Shown: positions 1-64,000 of the stretch, one piece after another | Layout: every line of letters begins with the position of its first letter | Numbering within the stretch: position 1 is the first letter of the stretch | Assembly: GCA_017795025.1 (NCBI GenBank) | Contig: CP051243.1 | Coordinates: 1,674,001-1,738,000 of the forward strand | Length of the DNA: 64,000 nt | Direction of reading: 5' to 3' | From: Flavobacteriales bacterium | Lineage (GTDB): Bacteria > Bacteroidota > Bacteroidia > Flavobacteriales > Schleiferiaceae | Made by a program: the position numbers and the translations under genes | Notes under the pieces: generated by a model | What the model was told of the DNA's origin: nothing | The model's database searches: none | What the model saw: only the letters and a program-made list of their open reading frames with translations

Positions 1-115
1 CCAGATAATCTTGTAGGCCGGCATATTCAATTTCGCTTTCGATATAAGATTTTATCTTATTCTCTTGCCCTGAAATTGCGCGAACAACAAACCATTTTTT
101 TCCACTATCGCTCAT
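1..115 (-). CDS. nusG: NusG, transcription antitermination factor (N-terminal fragment)
   Basis: Only the first 38 codons lie in the window; the gene continues past the left edge. The protein begins MSDSGKKWFVVRAISGQENK, the usual start of NusG, whose NGN domain binds RNA polymerase and whose KOW domain links it to ribosome or Rho. It starts 9 nt after the secE stop, so secE and nusG are co-transcribed, as in most bacteria. Identification rests on this short N-terminus plus the secE neighbour. Confidence 0.9.
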   Translation of the reverse strand, partial: MSDSGKKWFVVRAISGQENKIKSYIESEIEYAGLQDYL

Positions 116-124
116 ATGGGCTTC

Positions 125-316
125 TTAGAATGCTTCGTAAATCGTTGATAAAACAGCACTAATACCTTTGTCCATTGCTGCAATAACTAATGCAATGATT
201 ACAGAAGCTACAGCTACAAGAACTGAAGTCTTTTGTAACTCGGACCAAGTTGGCCAACTTGTTTTATTTACCAATTCCTCGTAGGATTCTTGGAAGTAAG
301 TTTTCACTTTACTCAT
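125..316 (-). CDS. secE: SecE, preprotein translocase subunit
   Basis: A 63-residue single-span inner-membrane protein, the short form of SecE that clamps SecY in the translocon. Residues 1-30 are an amphipathic N-terminus with the family pattern ELVNKTSWPTWSEL. Residues about 31-55 form one hydrophobic helix. It lies between tRNA-Trp and nusG, the classic trnW-secE-nusG arrangement. Length and motif fit the family closely. Confidence 0.95.
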   Translation of the reverse strand: MSKVKTYFQESYEELVNKTSWPTWSELQKTSVLVAVASVIIALVIAAMDKGISAVLSTIYEAF

Positions 317-330
317 TCCTTAAGTCTTTG

Positions 331-403
331 CACGGGTGGTAAGATTCGAACTCACGACCTTTGGTTTTGGAGACCACTGCTCTACCAACTGAGCTACACC
401 CGT
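331..403 (-). tRNA. trnW: tRNA-Trp (CCA)
   Basis: A 73-nt cloverleaf on the minus strand. The acceptor pairs ACGGGTG with CACCCGT, followed by discriminator G. The T-arm carries GAGTTCGAATC and the anticodon loop reads CTCCAAA, giving CCA. No 3' CCA is encoded. It sits between tuf and secE. Confidence 0.95.
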
Positions 404-410
404 ATTTAGT

Positions 411-448
411 GAGAAAGGTATCCCGACAAAATCGGGACACCTTTTCTC
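411..448 (-). other. Long hairpin between tuf and tRNA-Trp
   Basis: Two nested arms, GAGAAAGGT with ACCTTT-CTC and TCCCGA with TCGGGA, give a near-continuous stem of about 15 bp around a CAAAA loop on the plus strand (TTTTG on the minus strand). On the minus strand no T-run follows, so it does not look like an intrinsic terminator. It may protect the tuf mRNA 3' end or mark a processing site that frees tRNA-Trp. That role is inference. Confidence 0.6.
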
Positions 449-473
449 AAAAAATCTATTTAATCGAGATGAA

Positions 474-1661
474 TTACTCGATAATTTCAGTTACCTGACC
501 GGCACCAACTGTACGTCCACCTTCACGGATTGCGAAACGAAGACCTTTGTTGATAGCAACTGGAGCGATTAACTGAACGTGGATTGTTAAGTTATCACCA
601 GGCATAACCATTTCAGTACCTTCTGGTAATTGGATTTCTCCAGTCACGTCAGTTGTACGTAAGTAGAACTGAGGACGGTAGTTATTGTGGAAAGGAGTGT
701 GACGACCACCTTCTTCTTTCTTCAAGATATACACCTCAGCTTTAAACTTAACGTGAGGAGTAATAGAACCTGGCTTACAGATTACCATTCCACGACGGAT
801 CATTGATTTCTCAATACCACGTAATAAGATACCTACGTTATCACCGGCTTCACCGCGATCAAGGATCTTACGGAACATCTCAACACCAGTAATGGTAGAG
901 GTTAATTTCTCATCACCGAAACCGATAATATCTACAGCGTCACCAGTATTAGCAACACCAGTTTCAATACGACCAGTAGCTACAGTACCACGACCAGTAA
1001 TAGAGAATACGTCCTCGATAGGCATCAAGAATGGCTTCTCGTTATCGCGCTCTGGCTCCTGAATCCAAGTATCACAAGCGTCCATAAGAGCCATTACAGT
1101 GTCTACCCACTTTTGCTCGTTGTTCAAAGCACCAAGGGCAGAACCTGAGATAACTGGAGTTTCATCACCGTCATACTCGTAGAAAGAAAGTAATTCACGT
1201 ACTTCCATCTCAACTAGCTCAAGAAGCTCCTCATCGTCTACCATATCCACTTTGTTAAGGAATACAACGATGCGAGGAATACCTACCTGACGACCTAATA
1301 GGATGTGCTCACGAGTCTGAGGCATTGGGCCATCAGTAGCAGCTACAACAAGGATAGCACCGTCCATCTGGGCAGCACCAGTTACCATGTTTTTAACGTA
1401 GTCGGCGTGACCTGGACAGTCAACGTGCGCGTAGTGACGATTTGCAGTTTCGTACTCTACGTGAGCTGAGTTAATAGTAATACCACGCTCTTTTTCTTCA
1501 GGAGCGTTGTCAATTGAATCGAAATCACGTTTTTCGGAAAAACCAGCATTAGCCAATACGTTTGTAATGGCAGCAGTCAAAGTGGTCTTACCGTGGTCAA
1601 CGTGTCCGATTGTACCGATGTTCAAATGCGGTTTGTTACGAACAAAAGTTTCCTTTGCCAT
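474..1661 (-). CDS. tuf: Elongation factor Tu
   Basis: A 395-residue GTPase that delivers aminoacyl-tRNA to the ribosome. The start MAKETF was chosen over an in-frame codon 20 residues upstream because family members begin here. G1 is GHVDHGKT (residues 19-26), followed by DCPGH and NKVD. The C-terminus is [15 protein letters not shown]. It lies downstream of four tRNA genes and upstream of tRNA-Trp, secE and nusG, an order resembling E. coli tufB. A 15-nt palindrome (1702-1716) lies in the leader between tRNA-Thr and tuf. A weak -7-like TAATTTTT (1675-1682, read on the minus strand) could give tuf its own promoter. Confidence 0.98.
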
Positions 1662-1725
1662 GGTTTGTGTCTTAAAAATTAAAACTTTATATATATAAGC
1701 GAGACCACTGTGGTCTTTCACTTAG

Positions 1726-1797
1726 AGCCAATGAGGGGATTTGAACCCCTGACCTCTTCCTTACCAAGGAAACGCTCTACCCCTGAGCTACATCGGC
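1726..1797 (-). tRNA. trnT: tRNA-Thr (GGT)
   Basis: A 72-nt cloverleaf. The acceptor pairs GCCGATG with CATTGGC (one G-U), the T-arm is GGGGTTCAAATCCCC, and the anticodon loop TTGGTAA gives GGT. It is immediately upstream of tuf, like thrT of the E. coli thrU-tyrU-glyT-thrT-tufB operon. Confidence 0.95.
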
Positions 1798-1814
1798 AAA
1801 AGCAGTTCCCTGCC

Positions 1815-1864
1815 AAAAAAAAATCCAAAAGGTGGCACGATACCTTAGCATCCTAGCCACCTTT
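1815..1864 (-). terminator. Terminator-like hairpin inside the tRNA-tuf operon
   Basis: On the minus strand AAAGGTGGC pairs with GCCACCTTT (9 bp, 19-nt loop), then TGGA, then nine T. The T-run starts 4 nt past the stem, so termination is probably weak or partial. It lies between tRNA-Gly and tRNA-Thr(GGT)/tuf and could set the tRNA to tuf ratio, or act as a processing hairpin. Confidence 0.5.
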
Positions 1865-1872
1865 CGTCTTAG

Positions 1873-1946
1873 AGCGGGAAACGGGATTCGAACCCGCGAC
1901 CCTCAGCTTGGAAGGCTGATGCTCTAGCCAGCTGAGCTACTCCCGC
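1873..1946 (-). tRNA. trnG: tRNA-Gly (TCC)
   Basis: A 74-nt cloverleaf. Acceptor GCGGGAG pairs with TTCCCGC (one G-U), the T-arm is GCGGGTTCGAATCCCGT, and the anticodon loop CTTCCAA gives TCC. It is third in the tRNA cluster. Confidence 0.95.
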
Positions 1947-1966
1947 CTAATCCAAAAAATGGTTGG

Positions 1967-2049
1967 TGGGGAGAGCAGGATTCGAACCTGCGAAGGTGTA
2001 TACCAACAGATTTACAGTCTGTCCTCGTTGGCCGCTTGAGTATCTCCCC
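1967..2049 (-). tRNA. trnY: tRNA-Tyr (GTA)
   Basis: An 83-nt class II tRNA with a long variable arm. The acceptor GGGGAGA pairs with TCTCCCC, discriminator A. The anticodon loop contains GTA within ACTGTAAAT. It is second in the cluster. Confidence 0.95.
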
Positions 2050-2089
2050 AATCAATATTTAAAGAACGCCTTCTATTAAGAGAAAAAAG

Positions 2090-2163
2090 AGCCTGTGGAG
2101 GGATTCGAACCCCCGACCAGCTGATTACAAATCAGCTGCTCTGGCCAACTGAGCTACACAGGC
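2090..2163 (-). tRNA. trnT: tRNA-Thr (TGT)
   Basis: A 74-nt cloverleaf, the first gene of the tRNA-tuf operon. Acceptor GCCTGTG pairs with CACAGGC, and anticodon loop TTTGTAA gives TGT. A strong promoter lies about 50 nt upstream. Confidence 0.95.
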
Positions 2164-2180
2164 TTTTTTAACATTCTCTT

Positions 2181-2213
2181 ATAAAAGAACAGTCCGTTTT
2201 TGAAAACGGACTG
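2181..2213 (-). terminator. Intrinsic terminator of hpf, overlapping the tRNA-tuf start region
   Basis: An 11-bp perfect stem (CAGTCCGTTTT with AAAACGGACTG, 2190-2213) is followed on the minus strand by TTCTTTTAT. It would end transcripts from xerC-hpf. The tRNA-tuf -7 box abuts its 5' arm, so RNA started there would lack most of that arm and escape termination. Confidence 0.65.
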
Positions 2214-2243
2214 CAAATGTAAGATGATTTTTGATTGCCACAA
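2214..2243 (-). promoter_or_regulatory. Bacteroidota promoter of the tRNA-tuf-secE-nusG operon
   Basis: On the minus strand a TTG -33 element (2241-2243) is followed after exactly 19 nt by TACATTTG (2214-2221), a perfect TAnnTTTG -7 box. The predicted start is near 2207. Confidence 0.8.
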
Positions 2244-2261
2244 GGGGCATTGAAAAAATTT

Positions 2262-2567
2262 TTAGGAGGCTACCATTCTAGGCTTCTCCTTATGCTTCAT
2301 TAACTGTCTGCGCAAGGCCTCCGTAGCCATATCAGCCGCCGCCTCAAATGATCGGTTTGTCTTAGAAACCACCAATTCATGACCTGGTATATGTAACTTG
2401 ATTTCAACTTCCTTGTTCTCTTTTGCCGAAGTATTGATCAACTTCAGGTAAACTTCCCCATTAATAATACGATCATTGAACAGTTCAAGTTTATCCAATT
2501 TACCTTGGATGAAATCGAGCAATTTCACATCTGCGGTGAAATTTACAGATTGAAAGGTAGCTTTCAT
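2262..2567 (-). CDS. hpf: Ribosome hibernation-promoting factor, short HPF/RaiA type
   Basis: A 101-residue protein of the HPF/RaiA family, which binds the 30S decoding region and silences ribosomes in starvation. It starts [20 protein letters not shown] and has the beta-alpha-beta-beta-beta-alpha pattern, including the VYLKL and VEIKLHIPG strands and the helix [16 protein letters not shown]. It lacks the C-terminal dimerisation domain of long HPF. Its ATG overlaps the xerC stop as ATGA, so the two are translationally coupled, a common pairing in Flavobacteriia. Confidence 0.88.
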
Positions 2568-3472
2568 ACGTCATCAGAATTTGTGGCTCGAGGATGAGCC
2601 TGATTATACAAGTGTTTCAAACGGTCAATGGAGTTATGAGTATAAACTTGCGTAGCCGCTAAAGATGAATGACCTAATAACTCCTTTACGGAGTTTAAAT
2701 CAGCACCCCTGTTTAGTAAGTGACTAGCAAACGAATGCCGCAACACATGTGGGCTTCTTTTATCCACCCCACTGACTAAACTAAGATAGGCATTTACCGA
2801 GTTGTAAACAAGCTTTGGATAAAGCTTTTTAGCCTTTCTAGTAAGGAACACAGGCGCAGTCTGACTTAGCGCGGATAGCTCATTCCTAGGACCCTTTAAA
2901 AAGCGATTTAAGCGCTTCACCAAACCTTCGGCTAGGGGGATTTCCCGTTCCTTGCTCCCTTTACCTTTAACCTTTATATACCCGGCTTCTAATCTTAAAT
3001 CTGCAATCTTCAAATCAATCAGCTCGCTTAGGCGCAATCCGCATTGATAGAATAAATCCAATATTAAAGCCTGGGCAAACATCCAATAATCATCTTCATC
3101 AACCTCTAATGAGAGCAAGGCAAGCATATCTTCTTCTGGGACAGCCCGAAGTAATTTACGAGGCGGCTTGGGAACAACAACATTTGCCGCGACGTTTGTT
3201 TTCACTCGACCTTCCCGCAGTAAATATTTATAAAAGGAACGAAGGGCACTCAGCTTTCGCTTGATGGAGGTTCGAGCCATTTCCTGCTCTACCAAAGAAA
3301 CCACCCATGATCGTATAATGCTGTGGTGAACCGCCGTAAGATCTTCCTCTTCAAATTCCTCCTCAAGAAATGAAGCGAACAGACTTAAGTCCGTTTGATA
3401 AGCCTTTAAGGTGTGCTCAGAGAATCGCTTTTGAAAGCGGAGATAATCTAAAAACTGTTCGATATAAGACAT
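2564..3472 (-). CDS. xerC: Tyrosine recombinase XerC/XerD family
   Basis: A 302-residue tyrosine recombinase, probably one of the Xer enzymes that resolve chromosome dimers at dif. The SAM-like N-terminal domain covers about residues 1-90. The catalytic domain has Arg in CGLRLSEL, Lys in [11 protein letters not shown], His-x-x-Arg in [11 protein letters not shown], His in LLGHSS and Tyr in TQVYTH. The start MSYIEQF was preferred over an in-frame codon 10 residues upstream that lies in the rpsU terminator hairpin. No mobile element surrounds it, so a housekeeping role is likely. XerC versus XerD cannot be decided here. Confidence 0.88.
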
Positions 3473-3511
3473 AAAAAAGCAAGGGAATGTAAATATATAC
3501 AAACCCTTGCT
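3473..3511 (-). terminator. Intrinsic terminator of rpsU abutting the xerC start
   Basis: On the minus strand AGCAAGGG pairs with CCCTTGCT (8 bp, 18-nt loop), followed by TTTTT and then the xerC ATG. The loop contains a -7-like TATATTTA (3490-3497; last base differs from the consensus). Confidence 0.7.
3490..3497 (-). promoter_or_regulatory. Possible xerC -7 element inside the terminator loop
   Basis: TATATTTA matches TAnnTTTG in all but the last base and lies 17 nt before the xerC ATG, the usual distance in this window. No clear TTG at -33 was seen. Weak support. Confidence 0.35.
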
Positions 3512-3538
3512 GGAAATATGACAATCAGAAAGTGAGGC

Positions 3539-3730
3539 TTATTCCTCTTCCTGACGTAATTGCTGAATGTAGGCAGCCTTTAAAACCTCCTTGCGACGAG
3601 CAACAGATGGCTTTACAAATTGCTTGCGACCACGAATCTGCTTCATAACGCCGGTACGGTCGTATTTACGCTTGTAACGTTTTAATGCACGGTCGATAGA
3701 CTCACCTTCTTTAACAGAAATAACTAACAT
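3539..3730 (-). CDS. rpsU: 30S ribosomal protein bS21
   Basis: A 63-residue basic protein of the bS21 family (MLVISVKEGESIDRALKRYK, VARRKEVLKAAY). In Bacteroidota ribosomes bS21 helps hide the 16S anti-Shine-Dalgarno tail; Tyr54, the position I recall as implicated in this in Flavobacterium, is present. Many Flavobacteriales reportedly keep an extended Shine-Dalgarno sequence before rpsU for autoregulation, but the leader here ends TTAAAAGCGAAGA and shows none. It has its own promoter and terminator. Confidence 0.95.
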   Translation of the reverse strand: MLVISVKEGESIDRALKRYKRKYDRTGVMKQIRGRKQFVKPSVARRKEVLKAAYIQQLRQEEE

Positions 3731-3757
3731 TCTTCGCTTTTAATTTTTTTCGGGCTG

Positions 3758-3786
3758 CAAATATAGCCATTATATCTTATCAGCAA
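3758..3786 (-). promoter_or_regulatory. Promoter of rpsU
   Basis: On the minus strand TTG (3784-3786), an 18-nt spacer, then TATATTTG (3758-3765), a perfect TAnnTTTG. The rpsU ATG lies 27 nt further on. Confidence 0.72.
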
Positions 3787-3790
3787 TATT

Positions 3791-4960
3791 CTACTTCATC
3801 AATTCTCGAGAAATCACCAACTTTTGAATTTCGGTGGTTCCTTCCCCGATGGTACAAAGCTTTACATCGCGGTAAAACTTCTCTACTGGAAAGTCTTTAG
3901 TGAAGCCATATCCTCCAAAAATTTGAACCGCCTCATTACAAACCATCACCGCGACCTCGGAACTATACATTTTCGCTTTGGCCCCTGCAACAGTTACCTT
4001 TTCCCCTTTATTCTTAAGGTCACAAGCCTGCCAGGTTAATAGCTCAGCCGCATCAAGCTGCGTTGCCATATCTGCCAGTTTGAAGCTCACTCCCTGAAAT
4101 TTGGAGATGGGCTTTCCAAATTGCTCCCGTTCCTTAGAATATTTTACAGCTGCTTCTAGAGCACCATAACCGGTTCCTAAAGAAAGTGCAGCGATGGATA
4201 TCCGACCTCCATCTAAAATTTTCATAGCCTGAATAAAACCGTCTCCTTCTTCCCCGAGCATATTTGCATGAGGAACCCTACAGTTTTCAAAAATCAACTC
4301 TGCCGTTTCGGAAGCACGCATGCCTAACTTATCTTCTTTTCGCCCACCTTTAAATCCGGGGGTACCTTTCTCAATAATAAAGGCCGACATTCCATGAGAA
4401 TCGCCCTTTTCGCCGGTGCGAACGATGACCACCGCCACATCTCCAGATATGGCATGAGTAATAAAGTTTTTCGAGCCGTTGATAACCCATTCATCGCCCT
4501 CACGTACTGCCGTGGTGTTCATCCCACCTGCATCACTTCCAGTACCTACTTCGGTTAAACCCCAGGCGCCAATATGCTCAGCGGTAGCCAACTTTGGCAA
4601 GTACTTGCGCTTTTGCTCTTCATTCCCAAAAGTGAGGATATGATTAGTACATAATGAATTGTGCGCCGCCATACTTAGTCCTATCGAAGGATCTACCTTA
4701 GACAATTCTTTAATAGCAGTAACATACTCGTAGTATCCTAAGCCTGATCCTCCGTAAGTTTCGGGAACTAAAACGCCCATCAAACCAAGTTCCCCCAACT
4801 GCTTAAAAATTTCAACCGGAAATTCTTGGGCTTCATCCCACTTCATGATATTAGGACGGATGTGCTGTTCGGCAAAATCACGAACTGATTCTGCAATCAT
4901 TTTTTGCGTCTCCGAAGTGGAGAAGTCAATCCCAACAGAAAGGGTTGAATTTGTTTCCAT
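3791..4960 (-). CDS. Acyl-CoA dehydrogenase
   Basis: A 389-residue flavoenzyme that introduces the trans-2 double bond in acyl-CoA during beta-oxidation or branched-chain amino-acid breakdown. It shows the three standard parts: N-terminal helices (about 15-125), a middle beta domain with WGLTEVGTGSDAGG and NGSKNFITHA (about 130-235), and C-terminal helices with FGGYGFTKDFPVEKFYRD. The catalytic Glu is in IGEGTTEIQ near the end, the short-chain/butyryl type position. The 27-nt gap to the upstream gene suggests co-transcription. Exact chain-length preference cannot be read. Confidence 0.9.
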   Translation of the reverse strand: METNSTLSVGIDFSTSETQKMIAESVRDFAEQHIRPNIMKWDEAQEFPVEIFKQLGELGLMGVLVPETYGGSGLGYYEYVTAIKELSKVDPSIGLSMAAHNSLCTNHILTFGNEEQKRKYLPKLATAEHIGAWGLTEVGTGSDAGGMNTTAVREGDEWVINGSKNFITHAISGDVAVVIVRTGEKGDSHGMSAFIIEKGTPGFKGGRKEDKLGMRASETAELIFENCRVPHANMLGEEGDGFIQAMKILDGGRISIAALSLGTGYGALEAAVKYSKEREQFGKPISKFQGVSFKLADMATQLDAAELLTWQACDLKNKGEKVTVAGAKAKMYSSEVAVMVCNEAVQIFGGYGFTKDFPVEKFYRDVKLCTIGEGTTEIQKLVISRELMK

Positions 4961-4987
4961 AGTTGCCGTATTAAATTGAGAGGATTA

Positions 4988-6055
4988 TTAATTCAAGCTA
5001 TCGGAAGCTACTTTTAAATAGGGTGCAAGTTTACTGAATAATACATCATCGACCAATTCAATGTTCATGAGCTCTTCCACCTTTTTAAAGTCTCTTAGTC
5101 GTTCCCTAAAATCAACAATATTTCGAGCGAGGTAATAATTGATATAGGGATGCTCCTGCAGCTCTTCCAGAGTACTTTGATTTAAATCGTAATACCTTAT
5201 TTCCTCACTGCAGTATAAATAGGGTCTTACTTTCTCTAAATCAATACTATCTACAATATGGTGCCAGAGCAATTGCTCTAAACGATGATAGCCCCCCAAG
5301 CGAATGCGCCATTCGTATATCCGCCTCGCTCTAGCAGGACCAATGCCCTTAACTTGAATCAAGGCTAAAGTGTCGGCCTCATTTAAATCAAGCACCCCTT
5401 GAAAAGGAATCAGCTCGGCGGTAGTATCCCTTGGTAAATCCAGCCAAGGCTCTAAACTACTAGCCAAGGTAGAATCGATTCCATAAACTTTATAAATGTC
5501 TACAGGCGCCTCAAAAGGTCGATACTTATCCCTAAACGAGCTTATCCCTCGCCGAGCAGAAATGGATAAGCCCATCGCTTCTAAAGCGGAGTCGCTCACC
5601 GTATTTGGATTAAAGGACTTTAGGTTTAATGGACCTTCCTCCCGCACTACTTCTTGCCAGGTTTTTCGATCTCTTTTAGGGAAATCCGCAAATGGAATTA
5701 ATCTTTGGAAGGTTTGACTATCCATATTATAAAGCCGACTCAGGTCCTTTTCGGAAAACAGTTTTCCACCGGCTTTTAGGTAATTCAACCAGCTCTTGGC
5801 AGCACTTTGGCCTACACCGATTTCTGCCAAAAACGCTGAATCCACCTGGTTTGGATTAAAAACGCGCAACCTGGAATCGTAAATACTATCTCTCGCTGCA
5901 AGCTCTATTTGCCACAAGCGCTTTTGCTCCTGGATGTATTCATCCGAGAATGTTTCTTGGACCGGAAATAGATCCCAATAAAAGGTGTCGATGATCTGCA
6001 TGCTTAGCGCCAATAAAAACAAGATGACTAAGGCTCTTCTGGTGGTCGGCTTCAT
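4988..6055 (-). CDS. Membrane-anchored protein with repeated helix-hairpin-helix motifs
   Basis: A 355-residue protein with one N-terminal membrane helix (about 8-25) and four ComEA-like helix-hairpin-helix units, each opening with F/D-N-P-N or D-L-N and containing a G-x-G or equivalent turn; the clearest is DLNEADTLALIQVKGIGPARARRI. Such units bind DNA backbone, and Bacteroidota carry multi-HHH proteins of this form of unknown function; DNA uptake is one possibility. The ATG at 6055 was preferred over an upstream GTG because it follows an A-rich stretch and gives a clean positively charged anchor. Confidence 0.72.
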   Translation of the reverse strand: MKPTTRRALVILFLLALSMQIIDTFYWDLFPVQETFSDEYIQEQKRLWQIELAARDSIYDSRLRVFNPNQVDSAFLAEIGVGQSAAKSWLNYLKAGGKLFSEKDLSRLYNMDSQTFQRLIPFADFPKRDRKTWQEVVREEGPLNLKSFNPNTVSDSALEAMGLSISARRGISSFRDKYRPFEAPVDIYKVYGIDSTLASSLEPWLDLPRDTTAELIPFQGVLDLNEADTLALIQVKGIGPARARRIYEWRIRLGGYHRLEQLLWHHIVDSIDLEKVRPYLYCSEEIRYYDLNQSTLEELQEHPYINYYLARNIVDFRERLRDFKKVEELMNIELVDDVLFSKLAPYLKVASDSLN

Positions 6056-6201
6056 TTTTAAGGGAAAGTAATTCACCCTTACTAATAAATCCGATTCACA
6101 AACGCTTCAAAAACGATTATAAGTGCTTCGAAGGAGGCAATAGTATTTTAAAGACTGCCTTTTTTTTGCGATACTTGTGGCTTCCAAAAATTACAGCATC
6201 C

Positions 6202-7995
6202 ATGCGAAAAGGAATTGTTCTTCTACTTAGCCTACTGAGCACCATCAGCTTCGGACAAGGAAACTTAAAAATCGAAAGTTTCGACCTTCAAAATCCAAGT
6301 CGGGAAATAAACGATGGGCGGGCCGAAATAAAGGTTAAAGGCGGAACACCCCCCTATTATTATAAGTGGAGTAACCAAGGTACGGATACCCTTTCCAGAA
6401 CCAGCAATGGTTTGGTAGAAGGTATCCCTTACCAAGTAACGGTGCGAGACGCTAAAGGAGATACGATCTCTCAAGAGTTTAAGATAGCGGCCGAATCGGT
6501 AGCCGAAAGCTTAAACGGTACTATGAAACCGGTAGTTGACGGAATCGCAACGGTAATTTTCTGGGATCCTTTTTACGCGATGGGTCTTTACGATAACCGC
6601 GTGGTACTCGAGAACGGCGAAGTGGCCAAACACCCTAATGGCGATACGCGCACCAATAGCATTCCCTTTATTGTGATTTGGCTCATCTTCGGGGCTATCT
6701 TCTTTACCATCCGCATGGGATTTGTAAACTTCTGGGGTTGGCGTCATTCTATAAAACTAGTTAGAGGTAAATACGATGAAGATGATGCACCTGGAGAGGT
6801 GACTCACTTCCAAGCACTCGCTACTGCTGTAAGTGCCACAGTTGGACTTGGAAACATTGCTGGGGTGGCGGTAGCCATTTCCGTGGGTGGACCAGGAGCT
6901 ACTTTCTGGTTGATTGTGGTAGGCCTGTTTAGTATGGCCTCAAAATTTACCGAGTGTACCCTAGGCGTAAAATACCGTGATATTGGTGAAGACGGAGTTG
7001 TAGAAGGTGGTCCAATGCGCTATCTCCGCAAAGGATTGGCCAATAAAGGTATGGCCGGATTAGGAAAAGGTTTGGCAGTAGTATTTGCCGTCTTAGCCAT
7101 CGGCGCAAGCTTTGGTGGCGGAAATATGTTCCAGGCCAATCAGGCCTTCCAAATCATGGCCGGTGAGTTTACCTTTATGGAAGGTTATGGCAGTGTCTTC
7201 GGAATTATCATGGCCATCTTAGTGGGCACCGTAATCTTAGGAGGTATCAAAAGCATTGCTAAGGTTACCGAGAAGATTGTTCCCTTTATGGCAGGCCTTT
7301 ATGTGCTTGCTGCTTTAGTTATTATCTTCAAAAACATCGGCAATATTGGCGGTGCTTTAGAACTAATAATTGATGGAGCCTTTAGTCCAAAAGCGGCCCT
7401 AGGTGGCTTTATTGGGGTAATGATTCAAGGGGTACGCCGAGCGGCATTCTCTAACGAAGCTGGTGTAGGTAGTGCCGCGATTGCACACTCTGCAGCCAAA
7501 ACAAAACACGCCGTAAGCGAAGGCTTTGTGGCCCTATTAGAACCATTTATTGATACTGTAGTGGTATGTACCCTTACGGCACTGGTTTTAATTTTCACCG
7601 GATTTTATGATGATGGAGGCCTTGGAGGGGCGCAGCTTACTTCCCAAGCTTTTGGTAGCGTGATCTCATGGTTCCCTTATGTATTGGTAATTGCCATTTT
7701 CCTATTTGCTTTCTCAACTATGATTAGCTGGAGTTACTATGGCTTAAGAGCCTGGACCTTCTTATTTGGTCGTAACCAAACCACCGAAATTATTTACAAA
7801 GTTCTTTTCTGTGTATTTGTTTGGATAGGTTCTTCGGTAGGACTAGGCGCCGTGCTGGATTTCTCTGATATGATGATCTTGGCCATGGCCTTCCCTAATA
7901 TTATAGGTCTGCTTCTCCTTAGTGGTGAGGTACGAGCCGAACTCCGTGATTACTGGAGTAAAATCAAAGCGGGAGAAATTCTAAATACAAAGTAA
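6202..7995 (+). CDS. Sodium:alanine/glycine symporter (AGCS family) with N-terminal secreted domain
   Basis: A 597-residue transporter. Residues 1-18 are a signal peptide ending near FGQG. About 25-105 form a SprB/PKD-like beta domain (GGTPPYYYKWSNQG, YQVTVRDAKGD). The AGCS core starts near residue 130, with many membrane segments and family motifs ATVGLGNIAGVAVA, GPMRYL and FSNEAGVGSAAIAHSAA. It should import alanine or glycine with Na+. The ATG at 6202 gives the signal peptide; an in-frame start 12 codons earlier would precede it and is rejected. The periplasmic beta domain is unusual compared with the roughly 450-500 residue norm. Confidence 0.9.
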   Translation: MRKGIVLLLSLLSTISFGQGNLKIESFDLQNPSREINDGRAEIKVKGGTPPYYYKWSNQGTDTLSRTSNGLVEGIPYQVTVRDAKGDTISQEFKIAAESVAESLNGTMKPVVDGIATVIFWDPFYAMGLYDNRVVLENGEVAKHPNGDTRTNSIPFIVIWLIFGAIFFTIRMGFVNFWGWRHSIKLVRGKYDEDDAPGEVTHFQALATAVSATVGLGNIAGVAVAISVGGPGATFWLIVVGLFSMASKFTECTLGVKYRDIGEDGVVEGGPMRYLRKGLANKGMAGLGKGLAVVFAVLAIGASFGGGNMFQANQAFQIMAGEFTFMEGYGSVFGIIMAILVGTVILGGIKSIAKVTEKIVPFMAGLYVLAALVIIFKNIGNIGGALELIIDGAFSPKAALGGFIGVMIQGVRRAAFSNEAGVGSAAIAHSAAKTKHAVSEGFVALLEPFIDTVVVCTLTALVLIFTGFYDDGGLGGAQLTSQAFGSVISWFPYVLVIAIFLFAFSTMISWSYYGLRAWTFLFGRNQTTEIIYKVLFCVFVWIGSSVGLGAVLDFSDMMILAMAFPNIIGLLLLSGEVRAELRDYWSKIKAGEILNTK

Positions 7996-8013
7996 GCGAG
8001 CAAAGGATTCGCT

Positions 8014-8021
8014 TAACTTTG
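8014..8021 (+). promoter_or_regulatory. -7 box of the ABC exporter gene
   Basis: TAACTTTG is a perfect TAnnTTTG 19 nt before the ATG at 8041. No convincing -33 TTG was seen. Confidence 0.55.
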
Positions 8022-8040
8022 CCGCCCACAAAAAACAGCC

Positions 8041-9819
8041 ATGGCGGAAGCTAAAAACAAGAAGCCTCGTATTTCAAAGGATGCCCTTCGAAAGTCGCTC
8101 AGGCTCTATAAATACGTTAAACCGTATCGCGGAGAATTTAGTATCGGACTGCTGTTCTTGGTGTTAAGCTCAGCAGCAAACCTAGCCTTTCCAAAGTATT
8201 TGGGAGAATTGGTAGATGCGACCAACTCCGAAACCATCTTCGAAAACATACAGCGGGTCTCCGGGATTCTGGCCTTAATTTTAATCGCGCAGGCCATTGT
8301 GTCCTTTTTTCGGGTGGTGATTTTCGTTAATGTGACTCAGAAAACTTTGGCCAGCCTACGAAAGGCTACTTATGAGCATCTTATTCAACTACCCATAAGC
8401 TTCTTTAACCGCAAACGAGTGGGTGAATTAAACTCTCGGATCTCATCAGATATTTCCTTGCTACAAGAAACCTTCACCACTACCCTGGCCGAGTTTATTC
8501 GTCAGATGATTATCATTTTTGGCGGAATTACCATCTTACTGGTTACCTCCCCCAAACTCACCGGTTTTATGTTATTGGTGGTGCCGGTAGTGATGATTAT
8601 CGCAGTATTCTTTGGGCGTTTTATCCGCAACTATGCCAAGCGTATGCAGGATGAAGTGGCCGATTCGAATACCATCGTGGAAGAAACGCTGCAGGGCATC
8701 TTCAACGTAAAAGCCTATGCCAACGAGTTTTACGAAATTGCACGTTATCGAAAGCGAACCGATGAAGTGGCCCGCTTAGGTATGCGAGGTGGTTTGTACC
8801 GAGGTGCCTTTAGTTCCTTTATGATTATTGGCCTCTTTGGTGCTTTGGTGGCCGTCATCTGGCAAGGGGTTAACCTTATGGCTGAAGGAGAATTGCTAGC
8901 CGGTGAATTAATTAGCTTTCTTTTCTATAGCGCTTTTATCGGCGGCTCCATAGGTGGTTTAGCAAATGTTTACGCCAACCTTCAAAAAGCCATTGGCGCC
9001 ACTGAAGACCTGATGGATATTTTTAACGAAGGAAAGGAAGATCTACAGTCTGCAGAAGAAAGGTCCAAGCTAAACGATTTTAAAGGTTCCATTCAATTGC
9101 AGGATGTTAGCTTTAGTTACCCTAATCGTCCCGAACAGCAAGTATTAAAAAACTTAAACCTGGAGATTAAAGCTGGGGAACAAGTGGCCGTAGTGGGTCC
9201 AAGTGGTGCTGGAAAATCCACTCTAGTTTCGCTCATTCTCAACTTCTACGAAACGGAAAATGGCATCCTAAGCTTCGATGAGCGACCGGCCTCCAAATAC
9301 CAGTTATCGGCTCTACGCGATCAAATGGCGGTGGTTCCCCAGGATGTTTTCCTTTTTGGAGGAAGCATCAAAGAAAATATCGAGTATGGACGTCCGGGTG
9401 CCAACGAGGAGCAAATTATTGCGGCCGCCAAACAGGCCAATGCTTGGGAGTTTATTAATCGGTTCCCCGAAGGACTTAATACCTTAGTAGGCGAGCGAGG
9501 CGTTCAACTTTCAGGTGGCCAAAGACAAAGAGTGGCCATCGCCAGAGCGATTCTTAAAGATCCTCGCATCCTTATTTTAGATGAAGCAACTTCGGCCCTG
9601 GACTCCGAGTCGGAACGTTTAGTTCAAGATGCCCTCGATCATCTTATGAAAGGGCGTACTTCCATCGTAATTGCACACCGATTAGCTACGGTGCGTGCTG
9701 CCGACCGTATCTTGGTTTTAAATCAAGGCGAAATTGTGGAAAGCGGCAATCATGACGAACTAATGAAGAAAGAGGAAGGTCTGTATCGCGAATTGAGTAA
9801 CCTTCAGTTTAACGCTTAA
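8041..9819 (+). CDS. ABC exporter, fused permease and ATPase (MsbA/MDR type)
   Basis: A 592-residue half-transporter expected to dimerise in the inner membrane and export a lipid or drug. The type IV transmembrane domain spans about residues 25-320 with six helices. The nucleotide-binding domain has Walker A GPSGAGKST, signature LSGGQRQR, Walker B ILILDEATSALD and switch His in IVIAHRL. It lies 45 nt after the symporter with its own -7 box. The substrate cannot be told; lipid A-core flipping (MsbA) is one possibility. Confidence 0.92.
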   Translation: MAEAKNKKPRISKDALRKSLRLYKYVKPYRGEFSIGLLFLVLSSAANLAFPKYLGELVDATNSETIFENIQRVSGILALILIAQAIVSFFRVVIFVNVTQKTLASLRKATYEHLIQLPISFFNRKRVGELNSRISSDISLLQETFTTTLAEFIRQMIIIFGGITILLVTSPKLTGFMLLVVPVVMIIAVFFGRFIRNYAKRMQDEVADSNTIVEETLQGIFNVKAYANEFYEIARYRKRTDEVARLGMRGGLYRGAFSSFMIIGLFGALVAVIWQGVNLMAEGELLAGELISFLFYSAFIGGSIGGLANVYANLQKAIGATEDLMDIFNEGKEDLQSAEERSKLNDFKGSIQLQDVSFSYPNRPEQQVLKNLNLEIKAGEQVAVVGPSGAGKSTLVSLILNFYETENGILSFDERPASKYQLSALRDQMAVVPQDVFLFGGSIKENIEYGRPGANEEQIIAAAKQANAWEFINRFPEGLNTLVGERGVQLSGGQRQRVAIARAILKDPRILILDEATSALDSESERLVQDALDHLMKGRTSIVIAHRLATVRAADRILVLNQGEIVESGNHDELMKKEEGLYRELSNLQFNA

Positions 9820-9916
9820 GCGAACCAAGCTTAATCCGAGGCACCGAGAAATCGGTATAAACAGCTCATTGTTTAAATAATAAATCCTCCCCACTGAAAT
9901 CCAATCCTATTCCTTT

Positions 9917-9924
9917 TAAATTTG
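9917..9924 (+). promoter_or_regulatory. -7 box directly before the divIC-like gene
   Basis: TAAATTTG, perfect TAnnTTTG, ends 6 nt before the ATG at 9930, so the transcript may be leaderless or nearly so. Confidence 0.55.
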
Positions 9925-9929
9925 AATTC

Positions 9930-10256
9930 ATGCGTGAGTTCTGGGAAAGTCTCAAAAATAAAACCTGGTTTAAGATCATCAGCAACCGCTTTGTATTAAG
10001 CAGTTTGCTCTTTGTTTTATGGATGGGCTTTTTAGATGTGAACTCTTGGCTTATCCACCACGAATTAGACCAGGAACTGGATGACTTAAAGACCAGCATT
10101 GAGTACTATCAATCGGAAATTGAAAAAGACGAAGCCCGCCTTGAGCAGTTAAACTCCAACCCAGAAAACCTCGAAAAATTTGCCCGCGAGCAATACTATC
10201 TATGTGCACCGGGTGAAGAGATTTTCCTCATCGAAACTTCAGAAGAAACAGAATAA
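9930..10256 (+). CDS. Septum formation initiator, DivIC/FtsB family
   Basis: A 108-residue bitopic protein with one membrane helix (about residues 22-40) followed by a periplasmic coiled coil rich in Glu/Leu (about 45-80) and the family tail NPENLEKFAREQYYLCAPGEEIFLI. FtsB/DivIC links FtsL and FtsQ in the divisome. In Flavobacteriia this gene often precedes methylmalonyl-CoA mutase genes, as it nearly does here with one large gene in between. Confidence 0.85.
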   Translation: MREFWESLKNKTWFKIISNRFVLSSLLFVLWMGFLDVNSWLIHHELDQELDDLKTSIEYYQSEIEKDEARLEQLNSNPENLEKFAREQYYLCAPGEEIFLIETSEETE

Positions 10257-10328
10257 GCCCTTTCCGCTATAGCATAGATCGTGCTTAAAACTTTTGCTTC
10301 GTACTTTAGAGGCAAAAGAACACCAAAC

Positions 10329-13300
10329 ATGATATTAAGGATTACCCGAAACCTCCTTAGCCTTTTCTTAATTGGATTAATTTCCATTCCCCTTAATGCC
10401 CAAATCGACACCAGCTACCTCAGTAGCCTGGAATGGCGAAATATTGGCCCCTGGCGAGGCGGTCGATCATGTGCCGTAACCGGAGTGGCTGGACAAGCCA
10501 ATCTCTTTTATTTCGGCAGCACCGGAGGTGGTGTATGGCGCAGTACTGATGCTGGCAACTCCTGGGAAAATATTTCGGATGGATTTTTTGGCGGAAGTAT
10601 CGGTGCCATTGCCGTGGCGCCCTCCGACCCTAATGTGATTTACGTGGGTCAAGGAGAAGAAACCGTGCGTGGCAATGTGAGCTCAGGCTTTGGGGTTTGG
10701 AAAACCCTTGATGCTGGGAAGACTTGGCAGTTTATGGGCTTGAAAGACACCCGACATATCGGACGGATACGGGTACATCCTAAAAACCCGGATATTGCCT
10801 ACGTAGCAGCGATGGGTAACCTATATAAGGATACCGAAGAGCGCGGGGTTTATAAAACCACCGACGGTGGAAAGACTTGGCAACGCATCCTCTTTTCGGA
10901 TGCTGGTAGCGGCGCAGTGGACCTTCTGATAGATCCGCAAAATTACCGCACCCTCTACGCCTCCACTTGGACCATCCGCCGGACCCCTTACTCCCTTTCC
11001 AGTGGTGGCAAGGGCTCTAAACTTTGGAAAAGCACCGATGAAGGGGAAAGCTGGCAGGAAATCTCTAATAATGAAGGCTTCCCAAAAGGACTTAAAGGTA
11101 TTATTGGCGTAGCGGTGTCGCCCGCCAATAACCAAAGGGTTTGGGCTCAGGTAGAAAATGAACCTGATGGTGGCTTATACCGCAGCGATAATGGCGGTAA
11201 AACCTGGAAAAAATTGAACAATGATCGCGCATTACGTCAGAGGGCCTGGTACTACACCCGAATTTATGCGCACCCTAGTGATGTTGATCAAGTTTATGTG
11301 ATGAACGTACGCTATCACCACTCCAAAGACGGAGGTAAAACCTTTACCCCACATAATGCCCCGCACGGCGATCATCATGATTTATGGATCGATCCCCAAA
11401 ACCCCGACCGCATGATTATTGGCGATGATGGTGGGGCTCAGGTAAGCTTCGATGCGGGTGCCAATTGGACTACTTACTACAATCAACCTACCGCACAGTT
11501 TTATCGGGTGAATGTCGATAATCACTTCCCCTTTAGAATTTACGGCGCCCAACAGGATAATAGTTCCATCCGAATTTTACATCGCAGTGATAGTTACTTT
11601 ATCACCGAGAGTGATTGGGAGCAAACGGCTGGCGGGGAAGCTGGCCATCATGCGATCTACCCAAAAAATGAAGACATCGTGTTTGGTGGTGAGTATGGCG
11701 GATTTATGGCTCGGATTAATCACCAAACCAATCAACGTCAAGCCACCCATATTTGGCCTAACAACCCCTTAGGACATGGCGTGGAGAACATGAAGTACCG
11801 CTTCCAATGGAATTACCCCATGTTTTTCTCCAAGCACAATCCTCAAGAATTATACGCCTTTAGTAACCATGTTCATCGTAGCACCGACCTCGGAAAAACC
11901 TGGGAAACCTTATCGGGCGATTTAACTACCGATGACTCATCGAAACAGGGACCTTCGGGAGGTCCGATTACAAAGGACAACACCGCGGTGGAATACTACT
12001 GTACCATATTTGCCGCAGCAGAATCTGTTACCGAGGCTGGTGTTTTGTGGACCGGTAGCGATGATGGACGGGTTCACCTCAGCAAAGATCATGGTGAAAA
12101 TTGGCAGGAGGTTACGCCCAAAGGCCTACCCGAATTCACACAAATTAATAGCATGGAAGCCGATCCCTTTAATGCGGGCGGCCTCTATTTGGCTGGAACC
12201 CGTTATAAATGGGGCGACTTCCAACCCTATCTCTATTACACTTCGAATTACGGTCAATCTTGGCAGCGAATTGATGCCGGCGGTATTCCCAGAGAGCATT
12301 TTACACGCGTTATTCGCACGGATCCCAATCACGAAGGATTGCTTTTTGCTGGAACCGAATACGGCCTATACCTTTCGGTAGATGGCGGGGAACAATGGCA
12401 AGCATTTCAAAATAATCTACCTGAAACGCCCATTACCGACCTGGCGGTTAAGGATCGCCATTTGATAGCGGCCACCCAAGGACGCGGCTTTTGGATCCTC
12501 GACGACCTCAGCCCACTTTATGAACTCGATCAAAGCTTTAATCGGGAGCGTCACCTGTTTACCCCAAAGCCCACTTATTTAATGCAAGCGGGATATGGAG
12601 GAAAGTCTAAATCGGCCGGCGAAAATCACCCAAATGGCTTAATCCTAAATTACTATCTCCAGGATTTGGACAGCAACCTTAACTATCAATTGCGTTTTAT
12701 TGATGCCAAAGGAAAAGTAGTACGGCATTTTCACTCTAAAACAGAGCAGAAAAGTGCTAAATGGGAGCCTAAAAAAGGCGCCAATCGCTTTATTTGGAAT
12801 TTACGAGAACCTGGCTTTGAGCCTATTCAGGGGATGATTCTTTGGTATGTTTTGCGACAAGGCCCCTACATCTTACCCGGAAACTATACCGCTGAGCTCA
12901 TCGCTGGAAACGACACCCTTCGCAGCCAGTTCCCGGTTATTTTAGATCCGCGCCTTTCGGCAGATGATATGGAACTACAAGCCCAACATGACTTCATGGA
13001 TCGTATCCGTCAGGGAATGGACAGTATGAATACTTGTATTCGGGAAATTCGAAGTTTAAGAACCGACCTCGAAAGAGCTCAAAAACGTCTTTCCGATAGT
13101 ACTTTATCGAAAAGGGTGGAGCGTCTATTAAAGGAAAGTCAAGCCATCGAGGAAGCCCTATATCAAACCCAAAATCGCAGCCCTCAAGATCCCTTAAACT
13201 ACCCTATTCGCTTAAACAACAAATACGGACACTTGGGAGCCTTGGCTTCGATTGGATTTCAAGCGCCTACCGCATCGATGCTAGCGGTAGAACAAGAGCT

Positions 13301-13409
13301 TATGACCAAGATTGAGGCCGAGTTTGCCAAATGGGAAGCCTTAAAGAAAGAAGCTGAAACCTTAAATGCCGATTTACGAGCGAGCGATTTCGACATTTTA
13401 AAGTGGTAA
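10329..13409 (+). CDS. Large exported BNR/sortilin-like beta-propeller protein
   Basis: A 1026-residue exported protein. The start MILRITRN gives a signal peptide cleaved near LNAQ; an in-frame codon 16 residues earlier is rejected. Residues about 50-720 hold many BNR/sialidase repeats of the form S-x-D-x-G-x-T-W (RSTDAGNSWENI, KTTDGGKTWQRI, RSDNGGKTWKKL), typical of VPS10/sortilin-like propellers. The C-terminal third has a beta sandwich (about 760-880) and a helical, coiled-coil-like end. No type IX sorting tail is seen. Similar proteins are annotated as glycosyl hydrolases without proof; a binding or proteolysis-linked role is equally possible. Confidence 0.78.
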   Translation: MILRITRNLLSLFLIGLISIPLNAQIDTSYLSSLEWRNIGPWRGGRSCAVTGVAGQANLFYFGSTGGGVWRSTDAGNSWENISDGFFGGSIGAIAVAPSDPNVIYVGQGEETVRGNVSSGFGVWKTLDAGKTWQFMGLKDTRHIGRIRVHPKNPDIAYVAAMGNLYKDTEERGVYKTTDGGKTWQRILFSDAGSGAVDLLIDPQNYRTLYASTWTIRRTPYSLSSGGKGSKLWKSTDEGESWQEISNNEGFPKGLKGIIGVAVSPANNQRVWAQVENEPDGGLYRSDNGGKTWKKLNNDRALRQRAWYYTRIYAHPSDVDQVYVMNVRYHHSKDGGKTFTPHNAPHGDHHDLWIDPQNPDRMIIGDDGGAQVSFDAGANWTTYYNQPTAQFYRVNVDNHFPFRIYGAQQDNSSIRILHRSDSYFITESDWEQTAGGEAGHHAIYPKNEDIVFGGEYGGFMARINHQTNQRQATHIWPNNPLGHGVENMKYRFQWNYPMFFSKHNPQELYAFSNHVHRSTDLGKTWETLSGDLTTDDSSKQGPSGGPITKDNTAVEYYCTIFAAAESVTEAGVLWTGSDDGRVHLSKDHGENWQEVTPKGLPEFTQINSMEADPFNAGGLYLAGTRYKWGDFQPYLYYTSNYGQSWQRIDAGGIPREHFTRVIRTDPNHEGLLFAGTEYGLYLSVDGGEQWQAFQNNLPETPITDLAVKDRHLIAATQGRGFWILDDLSPLYELDQSFNRERHLFTPKPTYLMQAGYGGKSKSAGENHPNGLILNYYLQDLDSNLNYQLRFIDAKGKVVRHFHSKTEQKSAKWEPKKGANRFIWNLREPGFEPIQGMILWYVLRQGPYILPGNYTAELIAGNDTLRSQFPVILDPRLSADDMELQAQHDFMDRIRQGMDSMNTCIREIRSLRTDLERAQKRLSDSTLSKRVERLLKESQAIEEALYQTQNRSPQDPLNYPIRLNNKYGHLGALASIGFQAPTASMLAVEQELMTKIEAEFAKWEALKKEAETLNADLRASDFDILKW

Positions 13410-13470
13410 ACTGACATTACACCATAAGCAAACGCTCAATAATTAAGACCTTTGTATAAAATTTAAAAGC

Positions 13471-14862
13471 ATGTCTGAACCCCATCTTTTTGCCGAATTC
13501 AGCGGTCAAAGCGAGGCGGAATGGAAGGCCAAGATTACTAAGGATTTACGCGGTAAAGCCTACGAAGAAATTATCCGTCAAAATGCTGACGGAATTTCCA
13601 TCCAACCTATATATACCTCCGAAAGCACCGAATTAAAGCAACAAGCTTTAAAGGAGCATCCGAAATGGGATAATGTATTGGAAATTCTGGTTGAGGATGC
13701 CGAACAAGCCAATAAGGAAGCCTTAAACTACCTCAACCGCGGAGCCACCTCCCTCCTATTTTATTTGGTCGGAAAAGTTGATTTGGCGGTTCTACTTAAG
13801 GATATTCAACTCGAATATATCTGCACCAACTTTGTGATGGAAGGCTCGGTAGATTACTACCGACAGTCGTTTAAAGACCTCCTAGAAACCCGCGGTTTAG
13901 AAGAATCCGAACTAGAGGGCAGCTTCAACTTTGACATTCTCGAAAACCTAGCGCGCACCGGGAATTGGTTCGATTCGGAAACTGCCGACTTTGAGGCAGT
14001 CCGTGATCTATACGCCGCCAATTTTAAAGGGATGCGCAGTTTAGCCGTAAACACCAATCTCTTTGCCAATGCCGGAGCGAGCAGTGCCCAGCAACTTGGA
14101 ATTGCCCTTGCTATGGCCTACGAGTATGCCCATCGCCTCGAACTTAAAGAAAGCCGTTCCTTTTGGATCAATTTTGCAATTGGCTCGGATTACTTTGAGG
14201 AAATCGCCAAGCTGAGAGCCTTTCGTCGGCTTTGGTCGCAATGGCAAAAAGAACTGGGTATTCCCTTAACGGAGGTTCGGATTTACGCCGAAACGGCCTT
14301 GCGAAATAAAAGCATCCTTGATAAGTACAACAACCTCATCCGCACTACCGCCGAAGCCATGGCCGCTGTGATTGGTGGGGCAACCGAAGTTTGCATCAAA
14401 GGATTTGGCGAGCCTTTGGAAGATTTAGGTTTCTTCCCGCGTCGACTGGCTTTAAACCAACTCAGCATACTACAACATGAAAGTCGCTTTGATCAGGTAA
14501 GAGATATGGCCGCCGGCAACTATTGGGTCGAAAACCTCACGGAAGGTTTGGCTGCAAAAGGTTGGGACTTCTTTAAAGCCATCGAGGAGCAAGGGGGTTA
14601 CCTCAAAGCCCTAAGCAGTGGTTGGTTGCAAAGTGAAATTGCGAAAATGGCTGAAAAGGAGCAGGCGCTTTTTGATCAAGGCCAGCGTAAGATGATTGGG
14701 GTAAACATCTACCGGAAGGAAGATGAAGAATACAGCCCCGAAATTAGACAAGCACTAGAAAAGAGCGCAAGGCCAAACAAGGGCCATGTTGAGGCGATTA
14801 AAGCCCATCGTCTAGCCGAATCATTGGAAAAAGAAATCATCCTCGAAAAAACAAACTCATGA
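13471..14862 (+). CDS. mutA: Methylmalonyl-CoA mutase small subunit
   Basis: A 463-residue paralog of the catalytic subunit that pairs with MutB. It keeps the mutase TIM-barrel fold but is diverged and has no C-terminal B12 domain. Motifs include [21 protein letters not shown] and [13 protein letters not shown]. The gene overlaps mutB by 4 nt (ATGA). The heterodimer converts (R)-methylmalonyl-CoA and succinyl-CoA in propionate metabolism. Confidence 0.92.
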
Positions 14863-16997
14863 GCCGTCATACCTTTAGCGAACGCTATCAGGGCCTAGAC
14901 TATCAGGCTCCCAATTCCGAACCCCATTACTGGAAATCTCCTGAGGGTTTAGAAATACCAAGCTTATTCAAGAAAAGTGACTTTGAGAAAATCAGGCACC
15001 GCAACTTTGTTGCCGGATTACCTCCCTATTTAAGAGGTCCCTACAGCAGCATGTACACCTTGCGACCATGGACCATTCGCCAGTATGCCGGTTTTAGTAC
15101 TGCCGAGGAATCGAATGCCTTTTACCGTCGCAATTTAGCCGCCGGACAAAAAGGGCTTTCGGTAGCCTTCGATTTAGCGACCCACCGCGGTTACGACTCG
15201 GATCATGAGCGAGTAGTTGGCGATGTCGGTAAAGCGGGGGTAGCAATCGACAGTGTCGAAGACATGAAAATCCTCTTTGATCAAATTCCTTTGGATCAGA
15301 TGTCGGTTTCCATGACCATGAACGGAGCCGTAATTCCGATTATGGCCTTTTACATTGTGGCCGCCGAAGAACAAGGGGTAAAGCCCGAGCAGCTCTCTGG
15401 CACTATTCAGAATGATATTCTTAAGGAATTTATGGTGCGGAATACCTATATCTATCCGCCCCTTCCTTCCATGCGCATTATTGCGGATATTTTCGAATTC
15501 ACCAGCCGGAATATGCCGCGCTTTAATAGTATTTCCATTAGTGGTTATCACATGCATGAAGCAGGTGCGACTGCTGATATTGAATTGGCCTACACCTTAG
15601 CTGATGGCTTGGAGTATATCCGCACCGGATTAAAAGCAGGTTTAAAAATCGACGACTTTGCTCCTCGGCTTTCCTTCTTCTGGGGAATAGGTATGAACCA
15701 TTTTATGGAAATTGCCAAAATGCGGGCTGGCCGGATGTTGTGGGCCAAGTTGGTAAAACAGTTTGAGCCAGAAAACCCAAAGTCTATGGCCTTGCGTACC
15801 CATAGTCAAACTAGTGGTTATAGTTTAACCGAGCAAGACCCCTTTAACAATGTAGCTCGTACCACGATTGAGGCTATGGCCGCAGCCTTTGGGGGCACCC
15901 AAAGTTTGCATACCAATTCCTTGGATGAAGCCATCGCTCTGCCTACGGACTTTTCAGCGCGTATCGCACGTAATACCCAGCTTATTCTTCAAGAAGAATT
16001 GGGCATTAATCGCAGCGCCGACCCTTGGGGAGGCTCTTGGTATGTGGAGTACCTCACCGAACAAATTGCCAAAAAAGCTTGGAAGCTGATTGAAGAAGTG
16101 GAAGACCTGGGCGGCATGGCCAAGGCAATAGAAACGGGCATTCCTAAAATGCGGATTGAAGAAGCGGCCGCGAAAAAGCAAGCTCGCATCGATTCTGGAA
16201 AAGAATGGATTATTGGCGTTAACAGTTACAAAAACGAAAAAGACGAACCGATTGAGCTCCTCGAGGTTGATAATGCAGAGGTTCGTCGCAAGCAAATTGA
16301 GCGACTAAATAAGCTTAAAGCCCAGCGTTATGAAGCGGCAGTAAGTGACTGCCTAGCAGCGCTCGAAAATGCAGCGCGTACGGGTGATGGCAACTTACTG
16401 GCCTTGGCCGTCGATGCGGCGCGAAATAGAGCCACTTTAGGGGAAATTAGCTTGGCTCTTGAAAAAGCTTTTGGCCGATATACCGCCACCATTCGCAGTA
16501 TTAGCGGAGTATACAGCAATGAGATGAAGCAAGACGATAAATTTAAAAGGGCCCAAGAACTAGCCGATAAATTTGAAGCGGCGGAAGGGCGACGTCCCCG
16601 AATTATGATTGCTAAAATGGGGCAAGATGGTCATGATCGCGGTGCCAAAGTAGTGGCTACTTCCTTTGCCGATTTAGGTTTTGATGTGGATATAGGCCCC
16701 TTGTTCCAAACCCCGGCAGAGGCCGCTAAGCAAGCAGTGGAAAACGACGTGCATCTTTTAGGGGTTTCTTCCTTGGCCGCGGGTCATAAAACCTTAGTCC
16801 CCCAGGTAATCGAAGAGCTTAAAAAATTGGGTCGGGAAGATATTCTGGTGATTGCCGGTGGGGTAATCCCCCCTAATGATTACGACTACCTATTTAATGC
16901 TGGCGTGGTGGGTGTATTTGGCCCTGGGACCGTGATTGCCGAGGCCGCTGCTAGGATATTGGAAATCATGCTAGGAGAAAATGAAATTGTTAGCTAA
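14859..16997 (+). CDS. mutB: Methylmalonyl-CoA mutase large (catalytic) subunit
   Basis: A 712-residue adenosylcobalamin enzyme. The barrel domain includes [49 protein letters not shown] and [10 protein letters not shown]. The B12-binding domain begins near 575 with the ligand motif D-x-H-x-x-G at 590-595 (DGHDRG). Length fits the family. It is followed with one-base overlaps by ybaB and then meaB, the repair GTPase, giving a coherent operon. Confidence 0.97.
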
Positions 16998-17305
16998 TGT
17001 TCGGGAATATTAAAGACATGATGGGCAAATTGCAAGAAGCGCAGGCCCAGGCTAAGGAGATGAAAGACCGCTTGGAGCAGGTGGAAATCAAAGAATCCCA
17101 ATCGGGCATCGAAGTGGTGGTAAACGGCAACCGCAAGGTTCGAGATCTTAAAATCGACGAAAGTCTATTACAGGATAAGGAAGAGCTGGAAGATCGTTTG
17201 TTACTTACTCTTAATAAAGCCTTAGACAAAGCGGAAGGCCTGCACGAGACCGAGATGAAAAATATGGCCAAAGGCATGATGCCTAGCATGGATCTTTTCA
17301 AGTAA
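16997..17305 (+). CDS. YbaB/EbfC family nucleoid-associated protein
   Basis: A 102-residue protein starting [20 protein letters not shown] with a helical N-terminus, a central beta region (GIEVVVNGNRKVRDLKID) and a helical C-terminus, the YbaB fold that binds DNA as a dimer. It is usually beside dnaX-recR. Here it sits inside the mutase operon, sharing one base with mutB (TAATG) and one with meaB (TAATG). Confidence 0.88.
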   Translation: MFGNIKDMMGKLQEAQAQAKEMKDRLEQVEIKESQSGIEVVVNGNRKVRDLKIDESLLQDKEELEDRLLLTLNKALDKAEGLHETEMKNMAKGMMPSMDLFK

Positions 17306-18327
17306 TGGACTCGATTAACCCTCGTTTTCAGAGCCAAAAATTAAAGCGTGCCCAGGTTCCGGATCGCGAGGAACTTAAAGCTGGGATTTTAAGTGGAGAT
17401 CGTGCGGCAGTAAGCCGAGCCCTGACCCTCTGTGAAAGTAAGCTTGCCGCTCATCGGCAGGAAGCGGAATTATTATTACAGGATTTAATGCCTCATACTG
17501 GGAACTCCATCCGAATTGGAATTACCGGCGTTCCTGGAGTGGGCAAATCAACTTTTATTGAAGCCTTCGGGCAAACCGTAATTGAAGCTGGTCATCAACT
17601 CGCCGTGCTGGCCATTGACCCTAGTAGCGGGAAAAGTAAGGGGAGTATTTTAGGTGATAAAACCCGAATGCACGAATTGGTGCAAAATCCCAAAGCTTTT
17701 ATTCGCCCCTCCCCTTCTAGCGGCTCGCTGGGAGGAGTAGCGCGACGCAGCAGAGAAAGCATTTTAATTTGCGAGGCCGCTGGCTTTGATGTGATTTTAA
17801 TCGAAACTGTAGGAGTAGGACAAAGCGAAACCGCCGTAAAGAATATGGTGGATTTCTTTATGCTTTTAATGCTGGCTGGAGCTGGTGATGAGTTGCAAGG
17901 GATAAAGCGTGGAATTATGGAAATGGCCGACTTGCTCCTTATTAATAAGGCCGATGATCCTGAAGATTCTAAGGTTCGGCTCGCCATGGGCGAATACAAA
18001 CGCGCTTTGCATTTATTCCCGCCCAATGCCAATGAATGGATTCCGAAAGTACAGGCTTGTTCGGCCTTACAAAAAACGGGAATCAGCGAGGCTTGGGAGG
18101 TCATTAAAAGCTTCGAAAATCAACAGCGAAACAAAGGTTACTTGGAGCAAGAACGTCGCCGACAGGCTATAGAATGGTTCGAAGAGAGTATTGGGGAGTT
18201 GGTTTTGGAGAGGGTACGCACCAAAGAGGAGTTTGCAGAGGCCTATCAAAAAGCTCGGGAAGCGGTACAGAAAGGTAATCTCGAACCAGGACTAGCAGCG
18301 CATCACTTAGTGGAAAAGCTCATCTAA
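17305..18327 (+). CDS. meaB: Methylmalonyl-CoA mutase-associated GTPase MeaB
   Basis: A 340-residue G3E-family P-loop GTPase that protects and reloads cobalamin on the mutase. Walker A is GVPGVGKST (residues 75-83). Further motifs are DPSSGKSKGSILGDKTRM, RPSPSSGSLGGVARRSRE, ETVGVGQSE and NKAD. It starts on the last base of the ybaB stop. Adjacency to mutAB supports MeaB over the older name ArgK. Confidence 0.95.
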   Translation: MDSINPRFQSQKLKRAQVPDREELKAGILSGDRAAVSRALTLCESKLAAHRQEAELLLQDLMPHTGNSIRIGITGVPGVGKSTFIEAFGQTVIEAGHQLAVLAIDPSSGKSKGSILGDKTRMHELVQNPKAFIRPSPSSGSLGGVARRSRESILICEAAGFDVILIETVGVGQSETAVKNMVDFFMLLMLAGAGDELQGIKRGIMEMADLLLINKADDPEDSKVRLAMGEYKRALHLFPPNANEWIPKVQACSALQKTGISEAWEVIKSFENQQRNKGYLEQERRRQAIEWFEESIGELVLERVRTKEEFAEAYQKAREAVQKGNLEPGLAAHHLVEKLI

Positions 18328-18427
18328 TTTACAAACAACTATTTACGGTATATTCTACAGGTAGCTCCTTTAAACCTAGGAGAGAAAGCGATTATTTCTA
18401 ATTTTACTCCCTAATTAATCAGTCGCT

Positions 18428-19096
18428 ATGAAAAAACCAATCAGCTTGCTAGCCTTGCTAGCTATTCTCTTAACCAGTTTTAATGCTTTCGCAGAAGATG
18501 AAGAAGATCGCCGACGTCGCCGAGGCGGTTCCAACCTTGGGGTACACCTTAATGTGGGCCCTATTTTTAGAGGGATTTACTCGGTGAATGCCGAGTTAGG
18601 AATCACAAAAAACACCAGTGCTGTTTTAACCGCGGCCTTTCTTAACATCCCTTTTACTACTACCGTTTCTAATGGAAGTTCTTTCGAAACCAACCGCTAC
18701 TATTACAATGGCTTTGCCATTGCACCGGAGTTTCGTTACTACTTTAACCCCAGTCGCAAACCGGGTTTAGACGGTTGGTTTATGGGTGCCTATGCTAAAC
18801 TGCGCAGTACGGCTACTGCCGATGATGCCTTGGTTCAATTTGTAAACACCAGCCTCGATCCCTTTAATCCGAACTATGAAACTCAATATTTTGGCTCCAC
18901 TTCCTTTGGCATAGGCGCCGGCCTTACCGGAGGTTTTATGTACGCCCACAAATCTGGAATTTGCGTGAGCGTTTGGGCGGGTTTGGGTTACTTCTTTGTA
19001 AATGAAACCGAGTACACCTCACCTCCCGTTATTGACTTAAGCGGACTTTTAGCAATTGATATTCGCAGCGGCCTTACCATTGGTTATCGCTTTTAA
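18428..19096 (+). CDS. Exported outer-membrane beta-barrel-like protein
   Basis: A 222-residue protein with a signal peptide (1-22, ending AFAED), a short acidic-basic stretch EDEEDRRRRRGG, then alternating strands with aromatic girdles ending in GLTIGYRF, a typical barrel C-terminus with terminal Phe. It resembles OmpW/OmpA-like barrels but I cannot name the family. A strong terminator follows. Confidence 0.6.
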   Translation: MKKPISLLALLAILLTSFNAFAEDEEDRRRRRGGSNLGVHLNVGPIFRGIYSVNAELGITKNTSAVLTAAFLNIPFTTTVSNGSSFETNRYYYNGFAIAPEFRYYFNPSRKPGLDGWFMGAYAKLRSTATADDALVQFVNTSLDPFNPNYETQYFGSTSFGIGAGLTGGFMYAHKSGICVSVWAGLGYFFVNETEYTSPPVIDLSGLLAIDIRSGLTIGYRF

Positions 19097-19111
19097 ACGA
19101 TATTTCCAAAT

Positions 19112-19143
19112 AAAAAAAGGGAGCCTCTTGGCTCCCTTTTTTT
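19112..19143. terminator. Bidirectional intrinsic terminator
   Basis: AAAAAAAGGGAGCC, loop TCTT, GGCTCCCTTTTTTT: a 14-bp symmetric stem serving the converging genes on both sides. Confidence 0.9.
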
Positions 19144-19160
19144 ATTGAAATCTTATTCCT

Positions 19161-19682
19161 TTAAAAGTTGGCGCGAATCTCCCCTTTCAGAAAGCGGATT
19201 GCTCCTTTGGTTGGGAAATTCTCCATTTCCATCACCTTGTTTAAAATGTGCTTACTGAGTTCAAAGGCAGAAGCCTTGGGATCAATCTCCTGGGCCCATT
19301 TGTTTATTAAGCCCACGGTAGCACTTTTTGCATTTACCGCCAAGTTCCAAGCCTCATCACTAAGGTAAATTTGCTGGGAGAGATTGTGCTCAAACTCAAT
19401 GCGAATGCTTTCGACCAACATATTCCGATACTGATAAGCCTTTATGTCTTTTGCCGGCACCCGAATTAAAAGACGATCGGGGTGAATGCGCTCGAGAAAC
19501 AAAGCGATTCGTTCATAGGCCGCCATGCGTATAGGAAGGGCACTTTTTTGGGTTTCCTTCTTTAAAAAATACATTCTTCGTTTTTCCTCATTGTCCATAA
19601 AGTTGGACAGCATCATGTAAGTAAGGACCAACAGGAATATAGAGGGTAAAGCGTATTTCAATATTTCAATGAAAGTATCCAT
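19161..19682 (-). CDS. Conserved Bacteroidota membrane-anchored protein of unknown function
   Basis: A 173-residue protein with one N-terminal membrane helix (about 8-28) and a helical cytoplasmic domain containing AAYERIALFLERI and the conserved NLSQQIYLSDEAW. I recall similar proteins in many Bacteroidota, now grouped as a DUF (possibly DUF7935), with no known role. Its ATG lies next to the aminotransferase promoter region, divergently. Confidence 0.65.
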   Translation of the reverse strand: MDTFIEILKYALPSIFLLVLTYMMLSNFMDNEEKRRMYFLKKETQKSALPIRMAAYERIALFLERIHPDRLLIRVPAKDIKAYQYRNMLVESIRIEFEHNLSQQIYLSDEAWNLAVNAKSATVGLINKWAQEIDPKASAFELSKHILNKVMEMENFPTKGAIRFLKGEIRANF

Positions 19683-19750
19683 GTGGGAGTGGGAAAGTTT
19701 TTGAGGGGATCAAATATCGTAAAAATCCTTAGGCGGAGAAGCGAAATTCG

Positions 19751-19758
19751 TAGCTTTG
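19751..19758 (+). promoter_or_regulatory. -7 box of the aminotransferase gene
   Basis: TAGCTTTG, perfect TAnnTTTG, 20 nt before the ATG at 19779. This supports the shorter start. Confidence 0.6.
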
Positions 19759-19778
19759 CTGCTTATCATTTTTGGCTA

Positions 19779-20978
19779 ATGAGTAAATTATCTAATCGCA
19801 TCCTGAACCTCTCCGAATCGGCTACCATTGCCATGAGCCGACGCAGCAGAGAGCTCAAGGAACAAGGTCTTGACGTGATCAGCCTCTCTCTAGGAGAACC
19901 TGATTTTGAAACCCCAGACTTCATTCGCAAGGCCGCTAAAGCTGCAATCGACGAAGGCTATTCGCATTACCCTCCCATTCCGGGATATCAGGATTTGCGG
20001 GAAGCCATTGCTAAAAAGCTTAAGCGCGATAATGATTTAAACTACAAAGCTTCCCAAATTGTTGTATCCACCGGTGCGAAACAGTCTTTAGCCAATGTCG
20101 TACTCTGTACGATTAATCCTGGCGACGAAGTTTTATTACCGGCTCCCTACTGGGTAAGCTATTACGAGCAAATTCGTTTAGCGGGTGGCACCCCCGTGGT
20201 AATTCCTACCGCCATTGAAAACGATTTTAAGGTTACTAAAGCCGACCTCGATAAATACCATAGCGACAAAACCAAGTTGCTAATTTTTAGCTCCCCATGC
20301 AATCCATCGGGTAGTGTGTTTAGCAAGGAAGACCTCAGCGAAATTGCCGATTACCTAGCCGAAAATCCGCAGGTTTTAGCCATAAGTGATGAAATTTACG
20401 AGCTCATCAACTTTAAGAGTAAGCATATTAGCTTAGCCTCCTTTAGCGCCATTTCGGAACAGGTGATAACGGTAAATGGCTTAAGCAAAGGCTTTTCTAT
20501 GACCGGCTGGCGAATTGGTTATATAGCCGCTGCGCAGGAAATTGCCGATGCCTGTATTAAGATGCAAGGACAGTTTACTTCTGCAACATCCAGTATTAGT
20601 CAACGGGCAGCAATTGCCGCCCTGGAAGTAGACCCTGCAGAGGTAAGCTTCATGAAAGATGCTTTTGAAGAACGTCGTGCCAAGGTAGGCGCCTGGTTAC
20701 GGAACATTCCAAACATCAAGGTAAATGAGCCCGAAGGCGCCTTTTACTTCTTCCCCGATGTAGCGGCACTCTTTGGTAAAAAAGCCGGCGATCGGCTGAT
20801 TAATGATGCGCAGGATTTATGCCTTTATCTTCTTGACGAAGCCCAAGTGGCCCTAGTTCCCGGAGATGCCTTTGGCAGCCCTAATTGCATCCGTTTATCC
20901 TATGCCTCCTCCTTAAAGGACCTCGAGACCGCACTCAACAGAATCAAAATAGCAATCGAAAAGCTCCAAGATGCTTAA
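19779..20978 (+). CDS. PLP-dependent aminotransferase, aspartate aminotransferase class I
   Basis: A 399-residue fold-type I enzyme that moves amino groups between aspartate or a related amino acid and 2-oxoglutarate. It has SLGEPDFETP, the PLP-phosphate region STGAKQSL, SSPCNPSGSVF, SDEIYE, the Schiff-base Lys in NGLSKGFSMTGWRIGY, and the substrate Arg near RLSYASS. An in-frame start 32 codons upstream is rejected because it precedes the -7 box. Overlaps the next gene by 8 nt. Confidence 0.92.
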   Translation: MSKLSNRILNLSESATIAMSRRSRELKEQGLDVISLSLGEPDFETPDFIRKAAKAAIDEGYSHYPPIPGYQDLREAIAKKLKRDNDLNYKASQIVVSTGAKQSLANVVLCTINPGDEVLLPAPYWVSYYEQIRLAGGTPVVIPTAIENDFKVTKADLDKYHSDKTKLLIFSSPCNPSGSVFSKEDLSEIADYLAENPQVLAISDEIYELINFKSKHISLASFSAISEQVITVNGLSKGFSMTGWRIGYIAAAQEIADACIKMQGQFTSATSSISQRAAIAALEVDPAEVSFMKDAFEERRAKVGAWLRNIPNIKVNEPEGAFYFFPDVAALFGKKAGDRLINDAQDLCLYLLDEAQVALVPGDAFGSPNCIRLSYASSLKDLETALNRIKIAIEKLQDA

Positions 20979-21576
20979 AGCGCAAGAAATGATGGCCCTT
21001 TTTAATTTGGCCATCGAAGATTACCACGAATACGATAATGTAGACCAAGCGATAAAAAATCCTTTTCCGCTGGACAGCCTACAGGAAATGCTGTACCAAA
21101 AAAACTGGATTGATACCGTGCAGTGGCATTTAGAAGACCTTATTCGCGACCCAAATATTAAAGCCGATGAGGCCTTAGCCATTAAGCGAAGAATTGATGC
21201 CAGCAATCAGGATCGCACCGATATGGTTGAGCAAATTGACGATGCTATCTTGGCTCTTTATCGCGAGGTTAAACCCCAATCTTTTGCACGTTTAAATACC
21301 GAAAGTCCGGCTTGGGCCATTGATCGCCTGTCCATTTTAGCCCTCAAGATTTACCACATGAATATTGAGGCGCAGCGAGAAGATATTGATGCGGAATTAC
21401 TAAAGAAGAATCAGTACAAGCTTTCCGTTTTAAAAATTCAGGAGGAAGACCTTTGCCTGGCCATAGATCAGCTTTTAGAAGATTTGGCCACTGGCAAACG
21501 CACCGCTAAGGTGTACCGCCAAATGAAGATGTACAATGATCCTGAATTAAATCCGGTGCTTTACCAAAATAAGTAA
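20971..21576 (+). CDS. DUF4254 family protein
   Basis: A 201-residue, mostly helical cytoplasmic protein with NRTD-like (here NQDRTDMVEQID) and ESPAWAIDRLSILALKIYHM motifs seen in DUF4254 proteins. In Bacteroidota these sit next to a GT9 glycosyltransferase, as here with a 1-nt overlap, so a role in envelope sugar assembly is likely but unproven. Confidence 0.8.
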   Translation: MLKAQEMMALFNLAIEDYHEYDNVDQAIKNPFPLDSLQEMLYQKNWIDTVQWHLEDLIRDPNIKADEALAIKRRIDASNQDRTDMVEQIDDAILALYREVKPQSFARLNTESPAWAIDRLSILALKIYHMNIEAQREDIDAELLKKNQYKLSVLKIQEEDLCLAIDQLLEDLATGKRTAKVYRQMKMYNDPELNPVLYQNK

Positions 21577-22604
21577 TGCGGGTATTGGTCCAGCGATACA
21601 GTGCATTAGGCGACATCCTCATCTTGCTGCCTATTCTGCAGCAACTTAAAAAGGATTACCCCGATGTAGAGCTGGCCTTTGTTTCGAAACCTTTCCTAGA
21701 ACCTTTATTTGGGGATCTAAACATTCGCTTTTTTCCCGCTCAGGTTAAGAAAAAGCATAAAGGGCTAAAGGGCTTAAACCGACTCGCACGGGAAATAAAT
21801 AAAGACTTTAAACCCGATTTAGTGATTGATGCTCACATGGTGCTGCGGAGCATGATTGTGAGTCGGAGTTTTCAATTGCTGGGCACTAAACTTCAAACCA
21901 TCCGCAAGGAACGCCCGGCGCGAAAGCGTTTTTTGGCAGCTAAACCAGGGGAACGAGCGGCATTACATCCCATCAGCCAATTGCATTTGGAAACCTTTGC
22001 CCGAGCTGGCTTTAAACTCAACTTTAATCGGGAGGCTATTCCAATAGCTCCTTATAAGCTGAATGGCGATAGCGAGCGTTGGTGGTCTCAACACAAGGCA
22101 GCTCAAAATATCGGAATCGCTCCCGGGGCTCGCCATTTAAGTAAGGCCTGGCCCAAGCAGCGCTACATCGAATTGCTACAAGAAACGAAACAAGCGCAGC
22201 GGAAGTTTTTTTTATTTGGGGGTAAAGACGAACAAGATCTTTTACAAGAAATCGCGGAGCAGAGCGGCACCCCATGTGAAGTGGTAGCTGGTAAGTTTTC
22301 CCTTGACCAGGAAATAGCCCTCTGCAAAGAACTTGATGTTTTTGTAAGCAATGACTCTTCCAATATGCATCTGGCTGCCTGGGCTAAAACTCCGGTAGTT
22401 TCTATTTGGGGTGGCACGCATCCAGATGCTGGCTTTGCGCCCTATGCCAACGAAGATCAAATTGTGCAATTAGAAGATGATGAGCTCGACTGTCGTCCTT
22501 GCAGCATTTTTGGAACGAGCGAATGTGCCCGAGGCGACTTCGCCTGTTTACATCATATTAAGGCCGATCGGGTAGCGCAAAAAATTGAGTGTATTTTAGC
22601 TTAG
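21576..22604 (+). CDS. Glycosyltransferase family 9 (heptosyltransferase-like)
   Basis: A 342-residue GT-B enzyme. It opens MRVLVQRYSALGDILILLPI, the GT9 signature, and the C-terminal half has IAPGARHLSKAWP, FFLFGGKDE and NDSSNMHLAAW with PVVSIWGGTHPDAGFAPY. Such enzymes add sugars to lipopolysaccharide core. The end has Cys pairs (DCRPC, CARGDFAC) seen in many Bacteroidota members. Confidence 0.9.
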   Translation: MRVLVQRYSALGDILILLPILQQLKKDYPDVELAFVSKPFLEPLFGDLNIRFFPAQVKKKHKGLKGLNRLAREINKDFKPDLVIDAHMVLRSMIVSRSFQLLGTKLQTIRKERPARKRFLAAKPGERAALHPISQLHLETFARAGFKLNFNREAIPIAPYKLNGDSERWWSQHKAAQNIGIAPGARHLSKAWPKQRYIELLQETKQAQRKFFLFGGKDEQDLLQEIAEQSGTPCEVVAGKFSLDQEIALCKELDVFVSNDSSNMHLAAWAKTPVVSIWGGTHPDAGFAPYANEDQIVQLEDDELDCRPCSIFGTSECARGDFACLHHIKADRVAQKIECILA

Positions 22605-22655
22605 GCCTACAACCTTTAATCCTTGGCATGCATCTATAAAGAAAGTACTGAAGCC

Positions 22656-23540
22656 ATGAGACCACTAAGCAAAGTCCTCCTACTTTTCCTTTTTTTTGGC
22701 AGCTTTAGCCTGCACGCCCAATTTATTCCAAATCAGGATAGCGTATCGGCCAAGCCCTATGTATACATTGAGCTCCTTAACGGTGAAGACTACGAAGGTT
22801 TTCTGTTGGAGCAAAATTCCGAACGCCTCATTATTATCAACGAGCAAGGATTGGAAATTCGAATTAAAATGCTCGATGTTAAATCTATAGAGTTTGAGCG
22901 CGCAGAAACGATTAAGGAAAGTCATTACAATTTACAGGCGAGTCGTTACTTCTTTGGTCCCAATGCCTTGAGCATGCGCCGCGGAGAAGGTTATTATCAA
23001 AACAACTGGGTATTCCTAAACCAAGTTTCCTTTGGACTAAGCGATCGCTTTACTATTGGCGCCGGAACCATCCCCCTTTTCATCTTTGGCTATGGAGCCC
23101 CGACTCCCATCTGGATTACCCCCAAATTTAGCATGCCTATAATCCCGGGAAAGGTAAATGCAGCCGTGGGTGGCCTGTTTGGAACCATTGCTGGAGAGGA
23201 TGATTTTAATAGCACCTTCGGAATTGGCTATGGGGCCTTTACCCTAGGAAATCACGATCGGAACATCAACTTGAGTGTGGGTTACGGCATGGCTGATGGT
23301 GTTTGGAGTGACTACCCTACCATAAGCCTTAGCGGGATGGCGCGCCTAAGCAAGAAGTTTTATCTAATTACGGAGAACTACTTCATCTTCGACACCTACC
23401 TCTTTTCTTTGGGCGGACGATCTATTTGGTCGGAAGTTAGCTTGGATTACGGCTTTATTGCTTCCCCTCAAGAATTTGAAGCCTTAATCCCTTGGCTGGG
23501 AATTACCGTACCCTTTAGGTTTAAGGACAAACAATCTTAG
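22656..23540 (+). CDS. Exported protein with N-terminal Sm/SH3-like strand region and C-terminal barrel-like domain
   Basis: A 294-residue protein. MRPLSKVLLLFLFFGSFSLHAQ is the signal peptide and decides the start; an upstream in-frame start would displace it. Residues about 30-75 (YVYIELLNGEDYEGFLLEQN, IRIKMLDVKSIEF) form small beta strands like an Sm/PRC fold. The rest is strand-rich with Gly/aromatic alternation. I do not recognise the family. Confidence 0.6.
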   Translation: MRPLSKVLLLFLFFGSFSLHAQFIPNQDSVSAKPYVYIELLNGEDYEGFLLEQNSERLIIINEQGLEIRIKMLDVKSIEFERAETIKESHYNLQASRYFFGPNALSMRRGEGYYQNNWVFLNQVSFGLSDRFTIGAGTIPLFIFGYGAPTPIWITPKFSMPIIPGKVNAAVGGLFGTIAGEDDFNSTFGIGYGAFTLGNHDRNINLSVGYGMADGVWSDYPTISLSGMARLSKKFYLITENYFIFDTYLFSLGGRSIWSEVSLDYGFIASPQEFEALIPWLGITVPFRFKDKQS

Positions 23541-23638
23541 ATTCAATATTTCTCAAGGGCTAAAGTTCAGTCGATTAGTATTTCTTATAAACTCTTGGAA
23601 CAAGACCTATTCCCGACGGTGATTAAGGCTTTTCCTCT

Positions 23639-23646
23639 TACCTTTG
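23639..23646 (+). promoter_or_regulatory. -7 box of ubiE
   Basis: TACCTTTG, perfect TAnnTTTG, 18 nt before the ubiE ATG at 23665. Confidence 0.6.
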
Positions 23647-23664
23647 CGGCCCAGAAGAAAAAGG

Positions 23665-24390
23665 ATGGCGAAGGAAGTAAAACCCTATCAGGCAGAAGGC
23701 AGTAAAAAAGAGCAGGTAGCAGAAATGTTCGATAACATTTCGCAGCGCTATGATTTGCTAAATCACCTCTTATCTCTAAGTATTGATAAAGGCTGGCGGA
23801 AGAAGGTGGTTCGCATGGTTTCGGCTAAAAAGCCTAAGTTAATCTTAGATGTAGCAACCGGAACCGCCGACCTGGCCATCGCTCTCGAAAAAAGTCATCC
23901 TGAGAAAATTACCGGAATTGATATTTCGGCTGGCATGTTGGAAGTGGGCCGAAAAAAAGTCGCCCAAAAGGGACTCAGTAAAATGATCACTTTGGAGCAG
24001 GCCGACTCCGAAAACTTACCCTTCGAGGATAATACTTTTGATGCCATTACGGTCGCCTTTGGCGTACGAAACTTTGAGAACCTCAATAAGGGTCTGCAAG
24101 AAATGTATCGCGTTTTAAAGCCAGGCGGACATCTTCTCGTATTGGAATTCTCCCAGCCTCAAGGCTTCCCCATGAAGCAATTGTATAATTTCTACTTTAA
24201 AAACATCTTACCCACTATTGGTAAATTGGTGAGTAAAGATGCCCGCGCTTACACCTATTTACCCGAATCGGTGCAGGCCTTTCCCCATGGCGAGAGCTTC
24301 ATGAAGATTATGGAAAAATGCGGTTACCAAAGAGGTGAGCGAATTCCCCTTACCTTTGGCATCGCCTCCATCTATGAAGGAATAAAATAA
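23665..24390 (+). CDS. ubiE: Demethylmenaquinone methyltransferase UbiE/MenG
   Basis: A 241-residue SAM-dependent C-methyltransferase that finishes menaquinone synthesis. It shows [23 protein letters not shown] motif [25 protein letters not shown], the post-I motif and [11 protein letters not shown] with YRVLKPGG. An in-frame start 7 codons earlier is rejected because it overlaps the promoter. porT follows within 26 nt, the usual Flavobacteriia order. Confidence 0.95.
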
Positions 24391-24416
24391 GAGCAGCTCA
24401 AAAACGTTCGTACACC

Positions 24417-25121
24417 GTGATTAAGAAGATTTGGATACTTAGTATTTTCATCGCTTTAGGCCTATCTGCGCAAGCGCAAAGCGGACGTTTAAAAAACAAT
24501 CCGCGCTACGATCGTAAGCCTTTGGATTTTGGCTTTTCGATTGGCCTTAACTACATCGACCTACGCACGCGCACCCTACCTAATTTGAGCACCGAACTTC
24601 CCGGCTATTATCGGGTTTACTCCGAAACTTCTCCAGGTTATTCGATTCGGATTATTAGTAAACTTCGCTTAGGAGACCATTGGGACTTGCGCTTTAGTCC
24701 GGGTTATGCCTTTACGGTGCGCACCCTTCGTTTCGATATTTTAAACCAGTTTACCCTGCAAAGAGAATTGGTAGAACGGCAGATTGAATCTTCCTTTTTA
24801 GAGTTCCCCCTTTACTTAAAGTTTCGGGCCGATCGGATTGGAAATTACCGGATGTATCTCTTGGCGGGACCAAAATATAATTTGGATTTAGCCAGTGATG
24901 AAGACGTGGAAGACGATCGCGTTTTTAAGCTTAAGGCGAATGAGATTAATTACGATTTAGGCATCGGCGTAGATATCTACTTTGAGTTCTTTAAGTTCTC
25001 TCCACAAATCATTTATTCTTTTGGAATAACCAATCAGAGGGTGGCCGATGACACCTTTTTGGCGCAAGGTTTACAAGGTGTTTACACGCGCGCCCTTCTC
25101 ATCAACTTCACTTTTGAATAA
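24417..25121 (+). CDS. porT: PorT, type IX secretion outer-membrane protein
   Basis: A 234-residue outer-membrane barrel with a GTG start and signal peptide (about 1-20, ending SAQAQ). It has the eight-strand pattern of the PorT family, with PRYDRKPLDFGFSIGLNY near the N-terminus and the tail ALLINFTFE. PorT is needed for type IX secretion and gliding in Flavobacteriia. The neighbour ubiE upstream is the conserved context and supports PorT over a generic barrel. The GH16 enzyme in this window carries the matching sorting tail. Confidence 0.85.
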   Translation: MIKKIWILSIFIALGLSAQAQSGRLKNNPRYDRKPLDFGFSIGLNYIDLRTRTLPNLSTELPGYYRVYSETSPGYSIRIISKLRLGDHWDLRFSPGYAFTVRTLRFDILNQFTLQRELVERQIESSFLEFPLYLKFRADRIGNYRMYLLAGPKYNLDLASDEDVEDDRVFKLKANEINYDLGIGVDIYFEFFKFSPQIIYSFGITNQRVADDTFLAQGLQGVYTRALLINFTFE

Positions 25122-26681
25122 ATGCCACTGCTGGAAATAAGCACCGGCCCCGAAGTTGCTTACCAAGCTAAAGCCCTAGAAGCTCATCTGCGTAAGCATT
25201 TAAGGCTAAAGCCTGATGACCACCTAGACTACCGAATTGAACGCCGCAATTTAGATGCACGTGCGCGTAAGCTAAAAGTGAATCTTAAAATAAGCTATGC
25301 CCTTAATGAGAAGCTAGCGCCCCGGGAACTCCATCACTTTGAATATAAAGAGGTAAATAATGCTCCAGAGGTTCATATTGTTGGATTTGGACCGGCCGGT
25401 ATGTGGGCCGCCTTGCGATGTTTGGAGCTTGGTTTGAAGCCAATTGTGATTGAGCGGGGGAAAGATGTTAGGGCTCGTAGAAGGGATTTAAAAGCGGTAA
25501 ACCGGGATAATATTGTGGATGCCGATTCCAATTATTGTTTTGGGGAAGGTGGAGCCGGTACCTACTCGGATGGTAAATTGTACACCCGCAGTAAGAAACG
25601 TGGCAACCTTCAGCGCATTCTCGATTCCTTGGTTCAACACGGCGCTGTGGAGGATATTTTATTTGAAGCGCACCCCCATATTGGCACCAACAAATTGCCG
25701 AAAATCGTACAGGCCATTCGTGAAACCATAATCAAATATGGTGGAGAAATTCATTTTGAAACGCGCCTTACCGGTATCAGTCATAATGGTAAACGCATTG
25801 AAGCCATTAGCACCCATGACGGAAAAAAATGGCCGGTAAACTCCCTCATTCTGGCCACGGGTCATTCCGCTCGAGATATCTACTACCTCTTGCACCATGA
25901 AGGGATTCGCATCGAAGCTAAACCCTTCGCCATGGGCGTTCGCGTGGAGCATCCCCAAAAGCTAATCAACAAGATTCAATACCACGGAAACGATTACGAC
26001 CAAATCCTTCCGGCGGCTTCCTATAAACTGGTACAACAGGTTGATGGACGGGGCGTATACAGCTTTTGTATGTGTCCGGGGGGCTTTATTGTACCGGCGG
26101 CAACAGCCCAGGAAGAGTTGGTGGTAAATGGGATGAGCCCCAGTAAGCGCGACAATAATTTTGCGAATAGCGGGATTGTAGTGGCCATCGAATTGGAGGA
26201 TTTAAAGGATTATAAAAAGTTTGGTCCTTTAGCCGGTTTGGAGTTTCAAAAAGAAGTGGAACGCAAGGTTTGGGAGGCCGGCGGCAAAACCCAGCAAGCA
26301 GCGGCGCAAAAGTTAATTGACTTTGTAAAGGGCCGCATCAGCGAAAGCTTAAATCCCAGCAGCTACATACCGGGATTAGTTTCCAAACCCATGCATGAAG
26401 TATTACCAAAATTTATGGCTAAACGATTGCAAGCGGCTTTTGTGGAGTTCGGGAAGAAAATGCCCGGTTACTATACGAACGATGCGAATATAATCGGAAT
26501 TGAAAGTCGTACCTCCTCGCCTGTGCGCATTCCTCGCGATCGTAAAACCTATCAACATCCCCAGCTCGAGAATCTCTTTCCCTCGGGAGAAGGTGCCGGA
26601 TTTGCCGGAGGTATTGTAAGCGCGGGAATGGATGGTGAACGATGTGCTGAAGCAGCAAAACAATATTTAGAGCAAGGGTAA
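25122..26681 (+). CDS. FAD-dependent oxidoreductase (COG2509-like)
   Basis: A 519-residue protein. Residues about 1-75 are a small strand/helix domain; the FAD site GFGPAGMWAA follows (about 87-96), then ERGKDVRARR and the family motif NYCFGEGGAGTYSDGKLYTR. Further are FCMCPGGFIVPA and a C-terminal FAD-contact PSGEGAGFAGGIVSAG. Members are conserved but of unclear substrate. It begins at the base after the porT stop and overlaps the cupin gene 3' end by 15 nt, tail to tail. Confidence 0.85.
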   Translation: MPLLEISTGPEVAYQAKALEAHLRKHLRLKPDDHLDYRIERRNLDARARKLKVNLKISYALNEKLAPRELHHFEYKEVNNAPEVHIVGFGPAGMWAALRCLELGLKPIVIERGKDVRARRRDLKAVNRDNIVDADSNYCFGEGGAGTYSDGKLYTRSKKRGNLQRILDSLVQHGAVEDILFEAHPHIGTNKLPKIVQAIRETIIKYGGEIHFETRLTGISHNGKRIEAISTHDGKKWPVNSLILATGHSARDIYYLLHHEGIRIEAKPFAMGVRVEHPQKLINKIQYHGNDYDQILPAASYKLVQQVDGRGVYSFCMCPGGFIVPAATAQEELVVNGMSPSKRDNNFANSGIVVAIELEDLKDYKKFGPLAGLEFQKEVERKVWEAGGKTQQAAAQKLIDFVKGRISESLNPSSYIPGLVSKPMHEVLPKFMAKRLQAAFVEFGKKMPGYYTNDANIIGIESRTSSPVRIPRDRKTYQHPQLENLFPSGEGAGFAGGIVSAGMDGERCAEAAKQYLEQG

Positions 26682-27026
26682 ATCCCGCTTGGTAAGTTCA
26701 TGCTCTTGATCGCCGGTATTGAGGGTTCCCTGTGGTTCAAAAAGCATCACTTTTACTTCATTTTTAGCGATGGGCTGATGGTACACTCCGCGTGGAACAA
26801 TCACAAATTCGCCCGCTTTAATTAATTCTTGTCGGTCGTCATATTGCATGAGGAGTTCCCCCTCTAGGACCAAAAACATCTCATCCTCATTCTCGTGTTG
26901 GTGCCGTACAAATTCTCCTTTTAGTCGGGCGAGCTTTAGCTCCTGACCATTTAAACGACCCACAATTTGGGGACTCCAAAATTCTTGAAACTGCTCGAAC
27001 TTCGAATTGAGATTTATCACTGCCAT
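26667..27026 (-). CDS. Small cupin-domain protein
   Basis: A 119-residue single cupin. Motif 1 is H-x-H-x(4)-E (HQHENEDEMFLVLEGE) and motif 2 is the PRGVYHQP region, giving a likely metal site. Such proteins can be mannose-6-phosphate isomerase-like or sensors; nothing here fixes the role. Confidence 0.8.
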   Translation of the reverse strand: MAVINLNSKFEQFQEFWSPQIVGRLNGQELKLARLKGEFVRHQHENEDEMFLVLEGELLMQYDDRQELIKAGEFVIVPRGVYHQPIAKNEVKVMLFEPQGTLNTGDQEHELTKRDLPLL

Positions 27027-27035
27027 GATGCTATT

Positions 27036-27794
27036 TTAAAAGCCACTTACTAATAATCGTTTAGCGGCCGAAAGTCCACATTTTTGATACTGATGATAAG
27101 CCTTTGCTCCGGCCTGGGCCACATCCTCCGAACGGGCGCCCTCTAACCAAGCTGCAATAGCCGCTTCAAGCGTATAGGCCTCGGGAGCCATTAAATGGGT
27201 AGTCCAAAGTAGGGGCTCAGCCTGAGCTCGTCTAAGATAGGGAGCAAAATAGTCTTTACTGTAACAAGCTAAGATTATAACCTCCTTGGCCTTTCGCTTG
27301 TGCTTTTCAAACTCCACTTCCAGATTAAAATCCATCAAACCATTATGACCACAAAAGACCACTAAGTCGGCCTCGCCGGCAAAGTTTAAAACCCGGCCTT
27401 GGTGTATTTGCTTGTAGCCGTACCAAGCATTCGAGGCTAATAAAAAATGCTTTAAACAAGATTCCATCTTAGCCCCATCATAAGCTTCCGCCAGTAAAAA
27501 AACATCTTTGGTTTTATGCTTAAAAAGTAAGGTCTCCAATACGTCTTCGGAGGCATTAGCCATTTTCTCAATAAGGATCCAATCTCCGCTCGATTTACTG
27601 AAATAAGTTTTAAGGCCATAGGCCGCACCCCAATAGAGATTAAGTTGAGGGTCCTGACCATTGCCTAAGGAAGCTGGAACTGGTACAATACCTTGGTTGG
27701 CATTATCACAAAGGGCTACATAAACATGGATGGTCTTTTGACCAAAACTCACACTGCAGCATAACAACAAGGCGATTAAACTTATAGATCTCAT
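27036..27794 (-). CDS. Exported protein of unknown function
   Basis: A 252-residue protein with a signal peptide MRSISLIALLLCCSVSFGQ. The start was placed there rather than at an in-frame codon 7 residues upstream. The mature part holds alternating helix/strand segments (VYVALCDNANQGIVPVPASLGNG, DLVVFCGHNGLMDFN, EVIILACYSKDYFAPYL), resembling a caspase/gingipain-like alpha/beta fold with a His-Gly (CGHNG) and a Cys (ACYS) at positions suggestive of a clan CD dyad. That similarity is only by eye. Confidence 0.6.
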   Translation of the reverse strand: MRSISLIALLLCCSVSFGQKTIHVYVALCDNANQGIVPVPASLGNGQDPQLNLYWGAAYGLKTYFSKSSGDWILIEKMANASEDVLETLLFKHKTKDVFLLAEAYDGAKMESCLKHFLLASNAWYGYKQIHQGRVLNFAGEADLVVFCGHNGLMDFNLEVEFEKHKRKAKEVIILACYSKDYFAPYLRRAQAEPLLWTTHLMAPEAYTLEAAIAAWLEGARSEDVAQAGAKAYHQYQKCGLSAAKRLLVSGF

Positions 27795-27821
27795 GTTTAG
27801 ATAAACCTTAGGCATAGGTAA

Positions 27822-28673
27822 TTATTGCAGCTGGTATTGGAAGTACGCGAGGATGGGCCAGTGATCGGAAATTGCTCTACCGGGGTCAATAAGATGATTA
27901 ATGCAGCGATACTCTAAAATATCTAAACCCCTGCTAAAGATGTAGTCAATTCGACGCTCAGCAGGCTGCTCTGTATTAAAAGCATTAAAGGTTCCCTTAG
28001 GACCGAAGGGCCCGCTTTGGCACCATTGAAAGGCATCTTGGTACTGACCCGCTAATAAGGTAATGGGTAATTGTTCGGGCTCGGCATTAAAGTCACCTAA
28101 AATGACCGTTCCATCCACTTCGGGGTATACATCTTGATATTGATTCTGGTATTGCAGAATACTTAAGGCCGACCATTCTTGAGCTTGTTTACCACGGTGA
28201 TCAAAGTGTGTATTGAGAACCATAAGGATACGATTGCTCTTTAGGTCCTTCAATTTCGCGATGCTTACAATTCGTGGTAAAGCGGCATCCCATCCTACCG
28301 AAACGGTATCGGGAGTTTGGGAAAGCCAAAAGGTGCGAAAGAAAAGCAATTCGAAGCGACTCGATTGATAAAAAATCGGGGAAAACTCACCGGCAGTATC
28401 ACCATCATCACGACCTACCCCTACATAGCTATAATCCTTTAAAGCACTATTGATATAACTTAGCTGATGTTGTAAAACTTCTTGAAGACCTAAAACATCC
28501 GGTTTAACCTTTTCGATAAACGCCACTAAGTCGGCCTGTCTCTTGGGCCAAGCATTAGGGCCATCCGCCGGATTATCATAACGAATATTGAAACTCATAA
28601 CCTTAAGCTGAGCGGAAGAAAGGAAAGGCAGGGTGCAGAGCAGGACTAAAAAGAATCTTAAGGTTATCTTCAT
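27822..28673 (-). CDS. Exported endonuclease/exonuclease/phosphatase family protein
   Basis: A 283-residue metal-dependent phosphodiesterase-fold protein with a signal peptide (1-21). It has the EEP set: MSFNIRYDN, DVLGLQEV (catalytic Glu), NTHFDHRGKQA, GDFNAEP and SDHWPI (catalytic Asp-His). Substrate could be nucleic acid, sugar phosphate or lipid; not readable. It lies 27 nt before the previous exported gene on the same strand. Confidence 0.88.
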   Translation of the reverse strand: MKITLRFFLVLLCTLPFLSSAQLKVMSFNIRYDNPADGPNAWPKRQADLVAFIEKVKPDVLGLQEVLQHQLSYINSALKDYSYVGVGRDDGDTAGEFSPIFYQSSRFELLFFRTFWLSQTPDTVSVGWDAALPRIVSIAKLKDLKSNRILMVLNTHFDHRGKQAQEWSALSILQYQNQYQDVYPEVDGTVILGDFNAEPEQLPITLLAGQYQDAFQWCQSGPFGPKGTFNAFNTEQPAERRIDYIFSRGLDILEYRCINHLIDPGRAISDHWPILAYFQYQLQ

Positions 28674-28744
28674 ATTCTGGCTTAAATTGGCGACGCTTGA
28701 TTTCGTTAATACTTAAGCTGAAGGCAAATTAGTAATTTCCCCCT

Positions 28745-29809
28745 ATGGCGCGCTTTTTTAAGAAACGTATTGAAAATAAAGGATTAGCTCCAGGCTCTCT
28801 GGTTTTTATTGGTCAGAAGAAATTGGAACATCCCATATTAAACCTGCATCGTTACAATTTAGACTCCTACCAAGTGGAGGAGTTGCCGCCCAATGGAAGC
28901 AGTATCCCTGATGGCGAAGGAAAGCTCCGCTGGCTTAATGTGGTGGGCCTGCACGATTCCGTTTTAATCGATCGTATTCAACATCAATTTGGCTTACACC
29001 CACTAGCCATGGAAGATGTTATGAATACTGGGCAAAGGGCCAAGTTTGAAGAGTTTGACGATCATCTTTTTATCACTCTCAAAATGCTTCAGTTTAATGA
29101 AAGTACTGGGCAGGTGCAATCGGAGCAATTGAGTTTAGTGTTTGCCGATGACTTCCTCATTAGTTTTCAGGAGCAAGCCGGCGATGTTTTCGATTCGGTT
29201 CGCGAGCGTCTGTCGGAGGGAAGAGGTCAGATTCGTCGGCGCGATGCCGATTATTTAGCCTATGCCTTACTCGATACCGTAGTAGACAGCTATATCTATT
29301 TAGTGGAACACCTCGGCGAAAAAATTGATGATTTAGAACTGCGGGTCTTGGATAACCCTGATGACAGTATTGTTGCCGAAATAAATGCCTTTAAAAGGGA
29401 GCTTCATTTTGTAATGAAAGTAATGAAGCCGGTTAAAGACTTGATGGCCGGGGTTTTACGCTCCAACAGCCCTTTTATCCATCGTAAGGAAACCATGCCC
29501 TATTTTAAAGATTTGGAAGGTTTGGTCTTGCATACCTTAGAGTCGGTTGATACCTATCGAAACCTATTGAGCGATTACCTCAATTTATACCATACTAGCA
29601 TCAGCACAAAGATGAACGACATTATGCGGGTGCTTACCATTTTCTCGGCCATCTTTATCCCCCTCTCCTTTTTTGCGGGGGTCTATGGCACCAATTTCGA
29701 GTACTTCCCCGAATTGCAATATCGTTACAGCTACTTCATTTTTTGGGGACTCATTGTGCTGGTAGCGGGCACTATGCTTTGGTATTTCCGACGGAAAAAG
29801 TGGTTTTAA
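28745..29809 (+). CDS. corA: CorA-family magnesium/cobalt transporter
   Basis: A 354-residue protein with a large cytosolic N-terminal domain, a long stalk helix and two C-terminal membrane helices ending KKWF. The loop motif reads YGTNFEYFPEL where CorA proteins usually have YGMNF; the codons GGC ACC AAT make this clear. The change lies in the selectivity loop, so ion preference may differ. The gene stands alone between divergent and convergent neighbours. Confidence 0.88.
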   Translation: MARFFKKRIENKGLAPGSLVFIGQKKLEHPILNLHRYNLDSYQVEELPPNGSSIPDGEGKLRWLNVVGLHDSVLIDRIQHQFGLHPLAMEDVMNTGQRAKFEEFDDHLFITLKMLQFNESTGQVQSEQLSLVFADDFLISFQEQAGDVFDSVRERLSEGRGQIRRRDADYLAYALLDTVVDSYIYLVEHLGEKIDDLELRVLDNPDDSIVAEINAFKRELHFVMKVMKPVKDLMAGVLRSNSPFIHRKETMPYFKDLEGLVLHTLESVDTYRNLLSDYLNLYHTSISTKMNDIMRVLTIFSAIFIPLSFFAGVYGTNFEYFPELQYRYSYFIFWGLIVLVAGTMLWYFRRKKWF

Positions 29810-29831
29810 ATCGCAGAAGAATCGCTTTCCA

Positions 29832-30173
29832 TTACTCCGCAAAACCTTCCGCCTTCCACTGCTGAAACAAGGCGATTTCGGCCTCGGTTACTGCCGGCTT
29901 CTTTTGATTGTAAGGCATATAGTCAAAATCCGTTGGCGCTAATTGAATACGGTAAAGAATGTCATTAATATGCTTACGCACCGCGGTGTAAGTATCGAGC
30001 ATATCCACTTTTCCCTTATCGGGATAATGACAAGGGGTACACTTAGCGCGCATAATAGGCTCAATGTGTTCAGTATAGCTTACGCTTGCATTAGCACTAG
30101 AGGACTTTTGCATCATCGCACATCCTGCGATGCTGAGCGAGACAAGTCCTAAAACGAATAATTTCTTGAACAT
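29832..30173 (-). CDS. Small c-type cytochrome-like lipoprotein
   Basis: A 113-residue lipoprotein with a signal peptide and lipobox LSIAGC. The mature part has one heme-c site CTPCH (CxxCH) and the motif YMPYNQKKPAVTEAEIALFQQW, typical of the single-heme domains in Bacteroidota that carry a distal Met. Probably a periplasmic electron carrier or heme-binding domain protein. Confidence 0.8.
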   Translation of the reverse strand: MFKKLFVLGLVSLSIAGCAMMQKSSSANASVSYTEHIEPIMRAKCTPCHYPDKGKVDMLDTYTAVRKHINDILYRIQLAPTDFDYMPYNQKKPAVTEAEIALFQQWKAEGFAE

Positions 30174-30325
30174 GTTCTTTGGTTTAGGATGGAGCAAGGA
30201 AGTTAAGATTTATTAGCGAGTGTCAAATCGCCGATATGGCTTTAGGCATTAAATATTGACATAGCCATTAGCTATTAACCTCTAAATCCCTGTGAAATAA
30301 TCGACCTTTGCCGCCAATTCTAGCG

Positions 30326-31189
30326 ATGCGAAAAGCCATAATTTACATGCTTATATCGGTGGTAGGCTTCGCCCTGATGAACCTCACCGTAAAGTTCTTG
30401 GATCGGCTCCCGGCCACCGAACTGGTATTATTTCGATCTATTGTATCGCTAATCTTGAGTTTGTACTTCATTCGCCGGCGCAATTTATCGCCCTGGGGAA
30501 ATCAAAAAGGCTATTTAATTGGAAGAGGCTTGGCCGGAGTAACGGCGCTTTCCCTTTTCTTTTACACCCTTCAAAAGCTCCCCTTAGGTTCGGCCATCAC
30601 TTTGCAATATTTGTCGCCGGTGTTTACAGCGTTGTTTGGCATTTTCATTTTAAAGGAAAAAGTAAAGTGGTGGCAATGGTTGTTCTTCGCCCTCAGCTTT
30701 GCCGGCATTGCGCTTATTAAGGGATTTGACTCCGGGATTAGCCCCCTACTGTTTATATTGGGTATTAGTTCTTCGGTATTTGCCGGTTTGGCCTATAACT
30801 TCATCCGCAAGGTTAAAAACACCGATCACCCTTTGGTGGTAGTTCTGTACTTCCCCTTAATTGCTACCCCGGTCATGGCGGTTATTTCCATCTTTAATTG
30901 GGTAACACCTATCGGCTGGGAATGGGCACTTTTACTATTGATGGGGGTTTTAACCCAAATTGCCCAGATCAATATGACCAAAGCCTTGCAAATGGTGGAA
31001 GCCAATGAAATTACCGCCTTTAAATACCTAGGGGTGATTTTCGCTTTAGGCTTCGATTATTTCCTCTTCGGTTACACTTACCAGTGGCCCGTTTTAGTGG
31101 GGATGGTATTAGTAGTCTCTGGAGTGATCTTTAATATTCTGCTAAAAGCCAGACTGCGACATAAGGCTAGGAAGCAAAATGCTGCATAA
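30326..31189 (+). CDS. EamA/DMT-family membrane transporter
   Basis: A 287-residue protein with ten predicted membrane helices in two EamA repeats (about 5-135 and 150-280). The first contains TVKFLDRLPATELVLFRSIVSLILS and LQYLSPVFTALFGIFILKEKV. Substrate unknown. The start MRKAIIYM was chosen; an in-frame codon six residues upstream lies in the leader. Overlaps the TrmH gene by 23 nt tail to tail. Confidence 0.85.
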   Translation: MRKAIIYMLISVVGFALMNLTVKFLDRLPATELVLFRSIVSLILSLYFIRRRNLSPWGNQKGYLIGRGLAGVTALSLFFYTLQKLPLGSAITLQYLSPVFTALFGIFILKEKVKWWQWLFFALSFAGIALIKGFDSGISPLLFILGISSSVFAGLAYNFIRKVKNTDHPLVVVLYFPLIATPVMAVISIFNWVTPIGWEWALLLLMGVLTQIAQINMTKALQMVEANEITAFKYLGVIFALGFDYFLFGYTYQWPVLVGMVLVVSGVIFNILLKARLRHKARKQNAA

Positions 31190-31871
31190 GAATCCCGCCG
31201 GCTACCCCTACGTTTAGGCTGTCAATATTAGAATTCGAAGCCCGATCAATGGTAATTTCCTGACCGAATTCCTTCCATTTAGCACTGGGCCCATGACTTT
31301 CACTTCCCATCACCAAAGCGATGCCGGATGCCCCATCTGCCGAAAGGCTATTAATAGATTGCCCCTGCATTTCGGCGATGTACAATTGAAAACCGTCTAA
31401 ATCTTTCCGAATGTCATCGATATCCGCATAGCCAATTTCCAATCGCGCCAAGGAACCCATAGTGCTTTGAACGGTTTTGGCATTAAATACATCAGCCGTT
31501 CCAGTGGTGCAGTACACCTTGGTAAAACCAAACCAATCGGCCGTCCGTAAAAGCGTTCCCAGGTTACCGGGATCATTAATTCCATCCAAAATTAAAATCC
31601 TTTGACTGGCCTTAGGCTTTGAATTCGGAAATGGGAAAATGGCCAAAACCTGATTAGGCGTACTAAGATGACTAAGGGCTTTTAGCTCGGCTTCGGAAAT
31701 TATCTCTGCCTCAAAAAAAGGTGCGGTAGACCAGAGGTAATCTGGCTGTAAGCCCGACTGAATAAGGTCTTGAACAATTTTAGGGCCTTCGGCAACAAAC
31801 TGCTGCTCTTGCCAACGAAATTTGCGTTGTCGAAGCTTTCGGATTAACTTTTGAGCGGATAGACTGGGCAT
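31167..31871 (-). CDS. SpoU/TrmH-family RNA 2'-O-methyltransferase
   Basis: A 234-residue SPOUT enzyme. Residues about 1-75 are a substrate-binding domain. The knot domain has motif 1 DGINDPGNLGTLLRTADWFG, motif 2 VMGSESHG and motif 3 IDSLNVGVAGGILM. It methylates rRNA or tRNA; the target cannot be read. Its ATG is 30 nt from the divergent tamL start, a pairing common in Flavobacteriia. Confidence 0.9.
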   Translation of the reverse strand: MPSLSAQKLIRKLRQRKFRWQEQQFVAEGPKIVQDLIQSGLQPDYLWSTAPFFEAEIISEAELKALSHLSTPNQVLAIFPFPNSKPKASQRILILDGINDPGNLGTLLRTADWFGFTKVYCTTGTADVFNAKTVQSTMGSLARLEIGYADIDDIRKDLDGFQLYIAEMQGQSINSLSADGASGIALVMGSESHGPSAKWKEFGQEITIDRASNSNIDSLNVGVAGGILMQHFAS

Positions 31872-31875
31872 GACT

Positions 31876-31883
31876 TACATTTG
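31876..31883 (+). promoter_or_regulatory. -7 box of the tamL-type gene
   Basis: TACATTTG, perfect TAnnTTTG, 18 nt before the ATG at 31902, in a 30-nt divergent gap. Confidence 0.6.
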
Positions 31884-31901
31884 CCAAAATTCGAAGACCG
31901 C

Positions 31902-34208
31902 ATGCTGAAGCGCCTACTTACTGGCAGCCTTTTACTATTGGTCCTTGTGGGCTGTAAATATAGCCGATATGTACCGGATGACCGCTACCTACTTTGGAAG
32001 AGCGAGATCGACTTGGTAGATGGCGGAAGTGCTGATGCTTTGGCAGAAGGAGTTATTCGTCAGCAACCCAACAGACGCTTCCTGTTTATCTCGGCTCTTC
32101 GGCCCGGCCTGGGAATTTATTCTTGGGGCAATGGCGAAGAAGATAATTTTTGGTCGCAGCGTGGCAAAGCTCCGGTAATTTTAGATGAGGTAAAAGCAGA
32201 GCGCAGTAGCTCCCAGCTCCAACTCTATTACTTTAATAAGGGCTACTTCCAAGCCAAAGTAGATAAGGAAGTGGTATACGAAGGCAAAAAGGCGGAAGTA
32301 TACTATCGCGTGCGTCGGGGTCCGCGTTATAAGATCGACAGCATAAGCTATAATTTACCGTCGGCCTTGGAAAAACTTCGATTGGCCGAACAAAAAGAAA
32401 CGGAACTGGAAGTTGGGGATTTCTACGATCTCAACAATTTAGATCAGGAACGCATTCGCTTAAAGCGCCTCTTTCGAAACCACGGTTACTTTGACTTTAG
32501 TGAGGGCTATATCAGCTTTGATGCCGATACCAATAATCTACCTGGGCAACACAAAATTCATCTTAAGATGCAAGTACGCGGCATCCCCAAAAAACAAGGA
32601 GATAGCATCGTTTACCGTCCTATTAAACCCTATTTCATCAATAAGGTGACCATCATTCCTGATTTCAATTTTCAAAACCAAAATCGGGCTTCTGATAGCA
32701 GCGAGTATTTAGGCTACCAATTGAAATATGATAGCCTGCAATATAATCCACGCTACCTCACTGATGCTGTTCATTTTGGCAAGGGAGATTTATACCGCGA
32801 GAAAAACATAAAAGCTACTTCTTTTCACTTTGGAGGCTATAAGGCTTTTAATGTGACCGAATTAAATTTCAATAAATACCCTAATGATACCGGTCGATCA
32901 CTTTTAGACGTAGAAATCCGTTTGGTTCCCCAAGATAAAAGGAGTTTTAACACCGAATTTGAAGTTACCAATACCTCTGGAAATTATGGCCTAAATGCTT
33001 CTATTGGAATCATCAACCGAAATTTATTCCGCGGAGGTGAAGCGCTAAGCTTTAAAATTAATGGCGGTTTAGAGTATCAGCCCACGGTGGCTAATACCGA
33101 AACCCTCTCCCGAACTTTGGAATACGGAGCTGAAGTTCGAATTGATTTTCCCCGCTTTTTATTACCCTTTAATTCGGTAGGCTTAATCCCTAAACGAATG
33201 CGTCCTCGTTCCAATTTGAGCATTTATGCCAATAGAACTACCCGTATTGAGTTTGATCGAGAGACCTTTGGCGGAAGAATTAGCTACGAGTGGAATGAGA
33301 GTCCCCAAAAAACTCATCAGGTGGACCTGCTCAACTTAAGCTTCTCTAATCTTTTTGCTATTGATGACTTCTTTATTAGTCAGTTGGATGAAAGTCAAAT
33401 CTTGGCCTTTAGCTCAGAATTTATCAGCAGCACCTCTTGGAAGTTTACCTACACCGGACAGGAAAGTGTTAGTCAGAGGTACTATGATTTCTTCAGTTCC
33501 GATTTAGAGCTTGCCGGCAATTTTCAGTCGGTGCTCGTCAATAACTTTGGGAATGAAGATCCCTTTAATGGTAATCAGACTTTATTTGGAGCGCCGGCCT
33601 TTCAATTTGCTCGAATCGATTTAGACTACCGCTATTACATCAAACCCAGCCGTGATCAACTGTATGTTTTCAGAGTAAATGCTGGTTATGTATTGCCTTA
33701 TGGACTTAGTGATATTGACTTTAATGGAGAACAGTATCGCCTCCCTCCTTTTAGCCGCTTTTTCTTTATTGGGGGTACCAATGATTTACGTGCTTGGCCA
33801 GCCTATCGTGCGGGAGGAGGTATTGATCGGGTTTCGAGCTATGCCGATTCGAGTTCCAGTTTCGCAATTGGCACCCTTAAGTTATTAGGGAATATCGAAT
33901 ATCGCTTTCCTATTTGGAATTATTGGAATTTAAAAGGAGCCCTCTTTATGGACTTCGGAAACATCTGGCTAACGGGCGGATTGGAAACCGATAAAAATGG
34001 CTTTAACCCTCAAAATTTAGCTCGGGACCTTTATTTAGGAACTGGCGCTGGACTGCGGGTTGACCTTGATTTTTTTGTAATTCGTTTCGATGTTGGACTG
34101 CGACTACGCGACCCTGGATATTATGAAGTTGGGGAAGAATGGGTGGTCCTCACCAAGCCTCGATTCGACAATTTAACTTATAACATCGCCTTAGGATATC
34201 CATTCTAA
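31902..34208 (+). CDS. tamL: TamL-type lipidated BamA/TamA-family outer-membrane protein
   Basis: A 768-residue Omp85 protein. The N-terminus MLKRLLTGSLLLLVLVGC is a lipoprotein signal, which marks the Bacteroidota TamL branch rather than BamA. POTRA-like modules fill about residues 40-400, and the C-terminal barrel ends NIALGYPF with a terminal Phe. A conserved Omp85 turn FFIGGTNDLRAWP is present. It probably works with TamB in outer-membrane assembly. The lipobox start was chosen over an upstream TTG that overlaps the -7 box. Confidence 0.85.
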   Translation: MLKRLLTGSLLLLVLVGCKYSRYVPDDRYLLWKSEIDLVDGGSADALAEGVIRQQPNRRFLFISALRPGLGIYSWGNGEEDNFWSQRGKAPVILDEVKAERSSSQLQLYYFNKGYFQAKVDKEVVYEGKKAEVYYRVRRGPRYKIDSISYNLPSALEKLRLAEQKETELEVGDFYDLNNLDQERIRLKRLFRNHGYFDFSEGYISFDADTNNLPGQHKIHLKMQVRGIPKKQGDSIVYRPIKPYFINKVTIIPDFNFQNQNRASDSSEYLGYQLKYDSLQYNPRYLTDAVHFGKGDLYREKNIKATSFHFGGYKAFNVTELNFNKYPNDTGRSLLDVEIRLVPQDKRSFNTEFEVTNTSGNYGLNASIGIINRNLFRGGEALSFKINGGLEYQPTVANTETLSRTLEYGAEVRIDFPRFLLPFNSVGLIPKRMRPRSNLSIYANRTTRIEFDRETFGGRISYEWNESPQKTHQVDLLNLSFSNLFAIDDFFISQLDESQILAFSSEFISSTSWKFTYTGQESVSQRYYDFFSSDLELAGNFQSVLVNNFGNEDPFNGNQTLFGAPAFQFARIDLDYRYYIKPSRDQLYVFRVNAGYVLPYGLSDIDFNGEQYRLPPFSRFFFIGGTNDLRAWPAYRAGGGIDRVSSYADSSSSFAIGTLKLLGNIEYRFPIWNYWNLKGALFMDFGNIWLTGGLETDKNGFNPQNLARDLYLGTGAGLRVDLDFFVIRFDVGLRLRDPGYYEVGEEWVVLTKPRFDNLTYNIALGYPF

Positions 34209-34215
34209 AAAAGAC

Positions 34216-34223
34216 TATTTTTG
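34216..34223 (+). promoter_or_regulatory. -7 box of fbaB
   Basis: TATTTTTG, perfect TAnnTTTG, 29 nt before the fbaB ATG. Confidence 0.55.
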
Positions 34224-34252
34224 TACAGATTTAAAAATCTTAGATCCAAATT

Positions 34253-35329
34253 ATGAACGTCAACCAGATCGAAGAACTGTTAGGCAAAGATGCCGACGGA
34301 CTCCTTAACCACCAATCAAAAACCATCGACAAAAGTCTACTTCACCTTCCCGGACCTGATTTTGTTGATCGAGTATTTACCGACACCAATCGTAGTTCTC
34401 AGGTTTTAAGAAGCATGCAAGCCTTGTATGGAACTGGCCGTTTAGCAAATACCGGATACTTATCTATCCTTCCGGTAGACCAAGGAATTGAGCATTCTGC
34501 AGGAGCTTCCTTTGCCAAGAACCCCATTTATTTTGATGGCGAAAATATTGTTAAGCTAGCCATCGAAGGCGGCTGTAATGCAGTGGCTTCCACTTATGGA
34601 GTATTAGCCAGTGTATCGCGCAAGTATGCGCACAAAATTCCATTTGTGGTTAAAGTAAATCACAACGAATTGCTTACCCATCCGAATACTTTCGACCAAA
34701 TTATGTTTGGCACCATTCGCGATGCTTGGAACATGGGTGCGGTGGCCATTGGTGCTACCATTTACTTTGGTTCCGAAGAGAGCAACCGTCAGATTGTAGA
34801 AGTGGCGGAGGCCTTTGAGTACGCCCATGAATTAGGAATGGCTACTATCCTTTGGTGTTACATGCGTAATCCTGCATTTAAAGCGGATAAAGATTACCAC
34901 GTTGCGGCCGACTTAACCGCTCAAGCAAATCACCTTGGAGTAACTATCCAGGCGGATATCATCAAACAAAAGTTGCCCGAAAATAACGGTGGTTACAAAG
35001 CCCTTAACAGCGGAAATAGTAGCTACGGTAAATTGGATGAGCGCATTTACACGGAGTTAACTAGTGATAATCCGATCGATTTAACCCGTTACCAAGTAGC
35101 CAATTGCTATATGGGTCGCGCTGGACTTATTAATTCTGGTGGTGCTTCCAGTGGTGATGCGAAGAACGATTTAGCCGAAGCTGTGCGCACTGCAGTGGTA
35201 AACAAGCGTGCCGGTGGCCAAGGTTTAATTTCGGGTCGTAAGGCCTTCCAAAAACCAATGAATGAAGGAGTTGCCTTATTAAATGCCATCCAAGACGTTT
35301 ACTTGGAAGACAAGGTGACCATCGCCTAA
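34253..35329 (+). CDS. fbaB: Class I fructose-bisphosphate aldolase (DhnA/FbaB type)
   Basis: A 358-residue Schiff-base aldolase of the archaeal/FbaB type, which splits fructose-1,6-bisphosphate to two triose phosphates. Motifs: [19 protein letters not shown], catalytic Lys within [18 protein letters not shown] and [12 protein letters not shown]. Flanked by its own -7 box and terminator. Confidence 0.92.
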
Positions 35330-35369
35330 GAACTTGTGATTATCACTTTTTTTAAAGAGTTTTGATATA

Positions 35370-35405
35370 AAGTCTGCATATCTATTCAGAGTGCAGACTT
35401 TTTCA
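35370..35405 (+). terminator. Intrinsic terminator of fbaB
   Basis: AAGTCTGCA pairs with TGCAGACTT (9 bp, 13-nt loop), followed by TTT. Confidence 0.85.
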
Positions 35406-35408
35406 CTT

Positions 35409-35416
35409 TAATATTG
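35409..35416 (+). promoter_or_regulatory. Possible -7 box of accD
   Basis: TAATATTG differs from TAnnTTTG at one base and ends 6 nt before the accD ATG at 35423, just after the fbaB terminator. A leaderless accD transcript is possible. Confidence 0.35.
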
Positions 35417-35422
35417 ACTTAT

Positions 35423-36268
35423 ATGGGTTGGTTCGTACGTAACAAAGAAGGTATTACCACCAAAACCGAAGACAAGAAGGAAACCCCTGAAGGTCTGTGG
35501 TATAAATGTAAAAAGTGCAAGGTTATTTCTAGCGTTGAAGATCACGCTGCCAATATGTGGGTTTGTCCCAATTGCGGATTTCACGAGCGGGTGAATGCCA
35601 AGGAATACTTCAGCATCCTTTTCGACGAAGGGAAATACACCGAATTAAATGCCAAGATGGCCAGCGGTGACCCTTTAAAGTTTGAGGACACTAAAAAATA
35701 TGTAGATCGTTATAATGCCTCAGTAAAGAAAACGGGATTAAACGATGCCGTTTCTACCGGATACGGTAAAATGAATGATCGCGATGTAGTGGTGGCCGCC
35801 ATGAACTTCAACTTTATTGGGGGCTCAATGGGATCAGTAGTAGGCGAGAAAATCGCTAAGGCTATTGATCATGCCATTAAGTACAATAAGCCCTTTATCA
35901 TGATTTCCAAAAGTGGCGGTGCCCGGATGATGGAAGCAGCATTTTCTTTAATGCAAATGGCGAAAACCAGTGCCAAGTTGGCGCAGCTCGGAGAAGCGGG
36001 CATCCCTTACGTTTCTATTTTAACCGACCCCACAACGGGTGGAGTTACTGCCTCCTTCGCTATGCTTGGCGATATCAATATTGCCGAACCGGGAGCTTTA
36101 ATTGGTTTTGCCGGTCCACGGGTGGTAAAAGAAACTATTGGTAAAGATCTACCAGAAGGTTTTCAAACTTCAGAGTTTTTACTCGACCACGGATTCTTAG
36201 ACTTTATCGTTGAGCGAAAAGATTTAAAAGCGAAGGTTTCCAATTTCCTACGCATGACCCATGGTTAA
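35423..36268 (+). CDS. accD: Acetyl-CoA carboxylase carboxyltransferase subunit beta
   Basis: A 281-residue subunit that, with AccA, transfers the carboxyl from biotin to acetyl-CoA to make malonyl-CoA for fatty-acid synthesis. A four-Cys zinc ribbon (Cys29, 32, 48, 51) precedes the crotonase-like domain with [29 protein letters not shown] and [12 protein letters not shown]. The ATG at 35423 was chosen over an upstream in-frame TTG. Confidence 0.95.
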
Positions 36269-36307
36269 GTTAATGCCAAGGCTAGCAATTAATTAGAAAA
36301 GAATTGC

Positions 36308-36315
36308 TACTTTTG
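36308..36315 (+). promoter_or_regulatory. -7 box of rpsO
   Basis: TACTTTTG, perfect TAnnTTTG, 47 nt before the rpsO ATG. The resulting leader of about 40 nt ends CTAAAGGATTTTGAA, one of the few Shine-Dalgarno-like spots (AAAGGA) in the window. Confidence 0.6.
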
Positions 36316-36362
36316 CAGGCTCATTTTATATCATACATAACATTCATCTAAAGGATTTTGAA

Positions 36363-36632
36363 ATGTATCTAAGCCCAGAGAAGAAACAAGAGATTTTCAA
36401 GAAACACGGAAAATCTGAGAACGACACAGGATCACCCGAAGGTCAAGTTGCATTGTTCACTTACCGCATTAACCACTTAACCGAGCACTTGAAGCGCAAC
36501 CGTAAGGATTTCGCTACCGAGAAAGCCTTGGTTGACTTAGTAGGTAAGCGTCGTCGCATCTTAGGATACCTTAAAGATCGCGATATCGCCCGTTACCGTG
36601 CGATTATTGCCGAACTCGGAATTCGAAAGTAA
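36363..36632 (+). CDS. rpsO: 30S ribosomal protein uS15
   Basis: An 89-residue helical protein that binds 16S rRNA. Family motifs are GSPEGQVALFTYRINHLTEHL, RKDFATEKAL and GKRRRILGYLKDRD. It is followed by a terminator and then pnp, the conserved rpsO-pnp order. Confidence 0.97.
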   Translation: MYLSPEKKQEIFKKHGKSENDTGSPEGQVALFTYRINHLTEHLKRNRKDFATEKALVDLVGKRRRILGYLKDRDIARYRAIIAELGIRK

Positions 36633-36642
36633 TTTTCTCTTA

Positions 36643-36676
36643 AAAAGAAGGCAATTCATAGAGTTGCCTTCTTTTA
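36643..36676 (+). terminator. Intrinsic terminator between rpsO and pnp
   Basis: AAAAGAAGGCAA pairs with TTGCCTTCTTTT (12 bp, 9-nt loop) with a short T-run. Read-through or an internal promoter would be needed for pnp. Confidence 0.8.
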
Positions 36677-36708
36677 TTCTGATCCAATTATCTTATTATA
36701 AATAATAC

Positions 36709-38850
36709 ATGATTCCAAACGCAATTACGCAGGAAATCAAATTAGCAGACGGAAGAACTATCACCCTAGAAACCGGTAAACTGGCCAAGCAGGCCGACGG
36801 ATCTGTGGTAGTTCGCATGGGCGAGACCATGTTGTTGGCGACAGTGGTTTCCAACAAAGACGCCATGGAAGGAGTCGACTTCCTTCCCCTAACTGTAGAT
36901 TACCGAGAAAAATTTTCCTCTGCCGGCCGCATGCCAGGCGGATTTATCAAAAGAGAAGCCCGTCCATCCGATGAAGAAATTCTTGTGATGCGATTGGTGG
37001 ATCGCGTTTTACGACCTCTTTTCCCAAAAGATTATCACGCCGACGTACAGGTGATGATTTCACTTAACTCTTGGGATCCTAATGTAAAGCCTGATGCCCT
37101 AGCCGGTTTAGCTGCTTCTGCAGCGATTGCTGTTTCCGATATTCCTTTTAACGGACCCATGTCGGAAGTACGCGTAGGTCGGGTAGACGGCGCCTTCATT
37201 ATTAACCCTACCCCCGCTCAAATGGAAGCTTCCGACATCGATATGATGGTGGGTGCTACTGCGGATAGTGTGGTAATGGTTGAAGGTGAAATGGACGAAA
37301 TTTCGGAGCGCGAGATGCTTGATGCTATCGAAGCGGCGCACGAAGCTATTAAAGTTCAAGTTCAAGCTCAATTAGATTTGGCAGCGCAAGTAGCGAAGTC
37401 AGAACCCAAGCGCGAGTATAGCCATGAGACACACGACGAAGAGCTTCGTGATAAAATTATGGCTGACTTATACGACAAGGTATACGAAGTTGCCAAAAGC
37501 GGTTTAAGCAAAGAACAACGTTCTGAGCAATTTAAGGCCGTTCGCGACGAGTATATGGAGGCCAACTTCAGCGAAGAGGAGCTTGAAGAAAAATCAGGTC
37601 TAATCAAAACTTATTACCACGACGTGGAGTACCATGCCATGCGCAATATGATCCTAAAAGATCGTCAGCGTTTAGATGGCCGTCAACTCAACGAAATTCG
37701 TCCTATTTGGTGCGAGGTTGATTACCTTCCTTCCACCCATGGATCCGCGGTATTTACCCGTGGTGAAACACAATCATTAACCACCGTTACCCTAGGAAGT
37801 AAGTTAGATGAAAACCGCATTGATAACGTAACCTTCTCTGGTTCGGAGCGTTTTTATCTACATTATAACTTCCCTCCCTTCTCTACTGGTGAAGCCCGTC
37901 CTATTCGCGGTACTAGCCGTCGTGAGATTGGTCATGGTAACTTAGCCCAACGTGCCTTAAAAGGCATGGTTCCCGACGATAACTTCTACACCATCCGGGT
38001 AGTATCTGATATTTTAGAATCGAACGGTTCTTCTTCTATGGCCACTGTATGTGCGGGTACTCTTGCGCTTATGGATGCCGGTATCAAAATCAAGGCTCCA
38101 GTTTCTGGCATCGCCATGGGATTGATTACCGACGAAAATGGAGACTATGCCATCTTAAGTGATATTCTTGGCGACGAGGACCACTTGGGTGATATGGACT
38201 TCAAAGTAACCGGTACTAAAGAAGGAATCACTGCTTGTCAGATGGACATCAAGATCAAAGGCCTTAGCTATGAGATTCTTGAGAAGGCCTTAAATCAGGC
38301 CAAAGAAGGTCGTTTGCATATTATGGGCGAGATGATGAAGACCATCGAAGCTCCCCGTGCTGAAATGAAACCTCATGCTCCGAAACTTACCATGATGAAG
38401 ATTCCTAAGGAATTCATCGGTATGATTATCGGTCCTGGAGGGAAGAATATTCAGAAATTACAATTAGACACCGAAACCACCATCACTATTGAAGAAGATG
38501 GCGAATTTGGCGTGATTGAAATTAGCGGAACCGATGCCGAGAAAATGGCTCGTGCCGAGGCGCGCATCAAAGAAGTTGCCTTTGTTCCTGAAGTAGGAGA
38601 AGTGTATAACGGGTTAGTACGTTCCATTCAGCCTTACGGTGCCTTTGTAGAATTAGCTCCTGGTACCGACGGACTTTTACACATTTCTGAGATTGAGCAC
38701 CGCCGATTAAAAACGGTAGACGAAGTGCTTAAAGAAGGCGAGCGTGTAGAAGTGAAATTGATTGGAAAGGATGATCGCGGTAAATTGAAACTTTCCCGTA
38801 AGGTATTGCTTCCTAAGCCAGAGCGCGACGAAAATTCTAAGCAAGACTAA
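36709..38850 (+). CDS. pnp: Polynucleotide phosphorylase
   Basis: A 713-residue 3'-5' exoribonuclease that phosphorolyses RNA. Two RNase PH domains (about 10-150 and 315-545) flank a helical linker. The active side has [37 protein letters not shown] and the [17 protein letters not shown] block. KH ([15 protein letters not shown]) and S1 ([20 protein letters not shown]) domains end the protein. Standard length. Confidence 0.97.
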
Positions 38851-38856
38851 ATAGAA

Positions 38857-38886
38857 AACTAAAAGGCCCGCTTTTTAGTTATTTTA
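38857..38886 (+). terminator. AT-rich hairpin after pnp, possible terminator
   Basis: AACTAAAA pairs with TTTTAGTT around GGCCCGCT, followed by ATTTTAAT. The stem is AT-rich, so this is weak. Confidence 0.45.
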
Positions 38887-38914
38887 ATACGATTATTAAT
38901 TTTTATTGTAGCCA

Positions 38915-39778
38915 ATGAGACAGTTAAAGATCACAAAACAGGTTACCAACCGCGAAACTGCATCCCTCGACAAATACCTCCAAGAGATTGGTAAGGTAGA
39001 TTTGATTACTGCTGAGGAGGAAGTTGAGTTAGCGCAGCGGATCAAGGCGGGTGACCAGGTAGCTTTGGAAAAATTAACCAAGGCCAACCTTCGATTTGTG
39101 GTTTCTGTGGCAAAGCAATATCAGAACCAGGGATTAACCCTGCCGGATTTAATTAACGAAGGAAACCTCGGATTAATCAAGGCCGCTCAACGTTTCGATG
39201 AAACACGCGGATTTAAATTTATTTCCTACGCCGTATGGTGGATTCGTCAAAGTATCCTGCAAGCCCTGGCAGAGCAGTCGCGTATTGTACGTTTACCGCT
39301 TAACAAGATCGGTTCGATCAACAAAATCAACAAATCGTATGCTCAATTGGAGCAAGAGCACGAACGTGCCCCTTCTCCAGAAGAAATCGCCGATAACCTC
39401 GAAATGGGGGAAAACGACGTAAAAGAAAGCATGCGAAATAGTGGTCGCCATATTTCAATGGATGCTCCATTAGTTGAAGGTGAGGACAGCAACCTGTATG
39501 ATGTTTTAAATACCGGAGAAAGTCCAAACCCCGATGATACCCTAATGCAGGATTCATTGCGTACGGAGATTGAGCGCTCTTTAGCCACATTAACCCCTCG
39601 TGAAGGAGATGTGGTTCGTCTTTACTTTGGATTAGGTGGACAACACCCGATGACCCTCGAAGAGATTGGTGAGAAATTTGATCTTACCCGCGAGCGTGTT
39701 CGTCAGATAAAAGAAAAGGCTATCCGCAGACTTAAACACACATCGAGAAGTAAAATTCTAAAAACCTATTTAGGTTAA
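38915..39778 (+). CDS. rpoD: Primary sigma-70 factor, short Bacteroidota form
   Basis: A 287-residue sigma factor without region 1.1. Region 1.2 is [18 protein letters not shown], region 2 includes [12 protein letters not shown] and [16 protein letters not shown], and region 4.2 is [20 protein letters not shown]. This form recognises the TAnnTTTG -7 and TTG -33 elements seen throughout this window. A strong terminator follows. Confidence 0.95.
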
Positions 39779-39800
39779 GAAAAGATATCTTACTCACCTA

Positions 39801-39836
39801 AAACCGTCTTGGTAATACCAAGACGGTTTTTTTTAT
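39801..39836 (+). terminator. Intrinsic terminator of the sigma factor gene
   Basis: ACCGTCTTGGT, loop AAT, ACCAAGACGGT (11 bp), followed by eight T. Confidence 0.93.
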
Positions 39837-39895
39837 TTCAAATTGTATGGAACTAAAACCGACCCTTTATTGATTTAAAAAAAGCTAACTTCCTC

Positions 39896-39903
39896 TAAAT
39901 TTG
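39896..39903 (+). promoter_or_regulatory. -7 box of the lipoprotein gene
   Basis: TAAATTTG, perfect TAnnTTTG, ends 6 nt before the ATG at 39910; a leaderless transcript is likely. Confidence 0.55.
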
Positions 39904-39909
39904 AAAATT

Positions 39910-40581
39910 ATGCGCTGCTCCTCCTTAATCTTGGTTATGGTAGCAAGCTCTCTCTTTATCGCTTGTGAAGAAGAACCAACTAGAATATATACCCGAGTCA
40001 GTGGAACACTGCTTGCAGTAGAATCTGATGAGCCAGTGGCTATTCCTGGAGCCAAAATCAAATTAGTCAGCCTTTCTCCTCGGTTCGATACCCCTTTAGA
40101 TTACCTCATAGACAGCACCACGACGGATGAACTTGGTCGTTATTCCTTTGATTTCTCCGTACTTGAACAAAATAGTAATGCTACAATCCAACTTCTTTGT
40201 TCCGCTCCTAATTATTTCCATACCAGGACTTTCGATTTTTATGTCTACACACGTCAAACTGATTTCCCCTTGGGTGGAGATAGAAAATTTAACCCTAAAC
40301 TTTATCCCCATGCTTGGATTGGTGTAACCTTTCCCTCCTCTATAAGTTCCATCAAGGATCTAACAGTTATAGAACACACCTCAAATTTGGGATCCGACAC
40401 CATACATGGACCCGTTTATATAAGCAATCCTACTCCCCAAGACACCTTATACTTCCGTGCGAAAGGAAATTCCTGGAATATCCTTCAATACTTTTTTGCT
40501 AATGGCGGCCAATACTTACGTTCAAACGACAGTATTAAATGCGGAAACAATGACACCAGCTTTATTGAATTTAAATTTTAA
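39910..40581 (+). CDS. Lipoprotein with carboxypeptidase-regulatory-like domain
   Basis: A 223-residue lipoprotein. The signal MRCSSLILVMVASSLFIAC ends in a lipobox-like Cys. About residues 30-110 form a CarboxypepD_reg-like beta sandwich (VSGTLLAV, PVAIPGAKIKLV, TTTDELGRYSFDF), common in Bacteroidota surface proteins. The C-terminal half is strand-rich without a recognised domain. An upstream in-frame TTG overlaps the -7 box and is rejected. Confidence 0.68.
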   Translation: MRCSSLILVMVASSLFIACEEEPTRIYTRVSGTLLAVESDEPVAIPGAKIKLVSLSPRFDTPLDYLIDSTTTDELGRYSFDFSVLEQNSNATIQLLCSAPNYFHTRTFDFYVYTRQTDFPLGGDRKFNPKLYPHAWIGVTFPSSISSIKDLTVIEHTSNLGSDTIHGPVYISNPTPQDTLYFRAKGNSWNILQYFFANGGQYLRSNDSIKCGNNDTSFIEFKF

Positions 40582-40613
40582 TCGAAGACCTCACAATCCG
40601 GACTGGGGTTTTT

Positions 40614-40621
40614 TACTTTTG
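40614..40621 (+). promoter_or_regulatory. -7 box of rpe
   Basis: TACTTTTG, perfect TAnnTTTG, 15 nt before the rpe ATG. Confidence 0.6.
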
Positions 40622-40636
40622 CCAAAATTTTGAACT

Positions 40637-41284
40637 ATGGCCCTTATTGCCCCCAGTATTTTAGCTGCTGACTTCCTCAATCTGGAACGCGATTGTAAAA
40701 TGGTTAATGAAAGCGCAGCCGACTGGTTCCACCTCGATGTAATGGATGGGCTTTTTGTGCCAAATATTTCTTTCGGATTACCGGTAATTGAAGCTATTAA
40801 CCGCATCGCCACTAAAACGCTAGATGTACATCTCATGATTGAGAAGCCCGAGCGTTATGTAAAGGATTTTAAAGCGGCTGGGGCCGATGTGCTAACTGTT
40901 CACTACGAAGCCTCTACCCACTTGCACAGAAGTTTACAAGCCATTAAGGCGGAAGGAATGAAGGCTGGTGTGGCGCTAAACCCGCATACCTCCGTTCAAG
41001 TACTAGAAGATACTATTCAGGATATTGACCTAGTATGTTTGATGAGCGTAAATCCCGGTTTTGGCGGACAAAAATTTATTGAGCGTACATACGATAAAAT
41101 CCGCAAGTTAAAGTCGATGATTACCGCAGCGGGAAGCAATACCCTAATCGAAATTGATGGCGGCGTAAACAACAACAATGCCCCAAAACTTATTGAAGCT
41201 GGGGCTGATGTCCTGGTTGCGGGAAGCTTTGTATTTAAATCAGACAATCCGACGGCTACGATTGCCGATTTAAAATCGCATTAA
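40637..41284 (+). CDS. rpe: Ribulose-phosphate 3-epimerase
   Basis: A 215-residue TIM barrel that interconverts ribulose-5-phosphate and xylulose-5-phosphate. Motifs: IAPSILAADFLNLE, FHLDVMDGLFVPNISFG, LDVHLMIEKPE, VNPGFGGQKFIE and IEIDGGVNNNN. Converges with the next gene, sharing 4 nt at the stops. Confidence 0.96.
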   Translation: MALIAPSILAADFLNLERDCKMVNESAADWFHLDVMDGLFVPNISFGLPVIEAINRIATKTLDVHLMIEKPERYVKDFKAAGADVLTVHYEASTHLHRSLQAIKAEGMKAGVALNPHTSVQVLEDTIQDIDLVCLMSVNPGFGGQKFIERTYDKIRKLKSMITAAGSNTLIEIDGGVNNNNAPKLIEAGADVLVAGSFVFKSDNPTATIADLKSH

Positions 41285-42261
41285 ACTTCTTCGGGGTCGG
41301 CGTTTGGAATATATAGTGGACCTCGGTACTCCGAATGTTTCTTAAAGTTCTCGATGTAGCGCTCCTTGCGAGAGGGCTCCACGTCTTCGAAGCGAATTAA
41401 AATTCCCGTTTCCTCCACATTTCCAAAAGCAGGGTTAAGGGCCGTACCAAAGGTTCGCATGGTCGTACTCAGAGACATATAGCTGTTAATTAGTGGCGGA
41501 ATACTTTCCCCACGTCGCTTGACCTCTGCGGCCAAAATTTTGCGCCCCTCTTTATAGTCTAAATCCTTGAATAGTTCGAAATGCGGTGCAATGAGCTCAT
41601 CTGCCACTAAGGCCTCCCGAGGACGCACCAACTGATCCGGATCGGGAAAGTAATGACGCATAAAGGCCAGAATAATATTCCGAGCCTCCCGGTCGTAGTG
41701 AGGATACATTGTTACTTTTCCGAACATGTATTCTAAATCCGGATTTTTAAGCATGATAGCCGCTAAACCATCCCAAAGGTTATCTAACGCAAACAGGCCC
41801 TTACGAGGCGATGTACGCTGATATTTTGGCTGCACAAAGGAACGTCCTAGTTCAATGGTAACCGGTAAAAACTGCTCTACCATTTTATCCGAAAGATTGA
41901 ACAGTTTGCTGGTAGGCGATTTTAAACGACCATCTTCATCGCGCTCCCCCTCAATGCATTTTTGCAAACGGTAGCCTGCCAATATTTCTTGGTCTTCGGG
42001 GTCCCAAACAATCAATTGCTGATAGGGGTGATTGGCGCTCAAATCGTATTGATCTACGTCCAATTCTTTGCCTGTTCCGCCACCGGCTGTGCGGAAAGCC
42101 TCCTCACGCAAACGACCTATTTCGCGCACCACATTGGGTGCTTGACGATGATCTAGAACATAAAGCTGGTTCCTCCCTTTGGAGGTATAGCTAAGGAAAG
42201 ATTCTTCCCTAAGCTCATTTATTAAGTCTTCCCTATTTACTGGGCTGATTATTTCCTTCAT
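41281..42261 (-). CDS. GlsB/OlsB-like GNAT N-acyltransferase (amino-acid lipid synthesis)
   Basis: A 326-residue protein with an OlsB-like acyltransferase fold: VVREIGRLREEAFRTAGGG, DLSANHPYQQLIVWDPEDQEILAGYRL, ELGRSFVQPKYQR and GLFALDNLWDGLA, as in the hemolysin/ornithine-lipid N-acyltransferase group. Members acylate the amine of ornithine (OlsB) or glycine (GlsB of Bacteroides). The start at 42261 overlaps the upstream PlsC gene stop as ATGA, fixing it over an in-frame start 19 codons earlier. The pair should make an N-acyl, O-acyl amino-acid lipid; the amino acid is not readable. Confidence 0.8.
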   Translation of the reverse strand: MKEIISPVNREDLINELREESFLSYTSKGRNQLYVLDHRQAPNVVREIGRLREEAFRTAGGGTGKELDVDQYDLSANHPYQQLIVWDPEDQEILAGYRLQKCIEGERDEDGRLKSPTSKLFNLSDKMVEQFLPVTIELGRSFVQPKYQRTSPRKGLFALDNLWDGLAAIMLKNPDLEYMFGKVTMYPHYDREARNIILAFMRHYFPDPDQLVRPREALVADELIAPHFELFKDLDYKEGRKILAAEVKRRGESIPPLINSYMSLSTTMRTFGTALNPAFGNVEETGILIRFEDVEPSRKERYIENFKKHSEYRGPLYIPNADPEEV

Positions 42262-43109
42262 CGCTTCAATTTCTTTTTCGGTAGAGAATAGGTCAATTGT
42301 CGCATGTGCTCGGCCCACTCCACCAAAGTCTTGGAATTATCAAAACTCTGCCAGGAAACAGGTTCTCCAAAAGTTATGGTTATGGTTTTTCCCCTTTGCT
42401 TAAACATTTCGTCGGCAAGGTAAAACATCTCTAGGTTGGCTTTGATGCCTAATTTACTGCGCCAACGCGAAAGATTATAGAACCAAGGAGAATTTTTACC
42501 ATCAATATGTACGGGGATTATATCCTTTTGATATTTCTTCGCCTTGGCGATAAAGCTTTTTTGCCAGGTAAGGTCGGCTATGCCTTCGGGTAAGCGTCGA
42601 CTCACCATACCGGCCGGAAAAACTAAAATAGCAATATCCTTGGCGTAGGTATCTTCAATCAACTGAAGCGCTTTACGTGGATTGGCTCCTACCTTATTTA
42701 CCGGAACAAATAAGGGCTCCAGATTTTTAATATTCAGCAAAATATCGTTTACCAGGAATTGGATATCCTCACGGACCTCTCCTACTGCTTTCATAAAAGC
42801 AATACCATCTAGGCCACCTAGGGGATGATTAGAAGCGAGAATAACGCCACCTTCCTTGGGCACATTTTCGAGCCCAACCGTTTTAACGGTGGTATCTAAA
42901 AACTCTAAACCCGAGCGCACAAATGGCAATCCCAATTTATCCCCATGCAGGCGCATCGCTTCATTTACCTCTTCCTGATGAATGATTCGCTTGATGTAGC
43001 GCATCACAAAACCGGGTAGCCATTTTGCGAGGTTTGGATTCTTCTCGGCAACTACCTTATCGATTTCTATATACTTTTCTGGACTTGTTTCTAGTTCAGA
43101 TTGGCTCAT
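42258..43109 (-). CDS. GlsA/OlsA-like O-acyltransferase (PlsC family)
   Basis: A 283-residue acyltransferase that would add the second fatty acid to an N-acyl amino acid. Motif I is NHPLGGLDG, with His and Asp five residues apart, as in the hemolysin-type LPLAT branch, instead of HX4D. Further are VPVNKVGANPRKAL and VFPAGMVSRRLPEG. MSQSELE was chosen as start because a perfect -7 box lies just upstream and overlaps the longer alternative. Coupled to the GNAT gene by ATGA. Confidence 0.8.
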   Translation of the reverse strand: MSQSELETSPEKYIEIDKVVAEKNPNLAKWLPGFVMRYIKRIIHQEEVNEAMRLHGDKLGLPFVRSGLEFLDTTVKTVGLENVPKEGGVILASNHPLGGLDGIAFMKAVGEVREDIQFLVNDILLNIKNLEPLFVPVNKVGANPRKALQLIEDTYAKDIAILVFPAGMVSRRLPEGIADLTWQKSFIAKAKKYQKDIIPVHIDGKNSPWFYNLSRWRSKLGIKANLEMFYLADEMFKQRGKTITITFGEPVSWQSFDNSKTLVEWAEHMRQLTYSLPKKKLKR

Positions 43110-43124
43110 GCGTTCAAATTGGGG

Positions 43125-43132
43125 CAAATTTA
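43125..43132 (-). promoter_or_regulatory. -7 box of the glsA-glsB-like pair
   Basis: On the minus strand TAAATTTG, perfect TAnnTTTG, 15 nt before the ATG at 43109. Confidence 0.6.
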
Positions 43133-43150
43133 GGGCAAGCAAACATTCCT

Positions 43151-44356
43151 TCAACTAACATAGTCTTGCAAATACGCAAAGTGAGGTGTTAGTTCTCCAT
43201 TTAGGTTGGTTTCACTGGCTTTTGCCAAGATATTGCTAGAATCTCGATTAAAGAAATGCGGTATCACATTTTTCATTAATTCATTGCCAAAATCCTCAGA
43301 TGCATCTCGCGGTAGTTCTCCTGGCAAATTATCCACGGCACTTACGGCGATACTTCCTGCACAGCCAAAAGGTACTTCCTCTTCAGATTGGGGGTCGTAA
43401 GCGTAAAAAGGATCTGCAATGGTTGATGGCCTTAAAGTGCTTGCCACAGGCCCATCGATATCACAGGAGATATCAGCCACTAGGCTAATCTTAAATCGCT
43501 CACTTCGTGCATCCTCTCGACTAAAGATCAGGGGCGATCCTTCGGCCCAGTAATGACAGGCGATATACATATCCGCATGCTCCGCAAAATTTAAGAAACA
43601 AGAGCGGTAACCGCTGTTATCTTTGTAAAAGTCGAGACGCTTAAAAGCCTCCCCATCTTCTCTTTCGAAATAATCCTGCACATTTAGTTGGGTAAATACG
43701 GCTTCCTGATTAAAGTCTTCTCGGATGAATTCATCGGGATACACTTGCGTCACCTTTAAGGCGGAGAGTACTTCCATTGCTCCACCGGCAACCTTTCCAG
43801 CGCCGGTTAGGGCTATTCTAAAGTTCTTCGGTAAAACAACTTTGGCTAGTTCCTGCTCCAATTCTCGGCGATCCGCACATTGATGCGCCGGTTTTAAATC
43901 AAAAGCCCCATTTAGCTGACCGTAAGCTCTAAAGCCATTGTAAGCGCCCACAATTCCCGCATAGCGCCCAAAACCTAAAAGCCGTTTACCACCTACATCT
44001 TTTAGCATCTCATAGTCGATTAAGCGAATCTTTTTGGCCAATATGGTTTGTAAGAGTTCACGATTGTACTCCTGCTTCTTGTAGGTATGGGAAAAGAAGA
44101 GGTAGGTTTTAGCGGGAATCAGCATTTCGGTAGGCACTTCTTTAACGCCGAGTAAAATCTCACAGTCTGACAAATCTTCCTGCAGGCTTATGCCTAAATT
44201 GCTGTATTCCTCGTCTTTAAAACACCTAATGGGGCTTGGCTGCACCGCAATTTCCAATCCTGGGTATTGGCTTAATAATTGCTTACATTGATTAGGACTT
44301 AAGGGAACGCGTTTATCGGGAGGGTTTTTTCCTTCTCGGATAATTCCGAACTTCAT
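43151..44356 (-). CDS. Saccharopine/alanine dehydrogenase-like NAD(P) oxidoreductase
   Basis: A 401-residue protein of the AlaDH/PNT-N fold. The N-terminal half (MKFGIIREGKNPPDKRVPLSP, KEVPTEMLIPAKTYLFFSHT, IRLIDYEMLKD, GFGRYAGIVGAYNG) matches the lysine-ketoglutarate reductase domain of AASS/LYS1 better than alanine dehydrogenase. A nucleotide-binding turn ALTGAGKVAGGAMEVL follows near residue 195. It may act in lysine metabolism. Distinguishing the two needs a tree. Confidence 0.75.
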   Translation of the reverse strand: MKFGIIREGKNPPDKRVPLSPNQCKQLLSQYPGLEIAVQPSPIRCFKDEEYSNLGISLQEDLSDCEILLGVKEVPTEMLIPAKTYLFFSHTYKKQEYNRELLQTILAKKIRLIDYEMLKDVGGKRLLGFGRYAGIVGAYNGFRAYGQLNGAFDLKPAHQCADRRELEQELAKVVLPKNFRIALTGAGKVAGGAMEVLSALKVTQVYPDEFIREDFNQEAVFTQLNVQDYFEREDGEAFKRLDFYKDNSGYRSCFLNFAEHADMYIACHYWAEGSPLIFSREDARSERFKISLVADISCDIDGPVASTLRPSTIADPFYAYDPQSEEEVPFGCAGSIAVSAVDNLPGELPRDASEDFGNELMKNVIPHFFNRDSSNILAKASETNLNGELTPHFAYLQDYVS

Positions 44357-44420
44357 GCTTGTATTGATTTCGGGTAAAGATACCTAAATTGCGCCCCCTT
44401 AAAAACGTTCTTTCATATTT

Positions 44421-44820
44421 GGGGCTGATCGGTTTCGACAGCAAGACGAAGTGGAATGTAAGCATGTCGGGACATGGAGATGTCTCCCGTAAAAAAGATG
44501 CTTCAAACTATAGTTGGCGAAAACAATTTCGCACTTGCCGCCTAAGCACGCAGTATGCGGCTTTGAGCTAATCCACGCGTAAGACGCGGGAGCAAGTCAT
44601 TCCTCCGAACCTAAGTCTGGATGGTTTGGATTCAGGAGTGTCATTAAATCTGGACTAACGGGTAAAGCGTTGCGTAGTGCCCGCGACATTGTAATCCGCA
44701 AATAAGCTAGTACTCGGGTGTTTGTTCCCAGGTGCTAGTCGAAAACCGAATAACAAAATAAGCATGTAGAAAGCCTTCCGTTTCCTTGTTTGCACCGGGG
44801 TTCGACTCCCCGCAGCTCCA
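44421..44820 (+). ncRNA. ssrA: tmRNA (ssrA)
   Basis: A 400-nt one-piece tmRNA. The ends form a tRNA-like acceptor: GGGGCTG pairs with CAGCTCC (one G-U), the T-arm is GGGGTTCGACTCCCC, and the 5' part has the CGGTTTCGACAG block. The tag frame, 44516-44545, reads GENNFALAA and then TAA. It rescues stalled ribosomes with SmpB. No CCA is encoded. A terminator follows. Confidence 0.95.
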
Positions 44821-44832
44821 CAATGTATTTAA

Positions 44833-44867
44833 GCCCCGTTTGCGCAGCAGGCGGGGTTTTCTTTTTT
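44833..44867 (+). terminator. Terminator of ssrA
   Basis: CCCCG (44834-44838) pairs with CGGGG (44852-44856), followed by TTTTCTTTTTT. Its T-run is the left end of repeat copy 1. Confidence 0.8.
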
Positions 44868-44992
44868 AAAGCTGGACCAAGCTTGCTTGAGGACAGATTA
44901 AAAAAGAAAAGGCACGCAGGACGAAGTCCAAGGGGCTTAAATACTTGGGTAAAAGGAGCAACATCTGGGTGCAGCGAAGCTACTCCCCGCTT
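44853..44992 (+). repeat. 140-bp direct repeat, copy 1
   Basis: Identical to copy 2 except one base (G at 44949, A at 45122). Inside is a 13-bp inverted repeat, TTTTCTTTTTTAA (44857-44869) with TTAAAAAAGAAAA (44898-44910). GGGGCTTAAATAC (44932-44944) is the reverse complement of GTATTTAAGCCCC (44825-44837) before the repeat. It ends ACTCCCCGCTT. An open frame through it encodes FFFKAGPSLLEDRLKKKR and further, with no sign of being a gene. Confidence 0.92.
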
Positions 44993-45025
44993 TGCCTGAA
45001 TAAATATCTCTGCCCGATGTGCACA

Positions 45026-45165
45026 GGGGTTTTCTTTTTTAAAGCTGGACCAAGCTTGCTTGAGGACAGATTAAAAAAGAAAAGGCACGCAGGACGAAGT
45101 CCAAGGGGCTTAAATACTTGGATAAAAGGAGCAACATCTGGGTGCAGCGAAGCTACTCCCCGCTT
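45026..45165 (+). repeat. 140-bp direct repeat, copy 2
   Basis: 139 of 140 bases match copy 1, offset by 173 nt. The 33-nt spacer (44993-45025) differs from the sequence preceding copy 1. The same internal inverted repeat is present. A weak stem CTCTG/CAGGG precedes its T-rich start, giving a second terminator-like structure. Bases 45166-45188 before the next gene hold nothing recognisable. Confidence 0.92.
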
Positions 45166-45188
45166 GAATTCATAATGCATTACACTCC

Positions 45189-45740
45189 CTACCTAAACCG
45201 CTTCCCTTCCACATCAAAATTTTTAGACTTTAAAGGGAAACCATAGGAAAGACCAATCATCGGCACGACATCCAAAGGGACTAAACGCACCGGCTCTATT
45301 CGATTGTTATAATTAAGGATACTCCGTTCGAAAGGAATAAAAGCACCCCATGTTAGCTTAATGCTATTGCTGCTCTTTAACAGCCAAGTATAGCCCATGT
45401 GAGGATAAATTATCACATCTAAAGGGGTTTCAGCCAACCACCAACTGGGTAATAAAGGATTGTCTCCTAGCAGTGCAAACTCCAAACCATAGCTTAAGTG
45501 TTTGTAATAGTAATGGCTTTCCAGCTTCCAAAGAATAGAGGTTCCAAAGCCCCCAAAGCCGGCGCCGGTACCAATGCCTAGGCGTTGATCTCCATATTCT
45601 GCAATTTGAAACTGTCGTTCTATTTCAAAGCTAAAACCAAGCAGATTAGAACCAGCAAATTGGATATCGAATTGCCAATCTTTAGAATTTTGAGCGAGTA
45701 TGCTACTTGCGAAAAGTATCAGCGGAAGCAAATATTTCAT
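45189..45740 (-). CDS. Exported barrel-like protein of unknown function
   Basis: A 183-residue protein with signal peptide MKYLLPLILFASSILAQ and strand-rich mature sequence with aromatic alternation (YGLEFALLGDNPLLPSWW, YPHMGYTWLLKSSNSIKLTWGAF). It could be a small outer-membrane barrel. No family recognised. Confidence 0.55.
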   Translation of the reverse strand: MKYLLPLILFASSILAQNSKDWQFDIQFAGSNLLGFSFEIERQFQIAEYGDQRLGIGTGAGFGGFGTSILWKLESHYYYKHLSYGLEFALLGDNPLLPSWWLAETPLDVIIYPHMGYTWLLKSSNSIKLTWGAFIPFERSILNYNNRIEPVRLVPLDVVPMIGLSYGFPLKSKNFDVEGKRFR

Positions 45741-45850
45741 CGAAATCAGGTTAAGTAGGCGAAGTTAAAAAAGCCCGGGAAAAACTTTATTCTTTTCCAA
45801 AGGCTTCAAGCCAAAGCCCTTTACCTTTAGGGCCTCAAAAATTCGTGCTT

Positions 45851-46834
45851 ATGCTTTGTATTAAACACCGCAGTACCGACCCCTACTTCAATATTGCTAC
45901 CGATGAATTTATTTTTAAGCATCTAAAGGAAGATTGCTTTATGCTTTGGCAAAATGATAATGCCATCATAGTAGGAAAACATCAAAACACCTTAGCGGAG
46001 ATAAATCTCGACTATGTTAAAGAGCACGATATTAAGGTGGTGCGACGCTTAAGTGGTGGCGGTGCGGTTTATCATGATATGGGTAATCTGAATTTCACTT
46101 TTACCCGCAGTAGTGATCGAGATGACGATTTAGTGGACTTTAAGCGCTATACTGCGCCAATCATTGCTGTGTTGCAAGAAATGGGCGTTAATGCCGAGTT
46201 TAGTGGCCGTAATGATATTATGATTGAGGGCAAGAAGTTTTCGGGCAATGCCGAGCACGTCTTTAAAAACAAGGTGATGCATCATGGCACCTTGCTCTTT
46301 TCGAGCAATATGCCCAATATAAGTGGGGCCTTAAAAATAAATCCGCTGAAGTACAAAGACCGCGCGGTGAAATCCATACCCAAGCGCGTGACGAATATCC
46401 AGGACCATCTTAAAGAGCCCATGACGGTAGAGCAATTCGCTGATCGTATTATGGATTACATCATTCAAAATTATGAGGATTGCAAGCCCTATGAGTTTAG
46501 TGATGAAGACCTAAAAATGATCGAATCCATAAAAAAGGAGAAATACGAAACTTGGGATTGGAACTATGGCTATTCCCCTAATTATGATTTTAAGCAAGGG
46601 GTGAAAACGAGCGGAGGCTTGTTAGAGATGAATTTGAATGTGTCTAATGGTATTATCCAGGAAGTGAAAATACAGGGGGACTTTTTTCACATCCGCGATA
46701 TCAACGACATTGAAGAGGCGCTTGCCAATACCCCGCACGAAGAAGCTAAGATTAGAGAAAAGCTAGCTCCATTCAACTTTAAGGATTACTTCAAAGATAT
46801 TAGTGTTGATGACCTGGTTGCGGCCATGTTTTGA
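45851..46834 (+). CDS. lplA: Lipoate-protein ligase
   Basis: A 327-residue enzyme that activates lipoate with ATP and attaches it to E2 and H proteins. It has FNIATDEFIF, RRLSGGGAVYHDMGNLNFTF, and the Lys-containing GKKFSGNAEHVFKNKVMHHGTLLF. The C-terminal accessory domain (about 245-327) is present. The ATG at 45851 was preferred to a GTG two codons earlier. A one-mismatch -7 box TACCTTTA (45822-45829) lies upstream. Confidence 0.92.
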   Translation: MLCIKHRSTDPYFNIATDEFIFKHLKEDCFMLWQNDNAIIVGKHQNTLAEINLDYVKEHDIKVVRRLSGGGAVYHDMGNLNFTFTRSSDRDDDLVDFKRYTAPIIAVLQEMGVNAEFSGRNDIMIEGKKFSGNAEHVFKNKVMHHGTLLFSSNMPNISGALKINPLKYKDRAVKSIPKRVTNIQDHLKEPMTVEQFADRIMDYIIQNYEDCKPYEFSDEDLKMIESIKKEKYETWDWNYGYSPNYDFKQGVKTSGGLLEMNLNVSNGIIQEVKIQGDFFHIRDINDIEEALANTPHEEAKIREKLAPFNFKDYFKDISVDDLVAAMF

Positions 46835-46861
46835 TATCAGCTAACAAACTATTTAAACCAA

Positions 46862-48478
46862 TTATTGCTTTATAAAGCGAATGCTTTGACTTTTACCTTT
46901 ACTGCTTACATTAAGAAGGTAAATACCCTGATTTAATTCCTCGAGGCCTTGTATGTCTAGATGTGCTCCGCTTACTTGAATAACTTGACTTCGAATCGTT
47001 CGGCCGTCGATTGTTAAAAGCTCCAGCTTAAGCTCTCCACGCATTTCTGAGGGCAATTTAAGATTAAGCTTATCCTTTACAGGGTTGGGAAACACCTCAA
47101 GTAGAGGATCGGTAGCGGCTTCCTGAATAGCCATGGTGGGATCCTGATAAACCCGGATATAGTCAATCTCCATGGTGTCCTCCTGCCAAGCAGGATCAAT
47201 TCCCGGTTCAATGGCGATGTTTAGCAGCAAGTATTGCGGATCATCAAAAGGCCAGGTATTGGCGTCTCTAACGGCGGGCTGATACACATAATGAACCACA
47301 CTATCTACACTAAATGTCATTTTAGTTGGGGTCCATTCGATAGCGTACAAATGAAAACTATTAGACACACCCGGAATCGATCGTCCGCCCTTATTAACCG
47401 TACCTCCAAAGCTGGAAGGCGTATGCATTGCACTTTGCACAAAATCCTGATTGGTCCCCCAGTGCTCCATAATATCAATCTCGCCACAAGCAGGCCACGG
47501 CGTAGTTCCATAGCCCTGCTGCTGCCAATAGGCGCCGGGTTCACTAATATTTTGACCCAGCATCCAAATGGCTGGCCAAGTACCCGCTCCCTGTGGTAAT
47601 TTGGCATAAATTTCAATTCTGCCGTAAGTAAATACCGCTTTAGAGTTTAGGCGAGCCGAGGTATACTGCTTGGTAACTCCTTGATCATTAAAGGTCTCCT
47701 TTTTAGCAATCAATTTTAAGGTACCATTGCTTTGAGAACTGTTTGCGGTGCGATCAGTGTAATGCTGAATTTCGCCATTGTACCATGAATTGCCATTGGG
47801 TAATTGGGTTTGATGGAACCACTTTGAAGTATCGATAGCCCCGTTGCCATTAAATTCATCCGACCATACCAACTGACTAAATACTGGAGCATTACTGGCA
47901 AAAGTTGTATCCAAATAAATAAAGTCATCCAAATAAGCTAAAACCTCATCATTGTTGTTTTCGCCATTTAGCTGAAATAAAACTCGGTTAAAGTCGGTAC
48001 GTTGCGTGGGATCCAAACTGCTAGGATCCAAGTTGATAAAAGGATCGTTGGCAAAATCGAAGGTGATGGTTTGCCATTGGTCTAATACGATAGGTTTGAT
48101 CACCTCAGATTGGGTTTGCCAAGGGCTAGCTAAAGTTCCATCTTGAAGTTTGCAGGATATCTGATTGGTTTGATTTCCGGTAATCCCTGAGGACGGGACA
48201 TAGACCTTAATCTGAAAAACAGAATGATTGGGTAGGTTTAAATTGTTGGCTGCGTCGAACCGTAAATTAGCATACTGTCCACCCTGATCGTGATATTCTA
48301 AAACCGTGGCTGATGTATTAATGCCCTGAGGAAAGGGATTAGACCGATTGGTATCTACCGCGCAAGCATCACCAAACCAGGTATAGATATTACCATTTCC
48401 CTCGAAATCATCTTGTAGGCTTTGAGCCGAAAGAAAAGTAGAAAGGATGGAAAAAACGAAAAGCAGACGTAGGGACAT
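46862..48478 (-). CDS. Secreted GH16 beta-glucanase with type IX sorting tail
   Basis: A 538-residue exported enzyme. Signal peptide 1-19; about 25-190 is a carbohydrate-binding-like beta sandwich; about 200-450 is a GH16 jelly roll with nucleophile and acid/base in EIDIME (Glu333, Asp335, Glu338) and WPAIWMLG. The last 80 residues (FPNPVKDKLNLKL to the C-terminus IRFIKQ) are a type IX type A sorting domain. It likely hydrolyses laminarin or related algal beta-1,3-glucan; the substrate within GH16 is inferred. Confidence 0.92.
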   Translation of the reverse strand: MSLRLLFVFSILSTFLSAQSLQDDFEGNGNIYTWFGDACAVDTNRSNPFPQGINTSATVLEYHDQGGQYANLRFDAANNLNLPNHSVFQIKVYVPSSGITGNQTNQISCKLQDGTLASPWQTQSEVIKPIVLDQWQTITFDFANDPFINLDPSSLDPTQRTDFNRVLFQLNGENNNDEVLAYLDDFIYLDTTFASNAPVFSQLVWSDEFNGNGAIDTSKWFHQTQLPNGNSWYNGEIQHYTDRTANSSQSNGTLKLIAKKETFNDQGVTKQYTSARLNSKAVFTYGRIEIYAKLPQGAGTWPAIWMLGQNISEPGAYWQQQGYGTTPWPACGEIDIMEHWGTNQDFVQSAMHTPSSFGGTVNKGGRSIPGVSNSFHLYAIEWTPTKMTFSVDSVVHYVYQPAVRDANTWPFDDPQYLLLNIAIEPGIDPAWQEDTMEIDYIRVYQDPTMAIQEAATDPLLEVFPNPVKDKLNLKLPSEMRGELKLELLTIDGRTIRSQVIQVSGAHLDIQGLEELNQGIYLLNVSSKGKSQSIRFIKQ

Positions 48479-48526
48479 AATCTATAATTTGCCCCAATAT
48501 ACTTATAGTATTTAAAACAAAAAGTC

Positions 48527-48919
48527 CTAGCGCTTTAATACTTCCTCAATCTTGGCGCGATCGACTGGCTTTACCAGATAATCTTTAACTAAGGAATAAT
48601 GCTTCGCTTTTTCCATGTCCTCCTCATGCACCGAGCTGGAAACGATGTAAATCCAAACATCCTCCATTTTCTCATACTCTAATTGCATCATTTCATCTAA
48701 ATAGTTCCAGCCATCCATTACTGGCATATTTAAATCGAGAAAAACAATGTCGGGGCAGTCGGATTTACTAGCCACCATGGCCTTACAATGCTCGTAAGCT
48801 TCCTCCCCATTAGAGAAAATCTCCATTTTTATATCCGCATCAATCAGGCTTAAAAAGCTTTTAAAGGAAAACTGATAAATCGGATCATCATCTATTATAT
48901 AAACAGATTTGGCACTCAT
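48527..48919 (-). CDS. Single-domain response regulator
   Basis: A 130-residue CheY-like receiver without output domain. Acidic pocket Asp10-12, phosphoacceptor Asp62 in FLDLNMPVMDG, conserved Ser in IYIVSSSV and Lys in YLVKPVD. Overlaps the kinase gene by ATGA, so it is probably the kinase's direct partner or a phosphate sink, as in Rcp1-type pairs. Confidence 0.9.
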   Translation of the reverse strand: MSAKSVYIIDDDPIYQFSFKSFLSLIDADIKMEIFSNGEEAYEHCKAMVASKSDCPDIVFLDLNMPVMDGWNYLDEMMQLEYEKMEDVWIYIVSSSVHEEDMEKAKHYSLVKDYLVKPVDRAKIEEVLKR

Positions 48920-50808
48920 TTATATTGAGCTTTAAATTGAAGAATAAACTTGGAACCCTCATTGGGTGTACTCTCTAAGCTAACCTCTCCGCCCATCGCT
49001 TCCATATGAGTTTTAACCATAAAGAGACCTACTCCTTTAGCATCGGAGTTTTTATGGAAGGTTTTCTGCAAACCAAAAACCTTTGCACCATGTCGCTTTA
49101 GGTCGATACCCAAGCCATTATCTTCAACCGTGATTGTGGGCCTATTCCCATCTAAATAGGCACTTAGTTTAATTTCAGGCCTACGTTGGGGATGCTTGTA
49201 TTTTATGGCATTACTGAGCAGGTTAGATAAAATACTTTCCAAGTAAAGGGGCTGTGCGTAAATCAAATCTAGCTTGATTTGAAGTTCAACCTTGGCCTCG
49301 GTGCTGGAGGTTACGGAGGTCATCTTTTTCAGAACCGTGTTTACGGCATCCTTTAGATTAACATCCTGCATATCCATGCCCGACTTATTCTTGATTATGA
49401 GGGAATCCACCAAACTATCTAAGGTGTCTAATAAGTCATGGGTCGACTTTTGCACCATAGCAAAAAGCTCATCCTTATAATTCGGGTCATTCGAGTTTTG
49501 GTACAGCTCTCCCAATAACTTTAAATTGGCCACTGGGGCTCTAAGGTTATGAGAAGTTATATGAGCAAAGTCGTTTAGGCTTTGGTTTTGCAGACTCAAA
49601 CGGTTGCTTAGTTTTTGGAGCCCTTCATTGGCCTCCACCAAGTCTCGTTCGAATTTCTTTCGTTCGTTAATATCCTCAATTTGCGAGATGAAATAAAGGG
49701 GCTCTTGATCTTTATCCCGAATCAAAGCGACGCTAAGTATCGCCCATAAGGCCTCCCCATTTTTATGGATGTAGCGCTTATCCATTTGGTAATGTTCGAT
49801 TTCGCCATTAATGCAAGCTTGCACTAACTCCAAATCTTTATTCAAATCTTGAGGGTGCGTGATATCCTGAAAAGTTAAATTAAGCAGTTCCTTCTCAGAA
49901 TAACCTAAAAACTGCGCTAGCCTGCGATTAACCTGTAGCCATCTACCTTGCAAAGAAACAATGGCCATTCCAATGGCCGAATAATCAAAGGCCCCTTGGA
50001 AACGCAGATTCGACTCACTTAAAGCCCGCTCGCGCTCTTTTAAGTGGGTGATGTCTTGAAATACTCCCACCGCTTTAAACACTTCGCCGTCGGAGTTTAA
50101 TATCGGACGACCAATAGTTCGCACCCAAACAGTTTTTCCTTGTGCGGTAATCAGCTCCAATTCCAAGTCATAGGGCTTCTTATCTTCTAATAGCTCAGTG
50201 AAAGCTTGAATAATTGTATCGCGTGAATAACCTTCTTTATAATAGGTGATACCCTCTGCCGCATCAATCTCATAATCGGCCGGAAGGCCATAAATAGCTT
50301 TAGTTACCTCATCTAAAACAGAGGTTTGGGTTTTAGGATAATACTGCCAAGATCCAATACGCGCGGTTCGTTGCGAATCCTCAAGCGTTTGGAGGAGTTC
50401 TTCTCGGTCTTCCTTGATACTTAAAATCTCCGTAACGTCCTGATTAGCGCCAATGATTATTCGCTCCCCCTTTTCGTTAACCTCCGAAATTTGAGCATTG
50501 GCCTTTATAAAACGAATCTGACTGTCTTTTCGAATAATCCGAAAAGTGTATACGAATTGACCATTGGTTTTGATGGATTCTTGGAAGGAAGCCTCGGCAC
50601 CTTTAACATCCTCCGGGTGAACAATATCCCGCCAATCTGAAAATTGATTTTTGAAGGTTTCCCTTTTTAAGCCGTAGATATCAAACATCACAGCATCCCA
50701 CTCCAGATAGTCGCGCTCCACATTGTAACGCCACACCCCTAAGTCAACCAGATTACCAATTAATCCGAAAACTTTTGGGTTATTAAACTTGCCTTCAGGG
50801 TCTAACAT
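48916..50808 (-). CDS. Multi-PAS sensor histidine kinase
   Basis: A 630-residue cytoplasmic kinase with no membrane segment. Three PAS/PAC units span about 10-135, 145-265 and 270-390. A short coiled coil leads to a HisKA-like H-box SHNLRAPVANL with phospho-His420. The ATPase domain (about 520-628) has N box LLSNAIKYKHP, G1 DNGLGID and G2 GVGLFMVK. This layout matches phytochrome-like/Rcp1 kinases lacking a chromophore domain; the signal is unknown. No regulator DNA-binding output is encoded nearby. Confidence 0.92.
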   Translation of the reverse strand: MLDPEGKFNNPKVFGLIGNLVDLGVWRYNVERDYLEWDAVMFDIYGLKRETFKNQFSDWRDIVHPEDVKGAEASFQESIKTNGQFVYTFRIIRKDSQIRFIKANAQISEVNEKGERIIIGANQDVTEILSIKEDREELLQTLEDSQRTARIGSWQYYPKTQTSVLDEVTKAIYGLPADYEIDAAEGITYYKEGYSRDTIIQAFTELLEDKKPYDLELELITAQGKTVWVRTIGRPILNSDGEVFKAVGVFQDITHLKERERALSESNLRFQGAFDYSAIGMAIVSLQGRWLQVNRRLAQFLGYSEKELLNLTFQDITHPQDLNKDLELVQACINGEIEHYQMDKRYIHKNGEALWAILSVALIRDKDQEPLYFISQIEDINERKKFERDLVEANEGLQKLSNRLSLQNQSLNDFAHITSHNLRAPVANLKLLGELYQNSNDPNYKDELFAMVQKSTHDLLDTLDSLVDSLIIKNKSGMDMQDVNLKDAVNTVLKKMTSVTSSTEAKVELQIKLDLIYAQPLYLESILSNLLSNAIKYKHPQRRPEIKLSAYLDGNRPTITVEDNGLGIDLKRHGAKVFGLQKTFHKNSDAKGVGLFMVKTHMEAMGGEVSLESTPNEGSKFILQFKAQYK

Positions 50809-50980
50809 TAATTCTTTTTAATCCTCGATGAAATTCCGCCATTTTAAAGTAGCGAAATTACCGCGAGAAGCCCTAAAACTGATGCTGTTCCGCCGTAAAA
50901 TGCTAAGAACGGTCGAGTTTTATATTCGAATGAATAATTTAAAATGATTGGTGTTTAAACAAGGAATACCCTCAAGACTT

Positions 50981-52024
50981 TTAGGAGGTTAAAGGATAAT
51001 ATTTGCGCTTCAAAACTCGGGCCACCCGAACCAATAGAATTAAAGCGGGCACTTCTATTAAAGGTCCTACCACACCGGCAAAGGCCTCACCCGACTGCAG
51101 CCCAAATACCGCTATCGCTACGGCAATGGCCAGCTCGAAGTTGTTACCGGCGGCCGTGAAGGAAATAGCCGCGTTTTGATCATACTTGGCTCCCATCCAT
51201 TTGCTAAAGAAGAAGCCAAAAATGAACATTATTGAAAAGTAAATTAGCAGCGGTATGGCAATGAGCAGCACATCCTTGGGGAGCTCCAAAATATAAGCCC
51301 CCTTAAGACTAAACATCAGCACGATTGTCGCCAGTAATGCAATTAAGGTAAGCGGGGAAACCCTAGGTAAAAAGGTGTTTTTATACCATTCTTCTCCTTT
51401 CAAAGGAATTAGAAATGCCCGGCTTAGTATTCCCAGTAAAAAGGGAATCCCCAAATAAATCGCTACACTTTCGGCAATTAAAGCAACGGAGATATCCACT
51501 TCCAAACCCTCATAACCAAATAGAGGTGGTAGTTTGGTGATGAAAAGCCAGGCGTAAAAGCTATAGGCAAACACCTGAAAAATACTATTTAAGGCCACTA
51601 AGCCGGCGCCGTATTCAGCCGAGCCATCAGCTAAATCGTTCCAAACTAAAACCATAGCAATGCAACGGGCCAAACCAATTAAAATCAAGCCAGTCATGTA
51701 GGCTGGATGATCATGTAAAAAGGCCAGGGCCAGAACAAACATGAGGATAGGCCCTATAATCCAATTCAGAATGAGGGAGATGCTTAAAATACGGGTATGG
51801 GCAAAGACCTTAGGTAATAAACAATAGTTCACCTTCGCTAAAGGAGGATACATCATCACAATCAAGCCAATCGCCAGGGGTATATTGGTGCTCCCCGAGC
51901 CACTGGCCTCTATAGACTCTGGAAGTGCCGGTACGATTTTCCCTAAGAGCACGCCTAAACCCATGGCAAGAAAAATCCAAAGGGTTAAATACCGATCTAA
52001 AAAACCTAAACGCTTAGTCTTCAT
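50981..52024 (-). CDS. acr3: ACR3-family arsenite efflux permease
   Basis: A 347-residue membrane protein with about ten helices. It has [29 protein letters not shown] with the essential Cys, and the paired [14 protein letters not shown] motif. It exports arsenite. The start MKTKRLGF overlaps the arsC-like gene by 11 nt. Last gene of the ars operon. Confidence 0.93.
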
Positions 52025-52619
52025 TTTTTGCCGCTTTAAAAGCATAAAACATTTCTAGGGCTATTTGCCGACAACGTTCATCGTAAGCCCTTTCTTCCTC
52101 CTCGGTATCATCAAAAGCCTTAGGGTCCTCGTAATTAAGGGCAATTCGGGCCTCCGTGCCTGGAATAAAAGGACAGTTCTCATCGGCATGGGAACAGGTC
52201 ATAATTGCGGCAAAGTTTCCCTTTGGATTCGCGGCATCATCGTACAACTTCGAAAACAAGCGTACCGATTCCGTTTCCTCCGAAAAATGAATCAGGTATT
52301 CCGGATTACTGGGATGCTCCTTCACAATCTCAGTCTTTAGCCCACAGCGTTCTAAAGCGGCAATGGTGCGTGGATTGCAAGCCGTAACCTCCACTCCTCC
52401 GGAGTAGCTGTGAGCGGATACTCCGTAATAATGGGCTGCAATTTGGGCCCACACCTGAGCAAACTGACTACGACGGGAATTGTGGGTGCAGATGAAATTT
52501 AAATGAAGGGGGCGAGTACCACGAAGATACTCTAGCAAAGGGGTCAAAGTGTTGATGCGCTCCTTATCAGGCAATTGCACTTCCAAAGATTTACAATAGT
52601 TTAAAAGGGTACTATTCAT
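52014..52619 (-). CDS. arsC: Arsenate reductase, low-molecular-weight phosphatase type
   Basis: A 201-residue protein with the LMW phosphatase loop CTHNSRRS (C-x5-R, nucleophile Cys44) near the start of the domain and a second Cys pair in [10 protein letters not shown], suggesting a disulfide relay. An N-terminal extension of about 38 residues precedes the loop. It lies 12 nt after arsM in an arsenic operon, so arsenate reduction is likely. Confidence 0.88.
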
Positions 52620-52631
52620 CGTGATTCTATT

Positions 52632-53513
52632 TTAACAGCAACCCGAATTAGGCTCACAGTTGGAATTGGCGGTTAAGGAGGCTAAAGCCTTTTTAGGCTT
52701 TTGGGAAACGCCCGGCTTTTGAGCAAAAACAGTAATGCTGTAAATACCCTGATTGGAGCCAAAGGCCGCTAAGTCTTCTTCCTTAAGGTACGTACTTAAA
52801 ATATCATTGGGAATACGGATAAGCTTTTCCTTTTGAATACTGATTTGCGAAAATCCAGCTGCCTTGATTAAGGCCAGGTATTCGGACTTCTGAATGGCGC
52901 CTGAAACGCAACCCGCATACAATTCAGCTTCCTTTTGCAAGGCTTCAGGTAATTCACCTTGTAAAACCACGTCTGAAATACTAAAGTGACCACCTGGTTT
53001 CATCACTCTAAACATCTCTTTAAAAACTCCAGCTTTATTAGGCACTAAGTTTAGTACGCAATTGGAGACAATCACGTCAATGGTGGCATCGCTAACGGGC
53101 AGGTCTTCAATATCACCCTCCCTAAACTCCACATTATTATAGCCCAGGTCATCGGCGTTTTGGCGAGCCTTGCGAATCATATTAGAACTAAAGTCAACCC
53201 CAATTACCTTGCCCTCGACACCACATTCGTGACGGGCAATAAAAACATCATTACCCGCTCCCGAACCTAGGTCCAACACGGTGTTTCCTTTTTCAATACC
53301 GGCAAAAGCCGTAGGTAAGCCACAGCCCAAGCCCAAATCTGCGGCATCGGCATAACCCGCAGTACCCGAATAATCATCGGTCATAATGTTATATACTTCG
53401 GTAGAGGCCTCGCCACATCCACAGCAGGATGCCTGATTAAGAGCTACATCCTGTTCGGCAATCTCGCTGTATTTGCGTTTCACCATTTCTTTTATCTCCT
53501 GATCGCTTTGCAT
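52632..53513 (-). CDS. arsM: Arsenite S-adenosylmethionine methyltransferase
   Basis: A 293-residue enzyme that methylates arsenite to volatile or methylated forms. SAM motif DLGSGAGND; conserved arsenic-binding Cys at LGLGCG (Cys64), SNCVLNL and YAGCVSGA; also CCGCG (30-34) and a Cys-rich tail ending SGCC. The gene follows arsR by 10 nt. Family features are clear. Confidence 0.93.
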   Translation of the reverse strand: MQSDQEIKEMVKRKYSEIAEQDVALNQASCCGCGEASTEVYNIMTDDYSGTAGYADAADLGLGCGLPTAFAGIEKGNTVLDLGSGAGNDVFIARHECGVEGKVIGVDFSSNMIRKARQNADDLGYNNVEFREGDIEDLPVSDATIDVIVSNCVLNLVPNKAGVFKEMFRVMKPGGHFSISDVVLQGELPEALQKEAELYAGCVSGAIQKSEYLALIKAAGFSQISIQKEKLIRIPNDILSTYLKEEDLAAFGSNQGIYSITVFAQKPGVSQKPKKALASLTANSNCEPNSGCC

Positions 53514-53523
53514 GATAAATTAT

Positions 53524-53853
53524 TTAACAACAGTTATTTAGATGGTCATAGGTGCCGAAAAAATCATTGAAGAGCGCTTTAACCCGAGTCCAATTAGCGG
53601 CATCAATACAGTAGTTTACTTTCGTTCCCTCAATACTACCTTGAATTAAGCCTGCCGCTTTTAGTTCCCGGAGGTGCTGGGAAATTGTAGCCTGAGCCAA
53701 GCCCAACTCCGCCACTAAATCGCCATTTATACAAGCCCTCGTTTCTAACAGATACTTTAAAATCGCAATTCGAGCCGGGTGAGCAATAGCCTTAGCCTGT
53801 AGGGCCAATTCATTTACCTCCGCATCAAATAGCTCTTTTTTACTTACACCCAT
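53524..53853 (-). CDS. arsR: ArsR-family transcriptional repressor
   Basis: A 109-residue winged-helix regulator. The metalloid-binding Cys is within LLETRACINGDL, and the recognition helix is AQATISQHLRELKAAGLI; a second Cys pair NNCC ends the protein. MGVSKKEL was chosen as the start because the operator lies directly upstream and overlaps the longer alternative. It should repress its own operon and release with arsenite. Confidence 0.92.
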   Translation of the reverse strand: MGVSKKELFDAEVNELALQAKAIAHPARIAILKYLLETRACINGDLVAELGLAQATISQHLRELKAAGLIQGSIEGTKVNYCIDAANWTRVKALFNDFFGTYDHLNNCC

Positions 53854-53862
53854 AATCGCTTC

Positions 53863-53886
53863 ATTGTAATATTGCAATATTACGAT
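53863..53886 (-). promoter_or_regulatory. ArsR operator palindrome
   Basis: The core TAATATTGCAATATTA (53867-53882) is a perfect 16-bp palindrome, extending to 18 bp perfect and 24 bp with one mismatched pair. It lies 9 nt before the arsR ATG. Its half TAATATTG is one base off TAnnTTTG, so repressor and -7 element may overlap. Confidence 0.85.
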
Positions 53887-53986
53887 AAATACACTGAACA
53901 CCCCTTAAAATTGGTTTTAAATTCTCTTTCTCCCCCTTTACTTAAAAGCCTCGATGTCACTCCTTTAATGCAGGATTAAACAAAGC

Positions 53987-55345
53987 TTGAAAAGCCCTGT
54001 AAATAGGCCTTCACAAGATTTATCCTATCTTGTTCCTTCAATAAACTTTAAATCAAATTATCCGCTCGTGGCAAGAAACTCTTCACAAAGTCAACGGCTC
54101 ATAAAAGCTTTTGAGGAAGAAAAGTCGATAGAGGAATATGCCTCTCAAATTTCACCCTTAAGTCGAAAGGAAATAGAGGACTTAGCTCCATTAAAATTCA
54201 ACACACAATTTGACCGTGAAGCTTATCAGTCTCGACTGCAGTTTTTAGCCGACTTAGGTCATAAAACCGAAGCCATTCAAGGAAAAGCCGACTTCCATAA
54301 TCCTGAGGCTTACCAAGGAAACATCGAAAATTTTATTGGTACGGTACAAGTACCCTTAGGTCTGGCCGGACCAATCCACATTCGAGGAACGGAAGCCTTA
54401 GGAGATTTTCATATTCCATTAGCCACTACGGAAGGCGCCTTGGTCGCATCCTATAATCGAGGTATGAAAGCTTGTCGGCAAAGTGGTGGCATTACCTCCG
54501 TATGTCTTAGCGAAGGCGTTCAACGTTGCCCCCTCTTCAAGTTTAGAACCATTGGCGAAGTAGGGCTTTTCGTAAAATACATTCAGGCGAATATTGAAAC
54601 CTTTAACGCGATTGTAAATCAAACCAGTCGCTATGCCCAGCTGCATGAGGTTGCTCCTACCATTGAGGGAAATAGTGTCATCATTACTTTTGAATACACC
54701 ACAGGGGAAGCCGCTGGTCAAAATATGGTGACCATTTGCACCGATCAAATTTGTCAATACGTATTAGAACATAGCCCTGTAAAACCCCAGGAATGGGTTA
54801 TCGAAAGTAATTTCTCGGGCGATAAAAAAGCCACAGCGGTCTCCTTTGGCAATGTGCGAGGGAAAAAAGTAAGTGCCGAGGTTTTAATCCCTCGAACCAT
54901 TTGTGAAGAAACCCTGAAAACTACGCCGGAGCTGATTGCCAATTACTGGCAGTCATCCACCTTAGCGGCTATTCAAAGTGGTTCGATTGGCGCACAGGGC
55001 CATATTGCCAATGGCTTAACCGCCCTGTTTTTAGCCTGTGGGCAAGATGTGGCCTGTATCTCCGAATCCTCCATCGGGGTAACCCGCATGCAGGTAAACC
55101 CAGATGGAGATTTATACGTGGCCGTTACCATCCCCTCCTTAATTGTAGGAACCTTTGGCGGAGGAACGGGCCTAGCCACCCAAAAAGAATGCTTAGAAAT
55201 GCTGGGCTGTACGGGTCCGCGCAGTGCTCGCAAATTCGCCGAAATCTGCTGTGCTGTGGCCCTAAGTGGTGAGCTTTCAATCGCTGCTGCAATGTCGGCC
55301 AATCATTTTACCTCTGCCCATAAAAACCTGGGGCGAAAAGCTTAA
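53987..55345 (+). CDS. HMG-CoA reductase, class I
   Basis: A 452-residue enzyme that makes mevalonate from HMG-CoA, the committed step of isoprenoid synthesis. Catalytic residues are Glu149 (TTEGALVAS), Lys280/281 (GDKKA), Asp354 (CGQD) and His445 (SAHKNLGR); substrate sites include ENFIGTVQVPLGLAGP, TGEAAGQNMVT and GTFGGGTGLATQ. The class I C-terminal His position is kept. The long frame opens with TTG at 53987; a GTG at 54068 is the other candidate and no ATG is available. First of seven coupled genes. Confidence 0.93.
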   Translation: MKSPVNRPSQDLSYLVPSINFKSNYPLVARNSSQSQRLIKAFEEEKSIEEYASQISPLSRKEIEDLAPLKFNTQFDREAYQSRLQFLADLGHKTEAIQGKADFHNPEAYQGNIENFIGTVQVPLGLAGPIHIRGTEALGDFHIPLATTEGALVASYNRGMKACRQSGGITSVCLSEGVQRCPLFKFRTIGEVGLFVKYIQANIETFNAIVNQTSRYAQLHEVAPTIEGNSVIITFEYTTGEAAGQNMVTICTDQICQYVLEHSPVKPQEWVIESNFSGDKKATAVSFGNVRGKKVSAEVLIPRTICEETLKTTPELIANYWQSSTLAAIQSGSIGAQGHIANGLTALFLACGQDVACISESSIGVTRMQVNPDGDLYVAVTIPSLIVGTFGGGTGLATQKECLEMLGCTGPRSARKFAEICCAVALSGELSIAAAMSANHFTSAHKNLGRKA

Positions 55346-55349
55346 TTAA

Positions 55350-56282
55350 ATGGCAAAACCTAAGGCACCCTTCGCTAAGCGTTTCTGGATTTACCAAAAG
55401 GAGCGCTTCCCTTTTTTGGCCCATGGAGTAATGATTTCTGCCTTTACCTTTTCGGCGGTATCCTACTCCCGTATTTGTCGCCAAGCCGAGGGCTTCATTG
55501 AGCTGCAGGATTTTTTAATTGGCGTGTTTACCACCGTAAGTCTCTTTTTCTTAGTGCGCATTTTTGATGAATTCAAAGACCGCGAAGACGATGCCAAATA
55601 CCGCAAGTATCTCCCCGTGCCAAGAGGCCTCATAAGCCTTAAAGAACTTCGTAAGGCCGGCCTCATAACCCTCATCCTTCAAATTAGCCTCTTAGCCACC
55701 TTTCAGCCCCAAATGCTTTGGCCTTATTTTTTGGTGATGCTTTACCTCATCTTGATGGGCTTTGAGTTTTTCGTACCTAAATGGCTCAAAAAAAGACATC
55801 TGCTTTACATCACCTCCCATATGTTTATCATCCCGCTTATCGATATCTACGCCAGTGGCCTTGATTGGCGGTTGGAGGGCGCAGAGCCTCATTTGGGCCT
55901 GATTTGGTTCTTTGCCGTTTCCTATATGAATGGCTTAGTATTGGAATTTGGCCGTAAAATTCGTCGGCCCGAAAATGAAGAAGAAGGCGTTATTTCCTAC
56001 ACTTCTCTCTATGGACCAAAAGGTGGGGTTTACCGTTGGATTGGACTGATGTTCTGCACCATGCTTTTGGCTATGGGCGCGTCCTATTATGCCGAGTTCA
56101 AACCTTTTGCCTACTTCATTTTTGCTGGGTTTTTCCTTCTTTGTGCCTTACCCGGTGTGCTGTTTACCCTCCCTAAATTCAACATTAAAGAAAAGACTAT
56201 CGAGTACGCCTCCGCACTTTGGACGGCCTTAATGTATTTGGCTTTAGGAGCCATACCAATGCTTTACCAACTGCTTGCATGA
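55350..56282 (+). CDS. UbiA-superfamily prenyltransferase
   Basis: A 310-residue protein with eight to nine helices. Motif 1 is RIFDEFKDREDD, the DxxxD Mg-diphosphate site of UbiA enzymes, followed by VPRGLISLKEL as in the P-R-G loop. The second Asp motif is weak. It should attach a prenyl chain to an acceptor in the membrane. Starts 4 nt after HMG-CoA reductase and overlaps the next gene by ATGA. The acceptor is unknown. Confidence 0.82.
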   Translation: MAKPKAPFAKRFWIYQKERFPFLAHGVMISAFTFSAVSYSRICRQAEGFIELQDFLIGVFTTVSLFFLVRIFDEFKDREDDAKYRKYLPVPRGLISLKELRKAGLITLILQISLLATFQPQMLWPYFLVMLYLILMGFEFFVPKWLKKRHLLYITSHMFIIPLIDIYASGLDWRLEGAEPHLGLIWFFAVSYMNGLVLEFGRKIRRPENEEEGVISYTSLYGPKGGVYRWIGLMFCTMLLAMGASYYAEFKPFAYFIFAGFFLLCALPGVLFTLPKFNIKEKTIEYASALWTALMYLALGAIPMLYQLLA

Positions 56283-58849
56283 GTTTAATTCTCCATTCAA
56301 AATCAAAAAACCTAAGCAAGGACTCTATTGGTGGAAAGGCATACAATCTCCATCATTTAGAAGAATTAGGCTTTAGGGTACCGCAATGGCTAGTTATCCC
56401 CCAAAGCCAACTTTTAAATCAAGTTCAAAACCTTGATCAGCCGGATGCTAGTCAACTGAAAGATCTAAAAGTAAGTCCAGAACTATTGGAGGCCATCGCT
56501 TCTTTTTTTGGTCCCGATTTCGAAAACGGCAACTATGCGGTACGATCCTCGGCTATCGATGAAGATGGCAAGCAGCATTCCTTTGCCGGTCAGTTTGAAT
56601 CCTACCTGCATGTAAAACCCGCTCAGATAGCTGAAAAAATAATCGCCGTTTGGCGTTCGTCATTTTCGGATCGGGTACAAGAGTATCGTAAGCAAAACAA
56701 GCTCGACAAGCAAGTAGGTATTGCGGTGATTGTGCAAAGGATGGTTAACTCCGAGGTTTCGGGAGTAGCTTTTGGCGCCAATCCCATCAGCGGAAGCTTG
56801 GACAGCAAAGTAATTAACGCAGTATATGGACTAGGAGAGGGTCTCGTTTCGGGGGCGCTTAACGCAGATAATTACACGCTTGAAGGCCGCAAGATTGAAA
56901 AGGACATTTGCCAGAAAACCGAGCAGTTTATCGCCCAGCCTCAATCTGGGGGCATCGAAAAAGTTCCCGTAGCCACTGAATTACAAAACCAAAGTAGTTT
57001 ATCAGATTCAGAGCTTATGGAGCTGGCCGCGATACTCGATCAATTAGCAAGCCATTTGAAAGCCCCGCAGGATATTGAGTTTGCCATTGAAAAAGGAAAA
57101 ATATACCTAACTCAAACCCGGCCGATTACCACCTTAAGCAAGCCCGATGGAGAGTATATTTTATGGGATAATAGCAATATCATTGAGTCCTATCCTGGGA
57201 TTACCACTCCCCTCACCTTCAGCTTCATCCTTAAAATGTACGACCAAGTTTACCGTCAGTTTGTAGGCTTAATGGGCGTTCCCAAAAAACAAATCGAACA
57301 ACATGCCGAAGTTTTCGCCAATACCTTAGGACTGGTTCGAGGACGGGTGTACTACAATCTGTTAAACTGGTATAAAATGCTAGCGATGCTTCCAGGCTAC
57401 TCCATAAACGCCGAAAATATGGAGCGGATGATGGGGGTAAAGGAACGTTTCGACTTGAAGGAAAAATTCACCATGAATAAAGGCCGCGCGCGGTATCGCA
57501 TGGTTTTAATGGTGCTGCAGATGTTGAGCCTACAAGTACAACTTCCTTCGCGACGGAAACGCTTTTTAAAACACCTTAATAAGGTGATATCACATTACAA
57601 GAAGATTGATTTTAAGCAGCTTAGCGCTGATGACATAATCCAACATTACCAAAATTTCGAGCAAGATCTTCTCCTCAAATGGAAGGCACCTTTGATTAAC
57701 GATTTCTTTGCCATGATTTGGTTTGGATTGCTCGAAAAACAAAGTCAGCAACTCTGCCCTCAGGAACCCAATCTTCATAACGACCTTTTATGTGGCAGTC
57801 AAGACATCATTTCGGTGGAGCCGATCCATCGCAGTATGGCCATTGCCCAAATGGTCCATGATGATGCCGCTGCTAAAGAGCTTTTCCTCAAGGAAGAACC
57901 TCGGCAAATATGGCAAAGGCTTCAATCTGGAAATTATCCTAAACTAAAGGCAAAGGTGGAGGAATACCTCAGCAAATTTGGTGATCGCTGTATTGGGGAG
58001 TTGAAGCTCGAAAGCTACTCCTACGCACAAAAACCGGAACTATTTTTAAAACTGATTAAAACCTATGTTCAACAGGGCATTCATTTAAAGAATCAGGAAT
58101 CCGGGATAGAAGATGAAATTCGCAATCGGGCAGAGGAAAAGGTATTTTCTGCCTTAAGCCGTAAACCCTTTAAGCGCTGGTGGTTTAAATTCATCCTAAA
58201 AATGACCCGTGATTTGGTGAGCAATCGGGAAAACTTGCGCTTTGAAAGAACCCGGGGTTTTGGCATGGTACGAACGATGATGAATGCCTTAGGCGAGGTT
58301 TGGAACCGAGAAGGTCTTTTGCCGGAACCACGTGCTATTTTTTATCTGAAATTGGATGAAATTTTAGAACCTAAACCGGAGCGATGGTCGCAGCTTATCC
58401 AAGAACGTCAGGAGGAGTTTGACCGTTACCGAAAACAAGAAATACCCAAGGAACGCTTTTACACTTATGGCTATAATTTTAAAGATGAATACATCTATTC
58501 CCAAGAAAAGTTAGAAGCGGCCCTCGATGATTTAAAAGGAGTTGGCTGCTGTCCGGGAATTGTGGAAGGTCAGGTGCAAGTGGTAATGGACCCCCAAGAG
58601 CTAGATTCTTTAAATGGCAAGATTTTGGTAACCAGCAGCACCGACCCCGGATGGGTAACCCTATTCCCAACTGCTTCAGCAATTGTAGTGGAACGGGGTA
58701 GCTTACTGAGCCATTCAGCTATTGTAAGTCGTGAAATGGGAATACCCTGTATTGTAGGTGTGAGTGGTTTATTGCGAAGCTTAAAAACCGGGGATAAGAT
58801 TAAAATGGACGGCAGTTCGGGAATTATTAAACGCTTAGAAAATGGCTAA
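56279..58849 (+). CDS. Rifampin-phosphotransferase-type dikinase (PEP synthase-like)
   Basis: An 856-residue protein. The ATP-binding domain covers about 1-310 (IGGKAYNLHHLEELGF, YAVRSSAIDEDG, TQTRPIT). A long middle domain (about 315-755) has no match I know. The swivelling phospho-His domain ends the protein (GSLLSHSAIVSREMGIPCIVG, His812). The PEP-binding barrel of true PEP synthase is absent, so the order matches Rph: ATP gives its beta phosphate to a small acceptor bound by the middle domain. ATGA coupling fixes the start at 56279 over an in-frame start 20 codons earlier. Confidence 0.85.
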   Translation: MSLILHSKSKNLSKDSIGGKAYNLHHLEELGFRVPQWLVIPQSQLLNQVQNLDQPDASQLKDLKVSPELLEAIASFFGPDFENGNYAVRSSAIDEDGKQHSFAGQFESYLHVKPAQIAEKIIAVWRSSFSDRVQEYRKQNKLDKQVGIAVIVQRMVNSEVSGVAFGANPISGSLDSKVINAVYGLGEGLVSGALNADNYTLEGRKIEKDICQKTEQFIAQPQSGGIEKVPVATELQNQSSLSDSELMELAAILDQLASHLKAPQDIEFAIEKGKIYLTQTRPITTLSKPDGEYILWDNSNIIESYPGITTPLTFSFILKMYDQVYRQFVGLMGVPKKQIEQHAEVFANTLGLVRGRVYYNLLNWYKMLAMLPGYSINAENMERMMGVKERFDLKEKFTMNKGRARYRMVLMVLQMLSLQVQLPSRRKRFLKHLNKVISHYKKIDFKQLSADDIIQHYQNFEQDLLLKWKAPLINDFFAMIWFGLLEKQSQQLCPQEPNLHNDLLCGSQDIISVEPIHRSMAIAQMVHDDAAAKELFLKEEPRQIWQRLQSGNYPKLKAKVEEYLSKFGDRCIGELKLESYSYAQKPELFLKLIKTYVQQGIHLKNQESGIEDEIRNRAEEKVFSALSRKPFKRWWFKFILKMTRDLVSNRENLRFERTRGFGMVRTMMNALGEVWNREGLLPEPRAIFYLKLDEILEPKPERWSQLIQERQEEFDRYRKQEIPKERFYTYGYNFKDEYIYSQEKLEAALDDLKGVGCCPGIVEGQVQVVMDPQELDSLNGKILVTSSTDPGWVTLFPTASAIVVERGSLLSHSAIVSREMGIPCIVGVSGLLRSLKTGDKIKMDGSSGIIKRLENG

Positions 58850-59930
58850 GGCCCTTGATAATGTGCGGCACGATTACCTCCGCTATGCCAATTGCTGGGA
58901 AGACGCAGATGTACTCCTCCAAGCCCTTGAGGTGCAGAAAGGCGATCGGGTACTTTCGATTGCCTCGGCAGGCGACAACAGCTTATCCATGCTTTGCAGT
59001 GACCCTCAATTGGTAGTCGCAGTAGATATCAATCCCGCGCAACTCCATTTAGTGCACTTAAAAATCGCCAGCTTCAAAGCTTTGAATTATGAGGAGATGC
59101 TGGCCTTCTTGGGATTTAAAAAATCCAGCAGGCGACTGGAAATCTTCCAAAAATTAAAAGTGGAACTCCCCTTGGAATGCGCTAGGTATTGGGAAGATCG
59201 TCAAGAAAGCCTGCAAGCGGGAATCATTTACCAGGGGAAGTTTGAACGTTACTTTAAAATATTTCGCACTAAAATTCTTCCTTTCATTCATTCGAAAGCT
59301 AAAATCCAAACCTTATTTAAAACTAAGTCGGCCCAAGAACAACAGGAGTTTTGTGAGCGCACATGGTTTAAGTGGTCCTGGGTATTTTTATTCAAGCTTT
59401 TCTTCAGTCGACCGGTAATGGGTGCTTTAGGTCGGGATCCGAAATTTTTAAATGAAGTGGAGGTGCGCGTTTCCGAATTTATACTTTCTAAAGCCAAGCG
59501 CCACTTAAGTTCTGTGCATTGTCAAACCAACTACTTCCTACAGTTTATCCTTTTAGGCCATTTTCAATCGCAAGTCCCCCATTATGCGCGTCCCGAAAAC
59601 TTTGAATTGATTAAATCGCGCCTCGATCGCTTGCAGGTATTCCAAGGCTTAGCAGAAGATGCTTTTCAGAAATACCCGGATTTCAATAAATTCAATTTGA
59701 GCAATATCTTCGAATACATGAATCCGGGTTTATTTCGAGAGGTAAGCGAAAGTATGGTGGAGCATTGTCAGCCCCCCGCTCGCTTTGCCTATTGGAATTT
59801 AATGGTGCCTCGAAAAATGCATGAAGTGCATCAAAACTTGGAAGCAGATCCCGATTATGGTAAAGGCCTCGCCGAAGACTGCGGCTTCTTTTACCTCGAT
59901 TTCAATTTAAGTCACTGCCATGGAAAATAG
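58842..59930 (+). CDS. BtaA-like (DUF3419) SAM:3-amino-3-carboxypropyl transferase
   Basis: A 362-residue protein. YANCWEDADVLLQALEV and DRVLSIASAGDNSLSML with VDINPAQ match the SAM region of BtaA, which attaches the 3-amino-3-carboxypropyl group of SAM to diacylglycerol to make the homoserine headgroup of betaine lipids. The helical C-terminal part (about 150-350) is present. BtaB, the N-methylase, is not in the window. Overlaps the dikinase by 8 nt and the next gene by 11 nt. Confidence 0.82.
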   Translation: MAKALDNVRHDYLRYANCWEDADVLLQALEVQKGDRVLSIASAGDNSLSMLCSDPQLVVAVDINPAQLHLVHLKIASFKALNYEEMLAFLGFKKSSRRLEIFQKLKVELPLECARYWEDRQESLQAGIIYQGKFERYFKIFRTKILPFIHSKAKIQTLFKTKSAQEQQEFCERTWFKWSWVFLFKLFFSRPVMGALGRDPKFLNEVEVRVSEFILSKAKRHLSSVHCQTNYFLQFILLGHFQSQVPHYARPENFELIKSRLDRLQVFQGLAEDAFQKYPDFNKFNLSNIFEYMNPGLFREVSESMVEHCQPPARFAYWNLMVPRKMHEVHQNLEADPDYGKGLAEDCGFFYLDFNLSHCHGK

Positions 59931-60600
59931 CCTTTGGGGAACGCTGGCCTTGGCCTTTGCTTATTTAAGCCTTTTTGCCAGCGCCGAATACTTGCACCTT
60001 CGTCGGCATTTTAAAGCTGAGGTCACCCGCAAGTACGTGCATGTGATTACCGGCATTTTCGCCTTGGGCTTTCCCTTTTTAATTGCTAATCACTGGCTGG
60101 TTTTAGGACTCTGTGCTAGCTTTTTCCTCATCCTTATTATTACGCTTAAAAGTCCTTATTTACGGTCCATTCACGGCGTAAGTCGAAAAACCAGTGGCAG
60201 TCTGCTCTACCCCATCATTGTATACTCTTGCTACTTGGCCTTCGAGTATTTTGACTCTCTAGTATTCTACTACACACCCATTTTAATTTTAGCCATCAGC
60301 GACCCAATAGCCGCCTTGATCGGGAAAACTTGGCCCAAAGGCAAGTATCATAGTTTTGGAATGCCTAAAACCCTCAGTGGCAGTCTAGGCTTTTTTATCA
60401 GCAGTTTGATCATCAGCTTCCTACTTTTATATGGAATCGAGGCCCTGCCACTTACAGAAACCCTAATTCTTTCCTTAACCTTAGGCCTTACTTGCACTTT
60501 AGCCGAGGCCTTTAGTCATCATGGCTATGATAATATTACCATCCCTTACAGCGGATTAATTATTCTGGCGATAGGCGCTCATTATTTCCATTTATTTTGA
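59920..60600 (+). CDS. Dolichol/phytol-kinase-like CTP-dependent membrane enzyme
   Basis: A 226-residue protein with six to seven helices. TRKYVHVITG, ISDPIAALIGK and PKTLSGSLGFF are the motifs of the dolichol kinase/phytol kinase/CDP-diglyceride synthase superfamily. It would phosphorylate a prenol with CTP, or make a CDP-lipid. It shares 11 nt with the BtaA-like gene and 4 nt with the next gene. Confidence 0.8.
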   Translation: MENSLWGTLALAFAYLSLFASAEYLHLRRHFKAEVTRKYVHVITGIFALGFPFLIANHWLVLGLCASFFLILIITLKSPYLRSIHGVSRKTSGSLLYPIIVYSCYLAFEYFDSLVFYYTPILILAISDPIAALIGKTWPKGKYHSFGMPKTLSGSLGFFISSLIISFLLLYGIEALPLTETLILSLTLGLTCTLAEAFSHHGYDNITIPYSGLIILAIGAHYFHLF

Positions 60601-61622
60601 GGAAACTTGAAGTACATAGCATTTCGCAAACCCCCGCTTTGGAAGAAGCCTTTAATGAGCTGAGCCAAATGCTGTACCCGAAAGATAGTCCTCGACATCA
60701 AATAGGTTTCGACCCAGTCGATCAGCATTTAAAAGATCGCTATCTAGTGGTAGATGCGTCGGATCCGGCCCGGAAGCCCCTTGGCCGGTATGCCCTTTAC
60801 GAAAACCCCAAATTGGAATACAAGGCTCAAAAGGCGGCTAGTTTGGGTAGTTATGAGTGCATCAATGACCCCGAAGTTAGCACCGTCTTGCTCGATCAGG
60901 CCAAACGTACAGCAAGGGAGGCCGGTTGCCACTATCTCATTGGCCCCATGGAAGGCTCCACCTGGAACAATTATCGTTTTAATTTAAACCCCGACTTAGC
61001 CCCATTTTTTTTAGAGGCCAAGCATCTGCCCTACTATCCTCAACAGTTTCAAGACTATGGTTTCCAGGTTGCAGCCAGGTATTTTTCGAGTATCGTTGAG
61101 GATATCAAGCTTGACGCCCAAAGAATGCAAGATTTGGAAAAATACTTTGCCGCTAAGGGATTAAAGGTTCGCCCTTTGGATATAAATCGTTTGGAAAGCG
61201 AGCTTCAGCAATTGGCAGAATTATGCTTGAGGGGATTTGAAGCTAATTTTTTATACACGCCCATCACCGCGGAACAGTTCGTCAAAAAGTACCTCGGCTA
61301 TAAACATTTTATGGATCCGAACCTGATTCAGATTATGGAAGATGCCTCCGGAAAAATGCGGGCCTTTATTTTCTGTGTAAAAGATTACCTCGACCCCAAG
61401 GGGGAAAGCCTTATCATTAAAACCTTGGTACGCGACACGAACTACTCCTTTAGTGGAATTGGGCGCTATCTAAATCTTAAAGCTCATCAAATAGCGCTTG
61501 ACCAGGGTTATAAAAAAGTGATTCACGCCTTGATGTTTGCCGATAATATATCCTTAAGCACCTCGAAAAAGAATGGGGGGCGCCCTTTTAAGGAGTATCA
61601 TCTTTACGCCCTGGCGCTATGA
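60597..61622 (+). CDS. GNAT-like acyltransferase
   Basis: A 341-residue protein of the GNAT/N-acyltransferase superfamily by pattern: an N-terminal sub-domain and a C-terminal acyl-CoA-binding part (SLIIKTLVRDTNYSFSGIGRYLN, HALMFADNISLSTSKKNGGRPFKEYHLYAL). Start codon TTG overlaps the previous stop (TTGA); no ATG is nearer than residue 24. It could acylate an amine, for example that of the BtaA product. Function not proven. Confidence 0.7.
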   Translation: MRKLEVHSISQTPALEEAFNELSQMLYPKDSPRHQIGFDPVDQHLKDRYLVVDASDPARKPLGRYALYENPKLEYKAQKAASLGSYECINDPEVSTVLLDQAKRTAREAGCHYLIGPMEGSTWNNYRFNLNPDLAPFFLEAKHLPYYPQQFQDYGFQVAARYFSSIVEDIKLDAQRMQDLEKYFAAKGLKVRPLDINRLESELQQLAELCLRGFEANFLYTPITAEQFVKKYLGYKHFMDPNLIQIMEDASGKMRAFIFCVKDYLDPKGESLIIKTLVRDTNYSFSGIGRYLNLKAHQIALDQGYKKVIHALMFADNISLSTSKKNGGRPFKEYHLYALAL

Positions 61623-63130
61623 ATATTACGCAGCTCTTTTTTGAAGCGGCCCAAAAGTATCCTCAAAAAAAGGCCATCATTGAATCCGGGTCCGACATTA
61701 GCTTTGAAGATCTCGCCAGCCAAGTAAAGCGAACCGCCGCCTATTTTAAAAGCAAGGGCTTAAAGCAGGGGGATCGCGTTTTGGTATTTATCCCCATGAG
61801 CATAGATCTTTACCGTATTGTGCTCGCCTTGTTTTACATAGGAGCCACAGCGGTTTTCATGGATCAGTGGGCTAGCTGGAAGCGCTTAAAAATCGCCTGT
61901 CGTTTGGCCGATTGCCGGGGGTTTATAGGCACGCCCAAAAGCAGAATCCTTGGACTTTTTATTGCCGACATTAGGCGGATACCCCTTAAACTAAAGCCTC
62001 GCAAGCTGGCTGAAGCCTTAAGCGAGCAACAAAAAGTGAATTCCGAACATCCTGCACTCATCACCTTTACCACCGGCAGTACCGGCATCCCCAAGGCTGC
62101 CATTCGGAGTCATGGTATTCTTAAGCATCAATTTGAGGTGCTCATCGATGAAGTTGAAATTAATGCCGAGGCGGTAGATATGCCAGTTTTACCGATTGTG
62201 CTCTTCCTAAACCTAGGCGTGGGCAGCACTTCGGTTATCGCCAATTTCAATCCGCGTAAAGTCGAGAGCCTAAAACCGGATATAATTTGGCAGCAAGTGC
62301 AAGAGCATCAGGTGAATCGCATAACCGCCTCTCCCTATTTTGTAAAAACGCTGGCCTTGCATCTTAAAAACCATAAAGCGGAGCTTGGAAGTCTGCAAAA
62401 AATCGTAACGGGTGGAGCTCCCGTTTTTCCGGCCGAGGCTCAAATTTATACTTCCGCCTTTCCGGAGACAGATATCCAAATCGTTTACGGCTCAACAGAG
62501 GCCGAACCTATTAGTTCCATAAAGGCTCATGAACTGGTAAACCATCACTTTGAACTGAATCCCGGCTTGGCGGTAGGAGCATTATACGAAGGCCTGGAGC
62601 TTCGGATTATCAAGTTAGAAAAACCGCAGAGCAACAAACTTAGTCAAGAAGAATTTGCAGCTCTTAGCTTAACTGATGGTGATTTAGGCGAAATCGTGGT
62701 GAGCGGTAAGCACGTTGTTGAAGCCTACTTTAGGAATGAGCAGGCCTTTCAGGAAAATAAGATTGTGGTCGATGGTAAGATCTGGCATCGAACCGGCGAT
62801 AGCGGGATTATGAGAAACGGTAAACTCTTTTTAACCGGACGTTGCCAAGAATTAATTTCGGTGGAGGGCCGTTACCTTTCAGGCTTCATTATTGAAAATC
62901 AATTGCAGCAGATACCTGGTATAAGGATGGGAACCCTTTTAAAACTAGAGACTAAGAACTTTCTCATTGTGGAAACCGAACTAAGCTTAGCCGACCTCAA
63001 AGATCAACTTCCCTCCTTGCCCTATGATCAGTTGCTTCGTTTGAAAAACTTTCCCCGCGATCCTCGGCATAATTCCAAAATCGATTATGGAGCGCTAAAG
63101 GATCAAATTCGATTACTAAAAAAGCCCTAA
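61619..63130 (+). CDS. AMP-forming acyl ligase
   Basis: A 503-residue ANL-superfamily adenylating enzyme. P-loop TFTTGSTGIPKAA, YGSTEAEP (A5) and HRTGDSG with GRCQELIS (A7-A8) are present; the final Lys region is NSKIDYGALK. It activates a fatty or other carboxylic acid, perhaps supplying the GNAT enzyme. Coupled to it by ATGA. Resembles the OleC-type ligases in general form, without specific support. Confidence 0.85.
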   Translation: MNITQLFFEAAQKYPQKKAIIESGSDISFEDLASQVKRTAAYFKSKGLKQGDRVLVFIPMSIDLYRIVLALFYIGATAVFMDQWASWKRLKIACRLADCRGFIGTPKSRILGLFIADIRRIPLKLKPRKLAEALSEQQKVNSEHPALITFTTGSTGIPKAAIRSHGILKHQFEVLIDEVEINAEAVDMPVLPIVLFLNLGVGSTSVIANFNPRKVESLKPDIIWQQVQEHQVNRITASPYFVKTLALHLKNHKAELGSLQKIVTGGAPVFPAEAQIYTSAFPETDIQIVYGSTEAEPISSIKAHELVNHHFELNPGLAVGALYEGLELRIIKLEKPQSNKLSQEEFAALSLTDGDLGEIVVSGKHVVEAYFRNEQAFQENKIVVDGKIWHRTGDSGIMRNGKLFLTGRCQELISVEGRYLSGFIIENQLQQIPGIRMGTLLKLETKNFLIVETELSLADLKDQLPSLPYDQLLRLKNFPRDPRHNSKIDYGALKDQIRLLKKP

Positions 63131-63155
63131 TCCTATTTTCATAGAACTAGGGCTT
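63115..63155 (-). terminator. Terminator of the slipin gene, inside the ligase 3' end
   Basis: On the minus strand AAGCCCTA pairs with TAGGGCTT (8 bp, 18-nt loop), followed by TTTTAG. The T-run and stem overlap the ligase stop codon. No separate plus-strand T-run is seen, so how the lipid operon ends is unclear. Confidence 0.7.
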
Positions 63156-63159
63156 AGGG

Positions 63160-64000
63160 CTAAGCAGAGGAGAAAATTTCGCGAAGTTTCGCACCGAGGT
63201 CGCCCCCGTTAATCGTAATCTCTCCTACTTTGTCAACTACCTTTTCTAGGTATTCCATTTCCTTCAGCTTCCAAAGCATAGGATTGTTTTCCATCAATTT
63301 GGCAGTATTCATCAAGCTTCGGGTTGAGCTGGTTTCCTCTCGACGCATAATCGAGTTGGCTTCCGCTCTTTTTTCGGCTACCAAAACTTGATTCATGATC
63401 TCTCGCATTTCACCAGGCAGAATGATATCGCGAATACCTACTTCCATCAATTCAATACCCAACTCTCGCATTTTAGGTGCTACCGCTGCAGAAATCTCGG
63501 CCGCTAAGCGCAACTTGCTTTTTAGCAATTCGTCGAGACTTAATTCGGCAACGAAGGCCCGCAAGGCCAAGGCTAAAAGATGGTAGGCTTGCTTTTGGTA
63601 GTTTACATTTTCCAAAAGGGCCTTTTCAACATCTACCACCTTCCATTCGGCCAAAAGGTTCATCCGCAAGGCAGCCTTATCGGCACTTAAAAGCTCTTGA
63701 CCGCTTAGCTCCATACTTTGACGCTTTAAATCGGCCTTAAGGAGCTTCATACTATTTTGGTTATTCCAGTAGAAGTATTCACCTGGACCAAGTGCCTTCA
63801 ACAGCTTATTATCCATTAACAGCAATCCAGCCTCAGCTTCTTCCACCTTAAACACTCTTAGGTAACCCGCCGCTGCTAAGCTTGCCCGGTAATCGGGCTT
63901 TAGATTAGCGGGAGGCTCCAAGTCATTAAGGTTAAAAACCAGTATTTCGGTCGCGAAGCGTCCTTTCCAGTAGGCGGTGAAACCAGGCAAAATTTGCTCT
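63160..64000 (-). CDS. Slipin/SPFH-domain protein (N-terminus outside the window)
   Basis: At least 280 residues of an SPFH (stomatin/prohibitin) protein. The readable part begins EQILPGFTAYWKGRF at the window edge and continues upstream. The band-7 signature GIELMEVGIRDIILPGEMREIM is clear, with a long helical segment LVAEKRAEANSIMRREE that likely oligomerises, and a C-terminal tail. Slipins form membrane microdomain scaffolds. It faces the lipid cluster but is on the opposite strand. Confidence 0.82.
   Translation of the reverse strand, partial: EQILPGFTAYWKGRFATEILVFNLNDLEPPANLKPDYRASLAAAGYLRVFKVEEAEAGLLLMDNKLLKALGPGEYFYWNNQNSMKLLKADLKRQSMELSGQELLSADKAALRMNLLAEWKVVDVEKALLENVNYQKQAYHLLALALRAFVAELSLDELLKSKLRLAAEISAAVAPKMRELGIELMEVGIRDIILPGEMREIMNQVLVAEKRAEANSIMRREETSSTRSLMNTAKLMENNPMLWKLKEMEYLEKVVDKVGEITINGGDLGAKLREIFSSA

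Follow-up and report, generated by a model that had tools for sequence, protein, structure and literature searches.

Non-coding repeat units attached to tmRNA and tRNA genes in a Schleiferiaceae bacterium and their likeness to the rtT repeats of Escherichia coli

The ends of tRNA genes are the commonest landing sites of phages and genomic islands. Integron attC and other folded recombination sites of the tyrosine-recombinase type vary in sequence while the palindrome is kept. The closest described system to that reported here is formed by the rtT (RttR) repeats of Escherichia coli tyrT, the RtT family of Rfam, which to our knowledge are known from one locus and have never been well explained. 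In strain MG1655 units of 178 bp lie behind tyrV, each ending in 19 nt that repeat the end of the tRNA, with cores at +159, +337 and +515. Copy number was found to vary widely, with matches in 4655 of 5426 E. coli genomes at 1-9 places (median 2). A query in which the tRNA was joined to its native trailer was matched uninterrupted and at full identity in 7 of the 25 matches listed, and one such empty site, between purU and narI, was checked. These exact empty sites, seen in E. coli only, indicate that whole rtT units come and go at the core. The E. coli unit had no match in phage records; its presence on plasmid records was considered as a sign of movement and rejected, since those records include chromosome-size ones. 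According to one study, rtT RNAs are released from tRNA transcripts in E. coli (PMC4986893). The Islander method for finding integrative islands rejects candidates without an integrase or below 2 kb (PMC4383910), and units like those considered here would be filtered out by these two demands.

The window analysed is a stretch of 64,000 nucleotides from a Flavobacteriales bacterium (Schleiferiaceae; assembly GCA_017795025.1, contig CP051243.1, positions 1,674,001 to 1,738,000 of the forward strand), and positions of the ssrA locus are those of the window. The source genome is referred to as G000, its congeners as G002 and G003, and a genome of another genus as G009.

The repeat pair behind ssrA

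The features of the locus are listed below.

44421-44821, plus strand: ssrA (tmRNA), tag GENNFALAA, whose 3' end is copied by the units (ARAGORN; Rfam RF00023)
44805-44813, plus strand: ACTCCCCGC, the beginning of the tmRNA 3'-end core, counted from the A of the T-loop and repeated downstream (sequence reading)
44825-44837, plus strand: arm P1, 13 bp, from right after ssrA into the terminator stem (inverted repeat)
44834-44856, plus strand: H1, the ssrA intrinsic terminator hairpin, followed by a T tract (fold of 44822-44870)
44857-44869, plus strand: arm P2 of copy 1, the T tract and beyond (inverted repeat)
44872-44896, plus strand: loop hairpin of copy 1, a variant of the GCCAAGCTYGCTTGAGC motif (alignment with relatives)
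44898-44910, plus strand: arm P2' of copy 1 (inverted repeat)
44919-44929, plus strand: H3 of copy 1, a small hairpin, GGACGAAGTCC, which is GGCCAAAGGCC in G002 and G003 (one paired change)
44932-44944, plus strand: arm P1' of copy 1 (inverted repeat)
44967-44987, plus strand: right-end hairpin of copy 1, like a tRNA T-arm with another loop
44982-44990, plus strand: repeat of the tmRNA 3'-end core at the close of unit 1, at a distance of 177 bp from that in the gene (sequence reading)
44853-44992, plus strand: 140-bp repeat, copy 1
45012-45029, plus strand: degenerate counterpart of the terminator before copy 2 (alignment with G002)
45026-45165, plus strand: 140-bp repeat, copy 2
45030-45042, plus strand: arm P2 of copy 2
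45071-45083, plus strand: arm P2' of copy 2
45092-45102, plus strand: H3 of copy 2
45105-45117, plus strand: arm P1' of copy 2
45155-45163, plus strand: repeat of the tmRNA 3'-end core at the close of unit 2, 173 bp further downstream (sequence reading)

A preliminary description of this DNA had drawn attention to two near-perfect 140-nt copies (44853-44992 and 45026-45165) with one mismatch and a 13-bp inverted repeat inside each. All three points were confirmed: the copies are 99% identical at a spacing of 173, differ only by G at 44949 against A at 45122, and contain the inverted repeats 44857-44869/44898-44910 and 45030-45042/45071-45083. Such near-identity over 140 bp is far beyond chance. 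The spacer between the copies had been described as unrelated to the sequence before copy 1, which must be corrected, as 45012-45029 aligns in degenerate form with the ssrA terminator at 44834-44856 and the alignment places an intact second terminator of G002 at the matching position; the real ssrA unit is therefore ~173-177 bp rather than 140 bp. An outer 13-bp inverted repeat (44825-44837/44932-44944) joins the stretch just after ssrA to the far side of copy 1, and each 140-bp copy has at its right edge 9 nt that repeat the tmRNA 3' end. These P1 arms are the same in G002, and 11 of the pairs are found in G003. H1 has the GC-rich hairpin and T tract of an intrinsic terminator (fold of 44822-44870: -20 kcal/mol, z -3.97) and makes up only a part of the unit. 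In the loop hairpin, alignment positions 53-74 (first row) are identical in G000, G002 and G003, with a related stretch in G001 and G005.

The state of this junction varies among related genomes. G002 has a copy of ~90% identity (90.4%) behind ssrA together with a partial second copy 171 bp on and a homologous spacer. In G003 an 89% (88.9%) copy has been displaced from ssrA by an island of ~5.2 kb (about 8770-14010 of its locus), which sits in the ssrA 3' end and encodes a tyrosine integrase and a helix-turn-helix protein. No unit was found at ssrA in G004 and G006, and G001 and G005 share with the source genome only the terminator and ~44 nt of the ssrA unit, followed by other repeats. The latter are tandem repeats of the AACCGCTCGCTCG... 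type, and their presence makes the ssrA junction variable in this genus.

Minus-strand reading frames cross the repeats, one of 66 aa (44980-45180) and one of 113 aa in G002 (3512-3853 of its locus), so that a small protein gene on that strand had to be considered. The G002 frame, however, runs antisense into the tmRNA. A coding function was rejected because differences between species alter amino acids and the arms are kept by pairing, not by codons, and the chance of such a gene is regarded as negligible.

Related units behind other tRNA genes

The preliminary description had called for a search of the whole genome for the 140-bp unit, above all beside other tRNA or tmRNA genes, and had stated that the absence of further copies and of any transcript would suggest a simple local duplication. 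A DNA search found no near-identical copy elsewhere in the genome at E<=0.001, but structural relatives follow seven tRNA genes. To look beside tRNA genes was thus the right course, and the conclusion from a lack of copies does not hold: plain BLAST is blind to the other units, whose sequence is for the greater part particular to each locus. The relatives came from reading the sequence 3' of each of the 33 tRNA genes in the source genome, ssrA bringing the total to 34. Units, mostly in tandem, lie behind 8 of the 34 genes, namely Val-tac, Arg-tct, Pro-tgg, Gln-ttg, Ser-gga, two Ser-tga and ssrA, and a remnant lies behind one Met gene. The unit-bearing tRNAs are mostly the same in G003 and G004.

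The order of parts is P1, terminator hairpin, P2, a loop that is often GCCAAGCTYGCTTGAGC, P2', a small hairpin, P1', a tail and a copy of the tRNA 3' end, which runs from the T-loop on (9 nt at ssrA). Units are 114-187 bp long, are non-coding and carry no integrase gene. Strong matches to a covariance model of the 78-nt core brought to light the Val-tac arrays in G003 and G000 as well as a unit of G005; a 79-nt core match at G000:C1:1050753 (E 0.036) lies inside a coding sequence and was discarded as chance. The array behind tRNA-Val (Val-tac) of G003 consists of 172 bp x 3.1, and periods of the other arrays range from 108 to 187.

Other repeats accompany some of these genes. In the locus at G000:C1:2005k the second half of the Val-tac unit recurs several times (2254-2988, 4340-4420), mixed with 8-bp TTGGTGGA minisatellites, and one copy lies 1.4 kb further on. 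Longer partial copies of tRNA-Met, with terminators, stand behind that gene in G000 (L105) and in G003 (L305), which shows that arrays of tRNA pseudogenes arise here as well. At tRNA-Ser(tga) G000 and G003 have the repeat unit; in G004 an island with a tyrosine integrase (1854-3083 of L280) sits in the 3' end of this gene.

A wider survey relied on the loop motif. Among 99 related genomes GCCAAGCTYGCTTRAG was found in 21 places (14 genomes, 8 of 42 genera), 20 of them behind a tRNA gene; as four of the 20 belong to one array, this amounts to 17 of 18 loci. The reversed pattern gave 1 match in the same 99 genomes. The longer motif GCCAAGCTYGCTTGAGCG, scanned over GTDB with one genome per species, returned at least 118 stretches, and a tRNA or tmRNA gene lay no more than 600 nt upstream in 79 of these 118, at 20-59 nt in 65 of the 79. 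A reading of the titles assigned 70 of the 80 listed titled stretches to Bacteroidota; of the other 10, whose titles do not name Bacteroidota, one had a tRNA or tmRNA gene upstream. Several of the stretches outside the 79 carry a tRNA 3' end without its 5' part, as would be seen at the far end of an island, and when open reading frames beside such or similar displaced units were tested, two of the six (L200, L235) proved to be integrases. Viral contigs gave 4 stretches with the loop motif, 0 of them with a tRNA upstream. On a viral contig and in other bacteria (L254, L144, L147, L185, L197) the motif tips long hairpins away from tRNA genes, and it may be a generally favoured hairpin tip. A search of the literature, mainly of titles and the openings of abstracts, found no account of such units in Bacteroidota.

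The ssrA repeats are members of a family of non-coding units linked to tRNA and tmRNA genes, and that the family is real is beyond serious doubt. In view of the recurrence behind tRNA genes in its own genome, in relatives and across GTDB, a local duplication without wider meaning was rejected.

Pairing of the arms

Arm pairing was measured in 81 non-redundant loci picked by the loop motif alone, 77 of them with enough sequence, as the longest exact complement between the stretch from tRNA end to motif and the 150 nt past the motif. Within a locus this complement averaged 12.2 nt and reached at least 10 nt in 54 of the 77 loci, leaving 23 with no match of that length, versus a mean of 6.8 nt and 57/1155 when the partner was taken from the locus of another tRNA; 25 of the 81 loci are Arg-acg, so that the loci are partly related and not independent. 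The arms thus differ between loci yet match their own partner. In G009 arms of at least 10 nt were found in 0 of 31 loci.

Comparison of orthologous loci revealed paired changes. P1 of Pro-tgg in four species has 12 offsets paired in all, 8 with different pairs, and paired changes were counted at 8 of 9 offsets in Arg-tct (three species), 6 of 10 in Val-tac (three species) and 8 of 11 in Ser-gga (two species), with the caveat that offsets were anchored at the tRNA end and not aligned, which may make a shift of one base look like paired change. For G004 tmRNA, G004 and G003 Ser-tga and G003 Gln the helices compared proved to be spurious or other ones rather than P1 arms of a unit, and for that reason the tallies for tmRNA, Ser-tga and Gln were left out of the evidence. 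In Pro, Arg, Val and Ser P1 extends into the last bases of the tRNA itself. The search for long arms also returned, for example, matches of 10 nt at Cys-gca of G000 and of 11 nt, in low-complexity sequence, at Gly-gcc of G004; arm matches thus occur without the architecture of the unit, and arms alone do not define it. The arm pairing is under constraint or continual correction.

Whether it operates in DNA or RNA was approached through wobble pairs. The 86 helices of the long arms contain 1251 Watson-Crick, 13 GU, 5 AC and 14 other pairs, and 40 terminator-type hairpins, counted by the same rule, 468 Watson-Crick, 14 GU and 3 AC, giving GU shares of 1.0% (13/1283) versus 2.9% (14/485). Such counts depend on the rule, and a strict 9-nt seed gives 3 GU, 2 AC and 8 others of 1321 for the long arms and 27 GU, 7 AC and 6 others of 581 for the terminator hairpins. 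The arms thus keep to Watson-Crick pairing more closely than terminator hairpins, which are known to act as RNA, and this speaks for pairing or templating at the level of DNA; the excess of GU over AC in the long arms (13 vs 5) leans slightly towards plus-strand RNA. On balance the pairing probably takes place at the DNA rather than the RNA level, a view held with moderate confidence.

The rival view is that read-through transcripts fold as P1-H1-P2-H3, much like rtT RNA, and regulate tRNA maturation or act as small RNAs, the arms being kept by RNA pairing. It would account for the paired arm changes in orthologues and for the GU excess, and the hairpin loops of the plus strand look GNA/GNRA-like (judged by eye, uncounted). 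E. coli rtT RNA is itself transcribed, according to the study already cited (PMC4986893). Yet at ssrA and the other loci read the strong terminator H1 precedes most of the unit, the long arms have fewer GU pairs than terminator-type hairpins, and there is no Rfam match. The consensus fold of the four ssrA units over 140 bp was also almost devoid of covariation signal on either strand, because the ssrA orthologues are too alike. A structured RNA is consequently considered rather unlikely.

Direct repeats of the tRNA end and recombination

In 21 of the 77 loci a run of at least 10 nt out of the final 22 nt of the tRNA recurs downstream, versus 12/1155 in swapped pairs, and in 56 loci there is none of that length; in 13 of the 77 the repeat is 17-18 nt long, from T-loop to tRNA end, and it is shorter elsewhere. 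The T-loop could be placed in 51 loci, 21 of which have a repeat of at least 8 nt, 12 of them from position 58; the swapped control gave 44/612 and also favoured position 58 (10/44). A terminator-like hairpin with a T run comes after 13 of the 17 repeats extending to the end of the tRNA, and in two of those 13 (L115, L195) it belongs to the next unit. A repeat followed by a second terminator is the arrangement left by an insertion, or by a tandem duplication, in which the tRNA end serves as core. G009, in which an 18-nt tRNA-end repeat was found in 2 of 31 loci, has such repeats without arms of 10 nt, so the two traits are separable.

Concerted evolution is seen in most arrays, copies within an array being more alike than their best match to another species in 14 of 16. 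The exceptions are the Arg array of G000 (81.2%, versus a 45-nt match of 82.2% to G004) and the ssrA copies of G002 (98.3% over 60 nt, versus 100% between G002 and G000). At ssrA the copies of G000 are 99.3% identical over 140 nt versus 90.4% to G002 and 88.9% to G003. The preliminary description had named three possible explanations, namely recent duplication, gene conversion and a selected element. Gene conversion gains from the finding that the G000 copies are more alike than those of different species although G002 has a second copy; the paired arm changes in orthologues and the recurrence behind tRNAs speak for a selected or self-maintaining element.

Plain local tandem duplication, with neutral near-palindromes perfected by template switching and with neither function nor element, would agree with near-identical copies occurring at the ssrA locus only, with arms that are almost purely Watson-Crick and with arrays that vary freely in number and period. 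It is nevertheless judged improbable. The same order of parts and the loop motif recur behind tRNA genes in several genera and the repeat starts at the T-loop (with the above proviso about position 58), and chance duplications would not pick such borders.

Equally doubtful is the idea of non-autonomous miniature integrative elements, in which a circle of 114-178 bp, perhaps as a folded single strand, enters the T-loop site by means of an island's integrase. This would fit the exactly 17-18 nt direct repeats, the second terminator behind them and, in the G003 Val-tac array, a tandem period equal to core plus unit (172). Right ends of the form GGAT-n-AATCC resemble two half-sites of a T-arm, and integrases occur at the same tRNA ends (G003 ssrA, G004 Ser-tga, and beside the displaced units L200 and L235). 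However, only two of the six tested neighbours of displaced units were integrases, no circle, donor or exact empty site was found in Bacteroidota, and units at one tRNA are common to species of the genus, a sign of long residence rather than movement.

The explanation preferred as a whole, with reasonable though far from complete confidence, is a non-coding unit attached to tRNA and tmRNA genes, with recombination at the core, gene conversion and arms that pair as DNA. A complete unit would run from the tRNA 3' end (~last 17 nt) through trailer, terminator, loop, inverted trailer/terminator flanks and T-arm-like end to the next tRNA 3' end. We infer that recombination at the tRNA-end core, either homologous or by a tyrosine integrase crossing over in the T-loop, adds, removes and multiplies units, and such recombination is the step regarded as likely. 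Gene conversion would homogenise the copies within an array, and the arms could stay complementary by pairing as DNA, in a hairpin or cruciform, or through templated repair of a near-palindrome. The tRNA would thereby get a two-sided terminator and, close to a favoured integration site, a reserve of 3' ends; that the host profits from the termination or from this reserve is suggested only tentatively.

A recurrent unit with arms evolving in step with the tail of the tRNA would bring together the subjects of tRNA transcription, site-specific recombination and DNA palindromes, and the family gives the rtT repeats a broad comparative setting. It can now be tested whether the units serve as spare landing sites, move as minimal elements or yield processed RNAs; island finders that demand an integrase and 2 kb would miss them. 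As speculation of low probability, they might be phylum-wide, gene-less selfish DNA on tRNA and tmRNA genes: minimal att-site elements of ~100-180 bp that enter the T-loop site with borrowed integrases, furnish the gene with another tail and terminator, and form palindromes matched to the locus through which a folded single strand could be recombined, with rtT a relative in kind.

Comparison with rtT repeats and other known systems

REP/RAYT sequences are dispersed over the genome with a partner transposase; the copies of the unit that were found adjoined tRNA genes. Intrinsic bidirectional terminators have in common with the units a hairpin with a T tract on both strands, but in the units complementarity continues past the T tract and into the last bases of the tRNA, and the units multiply in arrays. 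Likeness to attC sites is one of principle only, consisting of varying sequence, a kept palindrome and an adjacent site of the tyrosine-recombinase type; no integron integrase was seen in the loci read. With the integrative islands collected by Islander the units share the tRNA gene, the direct repeat of its 3' end, the insert between and the old trailer, and a tRNA gene with a displaced 3' fragment, as used to recognise islands, is found with the units. They differ in having no integrase gene and in being far under 2 kb, integrases being located in separate islands at the same genes.

The rtT repeats remain the nearest counterpart. In both systems tandem units stand behind a tRNA gene (178 bp in E. 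coli versus 114-177 bp here, with 173-177 bp at ssrA and 172 bp x 3.1 at G003 Val-tac falling close to the ~170-180 bp of rtT), and in both the unit is closed by the tRNA 3' end from the T-loop on, 19 nt in E. coli and 17-18 nt in the complete cases here, the ssrA copy being partial at only 9 nt. The E. coli unit, by contrast, lacks paired trailer arms, the sole inverted repeat of at least 7 nt found near it pairing a stretch inside the unit with the tRNA-end copy, and here many tRNA genes and the tmRNA gene carry units, with arms peculiar to each. Scanning with cmscan at the gathering score gave no match to Rfam RtT in the window (only tmRNA and tRNA) or in eight loci (only tRNA). The family works like the rtT repeats but lies outside Rfam RtT by sequence.
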